Shown here one piece after another: positions 1-64,000 of a stretch of DNA of 64,000 bases. Source of the stretch: Gemmatimonas groenlandica. Its GTDB lineage: Bacteria > Gemmatimonadota > Gemmatimonadetes > Gemmatimonadales > Gemmatimonadaceae. Position numbers and translations under genes: made by a program. Positions within the stretch are counted from its first letter, which is position 1; every line of letters starts with the position of its first letter. The notes beneath the pieces were generated by a model, which worked only from the letters and a program-made list of their open reading frames with translations, was not told where the DNA came from and did not search any database. The stretch lies in assembly GCF_013004105.1 (NCBI RefSeq), contig NZ_CP053085.1:3100001-3164000 (forward strand), given 5' to 3'.

Positions 1-1
1 G

Positions 2-313
2 GCGATTCTGGGTGACATGGCGACCGATCTCGATGCGGCGGCGCTCATGACGTATCGGGCGGCGTGGCATCGTGACACGCAGAGCAGCCGGAGCACCGGC
101 GTGGCCGCGATGGCCAAGCTGGCCGGCACGGAGCTGGCGCAGCAGGTGATCGATCGAGCGTTGCAGCTCCACGGCGGCCGTGGTGTGCGCGTGGGCGAAG
201 TGGTGGAGCGACTGTATCGTGATGTGCGGGCGCTGCGCATTTACGAAGGGGCCACCGAAGTGCAGCGGTTGCTCGTGGGCCGCGAAACGTTGAAGGCATA
301 CCGTCAGCGCTGA
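2..313 (+). CDS. Acyl-CoA dehydrogenase, C-terminal part (runs off left edge)
   Basis: The frame is open to the left edge, so only about the last 103 residues are visible. They form the C-terminal helical domain of an FAD-dependent acyl-CoA dehydrogenase: the stretch LHGGRGV followed by ERLYRDVR and then [10 protein letters not shown] is the family's flavin and dimer-interface signature. The enzyme would oxidise an acyl-CoA to the 2-enoyl-CoA. Its stop lies 9 bases before the start of a CoA ligase, and a RidA-like gene and an enoyl-CoA hydratase follow with overlaps, so it looks like an early gene of one catabolic operon. The substrate cannot be read from this fragment. Confidence 0.85.
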
Positions 314-322
314 GACCACGCC

Positions 323-1993
323 ATGACGCCGCCATCTGAGCACACCGCAGTTCCGCTGCACCCCAGTGGGCACATCGACGGCTTCGCGCGGGCGCAACTG
401 CCGCCGGTCGAACAGTGGCCGGTGATCACGCTCGAGGGTGTCTACGCGGTGCCGCCGCGACTGAACACGGCGGTGGAGCTACTCGACCGTGCCATCGAGG
501 AAGGGCACGGCGATCGCGTGGCGATCGTCGTGCCCGACGGTCTCGGTGGCTGGGAAGAGACGACGTACGCTCAACTGGCGGTGCAGGTCGACGCCTTGGC
601 GCACGTACTCGTCAACGATCTCGGGCTCGTGTCTGGCAATCGTGTCTTGTGCCGCGGCTACAATGGCCGGTTCATGACCGTAGCGTGGTTGGCGACACTC
701 AAGGCTGGTATGGTGGCCGTGACCACGATGCCGATGCTGCGCGCTGGCGAATTACGCATGGTGATCGAGCGAGCGCAGTGTAACGCGGCGCTGTGCGATG
801 CACGGCTGCTGGAAGATCTGGAGACGGCCACCGCGGGGACCCCCTCGGTTCGCGCCGTACGATGCTGGGGTGGTGACGACGCCGACGACCTGCAGCACGC
901 CATGGCGCGACACACCGCACCGTTCACGGCGTCGTCTACCTCGAGTGACGATGTCGCGCTCATTGCGTTCACCTCGGGCACCACGGGGATTCCGAAGGGA
1001 TGCATGCACTTTCATCGGGACGTGATGGCGATGTGCCGTGGTTTCTCGGCGCAGGTGCTCGGCATCACGGCCAACGATCGGTGCATCGGCACCCCACCGA
1101 TCGCGTTTACTTTCGGGCTCGGTGGACTGGTGTGCTTTCCGATGGCTGCGCGAGCCAGCGTGGTGTTGCTCGAGCGTGCGTCGCCGGAGAGTCTGCTCGA
1201 CGCCATCGCGGCGACCCGCGCCACCGTCAGCTTCACCGCGCCCACCTTCTATCGGCACATGTCGATCGCGATCCGTGAGCACCCGGCGCGTTTCGACACC
1301 GCCTCGCTTCGCGTAACCGTGTCGGCCGGCGAGGCCCTGCCCGATGCCACGCGCACGCTCTGGCGCGAGGCCACCGGCCTCGAGATGCTCGATGGCATCG
1401 GCGCCACGGAGTTGATCCACGTGTTCATCGGTGCGGCGGGCAAGGATTGGCGACGTGGTGCGATCGGCCGCGCCGTGCCCGGCTACACCATCGCCATACT
1501 CGACGACGCGTTGCGCGAGGTGCCCCGAGGGGAGGTAGGGCGACTGGCCGTGCGCGGTCCGACCGGCTGTCGCTACCTCGCCGACGCCCGACAGTCCTCC
1601 TACGTGCAAGGCGGCTGGAATCTCACCGGCGATGCCTGCACCATGGACGACGACGGCTATGTGTTCTTCAAGGCACGCACTGACGATCTCATTGTCTCGG
1701 CAGGCTACAACATCGGCGCCCCGGAGGTCGAAGGCGCGCTGCTGCAGCACGAAGCGGTAGCCGAGTGTGCGGTGGTCGGGCTGCCCGACGATGAGCGCGG
1801 TCAAGTGGTGACCGCCTTCGTCGTGCTTCGTTCCGGCATCGATGGTGACAGTGCCCTCGTGCGAGTACTGCAGGAGCATGTGAAAGCCACGATTGCGCCA
1901 TACAAGTATCCGCGGCAGGTGCAGTTCGTGAGCGCGCTGCCCAAAACCGACACCGGAAAGCTCCAGCGATTCCGCCTCAAGGAGAGCAGCTGA
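323..1993 (+). CDS. AMP-forming CoA ligase, benzoate/2-aminobenzoate type
   Basis: A 556-residue ANL-superfamily adenylating enzyme that activates a carboxylic acid to its CoA thioester through an acyl-AMP. Visible motifs in order are the phosphate loop TSGTTGIPKG (217-226), IGATE (359-363), NLTGD (433-437), the hinge region with GYNIGAPEVE (461-470) and the C-terminal catalytic lysine K546 in KTDTGK. The GYNIGAPEVE form and the overall spacing resemble benzoate- and aminobenzoate-CoA ligases rather than long-chain fatty acyl ligases; this is from family memory. It overlaps the RidA-like gene by one base (TGATG), which implies translational coupling. Aromatic acid specificity is an inference; a medium-chain or arylacetic acid is possible. 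Confidence 0.85.
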   Translation: MTPPSEHTAVPLHPSGHIDGFARAQLPPVEQWPVITLEGVYAVPPRLNTAVELLDRAIEEGHGDRVAIVVPDGLGGWEETTYAQLAVQVDALAHVLVNDLGLVSGNRVLCRGYNGRFMTVAWLATLKAGMVAVTTMPMLRAGELRMVIERAQCNAALCDARLLEDLETATAGTPSVRAVRCWGGDDADDLQHAMARHTAPFTASSTSSDDVALIAFTSGTTGIPKGCMHFHRDVMAMCRGFSAQVLGITANDRCIGTPPIAFTFGLGGLVCFPMAARASVVLLERASPESLLDAIAATRATVSFTAPTFYRHMSIAIREHPARFDTASLRVTVSAGEALPDATRTLWREATGLEMLDGIGATELIHVFIGAAGKDWRRGAIGRAVPGYTIAILDDALREVPRGEVGRLAVRGPTGCRYLADARQSSYVQGGWNLTGDACTMDDDGYVFFKARTDDLIVSAGYNIGAPEVEGALLQHEAVAECAVVGLPDDERGQVVTAFVVLRSGIDGDSALVRVLQEHVKATIAPYKYPRQVQFVSALPKTDTGKLQRFRLKESS

Positions 1994-2397
1994 TGCATCG
2001 CACGTTGCAACCAGATGGTTGGTCGCGTCCCCGCGGGTACGCCAACGGCATCTCGGCGCGCGGCCGGCAGATTCACGTGGCCGGTCAGATCGGGTGGAAC
2101 GCACAGCAACAGATGGTGAGTGACGACTTCGTAGCGCAGGCGAGGCAAGCCCTGCGCAACATCGTCGAAGTGTTGGCCTGCGACGGGGCCACACCGGAGC
2201 ATCTTGTGCGCCTCACATGGTACGTGACCGACCGCGAGCGGTACATCGCCAGCGGTGCCGCGTTGGGTGAAGCCTATCGCGAAATCCTCGGCCGTGTGTA
2301 TCCCGCGATGTCGGCGGTGCAGGTGTGCGCGTTGATGGAACCCGATGCCCTGGTTGAAATCGAAGCCACCGCCATCGTACCGGATGAGCCCCTATGA
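1993..2397 (+). CDS. RidA/YjgF-family protein lacking the catalytic arginine
   Basis: A 134-residue protein with the RidA (YjgF/YER057c/UK114) fold: VAGQIGWN near residue 30, AQARQALRNI near 50 and the C-terminal VEIEATAIVP strand. Archetypal RidA hydrolyses reactive 2-aminoacrylate-type enamines with an arginine (R105 in E. coli) in the motif PARS. Here the same place reads PAMS, with methionine at residue 106, so classic enamine deaminase activity is not expected. It sits between a CoA ligase (1-base overlap) and an enoyl-CoA hydratase (4-base overlap), so it probably acts on an intermediate of that pathway. Rid paralogues without the arginine are known in catabolic operons, but I cannot name its reaction. 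Confidence 0.85.
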   Translation: MHRTLQPDGWSRPRGYANGISARGRQIHVAGQIGWNAQQQMVSDDFVAQARQALRNIVEVLACDGATPEHLVRLTWYVTDRERYIASGAALGEAYREILGRVYPAMSAVQVCALMEPDALVEIEATAIVPDEPL

Positions 2398-3164
2398 CCG
2401 GCGCACGCGATGTGCTGGTGAGCGACTGCATAGACGGTGTCATCACCATCACGATCGACCGGCCCGATGCGCGCAACGCGCTCCGCCATCAGACCATGAG
2501 CGAGCTGGCCGCCGCGATCGAGGCGGCTGATGCCGACGACCACGTGCGATGCCTTGTGCTGGCAGGAAGCGCGCGCGCCTTCGCGGCGGGTGCCGACATC
2601 ACCGAGATGCTCGCGCTCGACGGACCGGCGCTACTGAGTCATCCGCGCACGCTTGCCTGGCAGCGGATCTGGAGCGCGGGGTGTCCGATGATCGCCGCGG
2701 TGGAAGGCGTGGCATTCGGCGGCGGCAACGAGCTCGTATTGAGCTGCGATATCGCCATCGCGGGCGCGGCGGCGCGATTCGGTCAGCCGGAGATCACCCT
2801 CGGCTGGATGCCGGGCGCGGGTGGGACACAGCGATTGGCGAGAAGTGCCGGCAAATCGATGACGATGCAGTTGGTGCTCACCGGCGACGCGATCGACGCG
2901 CCCACGGCCCTTCGCGCTGGCATCGTCTCCGAGGTCGTGCCGGCCGGCGGCGCGCTGGCCCGCGCAATCGAGATCGCGCACCGCATCGCCTCGCATCCAC
3001 GGGCGGCCACGCGACTGGCTCGGCAGGCCGTTCTGGATTCCTACACCACCACACTCAGCGACGGGCTCCTCGCAGAGCACACGTCGTTTCGCTATCTCGC
3101 CTCGAGCGACGAACGGAACGCGCGAATGCGCGCGTTCCTGGATCGCGCCCGCGCTACTTCTTGA
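2394..3164 (+). CDS. Enoyl-CoA hydratase/isomerase family protein
   Basis: A 256-residue crotonase-fold enzyme. The oxyanion-hole segments AAGADI (64-69) and AFGGGNELVLSCD (107-119) are present, and both acid/base glutamates of true hydratases are conserved (E113 in GGGNE and E133 in QPEITLG), so hydration of a 2-enoyl-CoA is the best guess. It overlaps the RidA-like gene by 4 bases and is the last visible gene of the operon. Together with the dehydrogenase and ligase it would cover activation, oxidation and hydration in a beta-oxidation-like route. Its last 11 bases overlap the 3' end of the convergent beta-barrel gene. Confidence 0.9.
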   Translation: MTGARDVLVSDCIDGVITITIDRPDARNALRHQTMSELAAAIEAADADDHVRCLVLAGSARAFAAGADITEMLALDGPALLSHPRTLAWQRIWSAGCPMIAAVEGVAFGGGNELVLSCDIAIAGAAARFGQPEITLGWMPGAGGTQRLARSAGKSMTMQLVLTGDAIDAPTALRAGIVSEVVPAGGALARAIEIAHRIASHPRAATRLARQAVLDSYTTTLSDGLLAEHTSFRYLASSDERNARMRAFLDRARATS

Positions 3165-3777
3165 ACCAGTAGCGTACGCCGAGACGCACGCCGAACATCT
3201 CGGATGTCATCTGCGCGAGCGACTCCGCCTTTCCGTTCACTTTCCACGTGCTGAAGTTGCCGCTGGTGTAGGTGCCGGCGCCCTCCACCGACATCTTGTC
3301 GGTCTGAAACACCATGACACCGACACTGACCGTGGCGCCGCCGTTGAAGGCGCTGAAGTCACTCGTCACACCGGCGTTGTCGGGATACTCGAACGCCAGC
3401 CGCCGAAGGGCAAGACCGGCTTCCGCGAATGGGCGCACGCGCGCACCGGGCGACGACATCCAGCGCAGTCCAAGATCGCCCTGCAGCACGGCGTAGTCGG
3501 TCGACTCGGTGATGATCTCCGACTTCGACGCGATGCGCGCCAGCCGGCCCACAAGCGACAAACGCGGCGAGGCGCCGTACGCGATTTCGCCGCCGAACCC
3601 AAGTGCGGTGCTACCGCTGGCTCCGGGATAGATCGCGGTGTTCATCGTACCGCCGACGCCGTGTACCGCCGCACTGATGCCAAGCGTAGACGGCGAGAGC
3701 GCCTGAGCGCCGACGGCCGGCGCGGCGACCAACAGGGCAACGAATGTCAGCGCAGCGCGGCGTACCGAGATGTGCAT
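3154..3777 (-). CDS. Exported outer-membrane beta-barrel-like protein
   Basis: About 207 residues from the ATG at 3777, chosen because it gives a clean signal peptide (MHISVRR, a hydrophobic core, then AVGAQA). An upstream ATG at 3816 overlaps the stop of the preceding gene as ATGA and would add 13 residues, so that start is also possible. The mature part alternates polar and hydrophobic residues with many Gly, Ser and Thr, and ends in GVRYWFKK, which fits an 8-strand OmpA-like barrel. No enzymatic motif is seen. It is the second gene of a pair with the NTF2-like protein gene and converges on the enoyl-CoA hydratase gene with an 11-base overlap. Confidence 0.75.
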   Translation of the reverse strand: MHISVRRAALTFVALLVAAPAVGAQALSPSTLGISAAVHGVGGTMNTAIYPGASGSTALGFGGEIAYGASPRLSLVGRLARIASKSEIITESTDYAVLQGDLGLRWMSSPGARVRPFAEAGLALRRLAFEYPDNAGVTSDFSAFNGGATVSVGVMVFQTDKMSVEGAGTYTSGNFSTWKVNGKAESLAQMTSEMFGVRLGVRYWFKK

Positions 3778-3812
3778 AGGAGAGTCCGGATGTGCGATGG
3801 AAGAGTTGACGC

Positions 3813-4781
3813 TCATTCAGCGATGTACCGCCAGGGCGCCGACGGCGAGGCGCGCCGCCAGATCGTGAAGAACGCGGAACCAGGACTGGGGGCGCTGGGA
3901 TCCTGTTGCACCTTGGGGCGGATGACGCCGAAGGTGATGCCAAGATCGCCACTCGAGGACACCAGCGCCGTATCGGCACCCCACGTGATCGTCGCCGGCG
4001 AATCACCATTCACCGGTGCCACCGCCCGCGCGATGTTGGCGGCACCCACCACGAACTGCGGATCGTCGGGGCCGCCCATGTTCACGGCATCGTCGGAGCC
4101 CATATCGGCGAACGCGCGCGACAGGCCCACACGCTGCGCGAGCTGCGAAAAGCCTGCTTCGGCATTCACAAGGCTGCGGTAGTAACGCGCGACCACGTCG
4201 GTGTTGGTGGTGGGTTTCACGATGCGGGATGGCAGCGACGGTGCGTGCGGCTCGGAGGCGAGCGGCGCAGCACCGATAGGGCGGCGCTTCCACGCGGCCA
4301 CGCGCCACCCGCGCGGCTCGCGCACCCAGTACGCCATGTACTTGGAATGCGAGAGACGGCCATCAGGATGCTCGGCGGCGAGATAGCCGAAGGTGAAGCC
4401 GTGCAGACCGTCAGCCGAGACGCCACCGCGAATCGGCGCCCACGACAGCTTCGCGACGCTGTCCGGCGACTGCAGCATGGCGCGTATGACGGCCGCCTTG
4501 CCCTTCACGATCTCGCCGCGTTGCCACGGCGCGATCACGCCGTCGGCGAACATCGCGTCGAGCGCTGCACGCATGGAGAGGTCACTGCTCGTTTTCGAGA
4601 AGGCACGATCGATCTCGAGCAGCGTCGTCACCGCCGCCAATGGCGCCGGATCCGCGACGAGGCGGTCGCTGTTGCGACGGGGCGCGGGCTGCCGCTGAGC
4701 CGCGAGGCGTGTCCCACCGTGAAGGGGGGTCAGCACTGCGGCCAACAGCAACGCCGAAGTAACGAGGAGTGTCGGGCGCAT
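3813..4781 (-). CDS. Exported protein with two NTF2-like (DUF4440/SnoaL-type) domains
   Basis: A 322-residue protein with an N-terminal signal peptide (MRPTLLVTSALLLAAVL, cleavage probably after a later AxA). Two NTF2-like segments follow: one near residues 45-165, with AMFADGVI and the typical WRVAAWKRRP end, and a second near 190-320 with RYYRSLVNAEAGF and a final WRYIAE strand. Such domains often bind small molecules or act as non-catalytic partners; no catalytic residues can be assigned. It lies 32 bases after the von Willebrand A gene, and the gap plus its first codons form a long hairpin (4760-4816). It probably shares a transcript with the beta-barrel gene downstream. Confidence 0.75.
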   Translation of the reverse strand: MRPTLLVTSALLLAAVLTPLHGGTRLAAQRQPAPRRNSDRLVADPAPLAAVTTLLEIDRAFSKTSSDLSMRAALDAMFADGVIAPWQRGEIVKGKAAVIRAMLQSPDSVAKLSWAPIRGGVSADGLHGFTFGYLAAEHPDGRLSHSKYMAYWVREPRGWRVAAWKRRPIGAAPLASEPHAPSLPSRIVKPTTNTDVVARYYRSLVNAEAGFSQLAQRVGLSRAFADMGSDDAVNMGGPDDPQFVVGAANIARAVAPVNGDSPATITWGADTALVSSSGDLGITFGVIRPKVQQDPSAPSPGSAFFTIWRRASPSAPWRYIAE

Positions 4782-4816
4782 AGATGAAATCTACGGCCCG
4801 ACACTCCCGCTCGTTA
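4760..4816 (-). promoter_or_regulatory. mRNA hairpin from a stop codon through the next start codon
   Basis: On the minus strand the sequence beginning with the TAA stop of the von Willebrand A gene (4816-4814) pairs with sequence inside the first seven codons of the next gene: TAACGAG with CTCGTTA (7 bp), a 3-base bulge, then GAGTGTCGGGC with GCCCGACACTC (11 bp). An inner TAGAT/ATCTA stem has a 3-base loop. The ATG at 4781-4779 sits at the base of the inner stem. Such a fold could end transcription or limit initiation at the second gene. Pairing is read directly; the function is inferred. Confidence 0.6.
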
Positions 4817-6127
4817 CGGCTCCCGTCTCAACAGGTGGTCATTCTGCTTTTTCCCACGTCGGGCGTTGTAGCTGCGCTGCATCTGGTACTTGGCTTCGAC
4901 CTCGCTGAACGCACGACTCTCGTAGCGCTCCGCCAGCCCCTGGAGGTCCTGCGCCTGCGCCTGAAGGTCGTCGGCAAATTCGGGATGCTCCGCCAGCGCG
5001 CTGCTCGAAAGCGAGTTCACCATCATCCGCATTTCGTCTTCCGCACCCAGCGCATCGCCCTCCCGCTGACGGCGTGCCGCCTCCTCGCGGGCCTTGGCGG
5101 CCCGAGCTAGCAGCACAGCATGCTCGACCGCCGGCACCAGCGTGGACTGCGTTTCCAGCGACGCCGCCACACCGAGGGTCATTGCGCGACGCTCCACCCC
5201 GCCGCCGTCGATGAGTACGTCGGCCGACACGACCAACGTCGCGATCGGTGCTCCACTGCCGGCCAGCGCCTCGAGTCGATCAACCGGCACGAACAGTTCG
5301 ACCAGGACTGGCTTGGGCTCGCTCGCGTAGAGATCGCCCAGATCGAACGTGAACGTGTTCGCCACCGAGGTCGCGGGCCAGCTGGAATGCGTGGCAAACA
5401 CCGCCACCGAGTCCTCCAGCGTCAGCGTGACTGAGAGCCCCTGCGCCGAGACCGACAGCAGATTCCCCATCTCTTCGGCGAGTACATCCTGCGCCTGATC
5501 GGGACGCTCGACATACCAGCTGTTGCCGCCGCCGGCGTCAGCCATCGAACGCAAGAGGTCGTCGTCGTAACCTTCGCCGACACCAATGGTGGTGGTGGTG
5601 ATCCCCATCGCGCGGGCGGTTCGGGCCAGCTCGACCAACGTGGACGGATCGGTGATGCCGGCATTGGCATGTCCATCAGTGAGCAACACGATGCGGCGCG
5701 ACGATCCCTCGAGGGAGCCGAGCATCCCGAGCGCCCGCTCCATGTGTTGGCGACCGCGGAGCCAGCCACCGCTCAGGTTCGTGCTGCCGCCGCTGTCGAT
5801 GTCGCTCACCTGTTGCACCAGCTGGACCTGGCGGGCCCGCGGGGCGGGCGGTGCCACGACGTCCACCTGTCCGTCGAAGGCGATGACGGACACCACGTCA
5901 TCGGGATGCAGACGCTCGACGGCACTGATCGAAGCGGCCTTGGCGGCCTCCAATCGGTCGCCGTCCATCGACCCGCTCCGGTCGAGTACGAGGGAGATCG
6001 CCAGCGGGGTGCGCTGGCGGTGAACCGGCACCGTGCCGGAGATGGTCAGGAGGGCCCGGACCACCACGCCGGCCGGACCGGCGGGCGGGGCGATAGGCTG
6101 GTGATCGACGAGTAGGACGGCATCCAT
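4814..6127 (-). CDS. von Willebrand factor A (VWA) domain protein
   Basis: A 437-residue protein with no signal peptide. Residues 42-230 form a VWA domain with an intact MIDAS metal site: D49-x-S51-x-S53 in DRSGSM, T116 in GGSTN and D151 in LLTDGHA. The middle is beta-rich, and the last 90 residues are helical and charged (a long Ala/Arg/Glu stretch near 350-380, possible coiled coil). The layout resembles cytoplasmic VWA proteins that bind a partner through a metal-dependent site. It is the first gene of a minus-strand group with the NTF2-like and barrel genes. No MoxR-type ATPase gene lies beside it here, so the usual partner is not visible. Confidence 0.85.
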   Translation of the reverse strand: MDAVLLVDHQPIAPPAGPAGVVVRALLTISGTVPVHRQRTPLAISLVLDRSGSMDGDRLEAAKAASISAVERLHPDDVVSVIAFDGQVDVVAPPAPRARQVQLVQQVSDIDSGGSTNLSGGWLRGRQHMERALGMLGSLEGSSRRIVLLTDGHANAGITDPSTLVELARTARAMGITTTTIGVGEGYDDDLLRSMADAGGGNSWYVERPDQAQDVLAEEMGNLLSVSAQGLSVTLTLEDSVAVFATHSSWPATSVANTFTFDLGDLYASEPKPVLVELFVPVDRLEALAGSGAPIATLVVSADVLIDGGGVERRAMTLGVAASLETQSTLVPAVEHAVLLARAAKAREEAARRQREGDALGAEDEMRMMVNSLSSSALAEHPEFADDLQAQAQDLQGLAERYESRAFSEVEAKYQMQRSYNARRGKKQNDHLLRREP

Positions 6128-6196
6128 CAGACAAACTCCGCGTTGGAGGATGTCTGTACAGTGCGAACGGGGTCTGACAGTGGCCGCCGGCGCGCC

Positions 6197-6415
6197 CTAC
6201 ACCTGACGACGGGCCATCGCCGCGAGAGCGGTCATGATGCCCCCGAACAGCACCATCACCACGCCCCAGACCAAGTTGATGTTGATCCCGCCGGATTGGG
6301 CATACATGGCCGTATCCGCGCTGGTTACGAGTCCGAAGACCGCCAGAATCGCGCCGAGCAAGAGAAAGAGCACGCCGATCGGCATTCGAAGGTCGAGATT
6401 GGCAGCACCACTCAC
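6197..6415 (-). CDS. Small two-helix membrane protein downstream of a symporter
   Basis: About 72 residues from a GTG at 6415, preceded at a good distance by GGGGGA. Upstream in-frame codons exist, but they lie inside the symporter gene. Two membrane segments are seen: MPIGVLFLLLGAILAVFGLV and a second with WGVVMVLFGGIMTAL, ending in RRQV. It starts 17 bases after the stop of the SSS symporter gene and is probably cotranscribed. Function unknown; an accessory subunit of the transporter is a guess from position only. Confidence 0.65.
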   Translation of the reverse strand: MSGAANLDLRMPIGVLFLLLGAILAVFGLVTSADTAMYAQSGGININLVWGVVMVLFGGIMTALAAMARRQV

Positions 6416-6432
6416 AGGCGAGTCCCCCGACG

Positions 6433-8157
6433 CTAGAAGAAGAGCACGTTGAGCACGACCGTGCACGTGAGCACACCCACCGCGAACACCGACGGTCGCT
6501 GATACCAGTATTGCACATCATCCACCGGCTTCGGCGTCAGAGAATACACGAGTCCTTCAAGCTCACGGTCGGGGCGCGGCGCGGTGGCCAAACTGACGAC
6601 GATCGTGACCAGGAAGCAGGTCGTGAACGCCGCGATCGCCGTCCAAAAGGTCTGCGCCATCTCGCTCGGGTACGTGATGAGCGTGGCGAAGTACCCTCCC
6701 TTCACACCGGGAGAGGAGCCCGCTGCCAGCGAGATCCCATGATGAATGGCGGGCGCGATGGTTCCTGCCACCAGTCCCCAGAACGCACCGTGTCCGGTGC
6801 TGCGCTTCCAGAACATGCCCAGCGCAAAGGTCGCAAACAGCGGCGCGTTCACGAACGCGAACACGAGTTGCAGAAACTCCATGATGTTGTTGAATGCGCC
6901 GGCCACGTACGCGGCCGCCACTGACAGCGCGATGCCGCCCACCGTCGCGGCGCGCCCCATCCAGAGGTAGTGCTCGTCGCTTGCCGACTTCTTGACGTGG
7001 GCCTGATAGATGTCGTACGTCCAGACGGTATTGAACGCGGTGACGTTGCCCGCCATGCCCGACATGAATGACGCGATCAACGCCGTGAGTCCAAGCCCCA
7101 GCATGCCGGTGGGGAACAGCTTGACCAGCATCATCGGCGTCGCGAGATCGTAGTCGAGCACCACATGGCCCAGGCTGTCCATCAACGGCGTGCCGGCTTC
7201 CGTGAGCTTGGGTGGGATAATATTGTCGCCCATCGCCAGCGCGATCATGCCGGGCACGATCACGAGGAACGGGAACAGCATCTTGGGTACAGCCGCGATG
7301 AGCGGCGTGCGGCGCGCAGCGGTCATCGAATCGGCCGCCATGGCACGCTGCACCACGAGAAAGTCGGTGCACCAGTAGCCGAACGAGAGCACGAAACCGA
7401 GCCCCATCACCATGCCGAACCACTCGATACCGATGGAGTTCGTGGAGGCCGACCCCATGCCCTGCCACGCGTGCGTGTAGGCGTACTCGGGTAGTCCTCG
7501 TTCGGTGGCCGTGGTGGCGAGTTTGCTGGTCAGGCCACCCCATCCCCCGACATTGCGCAGGCCGATCCACACCAGCGGCGCGAAGCCGAACACGATCATG
7601 AAAAACTGCAGCACTTCGTTGTAGATCGCGCTGGTGAGACCGCCCAGCAGCACGTACGCCAGCACGATACCGGCCGACACCAGCACGCTCGTGTCGAAGT
7701 CCCATCCCAGCAGCAGATTCAACAGCTTGCCCATCGCGTACATCGACACGCCGCTCGAGAACACCGTCATCGCGGCAAAGGCGAACGCGTTCAGCGTGCG
7801 AGTCTTCTCGTCGAAACGAAGCTTGAGATATTCGGGTACCGATCGCGCCCGCGAGCCGTAGTAGAACGGCATCATGAAGATGCCGACGAATACCATCGCC
7901 GGAATCGCACCGATCCAGTAGAAGTGAGCGGTCGCGATGCCGTACTTGGCGCCCGACGCACCCATGCCGATCACTTCCTGCGCGCCGAGATTCGCCGAGA
8001 GGAACGCCAACCCCGTGACCCATGGCGGCAGCGATCGCCCCGACAGCAGAAAGTCGTTCGACGTGCGCATCCTCCGCCGCAACGCCCAGCCAATGCCGAG
8101 CACGACGGCAAAGTAGATGGCCATCACAACGTAGTCCAACGCGGTGATCTGGGTCAT
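6433..8157 (-). CDS. SSS-family sodium:solute symporter (SGLT-like)
   Basis: About 574 residues from ATG 8157; an upstream ATG would add 11 polar residues. It has the sodium:solute symporter fold with about 13-14 membrane helices. The first helix reads LDYVVMAIYFAVVLGIGW, followed by the DFLLSGRSLP loop typical of SGLT/vSGLT-type members, then EVIGMGASGAKYG. Later segments include VPEYLKLRFD and GGLTSAIYNEVLQ. It would use the sodium gradient to import a sugar or related organic solute; specificity cannot be read. A small membrane-protein gene follows 17 bases downstream. It is divergent from the malQ-type gene, 88 bases away, so a link to carbohydrate uptake is plausible. Confidence 0.9.
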   Translation of the reverse strand: MTQITALDYVVMAIYFAVVLGIGWALRRRMRTSNDFLLSGRSLPPWVTGLAFLSANLGAQEVIGMGASGAKYGIATAHFYWIGAIPAMVFVGIFMMPFYYGSRARSVPEYLKLRFDEKTRTLNAFAFAAMTVFSSGVSMYAMGKLLNLLLGWDFDTSVLVSAGIVLAYVLLGGLTSAIYNEVLQFFMIVFGFAPLVWIGLRNVGGWGGLTSKLATTATERGLPEYAYTHAWQGMGSASTNSIGIEWFGMVMGLGFVLSFGYWCTDFLVVQRAMAADSMTAARRTPLIAAVPKMLFPFLVIVPGMIALAMGDNIIPPKLTEAGTPLMDSLGHVVLDYDLATPMMLVKLFPTGMLGLGLTALIASFMSGMAGNVTAFNTVWTYDIYQAHVKKSASDEHYLWMGRAATVGGIALSVAAAYVAGAFNNIMEFLQLVFAFVNAPLFATFALGMFWKRSTGHGAFWGLVAGTIAPAIHHGISLAAGSSPGVKGGYFATLITYPSEMAQTFWTAIAAFTTCFLVTIVVSLATAPRPDRELEGLVYSLTPKPVDDVQYWYQRPSVFAVGVLTCTVVLNVLFF

Positions 8158-8245
8158 GAGCGAAGGCACGAGAGGGGAACAACGGGGCACGCCCGCTCGC
8201 CATCAAACACCCCCCTGTGCTGCATGTCAAGATTATTATCCATCA

Positions 8246-9730
8246 ATGCAATTCCCGCGTGCCGCCGGCATCCTGCTGCATCCAACGTCCCTGCCGTCTC
8301 CCGGTGGCATCGGAGACATGGGCCCCGATGCATTTCGATTCGTTCGCTGGCTCGCCGACGCGGGCATGAAGATCTGGCAAGTGCTCCCACTCGGTCCCAC
8401 CGGATACGGCGACAGCCCCTACCAGTGTTTCTCGGCCTTCGCCGGCAACCCATTGCTGATCCACGTGCCCGAGCAGGCTCGCGCGCACTTCGGCCACGAT
8501 ACGGAGCCGAACTCGGCACACGTGTGCGACTTCGGCACCGTGATCCCGGCCAAACGCGCGCTGCTCGATGCGTGGCTCGGCACGATTCCGTTCGACGAGG
8601 CGGTACGCCGTTTCGTGCGCGAGCAAGAATCGTGGCTGCCTGACTACGCACTCTTCATGGCGCTCAAGCAGGCGCACGACGGTGCCTCGTGGACCGCGTG
8701 GGAACGCGGTGCAGCACAGCGCGACCCGGAGGCGTTGCGAACGTGGCGCGAGAAGCTGCGCCCCGGCATCGAGCGCTGCTACAAAGAGCAGTATGTGTTC
8801 GCCGGGCAGTTTCAGGCGCTGCGCAACGCCTGCGCGGCGCAGAACATCCAGCTCATGGGCGACGTGCCGATCTACGTCGCCCACGATTCCGCCGACGTGT
8901 GGGCGAATCGTGCGCTGTTCAAGCTGCACGACGACGGCACGCTCGTCGTGCAGGCCGGCGTACCGCCGGACTATTTCAGCAAGACAGGTCAGCTCTGGGG
9001 CAATCCCCTCTACGACTGGGACGCGATGTCGCACGATGGCTATCGCTGGTGGATCGAGCGCATGCGCGCGTCCCTTGCGATGTTCGACGCAGTGCGTCTC
9101 GATCACTTCCGCGGATTCGAGGCATTCTGGGAAGTCCCCGCCGATGACACCACCGCCGAGAACGGTCGTTGGGTGCAGGGACCCGGCGCGGCGCTCTTCA
9201 CGGCGCTCACGGCAGCGCTGGGGCCGATGCCGATCGTGGCCGAAAACCTCGGACTCATCACGCCCGAAGTCGAAGCGTTACGCGCACAGTTCGAGTATCC
9301 GGGCATGGCGATTCTGCAGTTCGCCTTCAGCGACCCCGCGTCCGAGTTCAGTCCGCATCGCTATCTGCGGGAACTTGTGGTGTACACCGGCACGCACGAC
9401 AACGACACGACGGTTGGCTGGTGGAATTCGTCGGGCGCCGGTGATTCCACGCGCGATCCGGAAGCGGTCGAGCAGGAGAAAGCGTTCGCGCGGCAGTATT
9501 TGAATACGGACGGCGGCGATATTCACTGGGCTCTGATGCGCGCGGCCTTGGCGTCGGTGGCCAATACCGCGCTCGTACCGCTGCAGGATGTACTCGGATT
9601 GGGCAGCGACACGCGCATGAATCTCCCCGGTCGTCAGTCAGGCAACTGGGGTTTCCGCTTCTCATGGGACCAGCTTCCCGCCGCGCTCACCGCGCGGATG
9701 CGCGAGCTGGCAGAGACGTACGGCCGTTAG
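8246..9730 (+). CDS. malQ: 4-alpha-glucanotransferase (amylomaltase)
   Basis: A 494-residue GH77 enzyme that transfers maltodextrin segments between alpha-1,4-glucans in the cytoplasm. The ATG at 8246 (MQFPRAAGILLHPTSLPS) matches the usual N-terminus; in-frame upstream codons are not homologous in style. The catalytic triad is visible: nucleophile D286 in VRLDHFRG, acid/base E333 in VAENLG and D385 in GTHDND. The length matches the family. The only nearby carbohydrate-type partner is the divergent SSS symporter gene. The TAG stop shares the tetranucleotide TTAG with the TAA stop of the convergent membrane-protein gene. Confidence 0.95.
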   Translation: MQFPRAAGILLHPTSLPSPGGIGDMGPDAFRFVRWLADAGMKIWQVLPLGPTGYGDSPYQCFSAFAGNPLLIHVPEQARAHFGHDTEPNSAHVCDFGTVIPAKRALLDAWLGTIPFDEAVRRFVREQESWLPDYALFMALKQAHDGASWTAWERGAAQRDPEALRTWREKLRPGIERCYKEQYVFAGQFQALRNACAAQNIQLMGDVPIYVAHDSADVWANRALFKLHDDGTLVVQAGVPPDYFSKTGQLWGNPLYDWDAMSHDGYRWWIERMRASLAMFDAVRLDHFRGFEAFWEVPADDTTAENGRWVQGPGAALFTALTAALGPMPIVAENLGLITPEVEALRAQFEYPGMAILQFAFSDPASEFSPHRYLRELVVYTGTHDNDTTVGWWNSSGAGDSTRDPEAVEQEKAFARQYLNTDGGDIHWALMRAALASVANTALVPLQDVLGLGSDTRMNLPGRQSGNWGFRFSWDQLPAALTARMRELAETYGR

Positions 9731-10032
9731 CGCGGGCGCGCGCCGCCTGGCACGTGCTCCTCGTCCGCCTCGCCAGCGGGGGGCGGCTCGTACGCGTAGG
9801 TGAGCACCATCGACACGATCCAGCCGATCACCGTCCATCCCAGCAGCAGGTTGATCGCGGTAATCTTCCATTTGCGTGAACTGCCACGCCTCCAGGCCAG
9901 CATCGACGGCAGGATATACACGCCGAAACAGGCAATGACCATCACGAAACCCTTGGGGACGCCACCACCGGTGTACGCACCAGTGAAGTCAGCGGGGGGC
10001 TCGAGCGATTGGAGTAGCAAAACGGGCACCAT
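9727..10032 (-). CDS. Superinfection-immunity-type small membrane protein
   Basis: 101 residues with two membrane segments: FVMVIACFGVYILPSMLAW and INLLLGWTVIGWIVSMVLTY. The second, with LGWTVIGW, is the hallmark of the family named after the T4 Imm superinfection immunity protein. Many chromosomal members have no known phage link. In phage T4 the protein blocks DNA injection by a second phage; that role here is only a possibility. The C-terminus is proline- and acid-rich and soluble. The gene converges on malQ with overlapping stop codons and is divergent from the acetyltransferase gene, 17 bases away. Confidence 0.7.
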   Translation of the reverse strand: MVPVLLLQSLEPPADFTGAYTGGGVPKGFVMVIACFGVYILPSMLAWRRGSSRKWKITAINLLLGWTVIGWIVSMVLTYAYEPPPAGEADEEHVPGGARPR

Positions 10033-10049
10033 CTCTCAAATATAGACAC

Positions 10050-10877
10050 ATGCGCCATAGCTTTCCGTTCGCCGATCTCGCGCTGGCCCGCCGCATCGAG
10101 CGCGCCGAGGGGCACGCCAACGCCGCATTCGTGCAATCGCGCGCCGCGGTCGATCCGGCGTCGGGCGCGACGCTGCTCGATGTCGGCGGCACCCTCGCCC
10201 TGTTTGACGGCGTGGGCTCGCCGCTCACGCAAACGTTCGGACTCGGTGTCGCAGAAACGCCAACGGCCATGCTGATGGATACCCTCGAAGCCTTCTTCCT
10301 CGAGCGCGGTGCGGGCGTGATGCACGAAGTGAGTCCCACCGTGGATCCCTCGGTACTCGCGCTGCTCTCGTCGCGCGGATATCACCCGATCGAACTCACC
10401 AGCGTGCTCGTTCAGCCGATCGACGCGGCGAGCATAGCGGCGGGCGTAGCGGCAAGCACCGACGTCATGGTGCGGCGCGCGCGTGACGGAGAGGCCGACC
10501 ACTGGGCGGCGGTCGCGGCCAGCGGGTGGGGAGAGTCGCCGGAGATCGTGGAGTTCGTGCGCGCGATGGGTGAGGTAAGCGCCCGCGCGGCGGATACGTA
10601 CGCGTTCTTCGCCGAGTCGCTCGGTGAACCGATCGCGACCGGCAGCTTGCATATGCACGACGGTGTGGCGGTGCTCGCCGGTGCGAGCACGATTCCGTCG
10701 GCACGTCGGCGCGGCGCGCAGAACGCCCTGCTGTCGGCGCGATTGGCGTTCGCGCGTGAACAGGGTTGCGATCTCGCTGTGATGGGTGCCCTGCCCGGTA
10801 GCGCGTCGCAACGCAATGCCGAGCGCAATGGCTTTCGCTTGGCCTACACGCGGATCAAGTGGGCGCTGGGCGCGTAG
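10050..10877 (+). CDS. GNAT-family N-acetyltransferase
   Basis: 275 residues. The C-terminal half (about 140-275) carries a GNAT acetyl-CoA-binding fold: VRRARDGEADHWAAV opens the domain, ASTIPSARRRGAQNALLSAR is the motif A pyrophosphate loop (R/Q-x-x-G-x-A type), and SASQRNAERNGFRLAYTR is the typical closing segment. The N-terminal 130 residues resemble a degenerate second GNAT-like lobe. Substrate unknown. The TAG stop lies in the loop of a perfect 12-bp hairpin (10863-10891) at the convergent junction with the beta-barrel gene. It starts 17 bases from the divergent small membrane-protein gene. Confidence 0.85.
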   Translation: MRHSFPFADLALARRIERAEGHANAAFVQSRAAVDPASGATLLDVGGTLALFDGVGSPLTQTFGLGVAETPTAMLMDTLEAFFLERGAGVMHEVSPTVDPSVLALLSSRGYHPIELTSVLVQPIDAASIAAGVAASTDVMVRRARDGEADHWAAVAASGWGESPEIVEFVRAMGEVSARAADTYAFFAESLGEPIATGSLHMHDGVAVLAGASTIPSARRRGAQNALLSARLAFAREQGCDLAVMGALPGSASQRNAERNGFRLAYTRIKWALGA

Positions 10878-10891
10878 TCCGCGCCCAGCGC
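10863..10891. terminator. Hairpin with the acetyltransferase stop codon in its loop
   Basis: Perfect 12-bp arms (GCGCTGGGCGCG at 10863-10874 and its complement at 10880-10891) enclose a 5-base loop that contains the TAG stop of the acetyltransferase gene (10875-10877). The junction is convergent with the gene ending at 10911, so it can act in both directions. There is no clear U-run, so intrinsic termination is likely but not certain. Confidence 0.65.
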
Positions 10892-10910
10892 TGCACCGTA
10901 ATGGAACCCG

Positions 10911-12230
10911 CTAGAACTGCTGGCCACCGCGTCCATTGAAGCGCGGATTGACCACCGTGTTGTAGATGGAGCCGAACGTGTAGCTCATGCCCAGCTGAAC
11001 GAAAAAGCGGTAGTTCGTCGCCAACGCCTGCTGTCGCGCGATGACTTGGTTGTCCGACAGCGCCCCGCGACGCAGATACAGCTGATCGTTCACGCGCGAG
11101 TAGTTGCCGCCGACGTTGATCGCGAGTCCTTTGGCGATGCGCAGGTCGGTGAATCCACTGATACCGTAGCTGTTGTAGCTCACGTCGTGCAAATACTGCG
11201 AGCCGTACAGGGACATGTTCACCGATCCCCACGGCTGCCGCGCGTTCCACGCCACCGTGAGATTGTGCACCGGACGCGTTTCCGTGGTGCGATCGTAGAT
11301 CGTGACGTCCTGATAGCGCATGGACGCGATGCCGACGGCGTAGAACGCGGTCAGCTGACGGCGCGTGAATTCCTTGTACGGGAACACGTTGTACTCGAGC
11401 GCCGGCGTGACCCGTAGGTTGAGATCGTAGTTGTTGTAGTCGGAGAACTGCGAGCTGGCGGTGATACCGGCCGAGAGGTGGTCGCCGAGACTCTTCACAA
11501 GCAGCGCGTTGCCGCCGTAGTTGCGCTGAATGTTCGTAAAGGTTTCGCCGTCGCCGAGCTCGAAGCGGCTCTGGTCGTAGCCAAGGTTCGCGCTGAGATT
11601 CACCTTCAGCGACTGCGTCACGCGATTGGCGCTGATCGTGGAGAAGCCGTTCACGAACGATTGCCGTTTCTCCCCATTGCCAAATCCGTTCACCGACACA
11701 CGATAGACCCAGAAATTCCAGGGGTCCTTCACCGACTTGGGACTGGCCGACGCGGTGGTTGGTGCGGCGTAGTTCAACGTAAGGCGCGACGCGAGGGGCG
11801 TCCGCGCGGCGTAGGGCCCGAGCAGGAGCGAGAAGGTTCGCGCCAGCTGTCGGCGCACGACATCGTCCGCATCGTTCGGCGCCACGAACACCACGGCGGT
11901 ATCGGCACGGCCGCGATTGGCGGACTGCCCGATCGCCGCAATCGTATACTCCGAGCCTCCGGAACCGGTGCGCAGAGAGGTGACCAGCAACAGCACGTCC
12001 GACACCAGCCGGTCGCGGACGAAGTTCACCCACCGCATCTGGTCGCGGAAGAAATCGTAGTCGCAGCGACTACTCTGGCAGTCGAGGTACACGCGAACCG
12101 CCGCGGCCTGCGACGTATCCGGGGCAACGGCCGGCACGGCTGGCGTGCTGGGGACCGTGGGCTGCGCCATTGCTGCTCCGGGGGCAATCACGAGGAGCAG
12201 GGCCAACAGCAACGTGGGACGCAAAGGCAT
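10911..12230 (-). CDS. Exported beta-barrel protein with N-terminal periplasmic region
   Basis: About 439 residues from ATG 12230, which gives a clean signal peptide (MPLRPTLLLALLLVIAPGAAMAQ); an upstream ATG adds 9 residues. Mature residues 25-150 contain two close cysteines (LDCQSSRCDYDF) and an alpha/beta segment. From about 165 onward short amphipathic strands with many Asn, Tyr and Gly alternate, ending in LGMSYTFGSIYNTVVNPRFNGRGGQQF-type sequence, which looks like an outer-membrane barrel. No family name can be given with confidence. It is a single gene between the convergent acetyltransferase and the divergent Tat-exported protein. Confidence 0.7.
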   Translation of the reverse strand: MPLRPTLLLALLLVIAPGAAMAQPTVPSTPAVPAVAPDTSQAAAVRVYLDCQSSRCDYDFFRDQMRWVNFVRDRLVSDVLLLVTSLRTGSGGSEYTIAAIGQSANRGRADTAVVFVAPNDADDVVRRQLARTFSLLLGPYAARTPLASRLTLNYAAPTTASASPKSVKDPWNFWVYRVSVNGFGNGEKRQSFVNGFSTISANRVTQSLKVNLSANLGYDQSRFELGDGETFTNIQRNYGGNALLVKSLGDHLSAGITASSQFSDYNNYDLNLRVTPALEYNVFPYKEFTRRQLTAFYAVGIASMRYQDVTIYDRTTETRPVHNLTVAWNARQPWGSVNMSLYGSQYLHDVSYNSYGISGFTDLRIAKGLAINVGGNYSRVNDQLYLRRGALSDNQVIARQQALATNYRFFVQLGMSYTFGSIYNTVVNPRFNGRGGQQF

Positions 12231-12370
12231 TCGAAGGGGGGAAGGGAGGCGGGACAAGCTGCAGCGCCGTGACTTTCTTCAGTCCCGACGCCATCATCAA
12301 GCAGACAGCACGAGGTACACAAATCGTTTACACAATGTTTCCCCACCCTCCTTTCCTTACAAAGTCCTCC

Positions 12371-13078
12371 ATGAGCAGCGACCGTCGCATTTTCCTGAAA
12401 ACGGCCGGCCTCAGCGCGGCAGCGCTGGCGTCAGCATCCTCGGCGCTTCACGCCGCTGAACCCACGGCGCTGCCACTCGACACCGTGGCCGAGGAGCTGG
12501 AAGCCTGGGAGCAGGCCCGCGCCGAAACGTGGGACACCAGCTGGACGAAGAAAGTCACCGGCAAACACAAGGCAATGTTCGACGTGCCGGAGATTCGCGA
12601 CGGTGTCGGCATCTTCCGCGCCGGGATCTGGGGACGCCAGTACACCGAGGTGCTGAAGCTCGCGCCGGGTGACCTGAGCACGGTCATCGTCATTCGTCAC
12701 GCCGCGATTCCGCTGGCCATGAACAGCGAGTTCTGGGCCACCTACGGCGTCGGCAAGGAGCTCAAGCTGAAGGACGAGAAGGGCAAGAAGTGGGCGATGT
12801 CGAATCCGATGCTGTCCAACGCCAGCACCGATATGCAGAACTCGTTCAGCGCACTATTGCTCGACAAACAAATGGCCAACGGTGCCATCGTGCTCGGCTG
12901 CGGTATGGCGTTCAATCAGATCGTCTCGACGGTGGCAAAGCAGGACAAACTCAAGCCGGCCGAGGCGCGCGAGAAAGCCAAGTCATTCCTGATTCCCGGC
13001 GTGATCCTGCAGCCGTCCGGGATATTTGCGAACGTGATGGCTGAGGAAGCCGGGTGTGCGTTCGTGAACGCGGTGTGA
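12371..13078 (+). CDS. Tat-exported protein of unknown function (possibly DsrE-like)
   Basis: 235 residues from ATG 12371. The N-terminus is a twin-arginine signal: SDRRIFLK, then a short Ala/Ser-rich hydrophobic stretch ending ALHAAEP. Tat export implies folding, or cofactor loading, before export. The mature part contains a segment near 190-210 reading NGAIVLGCGMAFNQIV that is reminiscent of DsrE/DsrF-like sulfur-relay folds, but this is weak and the family is unassigned. It stands alone between two minus-strand genes. A long palindromic repeat (13099-13235) follows its stop codon. Confidence 0.7.
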   Translation: MSSDRRIFLKTAGLSAAALASASSALHAAEPTALPLDTVAEELEAWEQARAETWDTSWTKKVTGKHKAMFDVPEIRDGVGIFRAGIWGRQYTEVLKLAPGDLSTVIVIRHAAIPLAMNSEFWATYGVGKELKLKDEKGKKWAMSNPMLSNASTDMQNSFSALLLDKQMANGAIVLGCGMAFNQIVSTVAKQDKLKPAEAREKAKSFLIPGVILQPSGIFANVMAEEAGCAFVNAV

Positions 13079-13098
13079 TGCGTTAACGCGTAGCTGAG

Positions 13099-13235
13099 AA
13101 CTCGCAACTGCGAACTCCCTAGGAAGCAGGAAGGAGGGTATCAGGGGGCAGGAAGGAGTAACGGCGCGCCGTGCTCCTGCCTCCTCCCTCCTGATACCCT
13201 CCCCCCTGCTCACTAAGCTGTTGGCAGTTGCAGTT
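13099..13235. repeat. Long intergenic palindrome, family A copy 1
   Basis: An imperfect inverted repeat of about 137 bases filling the convergent gap between the Tat-exported protein gene and the frameshifted peptidase gene. The inner arms are GAAGCAGGAAGGAGGGTATC and a near-complement ending in CTCCTGATACCCTCC; the outer arms carry AACTGC-like words matched by TAAGCTGTTGGCAGTT. A second copy with the same order of words lies at 22641-22767. The size and placement suggest a mobile or structural element with a terminator-like fold. Confidence 0.75.
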
Positions 13236-13240
13236 ACCGC

Positions 13241-14663
13241 CTACACCGCATCCGACAACGAGCTGAACGTAAAGTCTCTTACCTTGATCGGCGGCATGTA
13301 CACCGCGCCGCCCGCGCTGAGGTTTTCCGACGCATTGATGCGGATCGTCGGGCCCATCGCTTCCAGATTGTTCAGGAAGAAGATCGGCGACTCATTGAAG
13401 CGGAAATTCTTGATCGGGCGCGTGACCTTGCCGTTCTCGATCAGGAACGTGCCGTCGCGCGTGAGCCCCGTGTAGAGAATCGTGCGCGGATCGACGCCGC
13501 GAATGTACCAGAAGCGCGTGACCAGAATACCGCGCTCCGTGCTCTTGATCATGTCGGCCACGCTGGTGGTGCCGCCCACCATGCGCAGCGAGCGTGCCCC
13601 GCCGCCACCGCCTCCGCCACCACCACCGCCGGCGCGCGTGGGCGGCACGCACGCCCTGCTTCTGCGCCCAGAAGCGATCGTAGTTCAGGTTCTTCACCAT
13701 GCCGTTCTCGATCCACGTGATCTTCTCGAGCGGCATACCGTCGCCGTCGTAGCCTCCACTCGTGCTTGGCGAATCGGCCGGGTCGGTGAGCAGCGTGACA
13801 CGCTCGTCGACCACCTTGAGGCCGATCTTGTTGCCGCCGCCCTGCTTCGAGAAGAACGAGCGACCTTCATCGGCCGAGCGTGCCTGCATGGCACCGGCAA
13901 TCAACTGCACAAGATTGCCCACCGCCGTGGGTTCGAGGATCGTGGTGTAGCGACCTGGCTCGATCGCCACCGGATTCCGCGAGTCCTTGGCCTTCTGCAC
14001 GGCCGTGGCGGCCACGCGCGCCGGATCGAGATCCGAGAACGTGTTGCCATCGGTGCAGGCCCAGCCGGAGCCGGTGCCGTCGGGCGAGCGCACGGTGGTC
14101 GTCATCGTGACCGACGAGCTCGAGTCGTAGGCGAACAATCCCTTCGAGTTCGCGAGCGCCGATGCACCTGCGCGGCACTCGATGAAGCCCGTCGCGATCA
14201 GTTCGTTCGCACGCGCCAGTTCGGTCACGATCTTCGACGCCGCCGCACGCTCCGTCGGTGACGGCAGCGTGATGCTGCGCTCGCGCGGTGCCGGATACGT
14301 TTGCGCGCCAAGCTCCGGCATGCGCTCCGGATTCGGCGGCACCAGCTTCGCGATCTCGTACGCCTGCTTCGCCGCCGCGGCGAGCGAGGCTTCGTCGAGA
14401 CGATTGGTATTCACGCTCGCCGCGCGATTGCCGGAGTACGCCGTGATCGTGACCTGCGTGTCCTGGTTCTCACCCGACGTGGTGACCTGATTCAACGCGA
14501 AGCGTGTATCCGCACGCGCCGCACTGTTGATCGAAACGCGTGTCTCTTCCGCCGGTGAGTTGCGCAGCGCGCGCTGCGCGATCTCCTGCGCCTCGGCGCG
14601 CGTGAGAATCCCAGCCGGCGCGTACGCCGGCGTATACAGAGAACGGGGGCCGAATTCGCTCAC
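13241..14663 (-). pseudogene. TldE/PmbA-type peptidase subunit, frameshifted
   Basis: The gene begins at ATG 14663 and reads as a TldE/PmbA-family protein to about residue 338 (YDRFWAQKQG). The frame then changes and the normal C-terminus (a run of 11 glycines, then ARSLRMVGGTTSV to TFSSLSDAV) continues in the next frame to the stop at 13241. The break coincides with a 4-bp tandem duplication (GTGC twice on the coding strand, 13646-13653); one copy restores ...QGVPPTRAGG... . Read as it stands, the protein ends in 85 wrong, Arg/His-rich residues. It overlaps the TldD-type gene as ATGA. It could be a true mutation, a base-calling error in a GC-rich repeat, or a +1 frameshift site. It has no signal peptide of its own. 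Confidence 0.85.
13646..13653. repeat. 4-bp tandem duplication at the frameshift
   Basis: The plus strand reads CACGCACG, two copies of a 4-base unit, next to the GC-rich glycine codons. Removing one copy puts the two halves of the TldE-type gene in one frame, so this is the simplest cause of the break. Confidence 0.7.
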
Positions 14664-16309
14664 GCCCTCCTCCCGGTGTTGATGATGTTGGTCTGCTGGA
14701 AGAGCGACGGCACGCAGCCGTGGCTCACGGAGTTCGACTGGCCCGGCTGTCCCTTGGCATCGCCGAAGGCGCCGCCGAGTTCATAGCTCTTCTGGCCGCC
14801 GATCGCCTTCAGTGACTTCCAGAAATCGGGCGTACGGAACTGATACGCGACGTCCTTGAGCTGCCCCACGATTTTGCCACCCTTCACTTCGTAGAAGATC
14901 TGGCCGGCGAACTGTCCGTTGTAGCGCTGCTGATCGATCGAGAACGAGCCATCGCCGACGATCGCAATGCCCTTGTCCATCGTACCGATCATGCTCTCGA
15001 ACGTGTTGTCGTTCTTGCCCGGCACCATGCTCACATTCGGCATGCGCTGGAACTGCACGTCGGCCCAGCTCTGCGCGTACGAACAACCATACGAGCGCAC
15101 CGGCTTGCCCACGCTCTTGTAGTAGTCGGTCATCATCGTGGCCTGCTCGCGCGTGGTCTGGTAGTCCACGAAAACGCCGTTCTTGATGATGTCGAACTTC
15201 ACCGGCTTCACGGCTTCATCGTCCCAGCCGATCGCACCGAGCGATCCCTTCTGCTCACGGTCGCCGACCACGTTCAGCAGATCCGATCCGATGCGCAGCT
15301 TGCCGAGCACCTGCGCCGGCGGCGCGATGAAACTCGTGCCGGCGTAGTTGGCTTCGAAACCGAGCGCACGATCGAGCTCGGTGGGGTGCGCGATCACTTC
15401 GTGCACCGTCAGCCACAAATTCGACGGGTGCAGCAGCAGGTCGTAGCGACCCGGCTCCACCGGCTTGGCGCTCAACTTCTGCACCGCCAGCTCCGCCCAC
15501 TTGGGCGCGCGTTCGGCCATCTTCGAGTTGATCACCCACTCGTAGCCCAGGCCCATCGGCGCAATCTCGCTGCTCTGCACCGTCTGGAAGTCGGAGAAGT
15601 CGGCCGACACCGCCGTGACGGACATGCTGGGCGAGGTGCGATAGATCGTCTGCACGAGGAACGATCCGTCGCTCGTCATCAGCGATTTTTCTTCGCGCAG
15701 GAAGAACATGCTCGACGTGACGTTACGGATGCCCTTCACCTTGAGCGCCGACTCATTGGCGGCCAACAGCAGCGCCACCTTGTCGGTGATCGCGACGTTG
15801 AACGGGTCGGTTTCGATGGGGCTCTTCCACTCACCCACCTGATTGCCAGGCGTGGGGGCAAGCTGCACCGGACGCAGCTGACTGGCGCGGTTGGCCCGGG
15901 CCTGTTCGAGCGCGGCGCGGGTGGCCGTGGCCACCGAGTCTTTGTCGAGACGGCTGGTGGCGGCGAAGCCCCAGGCACCGTCGACCAGCGTGCGCACGCC
16001 AAGGCCGAACGTGTCGGTGTCACTCACACCCTGCACGATGCGATCGCGCGTATTCACGTTCTGCTGGCGGCGGGCCGCCACGCGGACGTCGGCGTACGAG
16101 GCGCCACCGGTCTTCGCGACGTCGAGCGCCGCCTGCATAAGGGCCTTGATGGCCGGATCATCGGCCGACGGCAAATCGGACGAAATGAGGCCGGGGGCGG
16201 CGATCAGCGAACCGGAGGGGGCCAGCGCGGAAGCCGATCGCGTAGCGACCAAGCCACCGGCGGCCACGGCGGCGCTTGCCTTGAGAAAATCGCGGCGGGA
16301 GCGTGTCAT
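14660..16309 (-). CDS. TldD-family metallopeptidase with Tat signal
   Basis: 549 residues. The N-terminus is a twin-arginine signal (RSRRDFLK, then an Ala-rich core ending SASALA). The TldD zinc site is complete: H303-E304 and H308 in HEVIAH, and a C-terminal cysteine, C532 in SHGCVPSL. E. coli TldD pairs with TldE (PmbA) in the cytoplasm to degrade unfolded peptides and trim microcin B17. Here the catalytic subunit appears to be exported, and the adjacent TldE-type gene, coupled by an ATGA overlap, is frameshifted. Export of the pair together through the Tat pathway is an inference. The gene starts 230 bases from the divergent M20 peptidase gene. Confidence 0.9.
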   Translation of the reverse strand: MTRSRRDFLKASAAVAAGGLVATRSASALAPSGSLIAAPGLISSDLPSADDPAIKALMQAALDVAKTGGASYADVRVAARRQQNVNTRDRIVQGVSDTDTFGLGVRTLVDGAWGFAATSRLDKDSVATATRAALEQARANRASQLRPVQLAPTPGNQVGEWKSPIETDPFNVAITDKVALLLAANESALKVKGIRNVTSSMFFLREEKSLMTSDGSFLVQTIYRTSPSMSVTAVSADFSDFQTVQSSEIAPMGLGYEWVINSKMAERAPKWAELAVQKLSAKPVEPGRYDLLLHPSNLWLTVHEVIAHPTELDRALGFEANYAGTSFIAPPAQVLGKLRIGSDLLNVVGDREQKGSLGAIGWDDEAVKPVKFDIIKNGVFVDYQTTREQATMMTDYYKSVGKPVRSYGCSYAQSWADVQFQRMPNVSMVPGKNDNTFESMIGTMDKGIAIVGDGSFSIDQQRYNGQFAGQIFYEVKGGKIVGQLKDVAYQFRTPDFWKSLKAIGGQKSYELGGAFGDAKGQPGQSNSVSHGCVPSLFQQTNIINTGRRA

Positions 16310-16538
16310 GAGCAGATCATGAGCAGGGCGGGAGGAGACACGGACCGCTCACGGGCGTGCCATGGGCGGGTCCGGTACGGACCAACGGTCGTAGCAACTT
16401 ACGCGACCGACCGCGGTCCTGTTGAACGCCGTGGGCTGAACGCCGCGCGATCGATTTCTCTTTAGCTTTCACGAGTCCGGCTCGCGTCATCACGGCGCGT
16501 TCCGTCCCTCACGTTTCGTCGTTGGAGCCTTTCCGACC

Positions 16539-17999
16539 ATGTCCCTGCTCCGTCGCCCCGCTCTGACCGTCGCACTCGCTGTCGCCGTCACGAGCCCGCT
16601 TGCCCTGTCCGCCCAGATCCTCCAGAAGGCGCCCGGCGCCCCGACCACGCTCACGCCGGCCCAGCAGGATGCGCGCGCGATCTACAAGGAGATGGTCGAG
16701 ATCAACACGGTGGACTCCGTGGGGTCGGTCACGAAGGCCGCGCAGACCGTCGCGGCCCGCTTCAAGGCAGCAGGCTTCCCCGCCGGGGATATTCACCTGG
16801 TGGGCCCTGCCAGCGCCCCCGCCAAGCAGAATCTGATCGTGCGCTACCGTGGCAAGGGGCGCGGCAAGCCAATCCTGCTGCTGGCGCACCTCGACGTCGT
16901 CGCGGCGATCCGCACCGACTGGCCGCGCGACCCGTTCACCATGACCGAGCAGGACGGGTACTTCCTCGGCCGTGGCGTGGCCGACGACAAGTCGATGGCG
17001 GCGATTCTTACGGCCAATGTGCTGCGCTACAAGAAGGAAGGCTGGGTGCCCGAGCGCGATCTCATTCTGGCACTCACCGCTGACGAAGAGGGCGGTGGCG
17101 ACAACGGCGTAAGTTGGCTGATCGCCAATCATCGTGAGCTTATCGACGCCGAGTACGCCATCAACGAAGGCGGCGGCGGTACGCTGCAGGATGACAAGCC
17201 GCTGTTCCACTCCATTCAGGCGGCCGAGAAGGTGTACAACGACTTCACGCTGACCGTGCTCAACACCGGCGGTCACTCGAGTGTACCGCGCAAGGACAAC
17301 GCGATCTATTCGCTGGCGAATGCCCTCGCCCGCATCGAGAAGTACACGTTCCCGGTTGAGCTGAACGACATCACGCGTCCGTTCTTCGAGCAGACGGCGA
17401 AGGTGGAAATGCCGTCGCTCGCCGCGGCGATGAAGGCGTTGGTGGCCAATCCCGCTGATACGGCAGCGGCTCGCATTATCTCCACCGATCCGCGCTATGC
17501 CTCGATGCTGCGCACCACCTGCGTGGCCACCCGACTCTTTGCCGGTCACGCGAACAACGCGCTACCGCAGACGGCCACGGCGAATGTGAATTGCCGCATC
17601 GCGCCCACGAGCACCGGCACGCAGGTGAAGGCGAGGCTCGAGCAGGTGATCGGCGACGCGACGGTAAAGGTCACCGGATCACGCGAGGACCGTAAAGACG
17701 GCGCGCCGGGCCCGATCAACGCCACCTTGCTGCAGGCCACCACGCAACTCACGAACAAGATGTTCGGCGGCGTGCCCGTGATTCCCACGATGAGTACGGG
17801 AGCCACGGATGGCTATCGCCTGCGTGCGGTGGGCATCCCCACGTACGGCGTCAGCGGCATCTTCTCGTCGCCCGGCGAAACCAATGCGCATGGGCGCGAC
17901 GAGAAGTTGCGTGTGAAGAGCTTCTACGACGGACTCGATTTCCTGTACGAGCTGGTGAAGCAGGTGGCCGGCCCCAACGCGGGCAAGCCGATTTCCTGA
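16539..17999 (+). CDS. Exported M20-family metallopeptidase
   Basis: 486 residues with a signal peptide (MSLLRRPALTVALAVAVTSPLALSAQ). The two-zinc M20 site is present: H117 and D119 in LLAHLDVV, D149/D150 in GVADDKS, the catalytic and ligand pair E183-E184 in TADEEGGG, and a late histidine in TNAHGRDE. The dimerisation insert contains NTGGHSSVPR. It would cleave short peptides or acyl-amino acids in the periplasm. It is transcribed alone, divergent from the TldD-type gene. The 230-base gap upstream must hold its promoter, but I see no clear consensus there. Its stop lies just before the hairpin at 18016-18050. Confidence 0.9.
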   Translation: MSLLRRPALTVALAVAVTSPLALSAQILQKAPGAPTTLTPAQQDARAIYKEMVEINTVDSVGSVTKAAQTVAARFKAAGFPAGDIHLVGPASAPAKQNLIVRYRGKGRGKPILLLAHLDVVAAIRTDWPRDPFTMTEQDGYFLGRGVADDKSMAAILTANVLRYKKEGWVPERDLILALTADEEGGGDNGVSWLIANHRELIDAEYAINEGGGGTLQDDKPLFHSIQAAEKVYNDFTLTVLNTGGHSSVPRKDNAIYSLANALARIEKYTFPVELNDITRPFFEQTAKVEMPSLAAAMKALVANPADTAAARIISTDPRYASMLRTTCVATRLFAGHANNALPQTATANVNCRIAPTSTGTQVKARLEQVIGDATVKVTGSREDRKDGAPGPINATLLQATTQLTNKMFGGVPVIPTMSTGATDGYRLRAVGIPTYGVSGIFSSPGETNAHGRDEKLRVKSFYDGLDFLYELVKQVAGPNAGKPIS

Positions 18000-18015
18000 G
18001 TCACCAGTGGTGCCA

Positions 18016-18050
18016 CCGGCATGAAGCGTGTCGTTACACCTTCATGCCGG
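18016..18050. terminator. Hairpin at a convergent junction with a stop codon in the loop region
   Basis: CCGGCATGAAG (18016-18026) pairs perfectly with CTTCATGCCGG (18040-18050), and GTGT/ACAC extends the stem after one bulged C, leaving a CGTT loop. The right arm encodes the last residues (GMKV) of the response regulator, and its TAA stop (18036-18034) spans the loop and the inner stem. It serves both the M20 peptidase gene and the regulator gene. Confidence 0.75.
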
Positions 18051-18636
18051 GTTCGCTCTCGATCACGGCGCGCGCGATATCGACCATGCGCACTGAGCGA
18101 TCCTGGCTGCTGCGCTGCATGATGCGATAGGCTTCCTGCTCGCTGCTGCCGGTGCGGCGCATGAGAATGCCCTTGGCGCGTTCGATCAGCTTGCGCGCTT
18201 CGAGCTGCGCCTTCGCTTCGGCGGCTTCGCGACGGGCCGACAGCAGTTCACGCGCCCGTGTCACCGCCATGCGCAGCGTGGCATCGAGCGTCGTCGGCGG
18301 CGTCGGCTTGGGCAGCAGCGCCACGGCCGTGCTGCGCAACACGTCGGCCGTGCTCAGGGTGAGCGACAGATCGCCGGTGATCAACACCACCGCGGTGCCG
18401 GGCAACGCGGCCGCGATCTCTTCAGCCGCCTGCACGCCGCTGGCGCCGGGCATGTGCATGTCGAGGAGCACCGCATCGGGCGTGAACTGCTGCGCCTTCT
18501 CGATGGCCTCCGTCCCGCTCTCGACTTCGGCAACCACCATGTGGCCAAGCGCGCCGAGAAGGTCGACGAGGGTAGACCGCTCAAGGGCGTTGTCTTCGGC
18601 CACCAGCACGCGAATGGTCGACGGCAGATCCGACAT
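18034..18636 (-). CDS. Response regulator with ANTAR RNA-binding domain
   Basis: 200 residues from ATG 18636; upstream in-frame codons overlap the kinase gene and look non-coding. Residues 7-120 form a receiver domain with the phospho-acceptor D59 in VLLDMHMPG, acidic D15 and lysine in LPKPTPP. A helical linker follows, then an ANTAR domain (about 137-195) with AKGILMRRTGSSEQEAYRIMQ. ANTAR proteins bind paired RNA hairpins and stop transcription termination. The gene begins 4 bases after the stop of the hybrid kinase gene, so the two form a pair. The RNA targets are not visible in this gap. Confidence 0.92.
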   Translation of the reverse strand: MSDLPSTIRVLVAEDNALERSTLVDLLGALGHMVVAEVESGTEAIEKAQQFTPDAVLLDMHMPGASGVQAAEEIAAALPGTAVVLITGDLSLTLSTADVLRSTAVALLPKPTPPTTLDATLRMAVTRARELLSARREAAEAKAQLEARKLIERAKGILMRRTGSSEQEAYRIMQRSSQDRSVRMVDIARAVIESEPGMKV

Positions 18637-18640
18637 ATTC

Positions 18641-20668
18641 TTACTCGGTTGTAGAAGCGGGAGCAGAACGCCCCGCAATGTGAGCCTGCAATTCGGCAGC
18701 GCGCAACGGTTTGCGGAGGACAAACTCCGCGCCGTGCGACTCGCCGGTATCGGCAATGGGTTCCCAGCCGGAAATCACCCCGACCCGGACGTCGGGCACC
18801 TTGCGACGAACATACTGCACCAAGTCCCAGCCGCTGCCGTCGGGCAGCCCCACATCCGTCAGCATGAGATCGTACGGGATTCCGGCGCTGGACGCGAGTT
18901 TTTCGCGCGCTTCGGCACAAGTTGCCACCGCATCCACCTGATGGCCATCGGCCTGCAGGATACGCCGCAGGAACTCGCGCCCGTCGTCGTGGTCCTCGAC
19001 CACGAGGATACGCTGCGGGACCACCGGCAACGACGAGGCGTCCGGCTCCGCGTCGGCGGGCTCGATACCCACGGCGCGCGGCAGCCGCAGGGTCACTTCC
19101 GTGCCGCGCCCCGGCACGGAGGAAATGGTCGCCGTGCCTCGGTGCCGGCGAGCGATCCCGTAGACCTCAGCCAACCCCAGTCCAGAGCCTTTCGAGCCCT
19201 TCGTGGTAAAGAACGGCTCGAAGGCCCGCTCACGCACATCGGCGCTCATCCCTACGCCCGTGTCGCGGATCGCGAGACAGGCGTCAGCCCCCTCTTCGAA
19301 CGTCCGCACGGTGAGCGTCCCTCCATCCGGCATGGCGTCGACCGCGTTTTGCACGAGGTTGAGCAACGCTTCACGGATTTCGCCGGGGAGCCCACGCGTG
19401 CTGACCATGGGAGCGAATTGCCGCACGATCAGCACTTCACCGGCGTCACTGGATCGACGCAAGCGCATCGGCTCGGTGAGATCGAGCACGTCCTCGGCCA
19501 TCGCCGAGAGGTCGAGCGCCTCGTCGCCGCCGGCATGGACCGGCTCCTGGCGGATGAAGCGCCCGACACGCGACGCGGTCGCGGCCGCGATCTCGGCCGC
19601 CTTCTGGATGCGATCCGCATAGTCACGCACGGCGTCGGGCGACTCGGCGTAGTGGCGGAGCAAGTACGCCGCCGCCATGATCGGATTGAGGGCGTTGTTC
19701 ACGTCGTGCATGACGCCCGCCGCCAACTGCCCGACCGCTGCGAGGCGACGCTCGCGCAGGTGATCTTCATGCGACTCGATCAGCGCCCGCGACCGCTCCT
19801 CGACGAGGCGCTCGAGATGCTCACGCTCGTGCGTGACTTGGTCCTGCAGTTCCGCCTCGCGCCCTTCGCGCTCGTGCAGCTGGCGCTCGAGCCGCTGGTG
19901 ATCAGTCACGTCGCGATCCAGCAGCACGACGCCAGTGACCTGCTGCTGTTCGTTTCGGACGGGCGCTGCGAAGGACTCGATCACCCGCTGCGCGCCGAGT
20001 CGGCGCACTTCCAGCAGTTGCCCTCGCACCACGTGACCGGCGAGCGCGCGCATGGCCGGGGCATCGAGAAAGGACAGCGGACGATTGTTGGCGATGTCGT
20101 GCGGCGCGTCGAACTCCCATAACTCGCGGACAGTCGCCGGCGTCCGCGTGGGATGCTGGAGGCTGGCCGCGTCGTTCGACTGCAGAATGCACCCGGTCAG
20201 GTCGGTGATCCGCACGGCCGACGGCGTAAGTCTCATCAACGCCGACAGCTCTCGATCGATACGCGCCGACTCGGTGCGCTGTTCGTCGCGCGCCGACGCG
20301 TCCGTCGCCGTGAACAGCAGCAACTCGTCGTCGAAGGGCACGGCGCGCACGTCGACGACGCGCCCGTCACGGCCGAGGGGCATCTGTTGCGTGGTCGGCG
20401 CGCTTCCCGCGACCGCACGGCTGAGCAGGGCGGTGCCCGCCGCGCCGAGCGGCAGGAGCACCACGCTGGACGGCTGTGACGACAGCGGTGCGCGGGCATC
20501 GACCACGAACCACTCGCGCCCCAATGCATTGACGGCGTAGAGCATCCCCGAACGCAGAAAGAACGCAGCGGCCGACGGTAGCGCCTCCAACAATGCCGTC
20601 GCACGCGCCAGATCTGGCGCGTCCGGCACGGTGGGTTTCACCTGGTCCGTCGAACTGCGTTCTGCCAT
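18641..20668 (-). CDS. Hybrid sensor histidine kinase (PAS-like, HATPase, receiver)
   Basis: About 675 residues from ATG 20668; a start 9 codons upstream is possible. No membrane helix is seen, so it is cytoplasmic. Order: two PAS-like segments (about 25-130 and 145-260), a charged coiled coil (255-307), the phospho-acceptor H321 in GVMHDVNNALNP, an ATPase domain with the N-box LLNLVQNAVDAM, DTGVGM and SKGSGLGL, and a C-terminal receiver with the aspartate in LMLTDVGLPDG. The HDVNN H-box replaces the common HExxN, as in NtrB-like kinases. The ANTAR regulator gene follows 4 bases on, so phosphorelay to RNA-level control is likely. Confidence 0.92.
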   Translation of the reverse strand: MAERSSTDQVKPTVPDAPDLARATALLEALPSAAAFFLRSGMLYAVNALGREWFVVDARAPLSSQPSSVVLLPLGAAGTALLSRAVAGSAPTTQQMPLGRDGRVVDVRAVPFDDELLLFTATDASARDEQRTESARIDRELSALMRLTPSAVRITDLTGCILQSNDAASLQHPTRTPATVRELWEFDAPHDIANNRPLSFLDAPAMRALAGHVVRGQLLEVRRLGAQRVIESFAAPVRNEQQQVTGVVLLDRDVTDHQRLERQLHEREGREAELQDQVTHEREHLERLVEERSRALIESHEDHLRERRLAAVGQLAAGVMHDVNNALNPIMAAAYLLRHYAESPDAVRDYADRIQKAAEIAAATASRVGRFIRQEPVHAGGDEALDLSAMAEDVLDLTEPMRLRRSSDAGEVLIVRQFAPMVSTRGLPGEIREALLNLVQNAVDAMPDGGTLTVRTFEEGADACLAIRDTGVGMSADVRERAFEPFFTTKGSKGSGLGLAEVYGIARRHRGTATISSVPGRGTEVTLRLPRAVGIEPADAEPDASSLPVVPQRILVVEDHDDGREFLRRILQADGHQVDAVATCAEAREKLASSAGIPYDLMLTDVGLPDGSGWDLVQYVRRKVPDVRVGVISGWEPIADTGESHGAEFVLRKPLRAAELQAHIAGRSAPASTTE

Positions 20669-20862
20669 GCTTTCACCGCTCGCATGGCAAGACACCCCAC
20701 AGGCGACCGCATTGTCGCGTATCGGGGCGCTTCACCATTCGGGAATTCGGAGCCTGCTGCTCTTACAACACTAGCGACGATTGGTCCCAACGGTCAAACG
20801 CGCCCTCGATCGGTCGCGGCGGCGCTACAGCGTGATGTCCGTCCGCTCAGTACTTTGGTGCC

Positions 20863-20970
20863 ATGGCTCCCTCGTTCCGCTCGACACTCCGACGCGTTCT
20901 GCTCATGCAGGCCGTCACGCTCGCCCTGCTCTGGTACCTGCAGGCGCGGTACACCCTGATCACGCCCTGA
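20863..20970 (+). CDS. 35-residue membrane microprotein before a symporter
   Basis: An ATG at 20863 opens a 35-codon frame, MAPSFRSTLRRVLLMQ then a hydrophobic stretch AVTLALLWYL and QARYTLITP, ending in TGA at 20970. The symporter ATG follows after 6 bases. The basic N-terminus and single short helix predict a one-pass membrane peptide with its N-terminus inside. Tiny accessory proteins of SSS symporters are known in other bacteria, though I do not recognise this sequence as one of those families. The tight spacing and coding-like composition support it as a real gene. Confidence 0.6.
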   Translation: MAPSFRSTLRRVLLMQAVTLALLWYLQARYTLITP

Positions 20971-20976
20971 GCCCTC

Positions 20977-22659
20977 ATGCATTGGATCAATTGGGCCATC
21001 GTGGCGGTGTACCTGGCGGTCGTGGTCTTCGACGGCCTCCGCCGCACGCGCGGTACCACGAACATCGAAGGCTACTTTCTGGCCAACCGCAGTCTGCCAT
21101 GGTGGGCGGTCGGTCTATCGGTCATGGCCACACAGCTGTCGGCGGTCACGCTGATCGGGACCACCGGCCAAGGCGCTACCGACGGCCTCCGCTTTGTGCA
21201 GTTCTACTTCGGGCTACCGATCGCGATGGTGATCCTCGGGGTGACCATCGTGCCGTTCCTGCACGGGGCCAAAGTCTACACGGCCTATGAATTCCTCGAG
21301 AAGCGCTTCGACGCGAAAACGCGCTCACTGACGAGCTTCCTCTTCCTGCTCTCGCGCGGCATGTCGTGCGGCACGATCATCGCCGCCCCCAGCGTCGTAC
21401 TGTCGGCCATTTTCGGCTGGGATATCACGTGGTGTGTGGCGCTGATCGGCATTCCCACGGTCATCTACACTGTACTGGGCGGTGTGCAGGCGGTGACGTG
21501 GGCCGACGTGAAGCAGATGTTCGTGATCGTCGGGGCGTTGGTCGCGATCGTTGTCGTGCTCATTATGCGCATGCCTGTTCCGCTCGACAACGCGCTCGAA
21601 ATCGCCGGCGCTACCGGCCGACTGCGCGTGTTCGATTTCTCGTTCAACCTTTCGGAGACGTACACATTCTGGTCGGGAATCCTCGGCGGCACGTTCCTCA
21701 TGCTGTCGTACTTCGGTACCGACCAGAGCCAGGTGCAGCGCTATCTGGCCGCCAAGTCGGTCGATCAGGCACGCAGCTCGCTGCTGATGAGCGCCTATTG
21801 GAAGATTCCACTGCAGGCGCTGATCCTGCTGATCGGTGTGCTCGTGTTCCTGTTCTACACGTTCACGCCGGCGCCCATGCTGTTCAATCCGCAGCACAGC
21901 GCGCAGGTCCAGCAAAAGGAGCCGGCCACCTTCGCGGCGCTCGAGGCGCGCTACTCCGCGGCCATCACCCAGCGCGGCGCGGCCGCCCGCGAGGCGTCGA
22001 CGGACATCGACAACGGCGCCGATGCGGCCACGAAGAGCGCGCTGCTCGCGTTCCGCAGCGCCGACTCGTCGGTGAACGTGGTGCGCAAAGACGCGCTGGC
22101 CGCCGCGGGCCGCGTCACGGGCGAAGCATCGAAGGACGTGAACTACATCATTCCGCGCTTCGTGCTCGACCACCTGCCCCTTGGCTTCGCCGGGGTGTTT
22201 CTCGCCGCCGTGCTGGCCGCCGCCATGTCGAGCATTGCCGCCGAGCTGAATTCGCTCTCGACGGCGAGTGTGGTGGACTTCTATCAGCGCTGGTTCAGGA
22301 AGGAAGGCACCGACGCGCACTTCCTGTTCGTGTCCAAGGCCGCCACCGCCATGTGGGGCGTGTTCGCCTGCGTGGTGGCGGTGTACGCCGCCAACCTTGG
22401 CTCCCTGATCGAGGTCGTGAATCGGTTCGGGTCATTTTTCTACGGCTCGATTTTAGGCGTGTTCATTCTGGCCATGATCCCGCGCACGCGCGCCTTCGGC
22501 GCTTTCGTGGGCTTGCTCAGCGGCATGGGTGCCGTGGCCGCGGTGTCGTTCGGTGTGCCCACTTTGAGCTTCCTGTGGCACAACGTGATTGGGGCGGTGG
22601 TGGTGGTGGTTGTCGGGTCGGTGCTGAGCGTGGGGGATCGGAAACTGCCAACGGCTTAG
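20977..22659 (+). CDS. SSS-family sodium:solute symporter with a large hydrophilic insert
   Basis: 560 residues. It has the SSS fold: a first helix INWAIVAVYLAVVVFDG, the loop EGYFLANRSLPWW, then LSAVTLIGTTGQGATDG, VYTAYEFLEKRFD and GGVQAVTWADVKQ. An Ala- and charge-rich insert of about 80 residues (roughly 305-385, helical, with ALEARYSAAI and KDALAAAGRV) lies between membrane segments before NYIIPRFVLDHLP. Later helices are normal (AAAMSSIAAELNSLS is the conserved Na+-site region). The solute is unknown. A 35-residue membrane microprotein gene precedes it by 6 bases. The last codons (KLPTA and stop) lie inside palindromic repeat A2. Confidence 0.9.
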   Translation: MHWINWAIVAVYLAVVVFDGLRRTRGTTNIEGYFLANRSLPWWAVGLSVMATQLSAVTLIGTTGQGATDGLRFVQFYFGLPIAMVILGVTIVPFLHGAKVYTAYEFLEKRFDAKTRSLTSFLFLLSRGMSCGTIIAAPSVVLSAIFGWDITWCVALIGIPTVIYTVLGGVQAVTWADVKQMFVIVGALVAIVVVLIMRMPVPLDNALEIAGATGRLRVFDFSFNLSETYTFWSGILGGTFLMLSYFGTDQSQVQRYLAAKSVDQARSSLLMSAYWKIPLQALILLIGVLVFLFYTFTPAPMLFNPQHSAQVQQKEPATFAALEARYSAAITQRGAAAREASTDIDNGADAATKSALLAFRSADSSVNVVRKDALAAAGRVTGEASKDVNYIIPRFVLDHLPLGFAGVFLAAVLAAAMSSIAAELNSLSTASVVDFYQRWFRKEGTDAHFLFVSKAATAMWGVFACVVAVYAANLGSLIEVVNRFGSFFYGSILGVFILAMIPRTRAFGAFVGLLSGMGAVAAVSFGVPTLSFLWHNVIGAVVVVVVGSVLSVGDRKLPTA

Positions 22660-22767
22660 GAAGCAGGGAGGAGGGTGTCAGGGAGGAGGAAACAGGACGG
22701 CGACGCCGTCCCACTGCCTCCTCCCTCCTGATACCCTCCTTCCTGCACCCTAAGCAGTTGGCAGTTT
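22641..22767. repeat. Long intergenic palindrome, family A copy 2
   Basis: About 127 bases. The outer arms GAAACTGCCAACGGCTTAGG and CCTAAGCAGTTGGCAGTTTC are near-perfect complements; the inner arms GCAGGGAGGAGGGTGTCAGG and CCTCCTGATACCCTCCTTCC also pair. The words match copy 1 at 13099-13235 in the same order. The left arm supplies the last codons and stop of the symporter gene, and the right end stops 7 bases before the PIG-L gene's stop codon. Confidence 0.8.
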
Positions 22768-22774
22768 CGAGATC

Positions 22775-25468
22775 CTAAGGTATCTGCGGAACGCCGACCG
22801 CCTGCCCGTTGATCAGATTCGCCAGTATCCGCGCCGCCCCCGGCACCCCGTTCGGCAACTGCCGAAACAGCGCCAGCGTGACGTACACGTAGCGTCCTTT
22901 GCCCAACGGAGCCACGAGCAAGCCGCCCTGTTGCACCGGCTCGTTCGGGTCATTCATCGCCAGCAGCGGCGTGTAGCGTTTGTCGAACGTGCTTGGCATG
23001 TACGTGGCGCGTTCCTGTACCCAGTCGGCCCAGTCGGCGGCGCCGATGCGGTTGGGGCCTACCAGCAGCGGATTCGTGGGCTGCAGCACCGTCACCGGTG
23101 CCTGCTCCATCGTGACGCGCGCGGCCGGACGGGTCCACTGCATGGGATACGGCACGACGCCCGGGAATCGGCTCATGTCCTGCGCGCCGTACTGCACCAC
23201 GAGCGTGCCGCCCTTGTTCGCGTAGTCGAGCAGCCGCGCGTTGTTGCGCACCAACACGTCGCTCGCTTCGTAGGCGCGTGGCCCCACCACGATGCTCGTG
23301 AAGCGCGACAGGTCGGTGCTGGTCAGCATCGACGGCTCGATCTTCTCCACCGCGACGTCGAGCTGCTCGAGCGCCTCGAGGCCGGTATCACCGACGCCTT
23401 TCACGTAGCCCACGCGGGCGCGCGGCGGGAGCTTCACGGTCACGGCCGACAGGTACGTGCCGCTGCCACCGTACAGGCGCATGGGCGTGATGTGATCGTA
23501 CTGAATGTTGTACACGCTGTTGGTACTCATGGCACCGTCATGCAGCGCCACCGCCACCCATTGGAGACGGCCTTCCTTCACGATACCGCGCACGCGAAAG
23601 GTGAGAATCGTGACCCCGTCAGGACCCAATGTGCGCTCCCGCTCCACGGAGTCGGCCTTGAGGCCCTCGGGTAGTTCGAGCGTGACCAGCACTTTGGTGT
23701 CGTGGGGGTAGGATGACTGAATGCGCACCGGCACATAGCGCTCCACCGGAACGCCGGCGCGAATGTACTCCATGGCGTTGCTCAGATTCACCGTGATGCC
23801 GGGAACCGCCGACACCGGCACCTGCTGATCGCCCTTGATCGGATCGGCGAAGCGATACACCACCGGTTCGTTCACCGTCACGCTTTCACCAGCGATCATG
23901 AGTCGCGCCTGCACCATCGTGGCGCGCTGTTCCTGTTGCTGCGCTTCGGTGCGGGCGTCGATCGGCACTTGAAACCAATCCTGTTGCTTGCGGCCGGAGG
24001 CGCGCCACCACGGCGAGTTGGCCTGAAACGCCACGGCCCATCGATTCAGCACCGCGGCGCTGTCGGGAGTGATCGTCACGTCACCCGCTTCGCCGGGGCG
24101 CAGGCCTAGACCCGCCACCGAAGCGTTCACCAGCTGCACGGCGGCATGTCCGCGATTGAACACCGTGATCGTGACCGGCAACGAATCGTTGACCGCCACT
24201 TTCACCGGCTCGCGCACCGGGAACGTGGCGCGTGGGGCCGTGGCTTCCACCGCCACGCCGGCCGCCAACACCAGTGCATGCTCGGCGCGGTCGATTGTCG
24301 TGACCAACGCGTCCCACAACGCCGGCGTCGCTTCACCAGGGGCGCGTCGCGACAAGCTGGATGGCGCACCCGGAGGACCGGCAATCAGAATGCCGGGGCC
24401 AGTGCCGCTGGCGTTGCGTACGTCGCGGAACTGCCGCAGCGCCTGCGCCAACGGGGCGACGATCGACGACGGATCGTCGGCGCGATACGCCGCGCGCGCC
24501 GACGCGATCGTGCGCAACGCCGAGTCGAGCACAGGCTGCGCGGTGCTCGGGAGCTTGCTCCGCAATGCCGTCCACGTGGTATCGATGCCATCGAACAACG
24601 ACTGCTCCGCGCGCGCATTCTCAGGCCCCACGCGCGATGCTTCGCGCGACAGGAAGCCGAGAATCGTGCCCTTCCGCTGCAACACACCGAACCCTTGGCT
24701 CTTGTGCTGCGAGCGGCTCTCGGCCGCGATCTCGTAGTAGCTCCGTCCCAGCAGCGGGTCGTATTCACCCACGTTCACGCGCAGCGTGGCAGAATCGGGT
24801 GCCTGACGCGCGCTGCGATAGAACTTCTGCGGCGTCCACGGCAGTCCGAATCCCCGCACCGGGAAGCGCACCGTGTCGGCCGCCAGATCGTACGCTTCGC
24901 GCGCCAGCATTCCCGACACCTGGTGATGCCCGTGCCCATCGCGCGGCGTGCCGCTGAAGAACGCCACCATCACATGCGGTCGGAACGCGCGCACCACGCG
25001 CACCACGTCGCCAAGAATCGAGTCCTTGGGCCAGTGCGTAAAGGTCTCCTCGGCGTTCTTGCTGAAACCGAAGTCGTAGGCGCGCGTGAAGTACTGCTTG
25101 CCACCATCAATGCGGCGTGCCGACAACAACTCCTGTGTGCGGATCGCACCGAGTGCTTCACCCAGCTCGTTGCCCAGCAGATTCTGCCCGCCGTCGCCAC
25201 GGGTCAGCGAGAGGTACGCCGTTTCCACATGACGGCCCCTGGCGAGCCACGCAATGATCGGCGTGTCTTCGTCGTCGGGGTGTGCGGCGATGGTAAGCAC
25301 GCGGCCCGTGGTGCCGACGCCCGCGAGCGTGGAGCCAAGCGCCGCCGCGCCTCGATCGAGCGTCACGTTCTGCGCGGACATCGTGCGCCCACCAGCGACA
25401 AGCGCCGCGGCAATAGCCGCGGCGCTCATCATCATCTGGTGGACTCGGGTGCGCCGAAGCGCCTTCAC
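22775..25468 (-). CDS. Exported PIG-L family deacetylase, multidomain
   Basis: About 897 residues from the GTG at 25468, which overlaps the stop of the upstream E1 gene as GTGA; in-frame codons further upstream lie inside that gene. A signal sequence (MKALRRTRVHQMMMSAAAIA) precedes a PIG-L/LmbE deacetylase domain with the zinc motif H63-P-D-D-E67 and the later histidines in GHGHH (about 179-182). After about residue 400 come beta-rich domains resembling NEW3-type domains, then near 740-890 an alpha/beta segment (VGYVKGVGDTGLEAL, FTSIVVGPRAYE) like a ThuA/amidotransferase-type fold without a visible catalytic cysteine. It probably removes N-acetyl groups from a sugar conjugate outside the cytoplasm. 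Confidence 0.85.
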   Translation of the reverse strand: MKALRRTRVHQMMMSAAAIAAALVAGGRTMSAQNVTLDRGAAALGSTLAGVGTTGRVLTIAAHPDDEDTPIIAWLARGRHVETAYLSLTRGDGGQNLLGNELGEALGAIRTQELLSARRIDGGKQYFTRAYDFGFSKNAEETFTHWPKDSILGDVVRVVRAFRPHVMVAFFSGTPRDGHGHHQVSGMLAREAYDLAADTVRFPVRGFGLPWTPQKFYRSARQAPDSATLRVNVGEYDPLLGRSYYEIAAESRSQHKSQGFGVLQRKGTILGFLSREASRVGPENARAEQSLFDGIDTTWTALRSKLPSTAQPVLDSALRTIASARAAYRADDPSSIVAPLAQALRQFRDVRNASGTGPGILIAGPPGAPSSLSRRAPGEATPALWDALVTTIDRAEHALVLAAGVAVEATAPRATFPVREPVKVAVNDSLPVTITVFNRGHAAVQLVNASVAGLGLRPGEAGDVTITPDSAAVLNRWAVAFQANSPWWRASGRKQQDWFQVPIDARTEAQQQEQRATMVQARLMIAGESVTVNEPVVYRFADPIKGDQQVPVSAVPGITVNLSNAMEYIRAGVPVERYVPVRIQSSYPHDTKVLVTLELPEGLKADSVERERTLGPDGVTILTFRVRGIVKEGRLQWVAVALHDGAMSTNSVYNIQYDHITPMRLYGGSGTYLSAVTVKLPPRARVGYVKGVGDTGLEALEQLDVAVEKIEPSMLTSTDLSRFTSIVVGPRAYEASDVLVRNNARLLDYANKGGTLVVQYGAQDMSRFPGVVPYPMQWTRPAARVTMEQAPVTVLQPTNPLLVGPNRIGAADWADWVQERATYMPSTFDKRYTPLLAMNDPNEPVQQGGLLVAPLGKGRYVYVTLALFRQLPNGVPGAARILANLINGQAVGVPQIP

Positions 25469-28269
25469 TGCCCCACCTTCATCGTCGAACGCTCCGCGGC
25501 CACTTCGCCGGTATCCATGACCATCGCAATGATGCGGGCCTGCTCGGCCTGATGCGCATCCATGTACCCTTCCGCCGGGCTCGCGCGTTCCGGACGACCC
25601 ACGTAGCGCACACCCACCGACGCTCCGGCTGACGCGCGCAGACGCGGCTGCACGTAGGTCCACGCGCCCTGATTCTTGGGCTCTTCCTGCGCCCACACGA
25701 CCTGCTCGATCACGGGATACAGATCCATGATGCGTACGATCTCTTCATGCGGCCACGGATACAACTCTTCCACCCGCACCAGCGCCACGTTCGGATTGCG
25801 TGTGGCCGCCAGCGACATGTCGTAGTACAGCTTGCCCGTACAAAACACGATGCGACGCACATCGTCACGATGCTGCGACGCGATGGGATCGTCGATCACC
25901 GACTGGAAGCCGCCCTGCGACAAGTCTTCGAGCTTCGACGCCGCCTGCGGCAGGCGCAGCAGCGACTTGGGCTGCATGCAGATGAGCGGACGACGCGACT
26001 TCCGCAGCGCCTGACGACGTAGCAGGTGGAAGTACTGCGCCGGCGTGCTGCAGTAGGCCACGGTGAGGTTGCCTTCCGCGCACATCTGGAGAAATCGCTC
26101 GAGACGCGCGCTCGAATGCTCCGGACCCTGCCCTTCATAGCCATGCGGCAGCAGCATCACGACGCCGCTGTCCTGTCCCCACTTGGCGCGGTCAGCCACG
26201 ATGAACTGGTCGATGATCGGCTGCGCCACGTTCACGAAGTCACCGAACTGCGCTTCCCACAGCGTGAGCGCGTCGGTGGCGACGGTGCTGAATCCGTACT
26301 CGAACGCGAGCACAGCGGTCTCGGAGAGGGCCGAGTTGAAGATCTCGAACACCCCCTTGGCGCCGGGCAGGTTGGCGAGCGGCGCGTACTTGCGGCCGTT
26401 CTCGCTGTCGCTGAGCACCGCATGACGATGCGAGAACGTCCCGCGTTCGGCGTCCTGACCCGTGAGGCGCACCGACATGCCATCGATGAGCAGCGTACCG
26501 AACGCCAACGCTTCAGCGTGTCCCCACTCGATACCGCCCTGCTCGCCCATCGTCTCGCGACGACGCTCGAGCTGCTTGGCCAAGCGCGGGTTCGGCTTGA
26601 GATCGGCCGGCCAGGTGAGCAGTGCTTCGTTCACATACTGCAGCTTCTCGACCGGCACGTTGGTCGCAACCGCCTTCGGCGCCGACACCGGTTCAGCGGG
26701 CCAGGGCGCGTGCTTCTCGCTGCTGAGCAGCGACTGCTTGAAGCGCGAGTGGATCTCGGCGTAGTTCTGCGAGACGGTCTGCTCGACCTCAGCCGCTTCG
26801 GCCTCGGTGATCACGCCCTCGGCCACCAAACGACTGGCCCACACCTGCGGCACGGTGGGGTGCTTGCGGATCTGGGCCGAGCGCGTGGGCTGTGTGTACA
26901 TCGGCTCGTCGCCTTCGTTGTGACCGTGACGACGATAGCCTACGAGGTCGATCAACACGTCCTTCTTGAACGTCGCGCGATACGCGCACGCCAGACGCAC
27001 CGCCGTGATGCACGCCTGCGCATCGTCGGCATTCACGTGGAAGGTCGGCATCTCGAAGCCCTTCGCGAGGTCCGATGCATAGTGCGTGGAGCGCGCATCG
27101 GTCGGGTCGGTGGTGAAGCCGACTTGATTGTTCACGATGATGTGAATCGTGCCACCGGTGCGGTACGCCTTCAGGTTCGCGATGTTGAGCGTTTCGGCGA
27201 CGATGCCCTCGCCCGGGAACGCCGCGTCGCCATGAATGGCGACCGGAACCACCGCCAGTTCGTCGCGCTCACCCGAGCGGCCCGGCACGCGCTGCAACGC
27301 GCGCACCATGCCTTCGATCACCGGGTTCACCACTTCGAGGTGCGACGGATTGGGTGCGAGACGCAGCGTGACCGCCTTGCCGTCGACATCGCGCGATCCG
27401 ACAAAACCCATGTGATACTTCACGTCGCCGGTCGCGTTGCCATCAACGTGGTCGTGCCGACCCTCGAATTCTGCGAAGAGGCTTTCGAACGGCTTGCCCA
27501 TCACGTTCGTCAGTACGTTCAGCCGGCCGCGATGCGCCATGCCGATCACGATCTCGCGCGCACCGGAGCGTCCCGACTCGCGAATCACTTCGTCGAGCAT
27601 CGGAATCAGCGTGTCGGTGCCTTCCACCGAGAAGCGCTTGTAGCCCTGATACGCCCGACCGATGAAGCGCTCGAGCCCGTCCACCTGATTCAGGCGGCGC
27701 AGCATGTCCTTTTTCTCGTCGGGCGTGAGATCGCGTGTGAGCACCCCGTCCCGGAACGTCCGCTGAAACCAGTCGCGCTCTTCGTCCACTTCGAGATGCC
27801 ACACTTCGCAGCCGATGCGCCCCGCGTACACCGCGCGCTTGCGCGCGATCGCGTCGGCGGCGGTGGCGAAGCGCGCGTCGCCGAGCGCCTCGCCGGGAAT
27901 CGCCCGCAGATCCTCTTCGGTCAGTCCCCAGTACTCCGGGCTCAGATCCTCGGCGCCGGGCGGCGGCGTGCCGAGCGGATCGAGCTGTACCGCGTAGTGG
28001 CCGTAGCTGCGAATGGCGTGCTGCAACGAGGCGGCCGCGGCCACTTTCCGGAGGAAGGCGACGTCGTAGGTCGCGCCACCGGTCGCAGCGGCCGTCGGCG
28101 TGACCGACGGCGGGGCTAACGGGGCGGCCGCGCCCTGTCCGAACAGCGACTCGGCGATGCGGAAGTACTGGCGCCACGTCTCGTCCACACTGGCGGGGTC
28201 GTGACGATAACGCTCGAATTGTTCGGCAAAAATGCCGTCGTTGAAAACGCTCGTGATGGCAGCGGTCAT
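25465..28269 (-). CDS. sucA: 2-oxoglutarate dehydrogenase E1 component
   Basis: About 934 residues from ATG 28269 (MTAAITSVFNDG); an ATG 11 codons upstream is less likely. This is the thiamine-diphosphate-dependent E1 subunit that decarboxylates 2-oxoglutarate in the TCA cycle. N-terminal FAEQFERYRHDPASVDETWRQYF is the E1o leader; GMAHRGRLNVL, HGDAAFPGEG (diphosphate and metal site), VNNQVGFTT and RRHGHNEGDEP are all present, and the length fits. The E2 and E3 genes are not next to it. Instead a secreted PIG-L gene is coupled downstream (GTGA) and a histidine kinase gene lies 70 bases downstream of its divergent-looking 5' side on the same strand, so it is not in a standard suc operon. Confidence 0.95.
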   Translation of the reverse strand: MTAAITSVFNDGIFAEQFERYRHDPASVDETWRQYFRIAESLFGQGAAAPLAPPSVTPTAAATGGATYDVAFLRKVAAAASLQHAIRSYGHYAVQLDPLGTPPPGAEDLSPEYWGLTEEDLRAIPGEALGDARFATAADAIARKRAVYAGRIGCEVWHLEVDEERDWFQRTFRDGVLTRDLTPDEKKDMLRRLNQVDGLERFIGRAYQGYKRFSVEGTDTLIPMLDEVIRESGRSGAREIVIGMAHRGRLNVLTNVMGKPFESLFAEFEGRHDHVDGNATGDVKYHMGFVGSRDVDGKAVTLRLAPNPSHLEVVNPVIEGMVRALQRVPGRSGERDELAVVPVAIHGDAAFPGEGIVAETLNIANLKAYRTGGTIHIIVNNQVGFTTDPTDARSTHYASDLAKGFEMPTFHVNADDAQACITAVRLACAYRATFKKDVLIDLVGYRRHGHNEGDEPMYTQPTRSAQIRKHPTVPQVWASRLVAEGVITEAEAAEVEQTVSQNYAEIHSRFKQSLLSSEKHAPWPAEPVSAPKAVATNVPVEKLQYVNEALLTWPADLKPNPRLAKQLERRRETMGEQGGIEWGHAEALAFGTLLIDGMSVRLTGQDAERGTFSHRHAVLSDSENGRKYAPLANLPGAKGVFEIFNSALSETAVLAFEYGFSTVATDALTLWEAQFGDFVNVAQPIIDQFIVADRAKWGQDSGVVMLLPHGYEGQGPEHSSARLERFLQMCAEGNLTVAYCSTPAQYFHLLRRQALRKSRRPLICMQPKSLLRLPQAASKLEDLSQGGFQSVIDDPIASQHRDDVRRIVFCTGKLYYDMSLAATRNPNVALVRVEELYPWPHEEIVRIMDLYPVIEQVVWAQEEPKNQGAWTYVQPRLRASAGASVGVRYVGRPERASPAEGYMDAHQAEQARIIAMVMDTGEVAAERSTMKVGQ

Positions 28270-28339
28270 AACGTTCGAATGTAATGGCGGGTTCTCGAAC
28301 ACACAGGTCAGCTGTGCACTCCGCCGTGCGCTCGTTGGC

Positions 28340-29620
28340 TCAGTGCGTCACGGGCACCACAAGGGTGAACACCGACCCTTCGCCGGGTCGCGACACGACC
28401 TCGATGCGCCCGCCCAGCATGGTGGCGAGGCGGCGCGCGATGTAGAGCCCCAATCCGGTACCCCGGTGCCGACCGGCCGGCACGTTCTCGATCTGGGAGA
28501 AGGGGCGAAAAAGCCGTTGCATGTCGGTGGGCTCGATGCCGATGCCGGAGTCGCGCACGGCAAACCGGACGGTGGCGGCGCCGTCGGCCAGGGGAGAGCC
28601 GCGGGTGACCCGCACCGACACGGCGCCCTCTTCCGTGAATTTCACGGCGTTCTGGCAGAGATTGAGCAGGATCTGCCGCACGCGAGCCTCGTCGGTGTGC
28701 ATCGACGGGAGACCCGGCTCGAGGTCGATCGAGAACTCGATGCCCTTTTCGCGCGCCAGCGGTTCGATGAACGGGTGGAGCGAATCCAGCAGTTCGGGAA
28801 CGCGGACGGTGGCGTTTCGCGCCGTAAGGCGATCGGCCTCGAGCGAGGCGTAGGTGAGGATGTCCTCGATCAGCGATCCCAGATGCCGTCCCACCGTACG
28901 CAGGCGCATTACGACGTCTTGCTGTTCGGCCGACAGCGGACCGAGGATCTGATCCTCCAAAAGCTCGCTGTAGCCTTCTAGTGCCGTTAAAGGGGTTCGA
29001 AGCTCGTGCGATAGTGTCGCTAAAAGGCTCGTTTTTGCGGCATCGGCCGACCGCGCGTCCTCCAGCAATCTGGCCTTCCAGAGCGCCAAGGCGGCGAGGT
29101 CGGCCATGACGCCGAGTCGTTCTTCATCGGTCTCGTCAAACTGCGGGTGCCCAGCGTCCCGCGAAATCGAGAGCACGCCAAAGAGCTGGCCGTTGGCCAA
29201 CAGCGGAAGAAGCAGAATCGGCCCGATGCCCAGGCGCGGCAGCAGCTCGGCGAAAAATGGAGAGCTGGCGTCCGGCGAGAGGATAGTGATGGCCCGCAGT
29301 TCGTTGGCGACCCGCCCGGTAATCGTGCCTTCCAAGGGGAACGTCATGGAAAGCAGGTCGATTGTCCGACCGGCACAGGCGACGTATACGCCATTATCGC
29401 CACTTAATTCGGCCACTGCAGCGCCACTAGCGCGTCCACGCACCATGGAAAGCTGACAGAGCGTTTGCAGCACGCTCTGCGAGTTCGTTTCAGCGGCGAG
29501 AGCGCGCGCGACCTGGCGGAGCGTGCCGAGCTCCTCTGTTTTCCGATAATCGGAATAGAGAAGATCTTCGGTACTGGCCGGGAAGTGTGCCGGATCGTGA
29601 GAACTGTGCTGACTGGACAT
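28340..29620 (-). CDS. GAF-domain sensor histidine kinase
   Basis: About 426 residues from ATG 29620; a GTG at 29668 would add 16 residues but would overlap the divergent gene. There are no membrane helices. A GAF domain covers about residues 35-185 ([10 protein letters not shown] and [12 protein letters not shown]), then HisKA with the phospho-acceptor H205 in [17 protein letters not shown], and an HATPase domain with [18 protein letters not shown] and [13 protein letters not shown]. It is a complete, cytoplasmic, orthodox kinase. No response regulator gene is adjacent, so it is an orphan here. It lies upstream of the 2-oxoglutarate dehydrogenase gene, 70 bases apart on the same strand. Confidence 0.92.
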
Positions 29621-29658
29621 CCGGGAACTCTGCACCGCCGCGCGTCGCTTGGGGAGCG

Positions 29659-29843
<185 letters not shown>

Positions 29844-29844
<1 letters not shown>

Positions 29845-30200
29845 TGCTGCTCTTCGCTCAGGTCATCATTGGCAGCGTGTGGATCTTCCACGGGCTCTAC
29901 AGCAAGCTGCTGCGCGGCATCCCGCGACACCGCGCGATCGTCGCCCGTGTAATCGGCGAACGACACGCCGACCTCGCCACCAAGGCCATCGGCGTGGGCG
30001 AGATCGTGCTAGGCCTCTGGGTATTCAGCGGCTGGCAGCGCGTGCCCTGCGCGGCGGTGCAGACGCTGGCCCTCGTGTCGATGAACGTGCTCGAGATCGT
30101 CTTGGCGGCCGACCTGCTGATCTCGGCCGCCGGCATGGTGTTGCTCAATGCGGGCTTCATCACGATGATCTGGTACTGGGCTACCAGCGTTCGTCGCTGA
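29844..30200 (+). CDS. DoxX-like small membrane protein
   Basis: 118 residues from a GTG at 29844 that shares its first base with the stop of the DUF2256 gene. Four membrane segments are visible: VLLFAQVIIGSVWIFHGLYSK, TKAIGVGEIVLGLWVFSGW, VQTLALVSMNVLEIVLAADLL and GMVLLNAGFITMIWYWA. The VWIFHGLYSKLL start is typical of the DoxX-like family. Its biochemical role is unknown. It is likely cotranscribed with the DUF2256 gene and converges on a minus-strand membrane-protein gene 28 bases away. Confidence 0.75.
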
Positions 30201-30227
30201 GTCACGGCGCGCCGGCCTGGTTGGCGG

Positions 30228-30677
30228 CTAGCCGATTCGTCCGAGCTGCACGAGCACGCACAGCGCGAACAGTACCGTGAGCGCGATCCAGATGACCGTG
30301 AACAGCAGGTGCATCGCGGTCTCGAATTGTTTGCCGCGCCACAATGCGGCGGGAAAGACGAACCATTGCACCCACAGCCGGAGCGCGAAGATCGCGAGAC
30401 CCATCCCGGCCAGCCAGGCTCCGGCCGGTGACACGTCGAGAAATACGCGCGGCGTGATCAGCGCCGGCAGTCCGAGCAGCACCAACATGACGCACACGAA
30501 CAGGGTGTGCACATGAAAGATCGACTCGCCGGCGCGTGACATCCGCGCGGCCTCCTCGCTCCAGCGCAGCTGCCGACCCATCGGTACATGCAGCAGCGCC
30601 AGCGCAATCAGTCCTGCACCGGCCAGACGAAGTACAACGGGCAGGAGCGGCAGTAACACGGCCAGCATCCACGTCAT
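30228..30677 (-). CDS. Conserved membrane protein, four helices
   Basis: About 149 residues from ATG 30677, which overlaps the stop of the methyltransferase gene as ATGA. Helices: MLAVLLPLLPVVLRLAGAGLIALALL, HVHTLFVCVMLVLLGLPALI, GAWLAGMGLAIFALRLWVQ and a last pair around LLFTVIWIALTVLFALCVLVQLG. No catalytic motif is recognised. It is the third gene of a tightly coupled minus-strand operon (DUF2071-like, methyltransferase, this one), so it may support the same unknown pathway. Confidence 0.7.
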   Translation of the reverse strand: MTWMLAVLLPLLPVVLRLAGAGLIALALLHVPMGRQLRWSEEAARMSRAGESIFHVHTLFVCVMLVLLGLPALITPRVFLDVSPAGAWLAGMGLAIFALRLWVQWFVFPAALWRGKQFETAMHLLFTVIWIALTVLFALCVLVQLGRIG

Positions 30678-31438
30678 GCGGCGTGCTCCAGCACGACCAC
30701 CGCCACCCACGGCGTGATGCGGAACTCGCTATGTACGCGAAGCTGTGCGCGCTCCCAGCTGCGGCGCCACGTGGACGTAGAATGGAAGTGCAGCACGCCT
30801 GGCCCGAACGCGAGCAGATTCGCCATATCGCGCAGATGCTCCACCACGACCACGCGCCCACCCGGCCGCAATGTCCGAGCGGCCTCGCGAAACCATGCGG
30901 CGCGCTCATCGCAGTGGCGCAGCTCGTGCACGGCGAGCATGCCGATCACGAGGTCGGCCTGCTGCGGTGCAGTGGGCCATGCGTTGTGTGGCGCGGCCAC
31001 GGTTCCGTGTGCCGGCGGACAGTGCCGCCGCGCGCGCTGGATCGACGGCTCAGTCATCCGAGCCGGATCGTAGTGATCGAGCAGCGTCCAGTGTGTGTTG
31101 GGCGTGCGCGCGCGTAGGAGCGCCGAGCTCTCGTCGAATCCTGTTTGGCAGAACACCGCGGCGTTCGGCGTGCGGTCGCCGTTTATACGGGTGAGCCACG
31201 CGAACCGATACAGGTCGGAGCGATCGTAGATCACGTGCGATACGGCCAACGACACGAACGTGCCAGCGGCGAGGCCCGCTGCGGCGACGGCGAGCACTAC
31301 GCGCCAGACGGGGGCTGTGACCACGACGGCGCCACCGAGCAGCACGAGTACGAGCAGCAGCGTCACCGTGAACGTCGGCCAGTTGAAACGCACGATGTTC
31401 CACACGCCGTCGAACGGTCCGCGCGTCGCTCCGGGCAT
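30674..31438 (-). CDS. Membrane-anchored SAM-dependent methyltransferase-like protein
   Basis: About 254 residues from ATG 31438, which overlaps the upstream stop as TAATG. The first 75 residues hold two membrane helices (FTVTLLLVLVLLGGAVVV and VVLAVAAAGLAAGTFVSLAV). The C-terminal domain resembles a class I methyltransferase: VIGMLAVHELRH, then WFREAARTLRPGGRVVVVEHLRD, the usual strand 5 region. The glycine-rich SAM loop is degenerate (VFCQTGFDESSALL), so activity is not certain. It is in a three-gene operon with a DUF2071-like gene and a small membrane-protein gene. Confidence 0.75.
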   Translation of the reverse strand: MPGATRGPFDGVWNIVRFNWPTFTVTLLLVLVLLGGAVVVTAPVWRVVLAVAAAGLAAGTFVSLAVSHVIYDRSDLYRFAWLTRINGDRTPNAAVFCQTGFDESSALLRARTPNTHWTLLDHYDPARMTEPSIQRARRHCPPAHGTVAAPHNAWPTAPQQADLVIGMLAVHELRHCDERAAWFREAARTLRPGGRVVVVEHLRDMANLLAFGPGVLHFHSTSTWRRSWERAQLRVHSEFRITPWVAVVVLEHAA

Positions 31439-32220
31439 TACTCTCCCACCGACGTTGCGTGCACGACGCGCCCGCGCTTCCACGCGTAGTCCACATGATC
31501 CACCACGAACGCGTTCGCCAGCAGCGGCGTGGCCTCGGAAAGCGGTGATTCATCGAACATCGACACCTGCCACGACGTCACCGCGATTGGACGCGGCGTC
31601 CAATGCTGCCGGCTGCCCTCCACCACCACCATGGTGTCGTCGCCTTCCGGGCTGAACGTGAACGGCATCGGTCCGGCAAAGCGGCGTGCGTCGGTCCAGC
31701 TCGAGAACGGCGACCCGACGGGCATCGGTACGTCGCCATCAGCGACATGTGGCGCAAGGTCGAGTTGCACATGCAGCGCCGTCGCACCCGACGCGTCGGT
31801 CGTCGTCACCTGCAGCAGGGCATCGCGCTCCTGCACGTTCACGTCCACATGCGAGTAGCGATAGCCCGTCATGAGATTCCCGGCGCGTACCATCCGGTGC
31901 TTGTCGGTGGTACTGCGCAGAATGCGAAGACCGCGCAAGCGTCGCCCGGATGGCTCCTGAAAGCGCGTGAACACGCGGTATCCGGCCAAGAAGAAATCCT
32001 GTCCGAACATCTCCGGAAGCCACGCGGGGCGAAGTGCCCGTGTCCACACCATCGCCACCGCCACGAACGCGTAGCCGTTGAACACATCGAGCGAGAGCGA
32101 CCGCGGTACCAGCGGCCGCACGACGTGCTCCGGAAACGCGAACGAGAGCGCAACGACGCGATCGAAGTGCGCCGCGACCGGGAAAGGATGCCGCCGGAGC
32201 CGTGCCGCGATTGAAGGCAT
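31438..32220 (-). CDS. DUF2071-like protein
   Basis: 260 residues, soluble. LVPRSLSLDVFNGYAFVAVAMV near residue 45 and FTRFQEPSGRRLRGLRIL near 90 are features of the DUF2071 family, which is distantly related to acetoacetate decarboxylase folds. WTPRPIAVTSWQVSMF sits near the end. The reaction is unknown. It is the first gene of a coupled operon with a membrane methyltransferase (TAATG overlap) and a small membrane protein (ATGA). The VapBC genes lie just upstream on the same strand, 15 bases away, and may be a separate unit. Confidence 0.75.
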   Translation of the reverse strand: MPSIAARLRRHPFPVAAHFDRVVALSFAFPEHVVRPLVPRSLSLDVFNGYAFVAVAMVWTRALRPAWLPEMFGQDFFLAGYRVFTRFQEPSGRRLRGLRILRSTTDKHRMVRAGNLMTGYRYSHVDVNVQERDALLQVTTTDASGATALHVQLDLAPHVADGDVPMPVGSPFSSWTDARRFAGPMPFTFSPEGDDTMVVVEGSRQHWTPRPIAVTSWQVSMFDESPLSEATPLLANAFVVDHVDYAWKRGRVVHATSVGE

Positions 32221-32235
32221 TCGTGCGCCGTTGGG

Positions 32236-32631
32236 CTAGCGAGGCGCCGGGAAGTACTCGACGTCTCGAAGCCCTTCGAAGTCGGCGTCCTGCGTCCAGA
32301 CGACGGCGCCGAGTTCGCGCGCGGTCGCATAAACGATACTGTCGGCGAGCGGCAGCTTGTGTTCGAGTCCCAGCGATGCCGCTCGTAGCGCCAGCGTCGC
32401 GTCGAGATCGACCACGCGCCCCTGCTGCATCACGGCAATCGCCTGGAGCGCGTCGCTTTCCCCACGCTGGCGCGCGACGACCTTGAAGACCTCCAGCAGG
32501 CAAATCGCCGGCGTCACGAGCCGCCGCTCGTCTTCGATGGCAGCGGCGAACGTTCCGGCGTTCGCCGTGTCGGCGAAATAGGCGAGCCACGCTGATGAGT
32601 CGACCACATTGAACTTGGCACGAGTGACCAT
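32236..32631 (-). CDS. vapC: VapC-type PIN-domain toxin
   Basis: 131 residues. The PIN-domain acidic residues that hold Mg2+ are in place: D11 in VVDSSAWL, E47 in LLEVFK, D97 in LADSIVYA and D115/D117 in TQDADF. VapC toxins are endoribonucleases that cut tRNA or rRNA and are neutralised by the antitoxin. The gene starts 9 bases after the stop of the AbrB-type antitoxin gene. The pair is on the same strand as the DUF2071-like gene. Chromosomal placement with no mobile element nearby fits a resident module. Confidence 0.9.
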   Translation of the reverse strand: MVTRAKFNVVDSSAWLAYFADTANAGTFAAAIEDERRLVTPAICLLEVFKVVARQRGESDALQAIAVMQQGRVVDLDATLALRAASLGLEHKLPLADSIVYATARELGAVVWTQDADFEGLRDVEYFPAPR

Positions 32632-32640
32632 CGCGCGGTC

Positions 32641-32847
32641 CTACTCGCGATCCACGTCACGATCGACACCTGTGTCGATGCCGCGCACGAATCCGCGGAG
32701 ACTGCGCGCCGTTCGCAGTGGGATCAACTCGACGCGATCGCCGTACACGATGGCCTGCACTTTCTGCCCAGGTTCCAGCCGGAGCCGCTCGCGAACGCTT
32801 CGCGGGATCACCACCTGATACTTGGGCGAAATCGTGACCACGTCCAT
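32641..32847 (-). CDS. vapB: AbrB/MazE-type antitoxin (VapB)
   Basis: 68 residues. The N-terminal half (VTISPKYQVVIPRSVRERLRL) is a SpoVT/AbrB swapped-hairpin DNA-binding domain, and the C-terminal tail is acidic and basic, as in antitoxins that wrap the toxin. A GGGGG stretch lies about 7 bases before the ATG. It should repress its own promoter, and an inverted repeat at 32867-32903 lies in the right place. VapC follows 9 bases later. Confidence 0.88.
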   Translation of the reverse strand: MDVVTISPKYQVVIPRSVRERLRLEPGQKVQAIVYGDRVELIPLRTARSLRGFVRGIDTGVDRDVDRE

Positions 32848-32866
32848 CTCGACCCCCAGTTCTTTT

Positions 32867-32903
32867 ATCGATCATACCATCGTTACCCAAAAGGTAGATC
32901 GAT
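32867..32903. promoter_or_regulatory. Candidate VapB operator (inverted repeat)
   Basis: ATCGATCATACC (32867-32878) and GGTAGATCGAT (32893-32903) are inverted repeats that differ by one inserted base, with 14 bases between them, 20 bases upstream of the VapB start codon. AbrB-type antitoxins bind such palindromes to autoregulate. Binding here is inferred. Confidence 0.55.
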
Positions 32904-32923
32904 CGCACCAATTGGGCAACGCC

Positions 32924-34501
32924 CTACTTCATCACCGGCGTCGCCCCACCCGGCCACAGCGGGCCCAGCCCCGCCATCAGTTCGGCCATCACGCCGATAC
33001 CGTCCCACAGATTGCCGATACGCAGGTTCTCGTTGGGCGCGTGCTGACTGTTGTCGGCATTCACCGTGGGCACGGTGATCACCGTGGCGCCGAGCTGCTC
33101 CACGAAGTGGAACAATGGCAGCGAGCCGCCGAGCATCGGCATAACGAACGGTTCACGTCCATACGCGCGGCCCATCAGCGTTTTCACCGCGCGCACCGAC
33201 GGCAGCGTGGACGCCACGCTCACGCTGGTGTATCCACCGCCGCAGCCCAAGTACGCGAGGTGCGCACGATCGGTGCTGCGCGCGGCGGCATTGGGGTCGG
33301 TCGCCACCGTGTAGCCCAACGACAGGAGATGACGCGTGACGAGCTCGCAGATGCGCGCCGGTTGCTGGTCGGGCACCAAGCGGAAGTCGATGGACACACT
33401 GGCGCTGGTGGGTACGGCGTTCGCTGCGCCGCCACCCACTTCGCCGGTGCGAATGCCACGGATGTTGAGCGCGGGCAGCATGATGCGCTCACCGAGTGCG
33501 GCGTTGTTTGCTTCGGTGCGCGAGAGCCCAAGTGAGGTGCGCAACGAGTCGTCGGTAGCCGACAGTGCCTTGCCCAGCGCGCGATCGCCGTCGGAAATCG
33601 GCGGCACGTCCTCGTAGAAGCCGGCGATCTTGATGCGACCGTCCATGTCGCGCACGCTGGCGATGAAATGCGCGACGGCCACGCCGGGATTGGGCGCCCA
33701 GTTGCCGTAGTGACCGCTGTGCATGGCGCGATTGGGACCGTAGAACGTCACGTCCACACCCATCACGCCGCGCACGCCGAGCACGAGCTGCGGTGCGCCG
33801 CTCACGTGAATCGGACCATCGAAGAACAACCACGCATCGGCCGCGAGCACGGCCTTGTGTGCGTTGAGCAGGTCACCGAGGTGCTCAGAGCCGGCTTCTT
33901 CCTCGCCCTCCAGGAAGAACTTCACGTTTACGGTGGGCGCCTTCTTCGCCGCCTTGAGCGCGTCGAGCGCCGCCAGCATGGCGATGATCGGTCCCTTGTC
34001 GTCGCTGGCCGAGCGGGCGCGAATGCGGACCGCGGGATCGATGGTGTCGCCCTTGGCGGGCATGGCCACGGCATCGGTGGCCACGCTGTTCTGATAGCGG
34101 CGCAGCTCGGGGGTGAAGGGATCGCCGTTCCATCCGCCACCGGCCACCGGTTGACCGTCGTAGTGCGCGTACATCACGATGGTGCGCGTGGCACCAGGCG
34201 CCTTGAGTTCACCGAACAACGCGGGGCTGCCACCGGTAGGCGCGCGCAGCGACCGCATGGCCACGCCGCGCTTGGCAAACGCCGCCGTGAGAAACTCCAC
34301 GTTACGGCGAATGTTCGCCGTGTCGGAGGCCACGTTGGGAATGGCCATCAGCGCGAACGCTTCGTCGAGAATCTCGCGCTCGTGGACCTTCCGCCACGCG
34401 TCGACGGCGGGGCGGAGCTGCTGGGCTTGGACGGGGGCGGCAAGCACGGAGAGTGCTGCGGAGAGCGCGGACGCTACGAAAGCACGACGAAGAGAGGCCA
34501 T
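32924..34501 (-). CDS. Exported M20-family dipeptidase
   Basis: About 525 residues from ATG 34501 (MASLRRAFVASALSAALSVLAAPVQAQ is a clear signal peptide); an ATG 6 codons upstream is possible. Zinc-site segments: MYAHYDGQPV, the bridging aspartate in ARSASDDKGP, the Glu pair in FFLEGEEEAGSEH, and histidines in the MHSGHYGNW insert and near the end in NSQHAPNENLR. The insert and motif spacing match the carnosinase-like M20 dipeptidases. It would hydrolyse dipeptides outside the cytoplasm. It starts 80 bases from repeat B1 and is not obviously in an operon. Confidence 0.9.
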   Translation of the reverse strand: MASLRRAFVASALSAALSVLAAPVQAQQLRPAVDAWRKVHEREILDEAFALMAIPNVASDTANIRRNVEFLTAAFAKRGVAMRSLRAPTGGSPALFGELKAPGATRTIVMYAHYDGQPVAGGGWNGDPFTPELRRYQNSVATDAVAMPAKGDTIDPAVRIRARSASDDKGPIIAMLAALDALKAAKKAPTVNVKFFLEGEEEAGSEHLGDLLNAHKAVLAADAWLFFDGPIHVSGAPQLVLGVRGVMGVDVTFYGPNRAMHSGHYGNWAPNPGVAVAHFIASVRDMDGRIKIAGFYEDVPPISDGDRALGKALSATDDSLRTSLGLSRTEANNAALGERIMLPALNIRGIRTGEVGGGAANAVPTSASVSIDFRLVPDQQPARICELVTRHLLSLGYTVATDPNAAARSTDRAHLAYLGCGGGYTSVSVASTLPSVRAVKTLMGRAYGREPFVMPMLGGSLPLFHFVEQLGATVITVPTVNADNSQHAPNENLRIGNLWDGIGVMAELMAGLGPLWPGGATPVMK

Positions 34502-34580
34502 GCCCAAAGCTGCGGGCAATCTGGCTGCTCCGACAGGGGCTTGGCGACTGGCGCCAGCACTGACAGTCGCGAGCTCTTTG

Positions 34581-34697
34581 GTTCACGCGAAGGGCGCGAA
34601 GTCCGCGAAGAGACGCGAAGAACAGCAAAAGAAAAGAAAAATATTCAGTTGCTGTTCTTCGCGTCTCTTCGCGGCCCTTCGCGAGCTTCGCGTGAAC
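34581..34697. repeat. Long intergenic palindrome, family B copy 1
   Basis: Arms of about 48 bases: GTTCACGCGAAGGGCGCGAA at the left end and, at the right end, TTCGCGAGCTTCGCGTGAAC. The complement is nearly perfect, and the AT-rich loop is about 20 bases. It lies 14 bases past the stop of the anti-sigma gene and before the M20 dipeptidase start. Copy 2 is at 37309-37420, in the same orientation, and shares the preceding word GCTCTTTG. Confidence 0.85.
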
Positions 34698-34711
34698 CAG
34701 CAGCGTATCGG

Positions 34712-35491
34712 CTACAGCGCCGCCAGCAGCGCCACCCGCTCCCGTGTACTCACCACCACGCCACCGGGCGCTTCGACCGTGACCGCGAACATCACCGCGC
34801 CGCCCACGGGCACGCGCGCGTTGATCGGCACGAACACTTCGGTGGCCCCGGGCGGCACGTCGAACACGCCACCGTCGACGGGATACCGCTGATCGCGCGT
34901 CTTGTCGAAGATCCACAACTGATACTGCCACCGGCGCGTGTCGTTCGACTTGAGCCCGATCAGACGCATCACGCCGCGTTGCGCGCTGGTACTCCACACC
35001 ACGTCCCCGCTGGCGCCGATGGCGGTGGAATCGGCGGTTGGCGCCCAAGCAATGCGGGTGATCGCCGAATCGACCGCCAACAGTGAGTCGCGCACCCACG
35101 AGGCAGCCGCCGACGCCGACGCGGCGGAGGGTACCATCGCGACAACGGCAGATGGCTTGGCCGGTCCGCGTGCCCACAGCGCAAGCATGGCCGCGGCGGC
35201 CAACCAGCCGCCCCACACCGCGAACGATCGGCGCGTGCGGGGTGATGCCGCGACGGTCAATGGCGCGCTCACGGGCGGCACCGGTGGCAGCACCACGACG
35301 GTGTTGTACGGCGCGAATGTGGGTTTGAGCGGCACGATCACCTCGCCCGCGGCAATGACACGTTCGGCAACGCCCGGCGGCAGCGCATCCTGCGCCGACA
35401 TCGACTCCGCCGCCAGCGCGGCCGTGATTTCACCGATCAGCAGCTCATCCCGAGTCGCGATGTCCGGCACCTCGTTCTCCTTCCCGCTCAT
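34712..35491 (-). CDS. Anti-sigma factor, RskA-type
   Basis: 259 residues. One membrane helix lies near 88-107 (FAVWGGWLAAAAMLALWARG). The exported C-terminal half (about 125-255) is an RskA-type domain: YQLWIFDKTRDQRYPVDGG, FDVPPGATEVFVPINARV and FAVTVEAPGG are its hallmarks. The N-terminal cytoplasmic part has no cysteines, so it lacks the zinc anti-sigma motif and must hold the sigma factor in another way, as in RskA. It overlaps the sigma gene as ATGA. The fasciclin gene is divergent, as in the mycobacterial SigK-RskA-MPT70 arrangement. Confidence 0.88.
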   Translation of the reverse strand: MSGKENEVPDIATRDELLIGEITAALAAESMSAQDALPPGVAERVIAAGEVIVPLKPTFAPYNTVVVLPPVPPVSAPLTVAASPRTRRSFAVWGGWLAAAAMLALWARGPAKPSAVVAMVPSAASASAAASWVRDSLLAVDSAITRIAWAPTADSTAIGASGDVVWSTSAQRGVMRLIGLKSNDTRRWQYQLWIFDKTRDQRYPVDGGVFDVPPGATEVFVPINARVPVGGAVMFAVTVEAPGGVVVSTRERVALLAAL

Positions 35492-36069
35492 GACTCGTGC
35501 TCCTCGTTCGTCGCATCCGACGCGTGATGCAAGTCGTTCGTGTGCAGCAGCATCGCCCGCGCGCGCTGCAGACCGCGACGGATGTGCGACTTCACCGTGC
35601 CCAACGGCGTATTGGTGGCCTTGGCGATCTCGTCGTGCGTACGCCCGTGCAGGAGCGAAAGCTCGAGCATCGTGCGCTGCGCCTCCGGCAACGCCCGCAG
35701 CGCTGCCCGTGCGCGCTCCACGCGATCGTCGCGCGCATCGTCGGATGGCTCATCGTGGGCCAGATCGAAATCGTCGGGGAGCGGTTCGAGTTCCACCGCC
35801 CGCTGACGTCGGCGCAACCGATCGATCAGCCGGCGGCGCGTCACCATCGCCACCCAGCCGGCCTCAGTGGAGCGCGTGGGCTCATAGCGCGCGGCACTGC
35901 GCCACAGATCGACGAACACCTCCTGCACCGCATCCTCGGCGTCACGCGCATCGGGCGACCAGCGTCGCACCAGCGACCAGATCAGCGCACCATAGCGTGC
36001 GACACACTCGCGCACGGCATGCTCGTCGCCCGTCGCGATCCGCGGCAGTAGCGGGGCGGCGCTCGACAT
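35488..36069 (-). CDS. ECF RNA polymerase sigma factor (SigK-like)
   Basis: About 193 residues from ATG 36069; an ATG at 36159 would add 30 residues, and neither start has a strong ribosome site. Region 2 covers residues 10-75 (DAEDAVQEVFVDLWRSA and WVAMVTRRRLIDRLRRRQ), and region 4 covers 120-180 (LPEAQRTMLELSLLHGRTHDEIA, then LGTVKSHIRRGLQRAR). It directs RNA polymerase to its regulon when the RskA-type anti-sigma is inactivated. The two genes overlap by 4 bases. The likely target is the divergent fasciclin gene 366 bases away; the promoter motif could not be fixed by eye. Confidence 0.92.
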   Translation of the reverse strand: MSSAAPLLPRIATGDEHAVRECVARYGALIWSLVRRWSPDARDAEDAVQEVFVDLWRSAARYEPTRSTEAGWVAMVTRRRLIDRLRRRQRAVELEPLPDDFDLAHDEPSDDARDDRVERARAALRALPEAQRTMLELSLLHGRTHDEIAKATNTPLGTVKSHIRRGLQRARAMLLHTNDLHHASDATNEEHES

Positions 36070-36434
36070 AACGGGGGTGAAGGACCCCGTCACGAGCGAC
36101 AGATGCGCCCGCGAGTCGTCACGCCTGTTGCTTTCCGGTGGTGATGTAGCGTTGTCCATACCTGGGCGAAGTCGACCGACGCGAGGATGTGTCCCGAAAT
36201 ACACGAGCGCTCCGACGGGGTTCACATCAGTGTTCGCCGGCGCCCGCGTGTTGGATGCAGCAAAGCGGCGATTGGTTGTGAGCCCCTGAGGAATTCATAC
36301 AAATCGACCGCACGCGTGGGGCTTTCCCATTGCCGAGAAATCTTTCGCGACTCGGCTGCATCCACGGCGCATCGGGCAGACGAACTGGAAGGCATTACCG
36401 CATTTCACTGTTCGTACCCCCACCGGAGCCTTCC

Positions 36435-37253
36435 ATGCCGTGCACGCCTTCACGCGTTCTCCTCGCCGCCCTGTTCAGCGCGTCACTCAGCGCGTCCCTC
36501 ACCCTCGCCCCGCAGGCGTCGGCGCAGCATCCGTCACGTAGCGCGTCCACGTCGCCAACGATCCCCCAGGTCGCGAAGACCGCCGGTCAGTTCACCACGC
36601 TGCTGGCGGCCGTCGATGCTGCCGGCCTCACACAGACACTGCTCGGACGCGGGCCGTTCACGCTCTTCGCGCCCACCGATGAGGCCTTCAAGCGTCTCCC
36701 CAACGGTACGGTTGCCGAGCTGCTCAAGCCCGAGAATCGCGAGAAGCTGCGCACGATCCTGACGTATCATGTGGTCGCCGGCCGCGTCACGGCGGCGCAG
36801 GCGCGTACGGTGCGAACGGCGGAAACGGTCGCCGATCTCGACGTGCGCATCTCCGATGTGAACGGCGAGCTGCGCATCAACGACGCCACGGTCCGTATCG
36901 CTGACATTCCGGCCAGCAACGGCATCATCCACGTAATCGATCGCGTGCTGCTCCCGCCCGATGCCCGCGCGAGCGAATCGGCCAGTGTCAGCGCCAGCGG
37001 CAGTGCGACGTCACTGATCGACTACGCGATCGACCGCGGAGCTCCGCTTTACAACGACGGCCAGCCGGCATCGACGGTGGCGATCTACGAAGTCGTCGCC
37101 AGCGCATTGCTGGCGTTCAACGACCGTGAAGTGCCCGACGAGGCGAAGCGGGGGCTTCGTGCGGCTTTGCGGGAGAGCCGCGGTACGCCGCGGGAGCGGG
37201 CCGTCGCCTTGCGGCGCGCGCTCGATTCGGCCCGGCAGATGGGGGCGCGCTGA
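36435..37253 (+). CDS. Exported fasciclin-domain protein
   Basis: 272 residues from ATG 36435, with a signal peptide cleaved near QASA-QHP. A FAS1 domain spans about 40-175: FTTLLAAVDAAGLTQTL, FTLFAPTDEAFKRLP, ILTYHVVAGRV and IIHVIDRVLLPP are all FAS1 landmarks. The last 85 residues are helical with many Arg and Ala and form a separate tail (AIYEVVASALLAFNDREV) that I do not recognise. It is divergent from the ECF sigma and anti-sigma genes, which probably control it, as SigK does for MPT70/MPT83 in mycobacteria. Repeat B2 follows 55 bases after its stop. Confidence 0.9.
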   Translation: MPCTPSRVLLAALFSASLSASLTLAPQASAQHPSRSASTSPTIPQVAKTAGQFTTLLAAVDAAGLTQTLLGRGPFTLFAPTDEAFKRLPNGTVAELLKPENREKLRTILTYHVVAGRVTAAQARTVRTAETVADLDVRISDVNGELRINDATVRIADIPASNGIIHVIDRVLLPPDARASESASVSASGSATSLIDYAIDRGAPLYNDGQPASTVAIYEVVASALLAFNDREVPDEAKRGLRAALRESRGTPRERAVALRRALDSARQMGAR

Positions 37254-37308
37254 GGCTGGAACTGACCGCGCGGCCACGGGTACCGCGCTGACGGTTGATG
37301 GCTCTTTG

Positions 37309-37420
37309 GTTCACGCGAAGGGCGCGAAGGGCCGCGAAGGGCGCGAAGAACAACAAAAGAAGAAATTATTGTTGCTGTTCTTCGCGTCTCTTCGCGGCCC
37401 TTCGCGAGCTTCGCGTGAAC
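37309..37420. repeat. Long intergenic palindrome, family B copy 2
   Basis: About 112 bases, with the same arms as copy 1: GTTCACGCGAAGGGCGCGAA on the left and TTCGCGAGCTTCGCGTGAAC on the right, plus an AT-rich loop. It lies 55 bases past the fasciclin gene stop, in the 350-base convergent gap before the TonB receptor gene. This gap also holds the palindrome at 37504; I see no gene in it. Confidence 0.85.
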
Positions 37421-37503
37421 GACGAGCCTATCATCGAATCGGCCTCCATCAGACATCTCAACCAATGGCACCGCCAAACACAATCCGCGGCTCTTTCAGT
37501 GTT

Positions 37504-37560
37504 GATCAGCGGTTAGGCAGTTCCCCTTCGGCCGCTAAAGGAACAGCCTAACCGCTGATC
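37504..37560. repeat. Perfect-arm palindrome between convergent genes
   Basis: GATCAGCGGTTAGGC (37504-37518) is matched perfectly by GCCTAACCGCTGATC (37546-37560). After an A-A mismatch, GTTCC/GGAAC extends the stem to about 20 bp, with a loop containing CTTCGG. It sits 43 bases before the TonB receptor stop codon. It could be a bidirectional terminator or a single copy of a third palindrome family. Confidence 0.75.
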
Positions 37561-37602
37561 GGCACGAATGCACGCTGATCTATATCGAGCGCACCTCGAA
37601 CC

Positions 37603-39729
37603 CTAGAACTCCGCGCTCAACGTCGCGAACACCGCGCGCGCCGGTAGCACGAAGTAGCGCACGCGCCCCGACCCCGACACCGCACCGCTCGCGAACTTCT
37701 GATTGTCGCCAAGGTTCGCGCCGCGCACGGTGAGTGCATATCGGCCCAGTGTAGCCCGCCCCGACGCATCGACCGTGTAGTATTCAGGCAGCCTGCGATC
37801 GGCACTGCTGGTGTTATCCAGATACGCCTTCGACTGATAGCGCCCTTCCACGCTCACCATGAAGCGGTTCGTCGGCGAGAACTCAACGCGATGCGACGAG
37901 ATGAACGCCGGCGTGAGCAGCGGCGTCACGTTGCGCCGTACCACCGGCGTGCCGCGCGAGGAATCGGTGAACTGCGCGATACGGTTCTGACTCCACGTGG
38001 CGTTGCCGGCGAGCACCAAACGTGAGATCCCGCGATACGCCGCATCCACCTCGATACCACGGCGGTAGCTGTTGCCCACGTTCCGACGTAGAATCGAGCC
38101 CGAAGCGGTGGGCGCACCGATCCGCGCGATGTCGTTGCGGAAATCCATGCTGTACAGATTCGCCGACACATCCATCGTCGCGCGCGACAGCGTGATACCC
38201 AATTCGGCGTCGCGCACCGACTCCGGCTTCACCCGCGTGAAATCGCCGTAGTCGGCCACATTGCCGCTGTTCAAATCATCGTCGCCAGCGAACAGATCGT
38301 TGCGCGCCGGTTCCCGACTCGTGATGCCGTACGACGCGTAGGTGGAAAGACCCGTGGCCAGCTGGTACGTGACGCCCGCCTTCGGATTGAAGAACATCCA
38401 ATCGACGCTGCGCTCGTCGATACCGGCGTTGGCGTCGGGCTCGTAGCGGAACTTCGCATAACGTCCCTGCAGGTCGGCAAACCATCGCGCCCGGCCAGCG
38501 TCGAGCGACAGCTTGGCGAACGCACTGGCGTCCTGCTTGTGCCCGGTGTTGTCGTACAGCGTAGTCGAAGGCTGGAAATAGCCACGGTGCGCGCGCTGAT
38601 ACGTATTCGCGTTGATGCCCGTGTTCACACGCAGCGCACCACGCTCTACGTTGTACGCGCTCGTGACGCCATACCACGTGTGCGCCAGGTTGAAGCGATA
38701 GCGATCAGGGAGCTCGATGTAGTCGTAGTTGCCGCTGGCTGAGTTGCGGTACACCGTGGTGCTCACCGACCCGCCGTTCTGCAGCGCGCGCGTATACGCC
38801 AACGACACCATCTGCTGGCCGAACTTGTCGCGCTCGTCGGGCTGCAGCGGATTGTAGCGGCGGTTCGTGGCCAGCTGTTCCAATGTGGCGCCGGTATACG
38901 AGAGCGTATCGGCCAGCAGCCCCACCAGCGTGGTCAGCTTGACCACGTCGCGCGCGCCGAACCATCCGGCACCAACGAAGGCCGAACGGCCCATCACACC
39001 ACTATGATCGCGGTAGCCGTTGGTGCGCAGCGCACTGGCGCGGCCGTACACAGCGAATTTGCTATCGGTCAGCCCCGAGTTGAATGACGCACTCACCCGC
39101 TGTGCGCCGTACGATCCCATCTGCAGCTGCACGTCACCGCCGGCATCGGGCCGTGCCACCGGCATCGTCTCGAAGTTGACACTGCCCGCGAACGACGCCG
39201 TGCCTGCCGTACTCGTGCCCACACCACGCTGCACCTGCACCGACTGGACACTCGACATCAAGTCGGGAATGTCAGCAAAGTACAGCACCTGATCTTCCAT
39301 ATCATTCAACGGGACGCCGTCGAGGGTGATATTGATGCGCGTCTGGTCGAGGCCGCGGAGGCGGAGGTAACTGTATCCCCACAGCGTACCCGTCTCCGTA
39401 TGCGACGTCATCGAGGGCGCCGCGTTCATGAGCAGCATGGGCGCATCTTGCCCGAAGTGCCGTTGCGTGATGGCAGCGCGCCCGATGGTCGTTTGCGAGA
39501 TCGGCGCCTGCTCGTTGGCGCGAATGGCGCGGACCAGCACGCCTTCGATGCGACGCACCGAGTCGGCCTTGGCAGCGGCCGAGGCGGAAACCTTGGTGCT
39601 GTCGGGACGGGACTGGGCGCCGAGCGTGCCAGCGGAAACAGTCTGGAGGGTAGCGCTGAGGACAGCGCTCAGGGTGGCGACACAAAGTCGCCGCGTGCGC
39701 CATGGGCGCGCGATTGCGTGCGGATACAT
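37603..39729 (-). CDS. TonB-dependent outer-membrane receptor, TPP-riboswitch controlled
   Basis: 708 residues. An exported signal (RRLCVATLSAVLSATLQTVSAG) is followed by a plug domain (about 60-190) with APMLLMNAAPSM, YLRLRGLDQTRINITLDGVPLND and VQVQRGVGTSTAG, then a 22-strand barrel ending in the aromatic VFATLSAEF. It takes up a substrate across the outer membrane with TonB energy. A TPP riboswitch directly upstream and the divergent PnuC-type transporter and kinase genes make thiamine the likely substrate. The Shine-Dalgarno stretch AGGGAG is part of the riboswitch 3' end. No TonB or ExbB gene is nearby. Confidence 0.92.
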   Translation of the reverse strand: MYPHAIARPWRTRRLCVATLSAVLSATLQTVSAGTLGAQSRPDSTKVSASAAAKADSVRRIEGVLVRAIRANEQAPISQTTIGRAAITQRHFGQDAPMLLMNAAPSMTSHTETGTLWGYSYLRLRGLDQTRINITLDGVPLNDMEDQVLYFADIPDLMSSVQSVQVQRGVGTSTAGTASFAGSVNFETMPVARPDAGGDVQLQMGSYGAQRVSASFNSGLTDSKFAVYGRASALRTNGYRDHSGVMGRSAFVGAGWFGARDVVKLTTLVGLLADTLSYTGATLEQLATNRRYNPLQPDERDKFGQQMVSLAYTRALQNGGSVSTTVYRNSASGNYDYIELPDRYRFNLAHTWYGVTSAYNVERGALRVNTGINANTYQRAHRGYFQPSTTLYDNTGHKQDASAFAKLSLDAGRARWFADLQGRYAKFRYEPDANAGIDERSVDWMFFNPKAGVTYQLATGLSTYASYGITSREPARNDLFAGDDDLNSGNVADYGDFTRVKPESVRDAELGITLSRATMDVSANLYSMDFRNDIARIGAPTASGSILRRNVGNSYRRGIEVDAAYRGISRLVLAGNATWSQNRIAQFTDSSRGTPVVRRNVTPLLTPAFISSHRVEFSPTNRFMVSVEGRYQSKAYLDNTSSADRRLPEYYTVDASGRATLGRYALTVRGANLGDNQKFASGAVSGSGRVRYFVLPARAVFATLSAEF

Positions 39730-39735
39730 CGATTG

Positions 39736-39822
39736 GACTCCCTACGCCGGTACGAGCCGGATCAGGTTCTACGGGACTCTCTCAGCCAACGCGCACTGGC
39801 GGCGCTGGCACCCCGGTCATGT
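39736..39822 (-). promoter_or_regulatory. TPP riboswitch (THI element)
   Basis: The minus strand reads GGGGTGCC, then GCTGAGAGAGTCCC, then GAACCTGATCCGG and CCGGCGTAGGGAGTCC. These are the conserved TPP aptamer blocks: the CTGAGA pyrimidine-sensing loop and the ACCTGAT ... GCGTAGGGA pyrophosphate-sensing arm, in the right order and spacing. The last block contains the ribosome-binding stretch AGGGAG, 8 bases before the receptor ATG at 39729. Control is therefore probably at translation: TPP binding would hide the ribosome site. Confidence 0.95.
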
Positions 39823-39851
39823 GCGGTGAACCCTAATTAGCTTTGGCGTTC

Positions 39852-40523
39852 ATGACCAGTACGGAGTTCCACCTCCTGTCCGAGCCCTGTGCCTGGCTCG
39901 TCGCGCACGGAAGCTCCTGCGCGGAGCTCCTCGGCTTCATCACGGGTGTGCTCAACGTGTGGCTGGTCACGCGTGAGAACATCTGGAGCTGGCCACTTGG
40001 CGTGCTCAACGCCGGATTCTACGTGGTCGTGTTCGCCCGCACCGGTCTCTATTCCGACACCGGCCTGCAGGTGGTGTATCTGGTGTTGTCGCTGTACGGC
40101 TGGTGGCATTGGCTGCGGGGTGGCCCAAGCCAAAAAGCAGTCGTCGTCACGCGCACCACGCGTCGTACCGCGCTGATCATGACGGCCATCGCACTCGTGA
40201 CGTGGGTGTCCCTGGCCACCATTACGCGGCGGCTGCCCGGTGCCGCGCTGCCGTGGCTCGACGCGGCGCTGGTGTCGATCAGTCTCGTGGCGCAGTACAT
40301 GATGACGCGCAAACTCCTCGAGAACTGGTTGCTCTGGATCGCCGTCGACGTGGTCTACGTTGGTCTGTTCATCAACCGGCAGCTCCCGCTCACGGCGGTT
40401 CTCTACGCCGTGTTTCTGGTGCTCGCCATCATCGGCTACGTGCAATGGCATCGATCGGCGGCGCGGACGCGCCTCGCGAACGCTCCCGCGAACTCACCCG
40501 AGCACTCACCCGCGTCGTCCTGA
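39852..40523 (+). CDS. PnuC/PnuT-family vitamin transporter, probably for thiamine
   Basis: About 223 residues from ATG 39852; a TTG at 39843 is an alternative. About seven helices are seen. The motif TRENIWSWPLGVLNAGFYVVVF with TGLYSDTGLQVVYLVLSLYGWWHW is the core of the PnuC family (nicotinamide riboside) and its PnuT branch (thiamine). ENWLLWIAVDVVYVGLFINR is the second family motif. The TPP riboswitch is on the other strand just upstream and the partner kinase is downstream, so thiamine is favoured over nicotinamide riboside, by context. The two promoters must lie in about 30 bases around TAATTAG. Confidence 0.88.
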   Translation: MTSTEFHLLSEPCAWLVAHGSSCAELLGFITGVLNVWLVTRENIWSWPLGVLNAGFYVVVFARTGLYSDTGLQVVYLVLSLYGWWHWLRGGPSQKAVVVTRTTRRTALIMTAIALVTWVSLATITRRLPGAALPWLDAALVSISLVAQYMMTRKLLENWLLWIAVDVVYVGLFINRQLPLTAVLYAVFLVLAIIGYVQWHRSAARTRLANAPANSPEHSPASS

Positions 40524-41044
40524 CCGGGTCGGAGTCGGTGGGCAAGACCACGCTCGGCGCGCAGCTGGCGGCGCGCTTCGGCGTAGCGTGCGTGCCGGAG
40601 TTCGTGCGCGACTATGCCGCGGCCAAGGGGGCGCCGCTCGACTTTCGCGACCATGGCCCCATCGCCAAGGGGCAGATGGCTCTCGAAGACGCGAACATCG
40701 CCGCCGCCACCGCCCGCGGCGACGCGCTACTGCTGCAGGACACCGATTTGGTCAGCACCGTCGTGTACTGCCATCACTACTTTGGCCGCTGCCCCGAGTT
40801 CATCGAGCAAGCGGCCATCGCGCGCCGACCCACGCACTACCTGCTGCTCGATATCGACGTCCCCTGGATTGCCGACGGCATCCGCGACCGTGGGGAGCAG
40901 CGCGACGAGGTGCAGGCCCTCTTTCGCGAGACGCTGGCGCGATTCGACGCGCCGGTTACCGTTGTGCGTGGCAAGTGGGATGAACGACTGGCCACGGCCG
41001 CCGCACTGATCGACGTTCTCCTCGACACCCACCGACATGGCTGA
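40445..41044 (+). CDS. NadR-like P-loop kinase, likely vitamin-salvage kinase
   Basis: About 199 residues from ATG 40445, overlapping the transporter gene by 79 bases; no later good start precedes the P-loop. Residues 28-36 form the Walker A loop GSESVGKTT, followed by CVPEFVRDYAAAKG, ALLLQDTDLVSTVVYCHHYFG and YLLLDIDVPWIADGIRDRG, all matching the kinase half of NadR. No nucleotidyltransferase domain is attached. NadR-type kinases phosphorylate nicotinamide riboside; next to a TPP-linked transporter the substrate may be thiamine, trapping it after import. That is an inference from the gene neighbourhood. It overlaps the DUF6526 gene by 8 bases. Confidence 0.85.
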   Translation: MASIGGADAPRERSRELTRALTRVVLTGSESVGKTTLGAQLAARFGVACVPEFVRDYAAAKGAPLDFRDHGPIAKGQMALEDANIAAATARGDALLLQDTDLVSTVVYCHHYFGRCPEFIEQAAIARRPTHYLLLDIDVPWIADGIRDRGEQRDEVQALFRETLARFDAPVTVVRGKWDERLATAAALIDVLLDTHRHG

Positions 41045-41477
41045 TAAGACTCAGAACTTCGCGAATCATGGGCAATTCATGCCCATGTACCATTTCTTCA
41101 CCGCTCCGCTCTCGATGATTTTCTTGATCTGGAGCGTGTGGCGAGCCCTGACGATCCGGGACGTGGAGACGCACTACATGCTGGTCGGCGCACTGGCGCT
41201 GTTCGGGGTCGTCACGGTGTCGCGTCTGTCGCCACTCCGCGCGCAGGATCGCCTCATCCGCCTCGAAGAGCAGCTGCGCTACTCCCGCCTGCTGCCGGCC
41301 GACCTCGCCGCCCGTGCGCAGGCCGCCTTCTCGCCGCGCCACTACATCGCGCTGCGCTTCGCGAGCGACGCCGAGCTAGCGTCGATGGTGGAGATGGTGC
41401 TCAAGAATCCGGCGCTCAAGGGCAAGGAGATCAAGAGCCAGATCAAGACGTGGCGCCCGGACACCTTCCGCGTGTGA
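41037..41477 (+). CDS. DUF6526-type membrane protein
   Basis: 146 residues. QNFANHGQFMPMYHFFTAPLS at the N-terminus leads into two helices (MIFLIWSVWRAL and YMLVGALALFGVVTVSRL). A basic cytoplasmic tail follows with IRLEEQLRYSRLLPADLAARAQAAFS and LRFASDAELASMVEMVL, which is characteristic of DUF6526. Its function is unknown. It overlaps the NadR-like kinase gene by 8 bases and may be part of that transcript. The RmlB-like gene follows 22 bases later. Confidence 0.75.
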   Translation: MADKTQNFANHGQFMPMYHFFTAPLSMIFLIWSVWRALTIRDVETHYMLVGALALFGVVTVSRLSPLRAQDRLIRLEEQLRYSRLLPADLAARAQAAFSPRHYIALRFASDAELASMVEMVLKNPALKGKEIKSQIKTWRPDTFRV

Positions 41478-41499
41478 GTTGCGCGAGGGAGCGAACGGC

Positions 41500-42558
41500 G
41501 TGTCGCGCAGCCTGCTGATTACTGGGGGCGCCGGCTTCATCGGCGGGAACTTCGTGCACTATTGGAGCGCGCGGTATCCCGCCGACGTGGTGATTGTGCT
41601 CGACGCGCTCACCTACGCTGGAAATATCGCCACGCTGCGAACACTGATCGACCGCGGGCGTGTGCACTTCGCACATGGTGACATCAACGACATCACGCTG
41701 GTCGACGCACTGCTCCGCCAACACGACGTCGACACGGTCGTTCACTTTGCCGCGGAAACGCACGTTGACCGGTCGATCACCGATCCGTCGGCCTTTGTGC
41801 GGACCAACGTCCTCGGCACACAGGTGCTGCTCGAAGCCTGCCGGCGCGTCTGGTGCGAGCATGGTGCCTGGCGCGCCGGCGCACGCTTCCATCACGTCTC
41901 GACCGATGAGGTCTACGGGTCACTCGACGCCGATGATCCGCCGTTTTCCGAGACGACCCCCGTTGCCCCGAATTCGCCGTACGCCGCGAGCAAGGCAAGC
42001 GCCGATCATTTCGTGCGCGCATACGCACACACGTATGGGATGACCGCGTCGATCAGCAACGCCTCGAACAACTACGGGCCGTATCATTTTCCCGAAAAGC
42101 TGATTCCGCTCACGATCGTCAATGCGCTGCACGGCGAACGCATTCCCGTGTACGGCGATGGACAGCAGATCCGCGACTGGCTGTACGTGGACGACCATTG
42201 CGCTGCGATCGACCTGATCCTGCACAGTCCCCACGGGAGCGTCACCTATAACGTCGGTGGTCGTGCCGAACACCGGAATCTCAGTATCGTGCGCCAACTC
42301 TGCGCGCTGCTCGACGAACGGTTCGCGCGTGATGCGTCACTCGCCACGAGCTTTCCGGACTGCCCGGCCTCTCGTGGCGTCGACTGTGCGTCACTGATCA
42401 CCTTCGTTGACGATCGCCTCGGCCACGACCGCCGCTATGCCGTCGACCCGTCGCGCATCGCAGCGCGCCTCGGCTTCGAGCCTCGCGAGACACTCGCCTC
42501 CGGCCTCGCGCGCACGGTTGATTGGTTCCTGACCAACGAAGCCTGGTGGCAACGATAG
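41500..42558 (+). CDS. rmlB: dTDP-glucose 4,6-dehydratase
   Basis: About 352 residues from a GTG at 41500, preceded by AGGGAG; a TTG further upstream is less likely. It is an extended short-chain dehydrogenase: NAD loop TGGAGFIGG (8-16), the STDEVYG segment (134-140) typical of RmlB, and the YxxxK pair Y161/K165 in YAASKAS. It converts dTDP-glucose to the 4-keto-6-deoxy sugar for rhamnose and other deoxysugars. RmlA, RmlC and RmlD genes are not adjacent, so it is an isolated step here. A 23-bp perfect palindrome follows its stop codon. Confidence 0.9.
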   Translation: MSRSLLITGGAGFIGGNFVHYWSARYPADVVIVLDALTYAGNIATLRTLIDRGRVHFAHGDINDITLVDALLRQHDVDTVVHFAAETHVDRSITDPSAFVRTNVLGTQVLLEACRRVWCEHGAWRAGARFHHVSTDEVYGSLDADDPPFSETTPVAPNSPYAASKASADHFVRAYAHTYGMTASISNASNNYGPYHFPEKLIPLTIVNALHGERIPVYGDGQQIRDWLYVDDHCAAIDLILHSPHGSVTYNVGGRAEHRNLSIVRQLCALLDERFARDASLATSFPDCPASRGVDCASLITFVDDRLGHDRRYAVDPSRIAARLGFEPRETLASGLARTVDWFLTNEAWWQR

Positions 42559-42568
42559 GCGGTCGAGT

Positions 42569-42622
42569 TTCAAGGGGTCAGAGTCGTTGAAACTTGACGT
42601 TCAACGACTCTGACCCCTTGAA
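42569..42622. terminator. Perfect 23-bp palindrome at a convergent junction
   Basis: TTCAAGGGGTCAGAGTCGTTGAA (42569-42591) is an exact inverted copy of 42600-42622, with an 8-base loop. It lies between the stops of the rmlB gene (42558) and the methyltransferase gene (42626). The stem is much longer than an ordinary terminator and the GGGGTCAGAGTC word recurs in intergenic repeats of many bacteria, so it may be a dispersed repeat that also ends both transcripts. Confidence 0.8.
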
Positions 42623-42625
42623 GCC

Positions 42626-43867
42626 CTACACCCGCGACAACAACACCTCGACCGGCAGTCCACCATTCGCCGTGCGCAACACCGCATCGAACGTGAGGCG
42701 TGTCTGCGCGGCCAGCACGCGATCGGGCACCAGAAGCCCAAGCTGCCACGCGCGGCCTCCGGCGCGTACGACGTCGCCCAGTCGGGCGTACAGCGATCGC
42801 AGATCAGCGCCATCACTGATGCGGAGTCCGTACGGCGGATTGGTCAGGAGCAAGCCGGCCGTGCCGATCGCATCGAGCGACGTGTCCGACAGCGAGCCCT
42901 GTTCGATCACGAGATCCTGCAGCACACCGGCACGCTCCGCGTTGGCCACGGCCGCCTTGCACGCGCCGGCATCGCGGTCGCGCATCACGATCGGTACGCC
43001 CATCGAGGGCAGCTGTTCGGCCTTCGCGGCTGTACGGACGCGCGCGTGCATGGGCGCATCGGCACCGGGCCACTGCTCCATCACGAACTCACGACCGAGC
43101 CCGGGGGCCATGCGACGGATGCGCAGCGCCGCTTCGATGCCGATCGTGCCCGAGCCGCAGAAGGGGTCCACCAGCGGCATCTGACCGTTCCAATCGCAGG
43201 CGGCCAGCATCGCCGCCGCCAGCGTCTCGCGCAGCGGCGCCTTCGCGATGGCCTGACGCCAGCCGCGTCGATGCAGCAGCGCGCCTGAACTGTCGGCGCT
43301 GATCGTGCACCGATCGTGGTCGAAGCGCACCACGATCAGCTGCGTGTTGCCGTCGTCGTCCTCCTCGTCATCCCTGGCCCGACCGAGCGCCTGCGCGCCC
43401 TTGATGCTGTTGGTGATGCCGCGCGCCACGCGTTCGGCCACCGCATCCGAGTGATAGAGCCGCGACTTGCGACAGGTCACGCGCAGTCGCACGGCCGCGC
43501 CGGGCGACAACACCTGATGCCAAGGCACGCGCGCCGCCATCTTCTCGAGCGTCGCAAAGTCGCGCGCCTCGAACTCTGCCAGACGCACCAGCACGCGGCT
43601 CGCCAATCGCGACCACAGGTTCACCGTGAACAGCTGCTCGGCGGTGGCATTGAAGGACACGCCGGCCGGACTGACATCGCGGGGCGTGACCCCCAGCGCG
43701 ACGCATTCGGCCGCCACCAGCGGGGCCAGCCCAGGGGCGGCAATCGCAAACGCATCAAAGCCCGACGGAAGCTCCGTGGGGATCGGCGTGGTGTTCGGAC
43801 GGGTGGCGCGAGCCGGTCGGGCCGGTCGCGCGGGGATGTAGTTGTCGGGCTTATGCGGCTTTGACAC
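42626..43867 (-). CDS. RlmL-type RNA methyltransferase (THUMP + SAM domain)
   Basis: 413 residues. A basic Arg/Pro N-terminal tail precedes a THUMP-like RNA-binding region (about 40-200: FAIAAPGLAPLVAAEC, GVSFNATAEQLFTVNLW, VRLRVTCRKSRLYHSD). The catalytic domain has DPFCGSGTIGIEAALR (SAM loop) and TNPPYGLRI (the NPPY motif of N-methyltransferases). It probably methylates guanine N2 in 23S rRNA, like the N-terminal half of E. coli RlmL. Its start overlaps the 3' end of the upstream GGDEF-EAL gene by 17 bases. Which rRNA position is methylated cannot be read. Confidence 0.88.
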   Translation of the reverse strand: MSKPHKPDNYIPARPARPARATRPNTTPIPTELPSGFDAFAIAAPGLAPLVAAECVALGVTPRDVSPAGVSFNATAEQLFTVNLWSRLASRVLVRLAEFEARDFATLEKMAARVPWHQVLSPGAAVRLRVTCRKSRLYHSDAVAERVARGITNSIKGAQALGRARDDEEDDDGNTQLIVVRFDHDRCTISADSSGALLHRRGWRQAIAKAPLRETLAAAMLAACDWNGQMPLVDPFCGSGTIGIEAALRIRRMAPGLGREFVMEQWPGADAPMHARVRTAAKAEQLPSMGVPIVMRDRDAGACKAAVANAERAGVLQDLVIEQGSLSDTSLDAIGTAGLLLTNPPYGLRISDGADLRSLYARLGDVVRAGGRAWQLGLLVPDRVLAAQTRLTFDAVLRTANGGLPVEVLLSRV

Positions 43868-46700
43868 TCATTTCGCGACGCCGGAGTGTGGGGTAGGGCG
43901 TCCGGGCACCTCGGGCGAGCAGCAGATGCCAGAAGTCTTCGGCATCCAGCGGCGGCGCGAACAGGTAGCCCTGTCCGAGCTCGCAACCGAGGGTGAGCAG
44001 GTGGCCGCGTTGCGCCTCCGTTTCGATACCCTCAGCCACGGTATTCATCCGCAACGTCTCTCCAAGTGCCACGATCGCGCTGGCCAGGACCGGTCCTTCG
44101 CCTCCCTTATCGATGACATCCACGAACGCCTTATCGATCTTCAGGATGTCGATCGGATAGCGCTGCAGATAACTGAGGGAAGAATAACCTGTCCCGAAGT
44201 CGTCGATGGCCAGCGAAATCCCGAGCGCCTTCAGCGCGTTCAAACGCGACATCGACAGCTCGGTGTTGTGCATCAGCATGCTCTCGGTGATCTCCAGCAC
44301 GAGCTGGGCGGCCGCTAGCCCGGAATCCGCCAGTGCCTGTCGGACATCCTCGACGATCCCGGGCTCCTGCAACTGACGCCCGGAGAGGTTTACCGTGATC
44401 CGCACCGGCAAGCCGCGCTCGTCGGTCCAGCGCTTCGCCTCACGGCACGCCCGGCGCAACACCCAGCGACCGATCGGTACGATCAGTCCCGTCTCTTCGG
44501 CAATCGGGATGAACAGGCCAGGCGGGACGGTGCCGCGATCGCGACACATCCAGCGCACCAGCGCCTCGGCGCCGATGATGTCCCCCGTTTCGAGGGCGAC
44601 GATCGGCTGATACTGCAGCATGAACTCATCGTGCTCGATGGCGCGTCGCAGGTCCGCTTCCACAACCAATCGGTCAAGCGCGGCCTTGTGCATCTCCGGC
44701 TCGAACAGCACGTGCTGCCCCTTGCCGCGCGTCTTGGCCACGTACATCGCCACGTCGGCGTTACGCACCAGCTCATCGGTGCTTTCGCCACGCGCACTTC
44801 GCGCGATACCGATGCTCGCGTTCACGAACACCTCCTTCCCGCCAAGAACGAACGGCTTGCTCAGCGCCACGCCGACGCGATCGGCTATGGCGAGCACTTC
44901 GTCCACCGAGGCGGTATCCTCCACGAGCACAGCGAATTCATCACCACCGAGACGCGCAATCAAGTCGCTATCGCGCACGCAGGTCGCCAATCGACGCGCG
45001 GCTTCCACCAGCAGACGGTCACCGGCCGCATGACCGAGCGAATCATTGACGGTCTTGAAATTATCGAGATCGAGAAAGAGCACCGTCACGGCATTCGACT
45101 GCCGCTGTGCGCGCGCCAACGCGTGTCCCACCTGATACAAGAAGAGTGAGCGATTCGCGAGATCGGTGAGCGGATCATGGAACGCCTGATGCATGTACTG
45201 CTGCTTGATCACGCTCTGCTCGGTCACATCGCGCGTATTCAGCACGAGGCCGCGAATCACCGGCTCACTGAGCAGGTTGGTGCCCACATTGTCGACGGTC
45301 AGCCACGCGCCGTTGGCGTGCCGGATCCGCCATTCGCGCTTCAGCACACCGGGCGTGGCACCACCGGTACGCGAGCGGTTCGAACGGGCCAGCTCCTCGA
45401 GAAACTGCAGCGCCGACGACAGGTCTTCGGGATGCAGGATCGATTCGATGCGCGAGGCGACCAGTTTGGCAGGATCGTGACCGAACACCAGCGCCATGGA
45501 CGGACTCGCGTAGCGGATGGTGCCATCGGGATCGAGGATCATGATGACGTCACTACTGTGCTGCACGAGTGCCTGAAAGCGCGCCTCGTTGTTGCGGGCC
45601 GTCGACTCGGCAAGGAGGCGCACGGCGTCCTTCGTGGACGTGAATTGGCGTGCAAAGGCGAGCGCGGTGAGCACGACGACGCCGATGGCGAGACCAAGCA
45701 GCGGCTGCGTCCCGCCGTCGTGCGGGGTGCCCGAGTACGCGAGCTTGAGCAGCAGGGCGAACCCGGGCAGCACGGCGGCAAACGGAATCACACTGGCCGT
45801 GAGTTGATCGCGCTCGCTTCGCGCACGGACTTGTCGATGCATGACCGTCGCGATGCTGATCCAGGCCGCGGCCGCGATCAGCGCGAAGCTGACCGGCGTG
45901 GCAATACGGACGACATCGAAGTTGGTGATCCCCTGCGTCATCTGCACGATCGCCAGCACGTGCACGATGAATTGCAACAGCAGTGCGGTCGCCATCACCA
46001 CCAGCACATTCGCGCGGTGCTGTAGCGCCGTGCGGCGCCATAACACCGAGGCCACGAGAATTACGATGAGTTCAAGCGTGGCATGCACATGCAGAATCGC
46101 GAACGGGCGCACGGCGATGCCACTGCCACCGACCATCCACAGGCCGTACCACGTCACGAGTAGCCCCGCCACGCCAACGGTGCCGATATCGAGCAACAGC
46201 TTCGCGCGATCCACCGCGCTTCGTGGCGCACTGGGCAGACACAGGAAGGCCGACAGCAGCACGATTTCCGCCGCGACCGGTGTGATCATCACCGCGAGAT
46301 CGGCGGCGTCCGGCGACATGGGACGCAGCACGAAGTCGATCGCGACGCGGGCGATCGGAAAAATCGACAGGGCCGCCGCGATGACCTTCCAGAACCGCCG
46401 CGTGCCTCGGTCGAACGACAACTCCCCGCCGGCACGCCAGGCACAGACGATTGCCGCGAGGGCCACGACCTGCGGTGCCAAGCTACGCACCCAACTGCCG
46501 CGAGCGACCCCCGGCGCGCCGAGCGCCAGCCAGGTGGTGACCAGCGCGGTGTATCCGATCAGGGCCGCCAAGAGCAGGCGGTCCCAGGAGGCCCCAAATA
46601 CCGGACCTCCAATCACCGGGATGCTGTCGAGCGATCGCCGGAGATTGGTGGTCAGGTAGCTGCCCGATCGACGCGAGCCGGCGTCGGCGGGTGAGGGCAT
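43851..46700 (-). CDS. Membrane GGDEF-EAL cyclic-di-GMP enzyme with PAS domain
   Basis: About 949 residues from ATG 46700; an ATG 12 codons upstream is possible. The N-terminal 360 residues hold about ten hydrophobic helices, followed by a PAS domain (about 385-515: HSSDVIMILDPDGTIRYASPS), a GGDEF domain with the intact active site ARLGGDEFAVLVE, and an EAL domain. The EAL motifs (EALVRW, NLSGRQL, LEITES, DDFGTGYSSL, KIDKAF, AEGIET) are all conserved. Both cyclase and phosphodiesterase sites look active on paper, so its net effect on c-di-GMP is unclear. It overlaps the RNA methyltransferase gene by 17 bases. Confidence 0.93.
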   Translation of the reverse strand: MPSPADAGSRRSGSYLTTNLRRSLDSIPVIGGPVFGASWDRLLLAALIGYTALVTTWLALGAPGVARGSWVRSLAPQVVALAAIVCAWRAGGELSFDRGTRRFWKVIAAALSIFPIARVAIDFVLRPMSPDAADLAVMITPVAAEIVLLSAFLCLPSAPRSAVDRAKLLLDIGTVGVAGLLVTWYGLWMVGGSGIAVRPFAILHVHATLELIVILVASVLWRRTALQHRANVLVVMATALLLQFIVHVLAIVQMTQGITNFDVVRIATPVSFALIAAAAWISIATVMHRQVRARSERDQLTASVIPFAAVLPGFALLLKLAYSGTPHDGGTQPLLGLAIGVVVLTALAFARQFTSTKDAVRLLAESTARNNEARFQALVQHSSDVIMILDPDGTIRYASPSMALVFGHDPAKLVASRIESILHPEDLSSALQFLEELARSNRSRTGGATPGVLKREWRIRHANGAWLTVDNVGTNLLSEPVIRGLVLNTRDVTEQSVIKQQYMHQAFHDPLTDLANRSLFLYQVGHALARAQRQSNAVTVLFLDLDNFKTVNDSLGHAAGDRLLVEAARRLATCVRDSDLIARLGGDEFAVLVEDTASVDEVLAIADRVGVALSKPFVLGGKEVFVNASIGIARSARGESTDELVRNADVAMYVAKTRGKGQHVLFEPEMHKAALDRLVVEADLRRAIEHDEFMLQYQPIVALETGDIIGAEALVRWMCRDRGTVPPGLFIPIAEETGLIVPIGRWVLRRACREAKRWTDERGLPVRITVNLSGRQLQEPGIVEDVRQALADSGLAAAQLVLEITESMLMHNTELSMSRLNALKALGISLAIDDFGTGYSSLSYLQRYPIDILKIDKAFVDVIDKGGEGPVLASAIVALGETLRMNTVAEGIETEAQRGHLLTLGCELGQGYLFAPPLDAEDFWHLLLARGARTPYPTLRRREMSVKAA

Positions 46701-46764
46701 GGCAGGCAGGGTCGGAGTGTGTCGAGGGATTCCCAAAACAGGGACGTCCCTCGGGTCCGAGCCG

Positions 46765-47427
46765 TCACGCAGCCGGTAAAGTCACCGAGGCGTCAGGGGG
46801 CAAGGGCCGCGGCCCTCGCGGACCCGGCTTGCGCAGAATGAAGCGCAACGCGAACAGGACCACGAAGACCGCTGCATAGAGGATCGGCTCGGCGAGATCC
46901 TTCTTGACTGCCCACAGGTAATGCACACAGCCGGCGACCGCCGACACGTACACCAGCCGGTGCAGCTGATTCCACCGCTTGCCGCCCAGTTTCCGGATAG
47001 ACGACTTGGTCGACGTGAGCGCCAGCGGGATCATGAGCACGAACGCCAGCATCCCGACCGTGATGTACAGGTGCTTGAGGATGTCCTTGACGATCTCCGG
47101 CCAGTCGAAGAACTGGTCGAGCACAATGTAGACGCTCAAGTGCCCCATCGCCCAGAAGAAGGCGGCCAACCCCAGAAAGCGACGCTGGGCGACCATCCAG
47201 CCCCAACCCGTGAGCCGCATGAGCGGGGTCACGGCCAACGAGGCCGCGAGCAGTCGCAACGCCCACTCCCCCGACGCGTGCTCGAGCGCTTCAATGGGTT
47301 CGGCACCCAATTGATCCAAGAACAGCTGCGCCACCAGCACGATGGCGGGCACGATCACGAGCAGCCACAGCGCAGGACGGATCAGGCGCCGAATCGGGGA
47401 TTCGGCGCGAGCGAGCATCGACCGCAT
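46765..47427 (-). CDS. msrQ: MsrQ heme-binding membrane subunit (YedZ)
   Basis: 220 residues with about six helices. Histidines that bind heme b are in place: SGEWALRLLAASL, FWAMGHLSVYI, LKHLYITVGM and WNQLHRLVYV with a later CVHYLW. MsrQ carries electrons from quinol to the periplasmic methionine-sulfoxide reductase MsrP, whose gene ends 8 bases upstream on the same strand. The length and KRWNQLHRLVY motif match the family. The tail is Pro/Arg-rich. The two genes form the usual msrPQ operon. Confidence 0.95.
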   Translation of the reverse strand: MRSMLARAESPIRRLIRPALWLLVIVPAIVLVAQLFLDQLGAEPIEALEHASGEWALRLLAASLAVTPLMRLTGWGWMVAQRRFLGLAAFFWAMGHLSVYIVLDQFFDWPEIVKDILKHLYITVGMLAFVLMIPLALTSTKSSIRKLGGKRWNQLHRLVYVSAVAGCVHYLWAVKKDLAEPILYAAVFVVLFALRFILRKPGPRGPRPLPPDASVTLPAA

Positions 47428-47435
47428 GTCTGGGC

Positions 47436-48377
47436 TCAGTAGTACTTCCGCAGATCCATGCCGCTGTACATCGACGCGACCTGGCTGGCATAGCCGTTGA
47501 ACGGCAGCGTGGGGATCTTCAGAAACTGCCCGATCCGACGCTCCTTGGCCTGACTCCAGCGCGGATGATCCACCATCGGATTCACGTTGGCGTAGAAGCC
47601 GTACTCGCTGGGATTGGCGTCATTCCAGGTCGTGTTGGGCATCTTGTCCGTGAACTTGATCTTCACGATCGCCTTGATGCCCTTGAACCCGTACTTCCAC
47701 GGAACGACGAGCTTGAGCGGCGCGCCGTTCTGATTCGGCAGCGCCTTGCCGTACATGCCGGTAGCCAGCAGGGCCAGCGGATTGTTGGCCTCGTCGAGAC
47801 GCAGGGCCTCCTTGTACGGCCACGGCAGCACGGCGCGGGCCTGACCCGGCATCCGGCGCGGATCGTACAGCGTGGTGAACTCCACGAACTTCGCACCCGG
47901 CAGCGGCTCGCACCGAGCCACCACGTCCTTCAGTTGCACGCCCTGCCACGGAATCACCATCGACCATGCTTCCACGCAGCGATGGCGGTACACCCGGTCC
48001 TGCACCGGCAGCTTCCCCACGAGCTCGTCGAACGAGTACGGGCGGGCCTTCTTGACCAGCCCCTCGACGTTTACCGTCCACGGCATCGGCTTGAAGTTCT
48101 TCGCCTGATCCTTGGGCTCGTCCTTGCCGGTCCCGAACTCGTAGTAGTTGTTGTAGCTCGTGGCGTCTTCCTCGGGCGTCAGCTTGTCGTCCGCCTGTAG
48201 GCCTGGAAAGGCGCCCGCCGTACCGCTATCGAAGCGCATCGCCTGCAGCGCCGAAGGCGCCACCAGTCCGCCCAGCGCCAACGCGCCGGCGGTGCCGATA
48301 AAGGCACGACGGTTTTGGTACACGGCTTCCGGCGTGATGTCGGAACTCGAAATGTCGTCGGGGCGGCGAATCAGCAT
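47436..48377 (-). CDS. msrP: MsrP molybdopterin methionine-sulfoxide reductase (YedY)
   Basis: About 313 residues from ATG 48377; an ATG at 48410 is also possible. It has a twin-arginine signal (YQNRRAFIGTAGALALGG) and the molybdenum-cofactor cysteine C134 in VYRHRCVEAWSMVIPW. EFTTLYDPRRMPGQ and KLVVPWKYGFKGIKAI are family landmarks. The enzyme repairs oxidised methionines in periplasmic proteins, using electrons from MsrQ, encoded 8 bases downstream. The gene is divergent from an aldo/keto reductase gene 115 bases away. Confidence 0.95.
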   Translation of the reverse strand: MLIRRPDDISSSDITPEAVYQNRRAFIGTAGALALGGLVAPSALQAMRFDSGTAGAFPGLQADDKLTPEEDATSYNNYYEFGTGKDEPKDQAKNFKPMPWTVNVEGLVKKARPYSFDELVGKLPVQDRVYRHRCVEAWSMVIPWQGVQLKDVVARCEPLPGAKFVEFTTLYDPRRMPGQARAVLPWPYKEALRLDEANNPLALLATGMYGKALPNQNGAPLKLVVPWKYGFKGIKAIVKIKFTDKMPNTTWNDANPSEYGFYANVNPMVDHPRWSQAKERRIGQFLKIPTLPFNGYASQVASMYSGMDLRKYY

Positions 48378-48492
48378 GGGCGTCGGTGTCGGGGTGTAGG
48401 GTGCATACATTCTAGCGGCGAGCACGCTGTTCGGTTCCCGAATTTTGCGCCCGGATAGCTTCTGGTCCGGTCACTTCCTGCGATTCGTCCCC

Positions 48493-49476
48493 ATGCGATA
48501 TACGACGCTCGGCTCCACCGGGATCTCCGTGTCCCGCCTCTGCCTCGGCTGCATGAGCTACGGCACCCCCAGCTGGCGCCCCTGGGTGCTCAGCGAGGAG
48601 GACGCCCGCCCGTTCTTTCGCCGGGCCATCGAGGCCGGTATCAACTTCTTCGACACCGCCGACATGTACGCCCTCGGCATGAGCGAAGAAGTCACGGGCC
48701 GAGCCCTGCGCGAGTACGGCCGCATGGAGGAAATCGTGCTGGCCAGCAAGGTGTACTGGCCGATGGCACCGGGACCGAACATGCGCGGCCTTTCGCGCAA
48801 GCACATTGTGCAGGCCTGCGAAGCGAGCCTCACACGACTCGGTGTCGACACGATCGATCTCTATCAGATCCATCGTTTCGACGCGAACACGCCGATCGAG
48901 GAGACGCTCGCCGCCCTCGACCACCTCGTGCAGTCGGGCAAGGTGCGCTACATCGGTGCCAGCTCCGGCTGGGCATGGCAATTCGCGCGCGCTCTCGGCA
49001 CATCAGACCTCAAAGGCTGGTCGCGCTTCGTCAGCATGCAGAATCACTACAACCTTCTCTACCGCGAAGAAGAGCGCGAGATGATTCCACTGTGCGAGTC
49101 GGAAAAGATCGCCGTGCTGCCGTGGTCTCCGCTGGCCCGCGGCCTGCTCGCCGGCACCCGTAACGCGCTCGACGACCGCACCTCCACCACGCGCGCCGCG
49201 AACGACGCGTACGCCGTGGGGCTGTACGAAGGGGAGAAAGACTGGGAGATCGTGGACGCCACTCGTGCGATTGCGAGTGAACGCGGCGTGCCGATGGCGC
49301 AGATCGCCCTGGCCTGGCTGCTATCGAAACCCGCCGTGACCGCCCCGATCATCGGTGCCACCAAGATGTACCAGCTCGAGGAAGCTCTCGGCGCCGTCGA
49401 CATCGTGTTGTCCGCCGACGAGATCACGCGGCTTGAAGCGTCGTATCGGCCCCACTCGGTGAAGGGTCACGAGTAG
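48493..49476 (+). CDS. Aldo/keto reductase
   Basis: About 327 residues from ATG 48493; the upstream in-frame stretch is non-homologous in style. The (beta/alpha)8 NADPH enzyme has its tetrad in place: D in FFDTADMYALG with the catalytic Y, K in EIVLASKVYW and H in YQIHRFD. The C-terminal coenzyme segment reads PIIGATKMYQLEEALGAVD. It resembles the YajO/AKR11-12-like group. The substrate is unknown. The TAG stop falls in the loop of a hairpin (49466-49492) that fills the gap to the convergent barrel gene. Confidence 0.9.
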   Translation: MRYTTLGSTGISVSRLCLGCMSYGTPSWRPWVLSEEDARPFFRRAIEAGINFFDTADMYALGMSEEVTGRALREYGRMEEIVLASKVYWPMAPGPNMRGLSRKHIVQACEASLTRLGVDTIDLYQIHRFDANTPIEETLAALDHLVQSGKVRYIGASSGWAWQFARALGTSDLKGWSRFVSMQNHYNLLYREEEREMIPLCESEKIAVLPWSPLARGLLAGTRNALDDRTSTTRAANDAYAVGLYEGEKDWEIVDATRAIASERGVPMAQIALAWLLSKPAVTAPIIGATKMYQLEEALGAVDIVLSADEITRLEASYRPHSVKGHE

Positions 49477-49492
49477 CGCAAACTCGCGTGAC
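49466..49492. terminator. Hairpin with the aldo/keto reductase stop codon in its loop
   Basis: GTCACGAGT (49466-49474) pairs with ACTCGCGTGAC (49482-49492) with a 2-base bulge. The loop and its edge hold the TAG stop (49474-49476). The right arm ends one base before the stop codon of the convergent barrel gene (49493-49495), so the hairpin occupies the entire gap. Confidence 0.6.
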
Positions 49493-50113
49493 TCAGAACG
49501 AGACGACCAGATTCGCACCGAGCTGCCCGCTGCGAAAGCTCGCGTTGCCCACCTGATTGATGGTTCCGTTCCGGCTTGACCGCTCGTACTCGACTTCAAC
49601 GCTGATCGCCTTGCCTCGAAGGGGGAGCGTATATCCTGTACTGAAACTCAGCGTGCTGCCGATCGCATATTGGTGCAGGTAGGATTGGGTGGACTCGTTC
49701 ATCCGCTTCGTCGTCATTTGTCCAAAGCCAATTCCACCGCGCGAGTACAGTCCACGATTGAAACGCCGTGAGAACGGAAAGTACTTGGCGCTGAGACCAA
49801 GATTGTAGTAGTTGAAAATATAGTCGTCACCGAAATCACCCTTGGTCGACGAACCAAACGTGCCCTTGATGCGGGCGCCGATTCCCAGTCCGCGCCAACG
49901 CTCCGGCGCTGAATGGAATGCCATCGACAGGTTGCCTCCGGTGCCCGGCGAGAAGCTGCCCCCGAGGGACTGCCTCAGGCGGGTCCTGATGTCGCCGGAG
50001 AACAACGTCTGCCCGAATCCAATGCCGAGTTCGCCGAATACGGGAGTACGCTGTGCGTATGCGGTCGGCGCCGCGATCGTGGCCGCGACGAAAATGGCGA
50101 AGATGTATCGCAT
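49493..50113 (-). CDS. Exported outer-membrane beta-barrel-like protein
   Basis: 206 residues with a signal peptide (MRYIFAIFVAATIAAPTAYAQ). The mature part has short amphipathic strands with Gly and Ser (GELGIGFGQTLFSGDIRTRL, YYNLGLSAKYFPFSRRF, SFSTGYTLPLRGKAIS) and ends LGANLVVSF, with a terminal phenylalanine typical of outer-membrane barrels. No binding motif is seen. It is separated by 61 bases from the NAD-dependent epimerase gene upstream on the same strand. Confidence 0.75.
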   Translation of the reverse strand: MRYIFAIFVAATIAAPTAYAQRTPVFGELGIGFGQTLFSGDIRTRLRQSLGGSFSPGTGGNLSMAFHSAPERWRGLGIGARIKGTFGSSTKGDFGDDYIFNYYNLGLSAKYFPFSRRFNRGLYSRGGIGFGQMTTKRMNESTQSYLHQYAIGSTLSFSTGYTLPLRGKAISVEVEYERSSRNGTINQVGNASFRSGQLGANLVVSF

Positions 50114-50174
50114 GATGAATCACCGGATGTGTGTTGAGCACGCGCGGCGATGCGCCACGCGTAGCAGACGTCGG

Positions 50175-51152
50175 CTAGCGCTTCTGCGCCGTGCCCGGGA
50201 GTTGGCGCTGATACCAGCGGACGGTCGCAGCCACGGCGTCAACGGTGGCCGTGGCGACCAACCCGAACGTACTCGTGAACTTGTCGCTGGAGACCACGAA
50301 CGGTCGTTCGAACTCATACATCATCTCGACGGTCTCACGCGCCTCAGGCACGAAGAGTCCTGCCAGCCACATCATCCGCCGACTCGTTCCCTTGACTGCG
50401 ATCGGACGTTGCAGCACGGGCTCGGCGAGTTGCAGTAGCTGCCGCGTTGACAGTGTCGGTGCGTTCGGGACATGCCAAACGTCCCCATCGCCGCGTGTGC
50501 TGGCGCCGAGCAACTGCAGTGTGCGGGCGAAGTCCTCAACAAACGTGTACGTGTGTACCAAATCAGGATCGCCGGTGGCATTCGCGGCTCGACCGGCGAC
50601 CAGTGGTCCCCATACTCGATCACCAAGGACGGACCCTCGTACGTGTGGACCATAAAAGTCTGACCCTCGCGCAATCGCCACCTGAAGCGCACCACTCGCG
50701 TGCATCGCGAGCGCCTCGTCAGCCATCCGCGCGCGTACAGCACCTTTCGTCGACGTGGGCTGGATCCTGGTGGTCTCCGTGATGGTGCCGTCGACATCGC
50801 CATAGGCGTAGAGATTGTCGGCCAGAATCACCCGCGCACCGACACGACGTGCGCCGGCCAGAATGGCCTGCTGGAGCGGTACGAATTCTTCTCGCCACCG
50901 CGTGTAGGCCGGTTGCGCACACTGATACACGACCGCTGCGCTGCGCATTGCCGCCGAAAGTTGCGCCGGATCGCGCACATCGCACGCGACGACCTGCACG
51001 CCATCCTCGTCGGCCGGTGCACCACGTCGACTGATCACGGTCACGTCCTGGCCGGCAGCCACAATCGCACGAGCAGTGGCCCGACCGAGTGGCCCGGCGC
51101 CGATGACGAGATGCGCGGCGCTACCGGATACCAGCGAAGGCGTGTGTGTCAT
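50175..51152 (-). CDS. NAD-dependent epimerase/dehydratase family protein
   Basis: About 325 residues from ATG 51152, which overlaps the stop of the DUF4386-like gene as ATGA. The Rossmann start is HLVIGAGPLGRATARAIVAAG, followed by VTVISRRGAPA and VVACDVRDPAQLSAAM. It has GAR...ILADNLYAYG in place of the usual S-x-x-Y-G segment. The YxxxK pair is not clear, so it may be an atypical (NmrA- or reductase-like) member. The operon with a barrel protein and a DUF4386-like protein is divergent from an AraC-type regulator, which may control it. Confidence 0.8.
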   Translation of the reverse strand: MTHTPSLVSGSAAHLVIGAGPLGRATARAIVAAGQDVTVISRRGAPADEDGVQVVACDVRDPAQLSAAMRSAAVVYQCAQPAYTRWREEFVPLQQAILAGARRVGARVILADNLYAYGDVDGTITETTRIQPTSTKGAVRARMADEALAMHASGALQVAIARGSDFYGPHVRGSVLGDRVWGPLVAGRAANATGDPDLVHTYTFVEDFARTLQLLGASTRGDGDVWHVPNAPTLSTRQLLQLAEPVLQRPIAVKGTSRRMMWLAGLFVPEARETVEMMYEFERPFVVSSDKFTSTFGLVATATVDAVAATVRWYQRQLPGTAQKR

Positions 51153-51904
51153 GATTCTCTCCGACGTGAACGCATCCACAGCAGGCCAGCCCATGGCAGC
51201 AGCAATAGGGTCCACGAAACGTATCCAAGATAAAAGCTGATACTGACTAGCGGCGTGTCGAGACCGAACTGTTCAACGCTGCTCAGGAGCGTGAAGAGTC
51301 CGCAGGAGAGTGCGACGCCGCCCACAACGCGCGGTACCCAAACGGTAGGGCGACGTACGGCACTCGCGCCGAGGGCGATCATCCAGGTGCCATGCAGCAG
51401 CCATCCCAGATGCTCTCCTATGGCCACACCCGCATAGCGGTTGAGTGCTTCGTGCACCACCAGCACGGCGTCTCGGGTCGCCATGGTTGCATCGGGTGCG
51501 AAATAGAGTTGCACCAATGCGGGTTCCATGAATGGCCAGCGCAGGAAGCCGAGCGCTTGCGTGAGACCGGTCAGGATGCCGAGGACGGCGGCTAGGTCCG
51601 GCAGGATCGATGTGCTCTCCGTCGTCTGCAGGCGACGGGCGAGCAACGCCAGCGGGATGAGGGAGAGCGAGGCGAGTGCAAAGACGTAGTACGCGGGAAT
51701 GACCGTCGATGCGTTTCGTGCAAACAGGGTCAGCGCCTCGACGGGGGGTCGCCGCAAAATCGCCGGGAACGCAAACTGCTGCATCAGGATGGCGGCGGGG
51801 AGATTCAAGCCAATCGACGTGACCACGGCACCGAGCGCAGCGGCCGTGGCGGTGCGGTCCATGGACGCGCTCTTTCCGGCGAGTGACCGCAAGGGGGTAG
51901 TCAT
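51149..51904 (-). CDS. DUF4386-like membrane protein
   Basis: 251 residues with about six helices: AAALGAVVTSIGLNLPAAILM, VIPAYYVFALASLSLIPLALLA, LPDLAAVLGILTGLTQALGFLRWP, HLGWLLHGTWMIALGASAV and the final pair around LGYVSWTLLLLPWAGLLW. RWPFMEPALVQLY between helices is reminiscent of DUF4386 proteins. Its function is unknown. The stop overlaps the start of the epimerase-like gene as ATGA and the barrel gene ends 12 bases upstream, so all three genes form one operon. Confidence 0.75.
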   Translation of the reverse strand: MTTPLRSLAGKSASMDRTATAAALGAVVTSIGLNLPAAILMQQFAFPAILRRPPVEALTLFARNASTVIPAYYVFALASLSLIPLALLARRLQTTESTSILPDLAAVLGILTGLTQALGFLRWPFMEPALVQLYFAPDATMATRDAVLVVHEALNRYAGVAIGEHLGWLLHGTWMIALGASAVRRPTVWVPRVVGGVALSCGLFTLLSSVEQFGLDTPLVSISFYLGYVSWTLLLLPWAGLLWMRSRRRES

Positions 51905-51916
51905 ATGCGTCGCCCC

Positions 51917-52552
51917 TTAGAACCGGAAGCCGATCTTGACATTGGGCACGAATCCCAGATCCAGCGCCTTATGCTGATACAAAGATCCGTCTGCCCGGCG
52001 AAGTGGAGCAGTATCGTCGGTCAGTGATGTACCGACGGTGGGCCACCAGCGAAGCAGCGGCTGGATGAACCATCGCTGCCCGATTGGCTGATTGTACCCG
52101 ACGGCGGGACCGACGGTGTACACGCTGTATGATGTGGCGCTGCCACCAGGGAGGCTTGCCTTCACGCGATGGGCCTTCAGGTCGAGTGTCACATTGAGTC
52201 GATTCGTAATCCGGTAGCCGAGGCTGGGTCCCGTGGTCCACGGCATGCGGAGCGTCGCCTGCTCAGCCTTGTCCGCATCGCTCACTCCCGACTCGAAGCG
52301 GTCGATCTGTAGGGCCGCACCGTGCGACCACCCGACGACGAAGTTGCGCGTCAGATATTCCACTTCGACGTTGCCGCCGCCGAACAGGATGGGCTGGCTG
52401 AGGCCTGCCATGACGGCCCACGTATTGACGTTGGTTCGACTCTGGGCCTTGGGCACGGATGACTGCGCGAGTGCGAGACTGCTGGTGCAGGTGATGGCCA
52501 CGGCCATGCCGAGCGGCGTGAGACGTCGAGGACGGTCATTTCGTGCGATCAT
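51917..52552 (-). CDS. Exported beta-barrel-like protein in an AraC-linked operon
   Basis: About 211 residues from ATG 52552, chosen because AAGGAG lies 8 bases upstream. A long signal sequence (RRLTPLGMAVAITCTSSLALAQ) precedes strands rich in Gly and aromatic residues: LFGGGNVEVEYLTRNFVVGW, SLGYRITNRLNVTLDLKAHRV, YSVYTVGPAVGYNQPIGQRWF and a last strand FVPNVKIGFRF with a terminal phenylalanine. It is probably an outer-membrane protein. It is the first gene of the three-gene operon and is divergent from the AraC-type regulator 111 bases away. Confidence 0.75.
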   Translation of the reverse strand: MIARNDRPRRLTPLGMAVAITCTSSLALAQSSVPKAQSRTNVNTWAVMAGLSQPILFGGGNVEVEYLTRNFVVGWSHGAALQIDRFESGVSDADKAEQATLRMPWTTGPSLGYRITNRLNVTLDLKAHRVKASLPGGSATSYSVYTVGPAVGYNQPIGQRWFIQPLLRWWPTVGTSLTDDTAPLRRADGSLYQHKALDLGFVPNVKIGFRF

Positions 52553-52663
52553 GGCGGTCTCCTTGTGAATGGTGATCGGTTTCGCGTTGTGCGATCCGCT
52601 CATCACAAGGGTGCCAGCGCCGCCCGTGGCGCGAACTGTCTCAGGACGCCAAACTTGTTGCCT

Positions 52664-53716
52664 ATGCTGCCAAAACGATCCCTTTCGGCTGCGGGAGTTC
52701 GACGCTCGTCAGCGACGATCGCGGCGATGCATCTCCGGGCAGCCTTCGCCAGCGCGGCGCGGGCTGGTGTGGAGCAGTCCGCGCTGCTCGAGGCCAGTGG
52801 AATCACCCCCGAGCAGATGTTGTCCCCGGAGGCACCCGTTGCACTCGAATCAGCACTCCGATTGTGGGACGAGGCGGCACGGCGCAGTGGCGATCCTTGG
52901 TTCGGGCTGCACGCGGGGGAGCTGGCCGATCCGCTTCGTTTTGGCGCACTTGGGTATGTCATCATGAGCAGCGGCACGGTCAGGGAGGCGCTGGACGCCG
53001 CCATTCGCTACGAGCGCGTCATGTACACAGGGTTTCGCACCACGCTGGAGCAACAGGCTGAGAACGTCATCATCGGGCACGCTGCGGTCACGGAGGATAT
53101 TCCCGTGGAACGCCATCCCATCGAGTTTGCGCTCGCGACGATTCTGACCGTATGCCGTCGGACCTCTGAACGGCCCGTCCGCGCGCGCGCGGTGCTGCTT
53201 CGTCATCGCGCGCATGGTGATACGGCGGAATACGAACGGGTGTTCGGTGTGCGGCCAACCTTCGGCGCGGAGAAGAATGCCTTGATCCTTCCAGCGTCCG
53301 CATTGGCATTTCCGGTGCGCGGCGCGAGCCCGGATGTCCTCCGTTCGATTGCCCCAATCGTCGAAAAGCTGCATGCCGACGTCCTTGGTGACGCGCCAGT
53401 CACGGATGCCGTGCGTCGTGCCGTCGCGACAGCGGTACATCACGCCGAGCCAACCCTGGCAATGATCGCGTCCACGCTGGTCATGAGCGAGCGATCGCTG
53501 CAGCGACGGCTTGCGGATGAGCAGACTTCATTTCAGCGTGTGCTCGACGACACGAGACAGGCGCTGACGCTGCAGTATCTCGAGGACCCGTCGCTGCCAA
53601 TTGGTGAAGTCGCGTTTCTGACCGGCTTTCGCGACGGTAGCGCATTCCACCGTGCCGTGCGCCGATGGACTGGTCGCACTCCCGGTCAGATTCGCGCGGA
53701 ACGGGACGGCGCCTAA
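52664..53716 (+). CDS. AraC-family transcriptional regulator
   Basis: About 350 residues from ATG 52664; the upstream ATG at 52565 is possible but gives an atypical N-terminus. The N-terminal 200 residues match the arabinose-binding-type domain of AraC regulators (HLRAAFASAARAGV ... LLEASGITPEQML). The C-terminal 100 residues carry two helix-turn-helices, with LAMIASTLVMSERSLQRRLADE and IGEVAFLTGFRDGSAFHRAVRRWTG. It likely senses a small molecule and controls the divergent barrel/DUF4386/epimerase operon; this is inferred from position. Its TAA stop shares CTAA with the convergent ABC permease gene. Confidence 0.9.
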   Translation: MLPKRSLSAAGVRRSSATIAAMHLRAAFASAARAGVEQSALLEASGITPEQMLSPEAPVALESALRLWDEAARRSGDPWFGLHAGELADPLRFGALGYVIMSSGTVREALDAAIRYERVMYTGFRTTLEQQAENVIIGHAAVTEDIPVERHPIEFALATILTVCRRTSERPVRARAVLLRHRAHGDTAEYERVFGVRPTFGAEKNALILPASALAFPVRGASPDVLRSIAPIVEKLHADVLGDAPVTDAVRRAVATAVHHAEPTLAMIASTLVMSERSLQRRLADEQTSFQRVLDDTRQALTLQYLEDPSLPIGEVAFLTGFRDGSAFHRAVRRWTGRTPGQIRAERDGA

Positions 53717-54846
53717 TCCAACGTCTTGGAAAACCGCCGCACCGACACCACCAGCAGCACCAGCGCCGACGCCGACAACACGCCAAGTTGTGTCCACAGG
53801 TCGCGCATGCCCACGCCTTTCAACAGCACGCCGCGCAGGATGTCGAGGAACCACGTGAGCGGTAGCGCCGCACCGACCCACTGCGCGGGCTCCGGCATGG
53901 CGGCGCGGGGAAAGATGTAGCCCGAGAGCAGGATGTTGGGCAGCATGAAGAAGAAGCTCAGCTGCATCGCCTGCACCTGACTGCGGGCGACGGTGGAGAT
54001 GAGCAGTCCCACCCCGAGACTGGCGACGATGAACACCAGCGCCAGTGAGTAGAGCAACACGAGGCTGCCCATGATCGGAATGTCGAAGAAGATCACGCCA
54101 AGGGCGAGAATCACCGACATCTGCACGTAGCCCACCAACACGAAGGGCACGAGCTTGCCGAGCATGAGGCTGGTGCGACTGATCGGCGTGACGATGAGCT
54201 GCTCGAGCGTCCCGCGTTCCCGTTCCTTCACGATCGCCGTACTCGTAATCAGCGTCATCGTGATCGTGAGGAGAATGCCCACGATACCCGGTACGATGAA
54301 CGTGGCGCTCTTCTGCGCCGGGTTGTACCACGGACGCATACGAATCTCCACCGGCGGGCGGATCTTGTACTGCGCGGCCAGCAGCGACGCGCCGCGCGCC
54401 TGCGCGGCCAGCTGCGCGCCGGAGATCGCGGCGCCTGAACTCTGCGGATCGGCCGCATCGATCAGCATTTGCGCCACGCCCGTGTGGCCACTGCGGATGT
54501 TGCGCTGATACTCCGGTGGAATCACCAGGGCGACACGCGCCGCACCGCGCTCGATCCATCGCTTGGCCGAGGCACGATCGGGCACCGACGCCACGAACGT
54601 GAAGTTGTCGGTGTTGGCCAGCACCTGAATGAGCGCGCGACTTTCACTCGTGCGCGATTCGTCGAGCACGACCGTAGGCAACCGTCGGACGTCCGTCTGA
54701 ATCGCGTAGCCAAACAGCAGCAGCTGAATGGCCGGCAGAGCTGTCATCATGGCGAAGGTGAGTCGATCGCGACGCAGCTGCAGGAACTCCTTCCACAGCA
54801 TCGGCCACACCGTCCACCGTCGCACCCGCTCATACAGCGCATTCAT
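53713..54846 (-). CDS. ABC-2 type transporter permease
   Basis: 377 residues. One helix near the N-terminus (LTFAMMTALPAIQLLLFGYAI) precedes an extracytoplasmic domain (about 45-170), then five helices from 180 on (FIVPGIVGILLTITMTLITSTAIVKERERGTLEQL is the ABC-2 landmark). Ends at a soluble RRFSKTLD. It overlaps the ATPase gene by 4 bases (ATGA). With the ATPase and the HlyD-like protein it forms a YbhGFSR-type exporter, but only one permease gene is present, so it may act as a homodimer. The exported substrate is unknown. Confidence 0.9.
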   Translation of the reverse strand: MNALYERVRRWTVWPMLWKEFLQLRRDRLTFAMMTALPAIQLLLFGYAIQTDVRRLPTVVLDESRTSESRALIQVLANTDNFTFVASVPDRASAKRWIERGAARVALVIPPEYQRNIRSGHTGVAQMLIDAADPQSSGAAISGAQLAAQARGASLLAAQYKIRPPVEIRMRPWYNPAQKSATFIVPGIVGILLTITMTLITSTAIVKERERGTLEQLIVTPISRTSLMLGKLVPFVLVGYVQMSVILALGVIFFDIPIMGSLVLLYSLALVFIVASLGVGLLISTVARSQVQAMQLSFFFMLPNILLSGYIFPRAAMPEPAQWVGAALPLTWFLDILRGVLLKGVGMRDLWTQLGVLSASALVLLVVSVRRFSKTLD

Positions 54847-55631
54847 GACTTCGTGCCCGTCGCGGCCATCGCTGCATCGGCCTCATCGCGCTGCTGCAGC
54901 ATCACGAACACATCTTCGATCGTCTCGGCATTGAACTGCTTCACCACTTCAGCTGGTGTCCCGAGCCCGATCAGATGCCCTCGTGACAGAAACGCGAGCC
55001 GCTGACAGCGCTCGGCCTCGTCCATGTAGTGCGTGGTCACCAGGATCGTCGTGCCTTCGCGCGCCAGTTGATAGATCGTTTCCCAGAAGGTGCGGCGGGC
55101 GGCGGGATCGACCCCTGCCGTGGGCTCGTCGAGGAACACCAGATCGGGGTGATGCGCCGTGGCGCAGGCGAGCGCGAGCCGCTGCTTCCATCCGCCGCTG
55201 AGCGTGCCGGCGCGTTGCTGTAGTCGGGAGCCAAGCCCCAACGACTCCACGTGGTCGGCCAGTCGTTGCTCGCGATCGTGCCCCACCAGTCCGTACACCG
55301 ACGAGTAGAAACGGAGATTCTCCGCCACCGTGAGCTCGTCGTACAGCCCATACCGCTGCGACATGTAGCCGATGCGGCGACGCACCCCTTCCGTGTTCGT
55401 TTCCACGTCGAGCCCCGCCACCTCTGCCGTGCCACTCGTGGGCACCACGAGCCCGCAGAGCATGCGGATGGTGGTCGTCTTGCCCGAGCCATTGGGACCC
55501 AGCAGGCCGAATACTTCGCCGCGTGCGATCTCGAGATCGAGCCCGGCGACCGCCACCAGATCGCCGTAGGCTTTGCGCAGTGCCCTCGTGCGCACGACCG
55601 CGGAGCTGACGGCATTCACCGGCTCGCTCAC
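54843..55631 (-). CDS. ABC transporter ATP-binding protein
   Basis: 262 residues. Walker A GPNGSGKT (45-52), signature LSGGWKQ (144-150) and Walker B VFLDEP (165-170) are intact, followed by the switch histidine in ILVTTHYMDEAERC. This is the DrrA/CcmA-like class of export ATPases that power ABC-2 permeases. It overlaps both neighbours: ATGA with the HlyD-like gene upstream and ATGA with the permease gene downstream. It probably drives export of a drug-like or lipidic compound; the substrate is unknown. Confidence 0.92.
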   Translation of the reverse strand: MSEPVNAVSSAVVRTRALRKAYGDLVAVAGLDLEIARGEVFGLLGPNGSGKTTTIRMLCGLVVPTSGTAEVAGLDVETNTEGVRRRIGYMSQRYGLYDELTVAENLRFYSSVYGLVGHDREQRLADHVESLGLGSRLQQRAGTLSGGWKQRLALACATAHHPDLVFLDEPTAGVDPAARRTFWETIYQLAREGTTILVTTHYMDEAERCQRLAFLSRGHLIGLGTPAEVVKQFNAETIEDVFVMLQQRDEADAAMAATGTKS

Positions 55632-56608
55632 TTGCTGGTGCGTGGTAGCAGCACCGAGATCGGCATGCCCGCACGCAGTCGCTGCGTGCTGTCGGCGAAC
55701 TCCACCTTCACACCGAACAGCAGATCAGCGCGTTCCTGGTCGGTGAGTGCCACGCGCGGCGTGAACTCGGCCCGCGTCGCGATCGCGGAAATACGTCCCC
55801 GGAACAGCGTGGTGTCACCGTCGAGGCGCGCCGATAGCGAATCGCCCGGATGCAGGGTCGGCAGCACGAACTGCGAAACGTAGATGCGTGCCCATGGGCG
55901 CGACGGCTGGGCCACCGTGATCGCGCTCTGACCAGCGGCCAGCACCTCGCCCGGCTCGACATTGCGGCTCGACACCACCCCCGCCACCGGCGCGATCAGT
56001 ACCAGGTCGTTCGCGGTGGCGCGCCATCCGTCGGCCGCGGCCTGCGCCCCGCGCGCTTCGGCGGCCGCGGCTTTGCGCCGCTCAGTGCGCGCGCCGTCCT
56101 GAATCAGGCGGAGCGCCTCGCGTGCGGCATCACGGCGACCGGCCGCCACCCGCGACGCGGCCCGTACGCCATCGAGTGAGGCACGACTCACATCGCCCTT
56201 TGCGGCGAGCGGCTCCAGTCGCGCCAGATCGGCCGCTGCGCGATCGGCATCCGCCTCGGCGGCCCGCAGTTCGGCCTGTGCACGGCTGATCTCCGCCGGG
56301 CGCGCCCCGCTCGCGAGTTCGCGCGACGCCTCCTGCGCGGCAACGGCGCGGGCCTCGGCCTGCGCGGTCGAGCTGGCCAGCGTCGGCGTCGTGAAGAGCA
56401 CCAGCGTATCGCCGGCCTTGACCACGTCGCCTTCCTGCACCAGCACCCGGAGCGCACGGGCCGGCTGCAGCGGGCCGACGTCGACTTCGACCATTTCCAG
56501 CGTCCCGACAGCCGTTTCGGGGGCTGACGACCGCGAGCACCCGCCAAGAATCAGTAGCGGACCGAGTGCGACGAGCGGGAAAGTACGCACGATCACGAAA
56601 TCACTCAC
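55628..56608 (-). CDS. HlyD-type membrane fusion lipoprotein
   Basis: About 326 residues from a GTG at 56608; other GTG codons lie within 10 residues and the start is not fixed by a ribosome site. The N-terminus RTFPLVALGPLLILGGC is a lipoprotein signal with the lipobox cysteine in LGGC. Next come the half-lipoyl segments and a long Ala/Arg/Glu coiled-coil hairpin (about 90-190), then NDLVLIAPVAGVVSSRNVEPGE, the second lipoyl lobe, and a beta-barrel domain. It joins an inner-membrane ABC exporter to the outer membrane. It is the first gene of the three-gene exporter operon and overlaps the ATPase gene (ATGA). Confidence 0.85.
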   Translation of the reverse strand: MSDFVIVRTFPLVALGPLLILGGCSRSSAPETAVGTLEMVEVDVGPLQPARALRVLVQEGDVVKAGDTLVLFTTPTLASSTAQAEARAVAAQEASRELASGARPAEISRAQAELRAAEADADRAAADLARLEPLAAKGDVSRASLDGVRAASRVAAGRRDAAREALRLIQDGARTERRKAAAAEARGAQAAADGWRATANDLVLIAPVAGVVSSRNVEPGEVLAAGQSAITVAQPSRPWARIYVSQFVLPTLHPGDSLSARLDGDTTLFRGRISAIATRAEFTPRVALTDQERADLLFGVKVEFADSTQRLRAGMPISVLLPRTSK

Positions 56609-56673
56609 GAAGAGAGACACGCACCGCACCGGACACGCTTGACCGGCCGACCTCGGCAACATTGCATTCCAGC

Positions 56674-57162
56674 ATGTCCCACGCCACCCCGCCAACCCCG
56701 ACAGATCCGTCTTCGCGAGAAGAAGCGCTACCGCCGTCCCTGGCCCGCACCCTCCGACAGTTCCGTGTCCTGGAGCGGGAAGACAAGATGCAGGCGCTGC
56801 TCGGATGGTCGAAAAAGCTCGAGGCACTGCCGGAACGGTTCGCGAGTCTCGACCGAACCGCGTTCACCGTGCCAGAATGCCAGACCCGGGTGGATATCTT
56901 TCCGGAACGGCAGGACGACGGCACGATCCACTTCTTCGCCGACGTCAACGCCCGGCAGTCTCCAACGGTGGCCGCGGTCCTCGCGATTACGTTCGCGGCC
57001 GTCAACGATCAGCCGCCGGCGGTCACGCTCGCACTTCCGGCCGATTTCGTGCGGCTCCTGATGCAGGACATCGGGCTTGGCGCGCGCGAATCCGGCCTGT
57101 CCGCCATGATTGCCCGTCTCAAGCGCTTCGCGGCACAGAGCGAGACGACGGCGTCGGCATAG
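56674..57162 (+). CDS. sufE: SufE-family sulfur acceptor
   Basis: 162 residues from ATG 56674. The core (about 25-155) is a SufE domain: LLGWSKKLEALPERF, the persulfide cysteine C69 in VPECQTRVDIFPE, HFFADVNARQSPTVAAVLAI and GARESGLSAMIARLK. SufE takes sulfur from the cysteine desulfurase SufS and passes it to Fe-S cluster assembly. In E. coli SufE the cysteine is in a GCQS-type loop; the CQT sequence here is a common variant. No suf genes are nearby. A Pro/Ser-rich N-terminal tail of 20 residues is extra. It is divergent from the HlyD-like gene. Confidence 0.88.
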   Translation: MSHATPPTPTDPSSREEALPPSLARTLRQFRVLEREDKMQALLGWSKKLEALPERFASLDRTAFTVPECQTRVDIFPERQDDGTIHFFADVNARQSPTVAAVLAITFAAVNDQPPAVTLALPADFVRLLMQDIGLGARESGLSAMIARLKRFAAQSETTASA

Positions 57163-57173
57163 CGCGTGTCGCC

Positions 57174-57208
57174 GACTCCATACTCCGTACTCCTTACCCC
57201 GTACTGTG
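57174..57208. repeat. 7-bp tandem repeat, five units
   Basis: GACTCCA, TACTCCG, TACTCCT, TACCCCG and TACTGTG run head to tail between the SufE gene and a small open frame upstream of the acyltransferase gene. The consensus is TACTCCG. Imperfect short units like this can vary in number and change spacing to the next gene. Confidence 0.6.
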
Positions 57209-57210
57209 TT

Positions 57211-57309
57211 ATGCCCATCCCCGTCACCGTCCGCATGAACGGTCCACTCGGAGTTCCCGCCGAAGACGCCGCGCCGATGCGCGCGGCGGTCGCCACTCCC
57301 GCCAACTGA
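57211..57309 (+). CDS. Possible 32-residue peptide
   Basis: An ATG at 57211 opens 32 codons (MPIPVTVRMNGPLG to ATPAN) ending in TGA, 8 bases before the acyltransferase start. There is no recognisable domain and no strong ribosome site; composition is like the GC-rich coding around it. It could be a leader peptide or chance. Nothing else fills this 155-base gap apart from the heptamer repeat. Confidence 0.3.
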   Translation: MPIPVTVRMNGPLGVPAEDAAPMRAAVATPAN

Positions 57310-57317
57310 GCGCGGCT

Positions 57318-58100
57318 ATGCGGTTGGTGCGAACGCTGCAGAACTGGTGGGCCTGGACGGAAACCGTGCTCGTCGTGATTCTCGGGACGCCCATCGTTGC
57401 CCTGATCTTTGCATTCACGGCGCCTTTCGATCCCGGTCGCTATGCCGCCGGTCGCGCCTTTCGCCTGGTGGGCGTCGCGGCGCTGCGCCTCAACAGCCTT
57501 TGGCGCTTTCGCACGCGAGGGTCGCTCGCCGATGCCCGTCGACCGTACGTGGTCGTCGCCAACCACGAGTCGTATGCCGACGTGTTCCTGATCAGCTGCT
57601 TCCCGTGGGAGATGAAGTGGCTGAGCAAGGACACGATGTTCAAGATTCCGTGCATGGGATGGATGATGCAGATGGCCGGCGACATCAAGTTGGTGCGCGG
57701 CAATCGTGATTCCGCCGCCGACGCCATCCTGCAGTGTCGCGATCGCCTCGCCAAGAAGGTCTCGGTCATGATCTTCCCTGAAGGCACGCGCTCGCGTACG
57801 TGGGAGATGTTGCCATTCAAGGACGGAGCCTTCCGCCTGGCAATCGAATCCGGCGCGCCGATTCTCCCGATAGCCGTTTCCGGCACGCGCCATGCCATGG
57901 CGAAGGGCACGTTTCGGTTTTTGCCGGCGCGCGCGATCGCCCAACTGCTCGATCCGATTTCCACCACGGGCATGACGCTCGCCGACATCGGCACGCTCAA
58001 GCAGCTCACTCGCGATCGCATCGAAGCCGGGCGCCGCGTGCTCGCCGCCGAGTTGGGCGTGCGGGTGGGCGACGACAGCACCGCCTCGACCACGGCCTGA
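57318..58100 (+). CDS. plsC: 1-acyl-glycerol-3-phosphate acyltransferase (PlsC-type)
   Basis: About 260 residues from ATG 57318. A helix near 12-34 anchors it to the membrane (WTETVLVVILGTPIVALIFAF). The acyltransferase motifs are NHESYAD (82-88, the HX4D catalytic pair) and FPEGTRSR (153-160), with LPIAVSGTRHAM as motif IV. It makes phosphatidic acid for membrane lipids. The length is normal. The N-terminal 30 residues could also be read from an upstream frame shift; ATG 57318 is the best start. The next gene starts 7 bases after its stop. Confidence 0.92.
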   Translation: MRLVRTLQNWWAWTETVLVVILGTPIVALIFAFTAPFDPGRYAAGRAFRLVGVAALRLNSLWRFRTRGSLADARRPYVVVANHESYADVFLISCFPWEMKWLSKDTMFKIPCMGWMMQMAGDIKLVRGNRDSAADAILQCRDRLAKKVSVMIFPEGTRSRTWEMLPFKDGAFRLAIESGAPILPIAVSGTRHAMAKGTFRFLPARAIAQLLDPISTTGMTLADIGTLKQLTRDRIEAGRRVLAAELGVRVGDDSTASTTA

Positions 58101-58107
58101 TCTCACC

Positions 58108-59142
58108 ATGACGAACGGGGCGCCGACCACCGAGCTCGAGCTCGACGCCCTCTTGTCGGCGCCCGACGACCACACCGTCGCGGCGCTGTCGTCGCTCTCG
58201 GGTGATGTCCTCATTCTGGGCGCCGGCGGCAAGATGGGCCCCACCGTGGCCCGCATGGCCCGTCGCGCGATCGCCGACCAGTCGCGTCGCGTGATCGCCG
58301 TGTCGCGATTCACCGACGCGTCGACCGGCACCGCACTGCAAGCGCAGCACGTGGAGACGATCCGGGCCGACCTCGCCGATCCGGCCGCCGTGGCCGCGCT
58401 TCCCGATGCACCCAATGTGTTGTGGATGGCCGGACAGAAGTTCGGCTCCACCGGAGATCCGGTCGGCACGTGGACGCAGAATGTCGTGGCCTCGACGATC
58501 GCCGCGCAGCGCTATGCCGGCTCACGCATCGTGTGCTTTTCGACGGGCAATGTGTACGGACGACAGGCCGTGGCAGCGGGTGGCGCGCGCGAAGGAGATG
58601 CGCTGCTGCCCGACGGCGAGTATGCCGCCTCGTGCATCGGCCGCGAGCGCGTATTCGAATCGATCGCCCGTCGCACGCATTCGCCGTTGCTGCTCTATCG
58701 CTTGTTCTACGCCTGCGACTTGCGATACGGCGTGGTCACCGACATCGCCCACAAGGTGCTGAACGGCACTCCGGTGTCGCTCGACACCGCATTCGTGAAC
58801 GTGATCTGGCAGGGCGATGCGAATCGGCTCGCCTTGCGTGCTCTCACGCAGGCCGCGGCGCCAGCCGATGGTGCATCGGTCGCGTTGAACGTGACCGGTC
58901 CGGTGATCGCCGTGCGCGACATCGCTGAACGCGTGGGGACGATCGCCGGGGTGGCGCCGGTATTCGCCGGCACGCCGAGTGAAGACGCATTGATCGCCAA
59001 CATCGAGCAGCTGAATTCGCGCCTACCGTACACGGCGCTGCCGCTCGACACGCTGTGCGACTGGGCCGTGCGGTGGATCCGCGCCGGTGGTCGTTTACTG
59101 AACAAGCCGACGAAGTTCGAGGTGCGCGATGGTCGATACTGA
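58108..59142 (+). CDS. NAD-dependent epimerase/dehydratase family protein
   Basis: 344 residues. After a 30-residue charged leader, the Rossmann motif is VLILGAGGKMGPTVARMARR. RIVCFSTGNVYG replaces the usual S-x-x-xYG segment and PDGEYAASCIGRER carries the YxxxK-like place with C and R instead of K, so catalysis may differ or be lost. LLYRLFYACDLRYGVV follows. It overlaps the DHDPS-like gene by 14 bases and starts 7 bases after the acyltransferase gene. It probably works with the DHDPS-like enzyme in a sugar or keto-acid pathway; the pathway is not known. Confidence 0.8.
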   Translation: MTNGAPTTELELDALLSAPDDHTVAALSSLSGDVLILGAGGKMGPTVARMARRAIADQSRRVIAVSRFTDASTGTALQAQHVETIRADLADPAAVAALPDAPNVLWMAGQKFGSTGDPVGTWTQNVVASTIAAQRYAGSRIVCFSTGNVYGRQAVAAGGAREGDALLPDGEYAASCIGRERVFESIARRTHSPLLLYRLFYACDLRYGVVTDIAHKVLNGTPVSLDTAFVNVIWQGDANRLALRALTQAAAPADGASVALNVTGPVIAVRDIAERVGTIAGVAPVFAGTPSEDALIANIEQLNSRLPYTALPLDTLCDWAVRWIRAGGRLLNKPTKFEVRDGRY

Positions 59143-60223
59143 GCGCGGCGCAGTCGACACGGTCGACGTCTTCGACATCCGCCGCCATTTGAACACTGGC
59201 CAGGTGATTCCCGCGCACCCTCTGGCGTTGCTGCCCACACGCGCCATGGACGAACGGCACCAACGTGCACTCACGCGCTACTACGTGGCGGCGGGAGCGG
59301 GCGGGATGGCGGTCGGTGTGCACACCACGGGATTCGCCATTCACGACGCCAAGATCGGCCTGTACCGACCGGCGCTGGAGCTCGCCGTCGAAACGGCCAA
59401 TGAGGCACTGGCGCGCGACCCACGTCCGTTCGTGCGCGTGGCGGGACTCATCGGTGACACGGCGCAGGCCGTGCGCGAAGCGCAGATCGCGCAAGCGCTC
59501 GGCTATCACTGCGGCCTGCTGTCCTTGGGCGCATGGCGCAACGCCACCGATGTGGCGATCATCGCGCATTGCAAGCGGGTAGCCGAGGTGATGCCGTTGT
59601 TCGGCTTCTACCTCCAACCGGCAGTGGGCGGACGGCGATTGTCGTACGCGTTCTGGCGTGAGTTCGCGGAGATCCAGAACGTGGTGGCAATCAAGGTCGC
59701 GCCCTTCGACCGGTATGCCACGATGGACGTGGTGCGCGCGCTTGCCGATGCGGGTCGTGATGATATCGCGCTGTATACCGGCAACGATGATGCAATCATC
59801 CCCGACCTCGTGACCGACGTGCCGGTCACGAGCGGCGGCCGCGCGTACACGCGCCACTTCGTGGGCGGATTGCTCGGGCAGTGGGCGGTATGGACGTCAC
59901 GCGCGGTCGAGATGCTGCGCGAAATTCAGGCATGGCGTGCTTCGGGTGTCGAGACGATGCCGCGTGAGTGGCTCAGCCGCGGTGCCGCGCTCACGATGGC
60001 CAACGCAGTGATCTTCGACGCGGCGCACGACTACCAGGGTTGCCTGCCGGGCATTCTCGAGATTCTGCGCCTACAGGGCCTCGTGCGCGGCACCTGGACC
60101 TTCGACACGTACGAGCAGCTTTCACCGGGGCAGAGTGAAGCCTTGGCACGATTGTCGGAGCAGTTTCCCGATTTGGCCGACGACGATTTCGTGGCGGAGC
60201 GGCTGGACGAGTTTCTGCGTTGA
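59129..60223 (+). CDS. DHDPS/NAL-family aldolase-like enzyme
   Basis: 364 residues with a (beta/alpha)8 fold of the dihydrodipicolinate synthase/N-acetylneuraminate lyase family. The Schiff-base lysine is K189 in VVAIKVAPFDRY, and the partner tyrosine is Y161 in FGFYLQPAVGG. The early glycine-serine-threonine loop reads AVGVHTTGF, close to the GTTGE motif but divergent. The C-terminal third is longer than in DapA. It probably cleaves or forms a keto-acid aldol, not lysine synthesis. It overlaps the epimerase-like gene by 14 bases, so the two are translated together. Confidence 0.8.
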   Translation: MVDTERGAVDTVDVFDIRRHLNTGQVIPAHPLALLPTRAMDERHQRALTRYYVAAGAGGMAVGVHTTGFAIHDAKIGLYRPALELAVETANEALARDPRPFVRVAGLIGDTAQAVREAQIAQALGYHCGLLSLGAWRNATDVAIIAHCKRVAEVMPLFGFYLQPAVGGRRLSYAFWREFAEIQNVVAIKVAPFDRYATMDVVRALADAGRDDIALYTGNDDAIIPDLVTDVPVTSGGRAYTRHFVGGLLGQWAVWTSRAVEMLREIQAWRASGVETMPREWLSRGAALTMANAVIFDAAHDYQGCLPGILEILRLQGLVRGTWTFDTYEQLSPGQSEALARLSEQFPDLADDDFVAERLDEFLR

Positions 60224-60251
60224 CGCGGCATTGTTGAACGGGCATCGTTGA

Positions 60252-60350
60252 ACTGATCACGCAGAGGAAACGAGAGAGCGCAGAGGCCGCAGAGAACAAC
60301 GCTTTTCTCTGCGGTCTCTGCGCTCTCCAGCAGTCCTCTGCGTGATCAGT
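60252..60350. repeat. Long intergenic palindrome between convergent genes (family C)
   Basis: ACTGATCACGCAGAGGA at the left end (60252) pairs with TCCTCTGCGTGATCAGT at the right end (60350). Inside, GAGAGCGCAGAG and CCGCAGAGAA pair with TTCTCTGCGG and CTCTGCGCTCTC. The loop is about 6 bases with a TTTT run on one strand. It fills the 142-base gap between the DHDPS-like gene and the gene ending at 60366, and could end both transcripts. Confidence 0.8.
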
Positions 60351-60365
60351 ACAGCGAGCTATGGT

Positions 60366-60866
60366 TTACCGCGCCACCGGCAGCAGCTTCCCGTGCCAGC
60401 TGTCCGCCGCCGCCTTCTCGAAGCCGCTCCGATACGCGCCGACCGTGGTGATCGTGGTATCGAACACGAGAGTCTCCGGCACAACCGCACCAGCGGCCGC
60501 CGCTTCCCGAAACGCTGGCCGCGCGGCGGACACTACCGCGCCCGCCGCGTCTCGCCAATACACCGTGCCACCGCCCACGAGCGTCGTGCCGACCAGCGAT
60601 TCGATGTCACGGAGCACGTGAAAGAGCCCGTCGATCGAACACCCCGTCGCACCGGTGGCCGCTTCATTCACGCCGATCACGAGGAATCGATCGTCACGCC
60701 ACTCACGCGCACACACCAGCGGTGCGCCATGCGCGCGCCAGTTGGCGAGGTGGGCATCTACGGTGCCAAGCAGTGACTGCGCAGCGGCACCGACCACCGG
60801 TGCCGCTGCGCCAAATACCCACGCCCGCGCGTCGTCGGGCAGCGCGTCGAAATTCACCACGGGCAT
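60366..60866 (-). CDS. Conserved protein, family often labelled 'ABC transporter ATPase'
   Basis: 166 residues from ATG 60866, with GGAG 8 bases upstream. There is no P-loop, so the label used for its relatives in Bacteroidota does not fit. The family core is recognisable: WRAHGAPLVCAREWRDDRFLVI, then GATGCSIDGLFHVLRDIESLVG and GGTVYWRD. It is soluble. Its function is unknown. Its start lies 5 bases after the stop of the SPFH gene, so it is the third gene of that operon, and this context suggests a role linked to membrane microdomains. Confidence 0.65.
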   Translation of the reverse strand: MPVVNFDALPDDARAWVFGAAAPVVGAAAQSLLGTVDAHLANWRAHGAPLVCAREWRDDRFLVIGVNEAATGATGCSIDGLFHVLRDIESLVGTTLVGGGTVYWRDAAGAVVSAARPAFREAAAAGAVVPETLVFDTTITTVGAYRSGFEKAAADSWHGKLLPVAR

Positions 60867-60871
60867 CGCGA

Positions 60872-61840
60872 TTACTCCGGGCTCTTCGCGCCGGGGAGCT
60901 GCAGCATCGGCATCGCCCCACCGGTCACCTGCGGCATCTGCCCGTTCCAACGCTTGGCCATTTCGTACTGCACCAGCGTGCTCGTGATGCTCTTCGACAA
61001 CAAGTCGTTCGCGCGGGACTGCGCTTCGGCTTCCGCCATGATCGCCTTGGCACGACCGACGGCCTTGATGCTGTCACCCTGCGCCTGGAACGTGTTCTTC
61101 TGCAGCTCGTTCTGCGCCGTGAGCGCCTGTTGCTGCATGACGTTCTTGAGCGAGATGGCGTCCATGACGGCTTTCGGCGCGCGGAACTCGTTGAGCGTGA
61201 ACTGACGAACGTCGATGCCATAGGGGTCGAGCCGCTTCTGCAGATTGGCCTGCGAGCGCGTCACCACTTCCGCCTTCTTCGGACCGAGAATGGCGGCGAT
61301 CTCCTCGTTGCCGACCACTTCCTGCAGTGCCTGGCGAATTGCCTGCCGAATATAGCCGTGTGAAATCGTCTCCACATCGGTGCGGAAGGTTTGATACAGC
61401 GCCGGCACCTTGTCGGCGCGCAGTTCAAAGCTCATCGACACATCGAGCGACAGCGGCTGACCTTCCACCGAATTCACGTTGATTTCGTCGTTCTGCTCCG
61501 AGCCTTCCGTGCTCGCTTTCGTGAGCACCAGCGTCTGCATGTACGTCGGATATTCCTGGATCTGCGTCATGAGCGGGTTCCGCATATGAAAGCCGGGACC
61601 CAGCGGCGTGGGATCCACGCCGCCGCCGCCGCGATGGATCACGATACCCACGTGGCCCGGCTCGATGTACGTCACCGACGGTCGCACCAGAAAGAGCAGC
61701 ACGAGCAGCGCGACGAACGCGCCAGCGAGCTTTATGAAAATGCCGGCGCCACGACCACCGCCACCGCCCGGCATGCCCGTCAGCGGGTTGCGCATGGAGC
61801 TGCGAAGTTCGTCGAGCGTCGAATCAATCGATGTGGCCAT
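60872..61840 (-). CDS. SPFH/prohibitin-family membrane protein
   Basis: About 322 residues from ATG 61840, with AAGGAGG 7 bases upstream. A glycine-rich N-terminus (MPGGGGGRGAG) precedes one helix (FIKLAGAFVALLVLLFLV) and an SPFH/band-7 domain (SVTYIEPGHVGIVIHRGGGGV ... AIRQALQEVVGNEEIAAIL), then a long helical region (about 210-285: LKNVMQQQALTAQNELQKN) likely coiled. SPFH proteins oligomerise in the membrane and tune proteases. The zinc-ribbon gene overlaps its start by 17 bases and a conserved soluble protein follows. No FtsH or NfeD gene is adjacent. Confidence 0.9.
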   Translation of the reverse strand: MATSIDSTLDELRSSMRNPLTGMPGGGGGRGAGIFIKLAGAFVALLVLLFLVRPSVTYIEPGHVGIVIHRGGGGVDPTPLGPGFHMRNPLMTQIQEYPTYMQTLVLTKASTEGSEQNDEINVNSVEGQPLSLDVSMSFELRADKVPALYQTFRTDVETISHGYIRQAIRQALQEVVGNEEIAAILGPKKAEVVTRSQANLQKRLDPYGIDVRQFTLNEFRAPKAVMDAISLKNVMQQQALTAQNELQKNTFQAQGDSIKAVGRAKAIMAEAEAQSRANDLLSKSITSTLVQYEMAKRWNGQMPQVTGGAMPMLQLPGAKSPE

Positions 61841-62084
61841 GGACGGCCTCCTTGTAGCAATGAGAGCACAACGGTTCGCCCGTGGGGAGTCGCACGAGGT
61901 CTGCTTCGCGCTGCAACCCGTGAATCGGGCACGTGAGATCGGCTTGGCGATCGATGCGCTTGCGATTGGCCGTCTGCCGAATCCGGCGGCCAAATGGGGT
62001 AAAGCCCAGCGCCGTAACAAAAAGAGCGCCGAACACCGCCAGCAGGGCGATGAAGAGGGCGCTCTCGAGCATGATGGCGTTCAT
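61824..62084 (-). CDS. Small membrane protein with a zinc-binding tail
   Basis: 86 residues. One helix (MLESALFIALLAVFGALFVTALGF) is followed by a basic linker and a tail with cysteines in LTCPIHG and LCSHCYK, plus nearby histidines; this is a likely zinc ribbon facing the cytoplasm. Its function is unknown. It overlaps the SPFH gene start by 17 bases, so the two are coupled and probably interact. No ribosome site is visible before its ATG; the start is taken as ATG 62084. Confidence 0.7.
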   Translation of the reverse strand: MNAIMLESALFIALLAVFGALFVTALGFTPFGRRIRQTANRKRIDRQADLTCPIHGLQREADLVRLPTGEPLCSHCYKEAVHGHID

Positions 62085-62228
62085 ATAGTTACTGAATAGT
62101 ACGGTCTGCGCGTCGGAAAAGTGTCATCCATCGGCACGAGGTTGCCTTCACGCGGCCGCAACGTTCCCGTATCTCTATGTTCTACAATGAGATAGGCACC
62201 GGCGCCCAGTTGACCTCGACAAACGAAA

Positions 62229-62353
62229 AGCAACAGCCGGAACACGGAGAAAACGGATCTCACCGATCGCACTGATAAACCAAAAGCGTTTTTCGCTTAT
62301 CTGTGCGATCGGTATCATCCTCCCGGATCCGTGTTCCCGCTGTTGCCGTTGCT
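62229..62353. repeat. Imperfect palindrome at a gene end (family D)
   Basis: AGCAACAGCCGGAACACGGA near 62229 pairs with TCCGTGTTCCCGCTGTTGCC-like sequence at the right end, and CACCGATCGCACTGATAA pairs with TTATCTGTGCGATCGGT. The loop contains TTTTTCGC. It ends 5 bases before the stop codon of the minus-strand epimerase gene (62359) and probably ends its transcript. The rest of the 274-base gap shows no gene. Confidence 0.7.
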
Positions 62354-62358
62354 CTTGC

Positions 62359-63732
62359 CTACTCACCCAACTCAAACCGCAGCATCTGTTCAAGCTGCGG
62401 CAGTCGCCACACAAAGCCCGCGTCGCGCAGCACGCGCGGCTCCACACGCTGACTCGCGAGCACGGTGAGATTGGCCATCTCTTCTCCCAGCAACAGACGC
62501 AGCGCGAATGCCGGCGCATGCGCAATCGTAGGGCGACTCATCACGTCGCCTAGCACTTTCGTGAATTCGGCGTTCGTGACCGCGGTCGGCGCCACAATGT
62601 TGACCGGGCCGCGAATATCATCGCGCATGAGGCAGAAGTGGATCGCGCCGATCTCGTCGTCGAGCGCGATGGGGCTCACCCACTGTGTGCCGGGTCCGAG
62701 CGTACCGCCGGCGCCGTAGCGGAACAGCGGTGCTTGCGTGCCGAGTGCCCCGCCGGCAGCGCCTTGCACGATGCCCGTGCGCAGATGCACGACACGAATA
62801 CCCGCCTTCTCCGCCGGTGCGGTGCTCGCCTCCCAGGCGCGACCGACATCGGCGAGATAGTCGTCGCCGAGCGTGCTGCGCTCGTCGAGCACGTCGTCGC
62901 CGCGACTGCCATAGATCCCGATCGCCGAGCCACTGAGCAAAACGCGCGGCTTGCGTGAGAGCTGGGCGAGCGTGTGCGCCAACAGTGACGTGCCTTCCAC
63001 TCGACTGCTCTTGAGTGCTACGCGATGCTCCGCAGTCCAGCGCGATGCGATCGATGCACCGGCCAGATGAATCACCGCATCCACGCCTTCGAGTGAACGC
63101 GGATCGAGCTGAGCGCGCTCGGGGTTCCACTGGATGTCGTGACTGCCCGGCTTCGGCGCACTGCGTCCGATGCGGATCACCTCGTGTCCGCCCGTCGACA
63201 GAAACGCCGCGAGTTGCGTGCCGATGAAGCCGCTCGCGCCCGTAATAGCGATGCGCAGGCGTGGCCGGTCGTCGAACTGCGCGTGTCGCGCCAGATCCCC
63301 CAGCATCACCGCATGGCGATAGGCAAACACCCGCTCGAGCGTGCGTTGTGTGTAGCCACCGGCCACCGCGCTGCCGAGACCGCCGAGCGGCAGCTCATAG
63401 CGAATATGGTCGTCGAGCGTGCTCGCCTGGGCATCGATCGGCGCAAAGCCGTGGGTATGCTCCCACACCGAGAACGGTCCATCGCGCATCACATCGCGAA
63501 ACTGCCGGTTCGCGATGTAGTCCCGATGCTCGAGCGTCCATGTCGTGGGAAGGGGGCCGGCGTGCACCTGCAGCACCACCTTGGCACCATCGCGGATACC
63601 GCCGGTGTGCTCGAGCACCTTGGGGCGATCCCACGGCGGCGACAGACGCTCGAAGGCGCCTGGCCGTTCATGCCAGGCGAACAGCGCCTCGACGGGCACG
63701 GGGGCTTGCACCTGCTTCCGAAATTCCTGCAT
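62359..63732 (-). CDS. TIGR01777-family epimerase with N-terminal SRPBCC domain
   Basis: About 457 residues from ATG 63732. GTG codons just upstream are possible. Residues 1-150 resemble a SRPBCC/polyketide-cyclase-type lipid-binding domain (VPVEALFAWHERPGAFERLSPP). From about 160 the SDR domain follows: IAITGASGFIGTQLAAFL, VDAVIHLAGASIASRWT, SGSAIGIYGSRGDDVLDE (the S-x-x-YG segment) and a DUF1731 C-terminal domain with AHAPAFALRLLLGEEM. This fusion is common in TIGR01777 proteins. The function is unknown, possibly lipid or sugar modification. The AlkA gene ends 50 bases upstream. Confidence 0.88.
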   Translation of the reverse strand: MQEFRKQVQAPVPVEALFAWHERPGAFERLSPPWDRPKVLEHTGGIRDGAKVVLQVHAGPLPTTWTLEHRDYIANRQFRDVMRDGPFSVWEHTHGFAPIDAQASTLDDHIRYELPLGGLGSAVAGGYTQRTLERVFAYRHAVMLGDLARHAQFDDRPRLRIAITGASGFIGTQLAAFLSTGGHEVIRIGRSAPKPGSHDIQWNPERAQLDPRSLEGVDAVIHLAGASIASRWTAEHRVALKSSRVEGTSLLAHTLAQLSRKPRVLLSGSAIGIYGSRGDDVLDERSTLGDDYLADVGRAWEASTAPAEKAGIRVVHLRTGIVQGAAGGALGTQAPLFRYGAGGTLGPGTQWVSPIALDDEIGAIHFCLMRDDIRGPVNIVAPTAVTNAEFTKVLGDVMSRPTIAHAPAFALRLLLGEEMANLTVLASQRVEPRVLRDAGFVWRLPQLEQMLRFELGE

Positions 63733-63781
63733 CGACACGAGCACTCTCCACTGCGGCGACCCGCATTCACCGGCCCCTGCG

Positions 63782-64000
63782 CTACCAGCCGCCGGCGTCC
63801 TCGAGATCGAGGACCCGCCAGCAGTACCAACTGGCAACGCTTGCCCACGGACGCCAGTTCCGCGCCACCTTCTCGAGGCGGTCCGCCTCCGGTAGCGCTC
63901 GCATGCGATAGATCCGCTGTGCGCCCTTTCGCACGCCAAGGTCGAGCACCGGGAGCACATCGGGACGGCCGAGCCGGAACATCAGAAACATCTGCGCCGT
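63782..64000 (-). CDS. alkA: DNA-3-methyladenine glycosylase II (AlkA), C-terminal part
   Basis: Only the last 72 residues are in the window; the frame is open to the right edge. [20 protein letters not shown], then [11 protein letters not shown], is the helix-hairpin-helix and catalytic-aspartate region of AlkA (D in VLPVLDLGV is the catalytic residue in the family), and [14 protein letters not shown] is the usual C-terminus. AlkA removes alkylated purines from DNA. The stop lies 49 bases before the SDR-family gene start on the same strand. Confidence 0.9.

Follow-up and report, generated by a model that had tools for sequence, protein, structure and literature searches.

A predicted thiamine kinase of NadR type beside a TPP riboswitch in Gemmatimonas groenlandica

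Which vitamin is handled by a locus whose receptor gene lies under a TPP riboswitch and whose transporter and kinase genes resemble those of NAD salvage? The question arises in Gemmatimonas groenlandica, a member of the Gemmatimonadota and not of the Bacteroidota, and was addressed here in a 64-kb stretch of its DNA (the window). The G. groenlandica TET16 genome comprises 5.179 Mbp with a GC content of 65.1% (PMC7844134). We consider it highly probable that the locus is a thiamine salvage module, in which a NadR-RNK-like kinase makes TMP for ThiL. The kinase would thereby take over the supply of the ThiL substrate from ThiE, ThiK or TPK.

Architecture of the locus

The cmscan of the whole window returned a single above-threshold match, to the TPP riboswitch family (RF00059), at 39825-39722 on the minus strand (Table 1). 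The match was full length (model positions 1-105) and scored 63.3 bits (E = 4.4e-10), compared with the curated cut-off of 54.3 bits. An RF00059 search of the 5,179,092-base single-contig genome found no TPP riboswitch other than this one, and orthologous aptamers were present in related loci. Because folding of the strand alone did not recover the aptamer (z = 1.29), the call rests on the covariance model and on conservation. The aptamer runs into the receptor gene, whose product carries both plug and barrel domains. The ribosome-binding site AGGGAG (39743-39738) is separated by 8 nt from the receptor ATG at 39729; it was unchanged in 14 aligned loci, followed by ATG or GTG at a similar distance. 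An earlier note, made from the letters of this DNA, had read a TPP aptamer on the minus strand with AGGGAG in its 3' end, a TonB receptor gene led by it, and a divergent PnuC-type transporter and P-loop kinase facing away across a gap of about 120 bases that also holds the riboswitch. All of these readings were borne out, the distance from the receptor ATG to the transporter ATG being about 122 bp, with the aptamer within it. Since the transporter and kinase genes diverge from the riboswitch, its direct control in the window would be limited to the receptor.

Table 1. Features of the locus, with positions counted from the first letter of the window.
Feature	Position	Strand	Evidence or remark
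TonB-dependent outer-membrane receptor, 708 aa	37603..39729	-	PF07715 plug, PF00593 barrel
TPP riboswitch aptamer, RF00059	39722..39825	-	Leader of TonB receptor gene; Infernal match
AGGGAG, receptor ribosome-binding site	39738..39743	-	Inside 3' strand of aptamer closing stem
12-bp block, TAATTAGCTTTG (+) / CAAAGCTAATTA (-)	39834..39845		Between aptamer and transporter start; conserved
PnuT-type transporter, 223 aa	39852..40523	+	PF04973, E 3.9e-56
NadR-RNK-like P-loop kinase, predicted thiamine kinase, 199 aa	40445..41044	+	AAA_28, E 1.8e-33
DUF6526 protein	41037..41477	+	PF20136; overlaps kinase stop

For the transporter, ATG 39852 is the likelier start, the open reading frame reaching back to TTG 39843. 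The kinase frame ends at 41044 (+), and its likeliest, although uncertain, start at ATG 40445 would overlap the end of the transporter gene by 79 bp. The 12-bp block was kept in most Gemmatimonas-type loci, where its flanks were variable, and in no other loci examined; judged from this sequence conservation, it is a candidate shared promoter or operator. As for the suggestion that TAATTA may serve both promoters, the motif (39835-39840) falls inside the conserved block, though a sigma-70-like promoter scan gave no match there. TAnnTTTG, the Bacteroidota promoter element, occurs at 39838; as it was not enriched in the window (3 observed versus 3.6 expected), no general promoter type is claimed. 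The DUF6526 gene, likely co-transcribed with the kinase gene, followed it in 25 Gemmatimonas-type loci and in none of the other loci examined. It was set aside as a module member because it trails the kinase in Gemmatimonas-type loci only; we regard it as a genus-level neighbour of doubtful role.

Comparison of the kinase and carrier with NAD-pathway proteins

The kinase matched only the C-terminal part of the NadR model TIGR01526 (85.5 bits versus a cut-off of 341). The NMN adenylyltransferase (NMNAT) part of NadR was absent in a family-model search of the protein, in agreement with the earlier view of a NadR-like kinase lacking the nucleotidyltransferase domain. The protein had no match to the TPK catalytic domain (PF04263) and matched AAA_28, not the APH fold (PF01636) of ThiK. 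In its AlphaFold model (mean pLDDT 93.5), the closest folds were those of the NadR kinase domain (8x7f, Z 22.7; 6gyf, Z 21.7; 1lw7, Z 20.2), with thymidylate kinases ranking behind (Z 18.4 and less). The fold and the catalytic-type residues Walker A, Glu31, Arg34, Asp78-Thr79, Asp123 and Arg126 (numbering follows P0002) are common to the kinase and NadR, with the fold, Walker A, Glu31, Arg34, Asp78, Asp123 and Arg126 shared by the NadR kinase domains 1LW7, 6GYE and 8X7F. The window's kinase differs from NadR in lacking the NMNAT and DNA-binding parts, in its thiamine gene context, and in a signature of its own group. Tyr111 was found in 135 of 136 kinase homologues but in none of 12 NadR domains, and Ser83 in 134 of 136 versus 1 of 12; Asp127 and Leu81 were near-fixed in the 136 homologues and different in the 12 NadR domains. 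On the tree, 105 kinases, including that of the window, were set off from true NadR by a branch with a support of 99, the placement of the outliers L057 and L058 and of the long-branched Miltoncostaea NadR being less certain.

The carrier belongs to the same PF04973 family as the PnuC nicotinamide-riboside transporters of E. coli, Neisseria (4QTN) and phages, and the NCBIfam equivalog model names it PnuC (nicotinamide riboside), a call that counts against a role in thiamine uptake. On the tree, however, it took the other side from these transporters and clustered with TPP-linked homologues (SH-aLRT 90). The references of this tree were nicotinamide-riboside transporters from E. coli, Neisseria and phages, with no characterised PnuT (Shewanella woodyi) or PnuX sequence among them, so the tree speaks to separation from PnuC and association with TPP-linked carriers. 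We infer that the carrier is a PnuT-type thiamine transporter. PnuT reportedly acts by facilitated diffusion, as stated in the title of Jaehme et al. 2018 (cited in PMC7221760); phosphorylation would therefore be what keeps thiamine inside.

Thiamine genes and gene order across genomes

Family searches of the G. groenlandica genome detected ThiL and found no ThiC, no ThiE/TenI and no TPK (PF04263); TMP, which ThiL needs, must therefore be either imported or made by a thiamine kinase. Thiamine synthesis has previously been described as uncommon in Gemmatimonadales (PMC10469786). Across 200 Gemmatimonadota genomes, the kinase was present in 40 of the 44 without a ThiE match and in 16 of the 156 with one (Fisher p 2e-24, a value that overstates independence because the genomes are kin). 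The four genomes with neither ThiE nor the kinase were 88-91% complete. TPK was found in none of the 200 genomes, with control genomes positive, and ThiL in all of them (above the cut-off in 186). When the comparison was restricted to the window's own family, the kinase/ThiE table was 38:2 versus 14:15 (p 1e-5), and the pattern was seen again across genera. In an independent sample of 198 Acidobacteriota, 11, 9 and 4 of the 24 ThiE-less genomes carried the kinase, TPK and neither, respectively, and none carried both; among the 174 ThiE-bearing genomes, the kinase and TPK were found in 10 and 2, respectively (Fisher p 1.4e-15 for kinase or TPK, which likewise overstates the independence of related genomes). 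Seven of 40 kinase-bearing genomes from a wider scan, including four Desulfovibrionaceae, had ThiE above the cut-off. It is likely that an unrecognised family of thiamine kinases, derived from the ribosylnicotinamide-kinase fold of NadR and misnamed NadR or AAA ATPase in databases, is the only TMP source in many thiamine-auxotrophic Gemmatimonadota and Acidobacteriota.

The divergent arrangement of the window was typical of the genus Gemmatimonas. Elsewhere in the family, convergent (L064, L065, L067, L068 and L078) and single-direction riboswitch-receptor-carrier-kinase arrangements (L038 and L077) were found. The single-direction order was common in Acidobacteriota and some other records (L144, L145, L147, L148, L153, L158, L160, L165, L167-L169, L174-L177, L187, L189, L191, L196 and L197), and three loci had riboswitch, carrier and kinase with no receptor between (L130, L179 and L192). 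In about 25 other loci, receptor-containing or not, a TPP riboswitch preceded the kinase on the same strand. The kinase adjoined the carrier in 49 of 56 loci of the phylum and in almost every one of 80 loci from a wider set. Where the pair lay away from the riboswitch, the riboswitch still headed the orthologous receptor. Among 20 separately inspected riboswitch loci, mostly from genomes with the kinase pair located elsewhere, the orthologous receptor was directly 3' of the riboswitch in 18, and the remaining two belonged to genomes in which genes of thiamine biosynthesis lay close by (ThiE in G019; ThiC and ThiE in G176). The receptor at 37603-39729 is thus a probable thiamine receptor.

Proposed function, alternatives and known systems

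In the proposed module, AGGGAG is predicted from its position to be sequestered upon TPP binding: the TPP-bound aptamer would lock the site in its closing stem, turning receptor translation off, and at low TPP the site would be freed and the receptor translated. Regulation would thus most plausibly be repression when TPP is bound. The receptor would bring thiamine over the outer membrane into the periplasm, and the PnuT-type carrier would equilibrate it across the inner membrane by facilitated diffusion, after which the kinase would convert thiamine to TMP, trapping it in the cell. ThiL would then convert TMP to TPP.

The earlier proposal of a thiamine kinase, a predicted activity, gained support from the riboswitch-led operons in other phyla, from the lack of ThiE and TPK alongside retained ThiL in the own genome, and from the complementary gene distributions in two phyla. 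The recurrent gene order in about 25 loci, the signature residues together with the separate clade, and a parallel design in Sphingomonas (below) all count in its favor. Counting against it are the position of the carrier and kinase outside the aptamer's transcript in the window, the four Gemmatimonadota and four Acidobacteriota without ThiE or known alternatives, and the reported vitamin independence of the host: G. groenlandica was described as needing no added vitamins, although it grew only when yeast extract was supplied (PMC7844134).

The main rival is nicotinamide-riboside salvage, in which PnuC and a ribosylnicotinamide kinase would yield NMN, and in which their position beside a TPP-controlled receptor would be accidental or have some other cause. 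The family names and the closest solved structures, which are NAD-pathway proteins, would suit it, as would the pnuC-nadR pairs common in phages. We nevertheless disfavor it because of the genome distributions, since NAD salvage does not predict the complementarity with ThiE and the exclusion of TPK; the recurrence of TPP operons in other phyla, the missing NMNAT part, and the distinct signature and clade of the kinases also argue against it, and we regard it as improbable. A direct conversion of thiamine to TPP by a pyrophosphokinase like TPK could account for the kinase standing in for TPK in ThiE-less Acidobacteriota, but ThiL, which is retained in kinase-bearing ThiE-less genomes including the host's, would then be idle. 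Moreover, members of the NadR/thymidylate kinase fold family transfer single phosphates, and this activity appears just as improbable as nicotinamide-riboside phosphorylation. An even smaller chance is given to phosphorylation of a thiamine precursor (HMP or hydroxyethylthiazole): precursor salvage genes are also controlled by TPP riboswitches in known systems, but this genome, lacking ThiE, could not couple the precursors. The phosphorylation of thiamine itself to TMP thus remains the preferred reading.

ThiK, an APH-fold protein of E. coli, carries out the reaction predicted here, thiamine to TMP for ThiL, whereas the window's kinase belongs to AAA_28. A Sphingomonas plasmid operon (L202), in which a TPP riboswitch leads the receptor, an APH-type kinase and PnuC, has the same design as the window's module but differs in its kinase family. 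In Bacteroides, the OMthi-PnuT-Tnr3 (TPK) thiamine salvage genes (PMC5613172) bear out the statement that TPP-controlled TonB receptors and PnuT are known in Bacteroidota. They share with the window the TPP riboswitch, the TonB receptor, the PnuT-type carrier and a phosphorylating enzyme, which in the window is a NadR-like P-loop kinase plus ThiL instead of TPK. A search of open-access papers found none that assigns thiamine kinase activity to NadR-like proteins, consistent with the earlier expectation of a new assignment, here for a predicted activity. The new component is very probably a non-orthologous thiamine kinase, as predicted, whereas the riboswitch-controlled salvage system around it is of a known kind.

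If the prediction is true, the kinase closes a gap in the metabolism of vitamin B1, as ThiL genomes without ThiE or TPK have no annotated TMP maker, and whole groups of B1-dependent bacteria rely on it. The widespread pair of PnuC and NadR-like ATPase would be reannotated from vitamin B3 to vitamin B1, and phyla that are abundant but poorly cultured would gain a genomic marker of their dependence on B1. A further implication would be that no fewer than three unrelated kinase folds (TPK, APH-type and NadR-like) have been recruited by PnuT-type facilitators for metabolic trapping. Automatic annotation would label the kinase of the window as an NAD-pathway (vitamin B3) enzyme.

Sequence features around the module

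The 12-bp block upstream of the PnuT-type transporter was kept in most Gemmatimonas-type loci (those of the genus, arranged divergently as in the window), with variable flanks, and was not found in any other locus among those compared. Its plus strand contains TAGCTTTG, with the transporter ATG 6 bp further on. A DUF6526 gene followed the NadR-like kinase gene in 25 of the loci compared, exclusively of the Gemmatimonas type. Dispersed intergenic repeats rich in GAAG and CGCGAAG were also observed in the window; the two copies showed 79% similarity across 106 and 77 nt, and each also formed inverted repeats.

Features of the window outside the receptor, transporter and kinase genes
Feature	Position	Strand	Remark
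Intergenic repeat, copy 1	34557-34729
Intergenic repeat, copy 2	37285-37452
12-bp block CAAAGCTAATTA	39834-39845	-	Between aptamer and transporter start
DUF6526 gene	41037-41477		Overlaps kinase stop

Related loci in other taxa

Carrier-kinase pairs were observed in Desulfovibrionaceae (loci L156, L166, L171, and L172), where neither a riboswitch nor a receptor match was found at the locus and ThiE was encoded elsewhere in the genomes; the genes beside the pair in L156 and L172 were unrelated. A Sphingomonas plasmid (L202, 391-4549) carried a TPP riboswitch, TonB receptor, APH-type kinase, and PnuC in a single direction, an operon that suggests an APH-type thiamine kinase as partner. Comparable sets of genes were present in Acinetobacter (L203) and Novosphingobium (L200) loci, but neither gave a riboswitch match.

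Kinase distribution and taxon labels

In the kinase tree, sequences labelled Kuenenia (L126), Methylococcaceae (L160), and Chloroflexi (L151) fell among the kinases of Gemmatimonadota or Acidobacteriota, and are probably from mis-binned contigs. Four Acidobacteriota genomes (G300, G311, G329, and G419) had no match to ThiE, TPK, or the kinase; they may use another type of thiamine kinase or import TPP, or the assemblies may be incomplete. Two others (G200 and G221) each contained two full-length kinase copies on different contigs.
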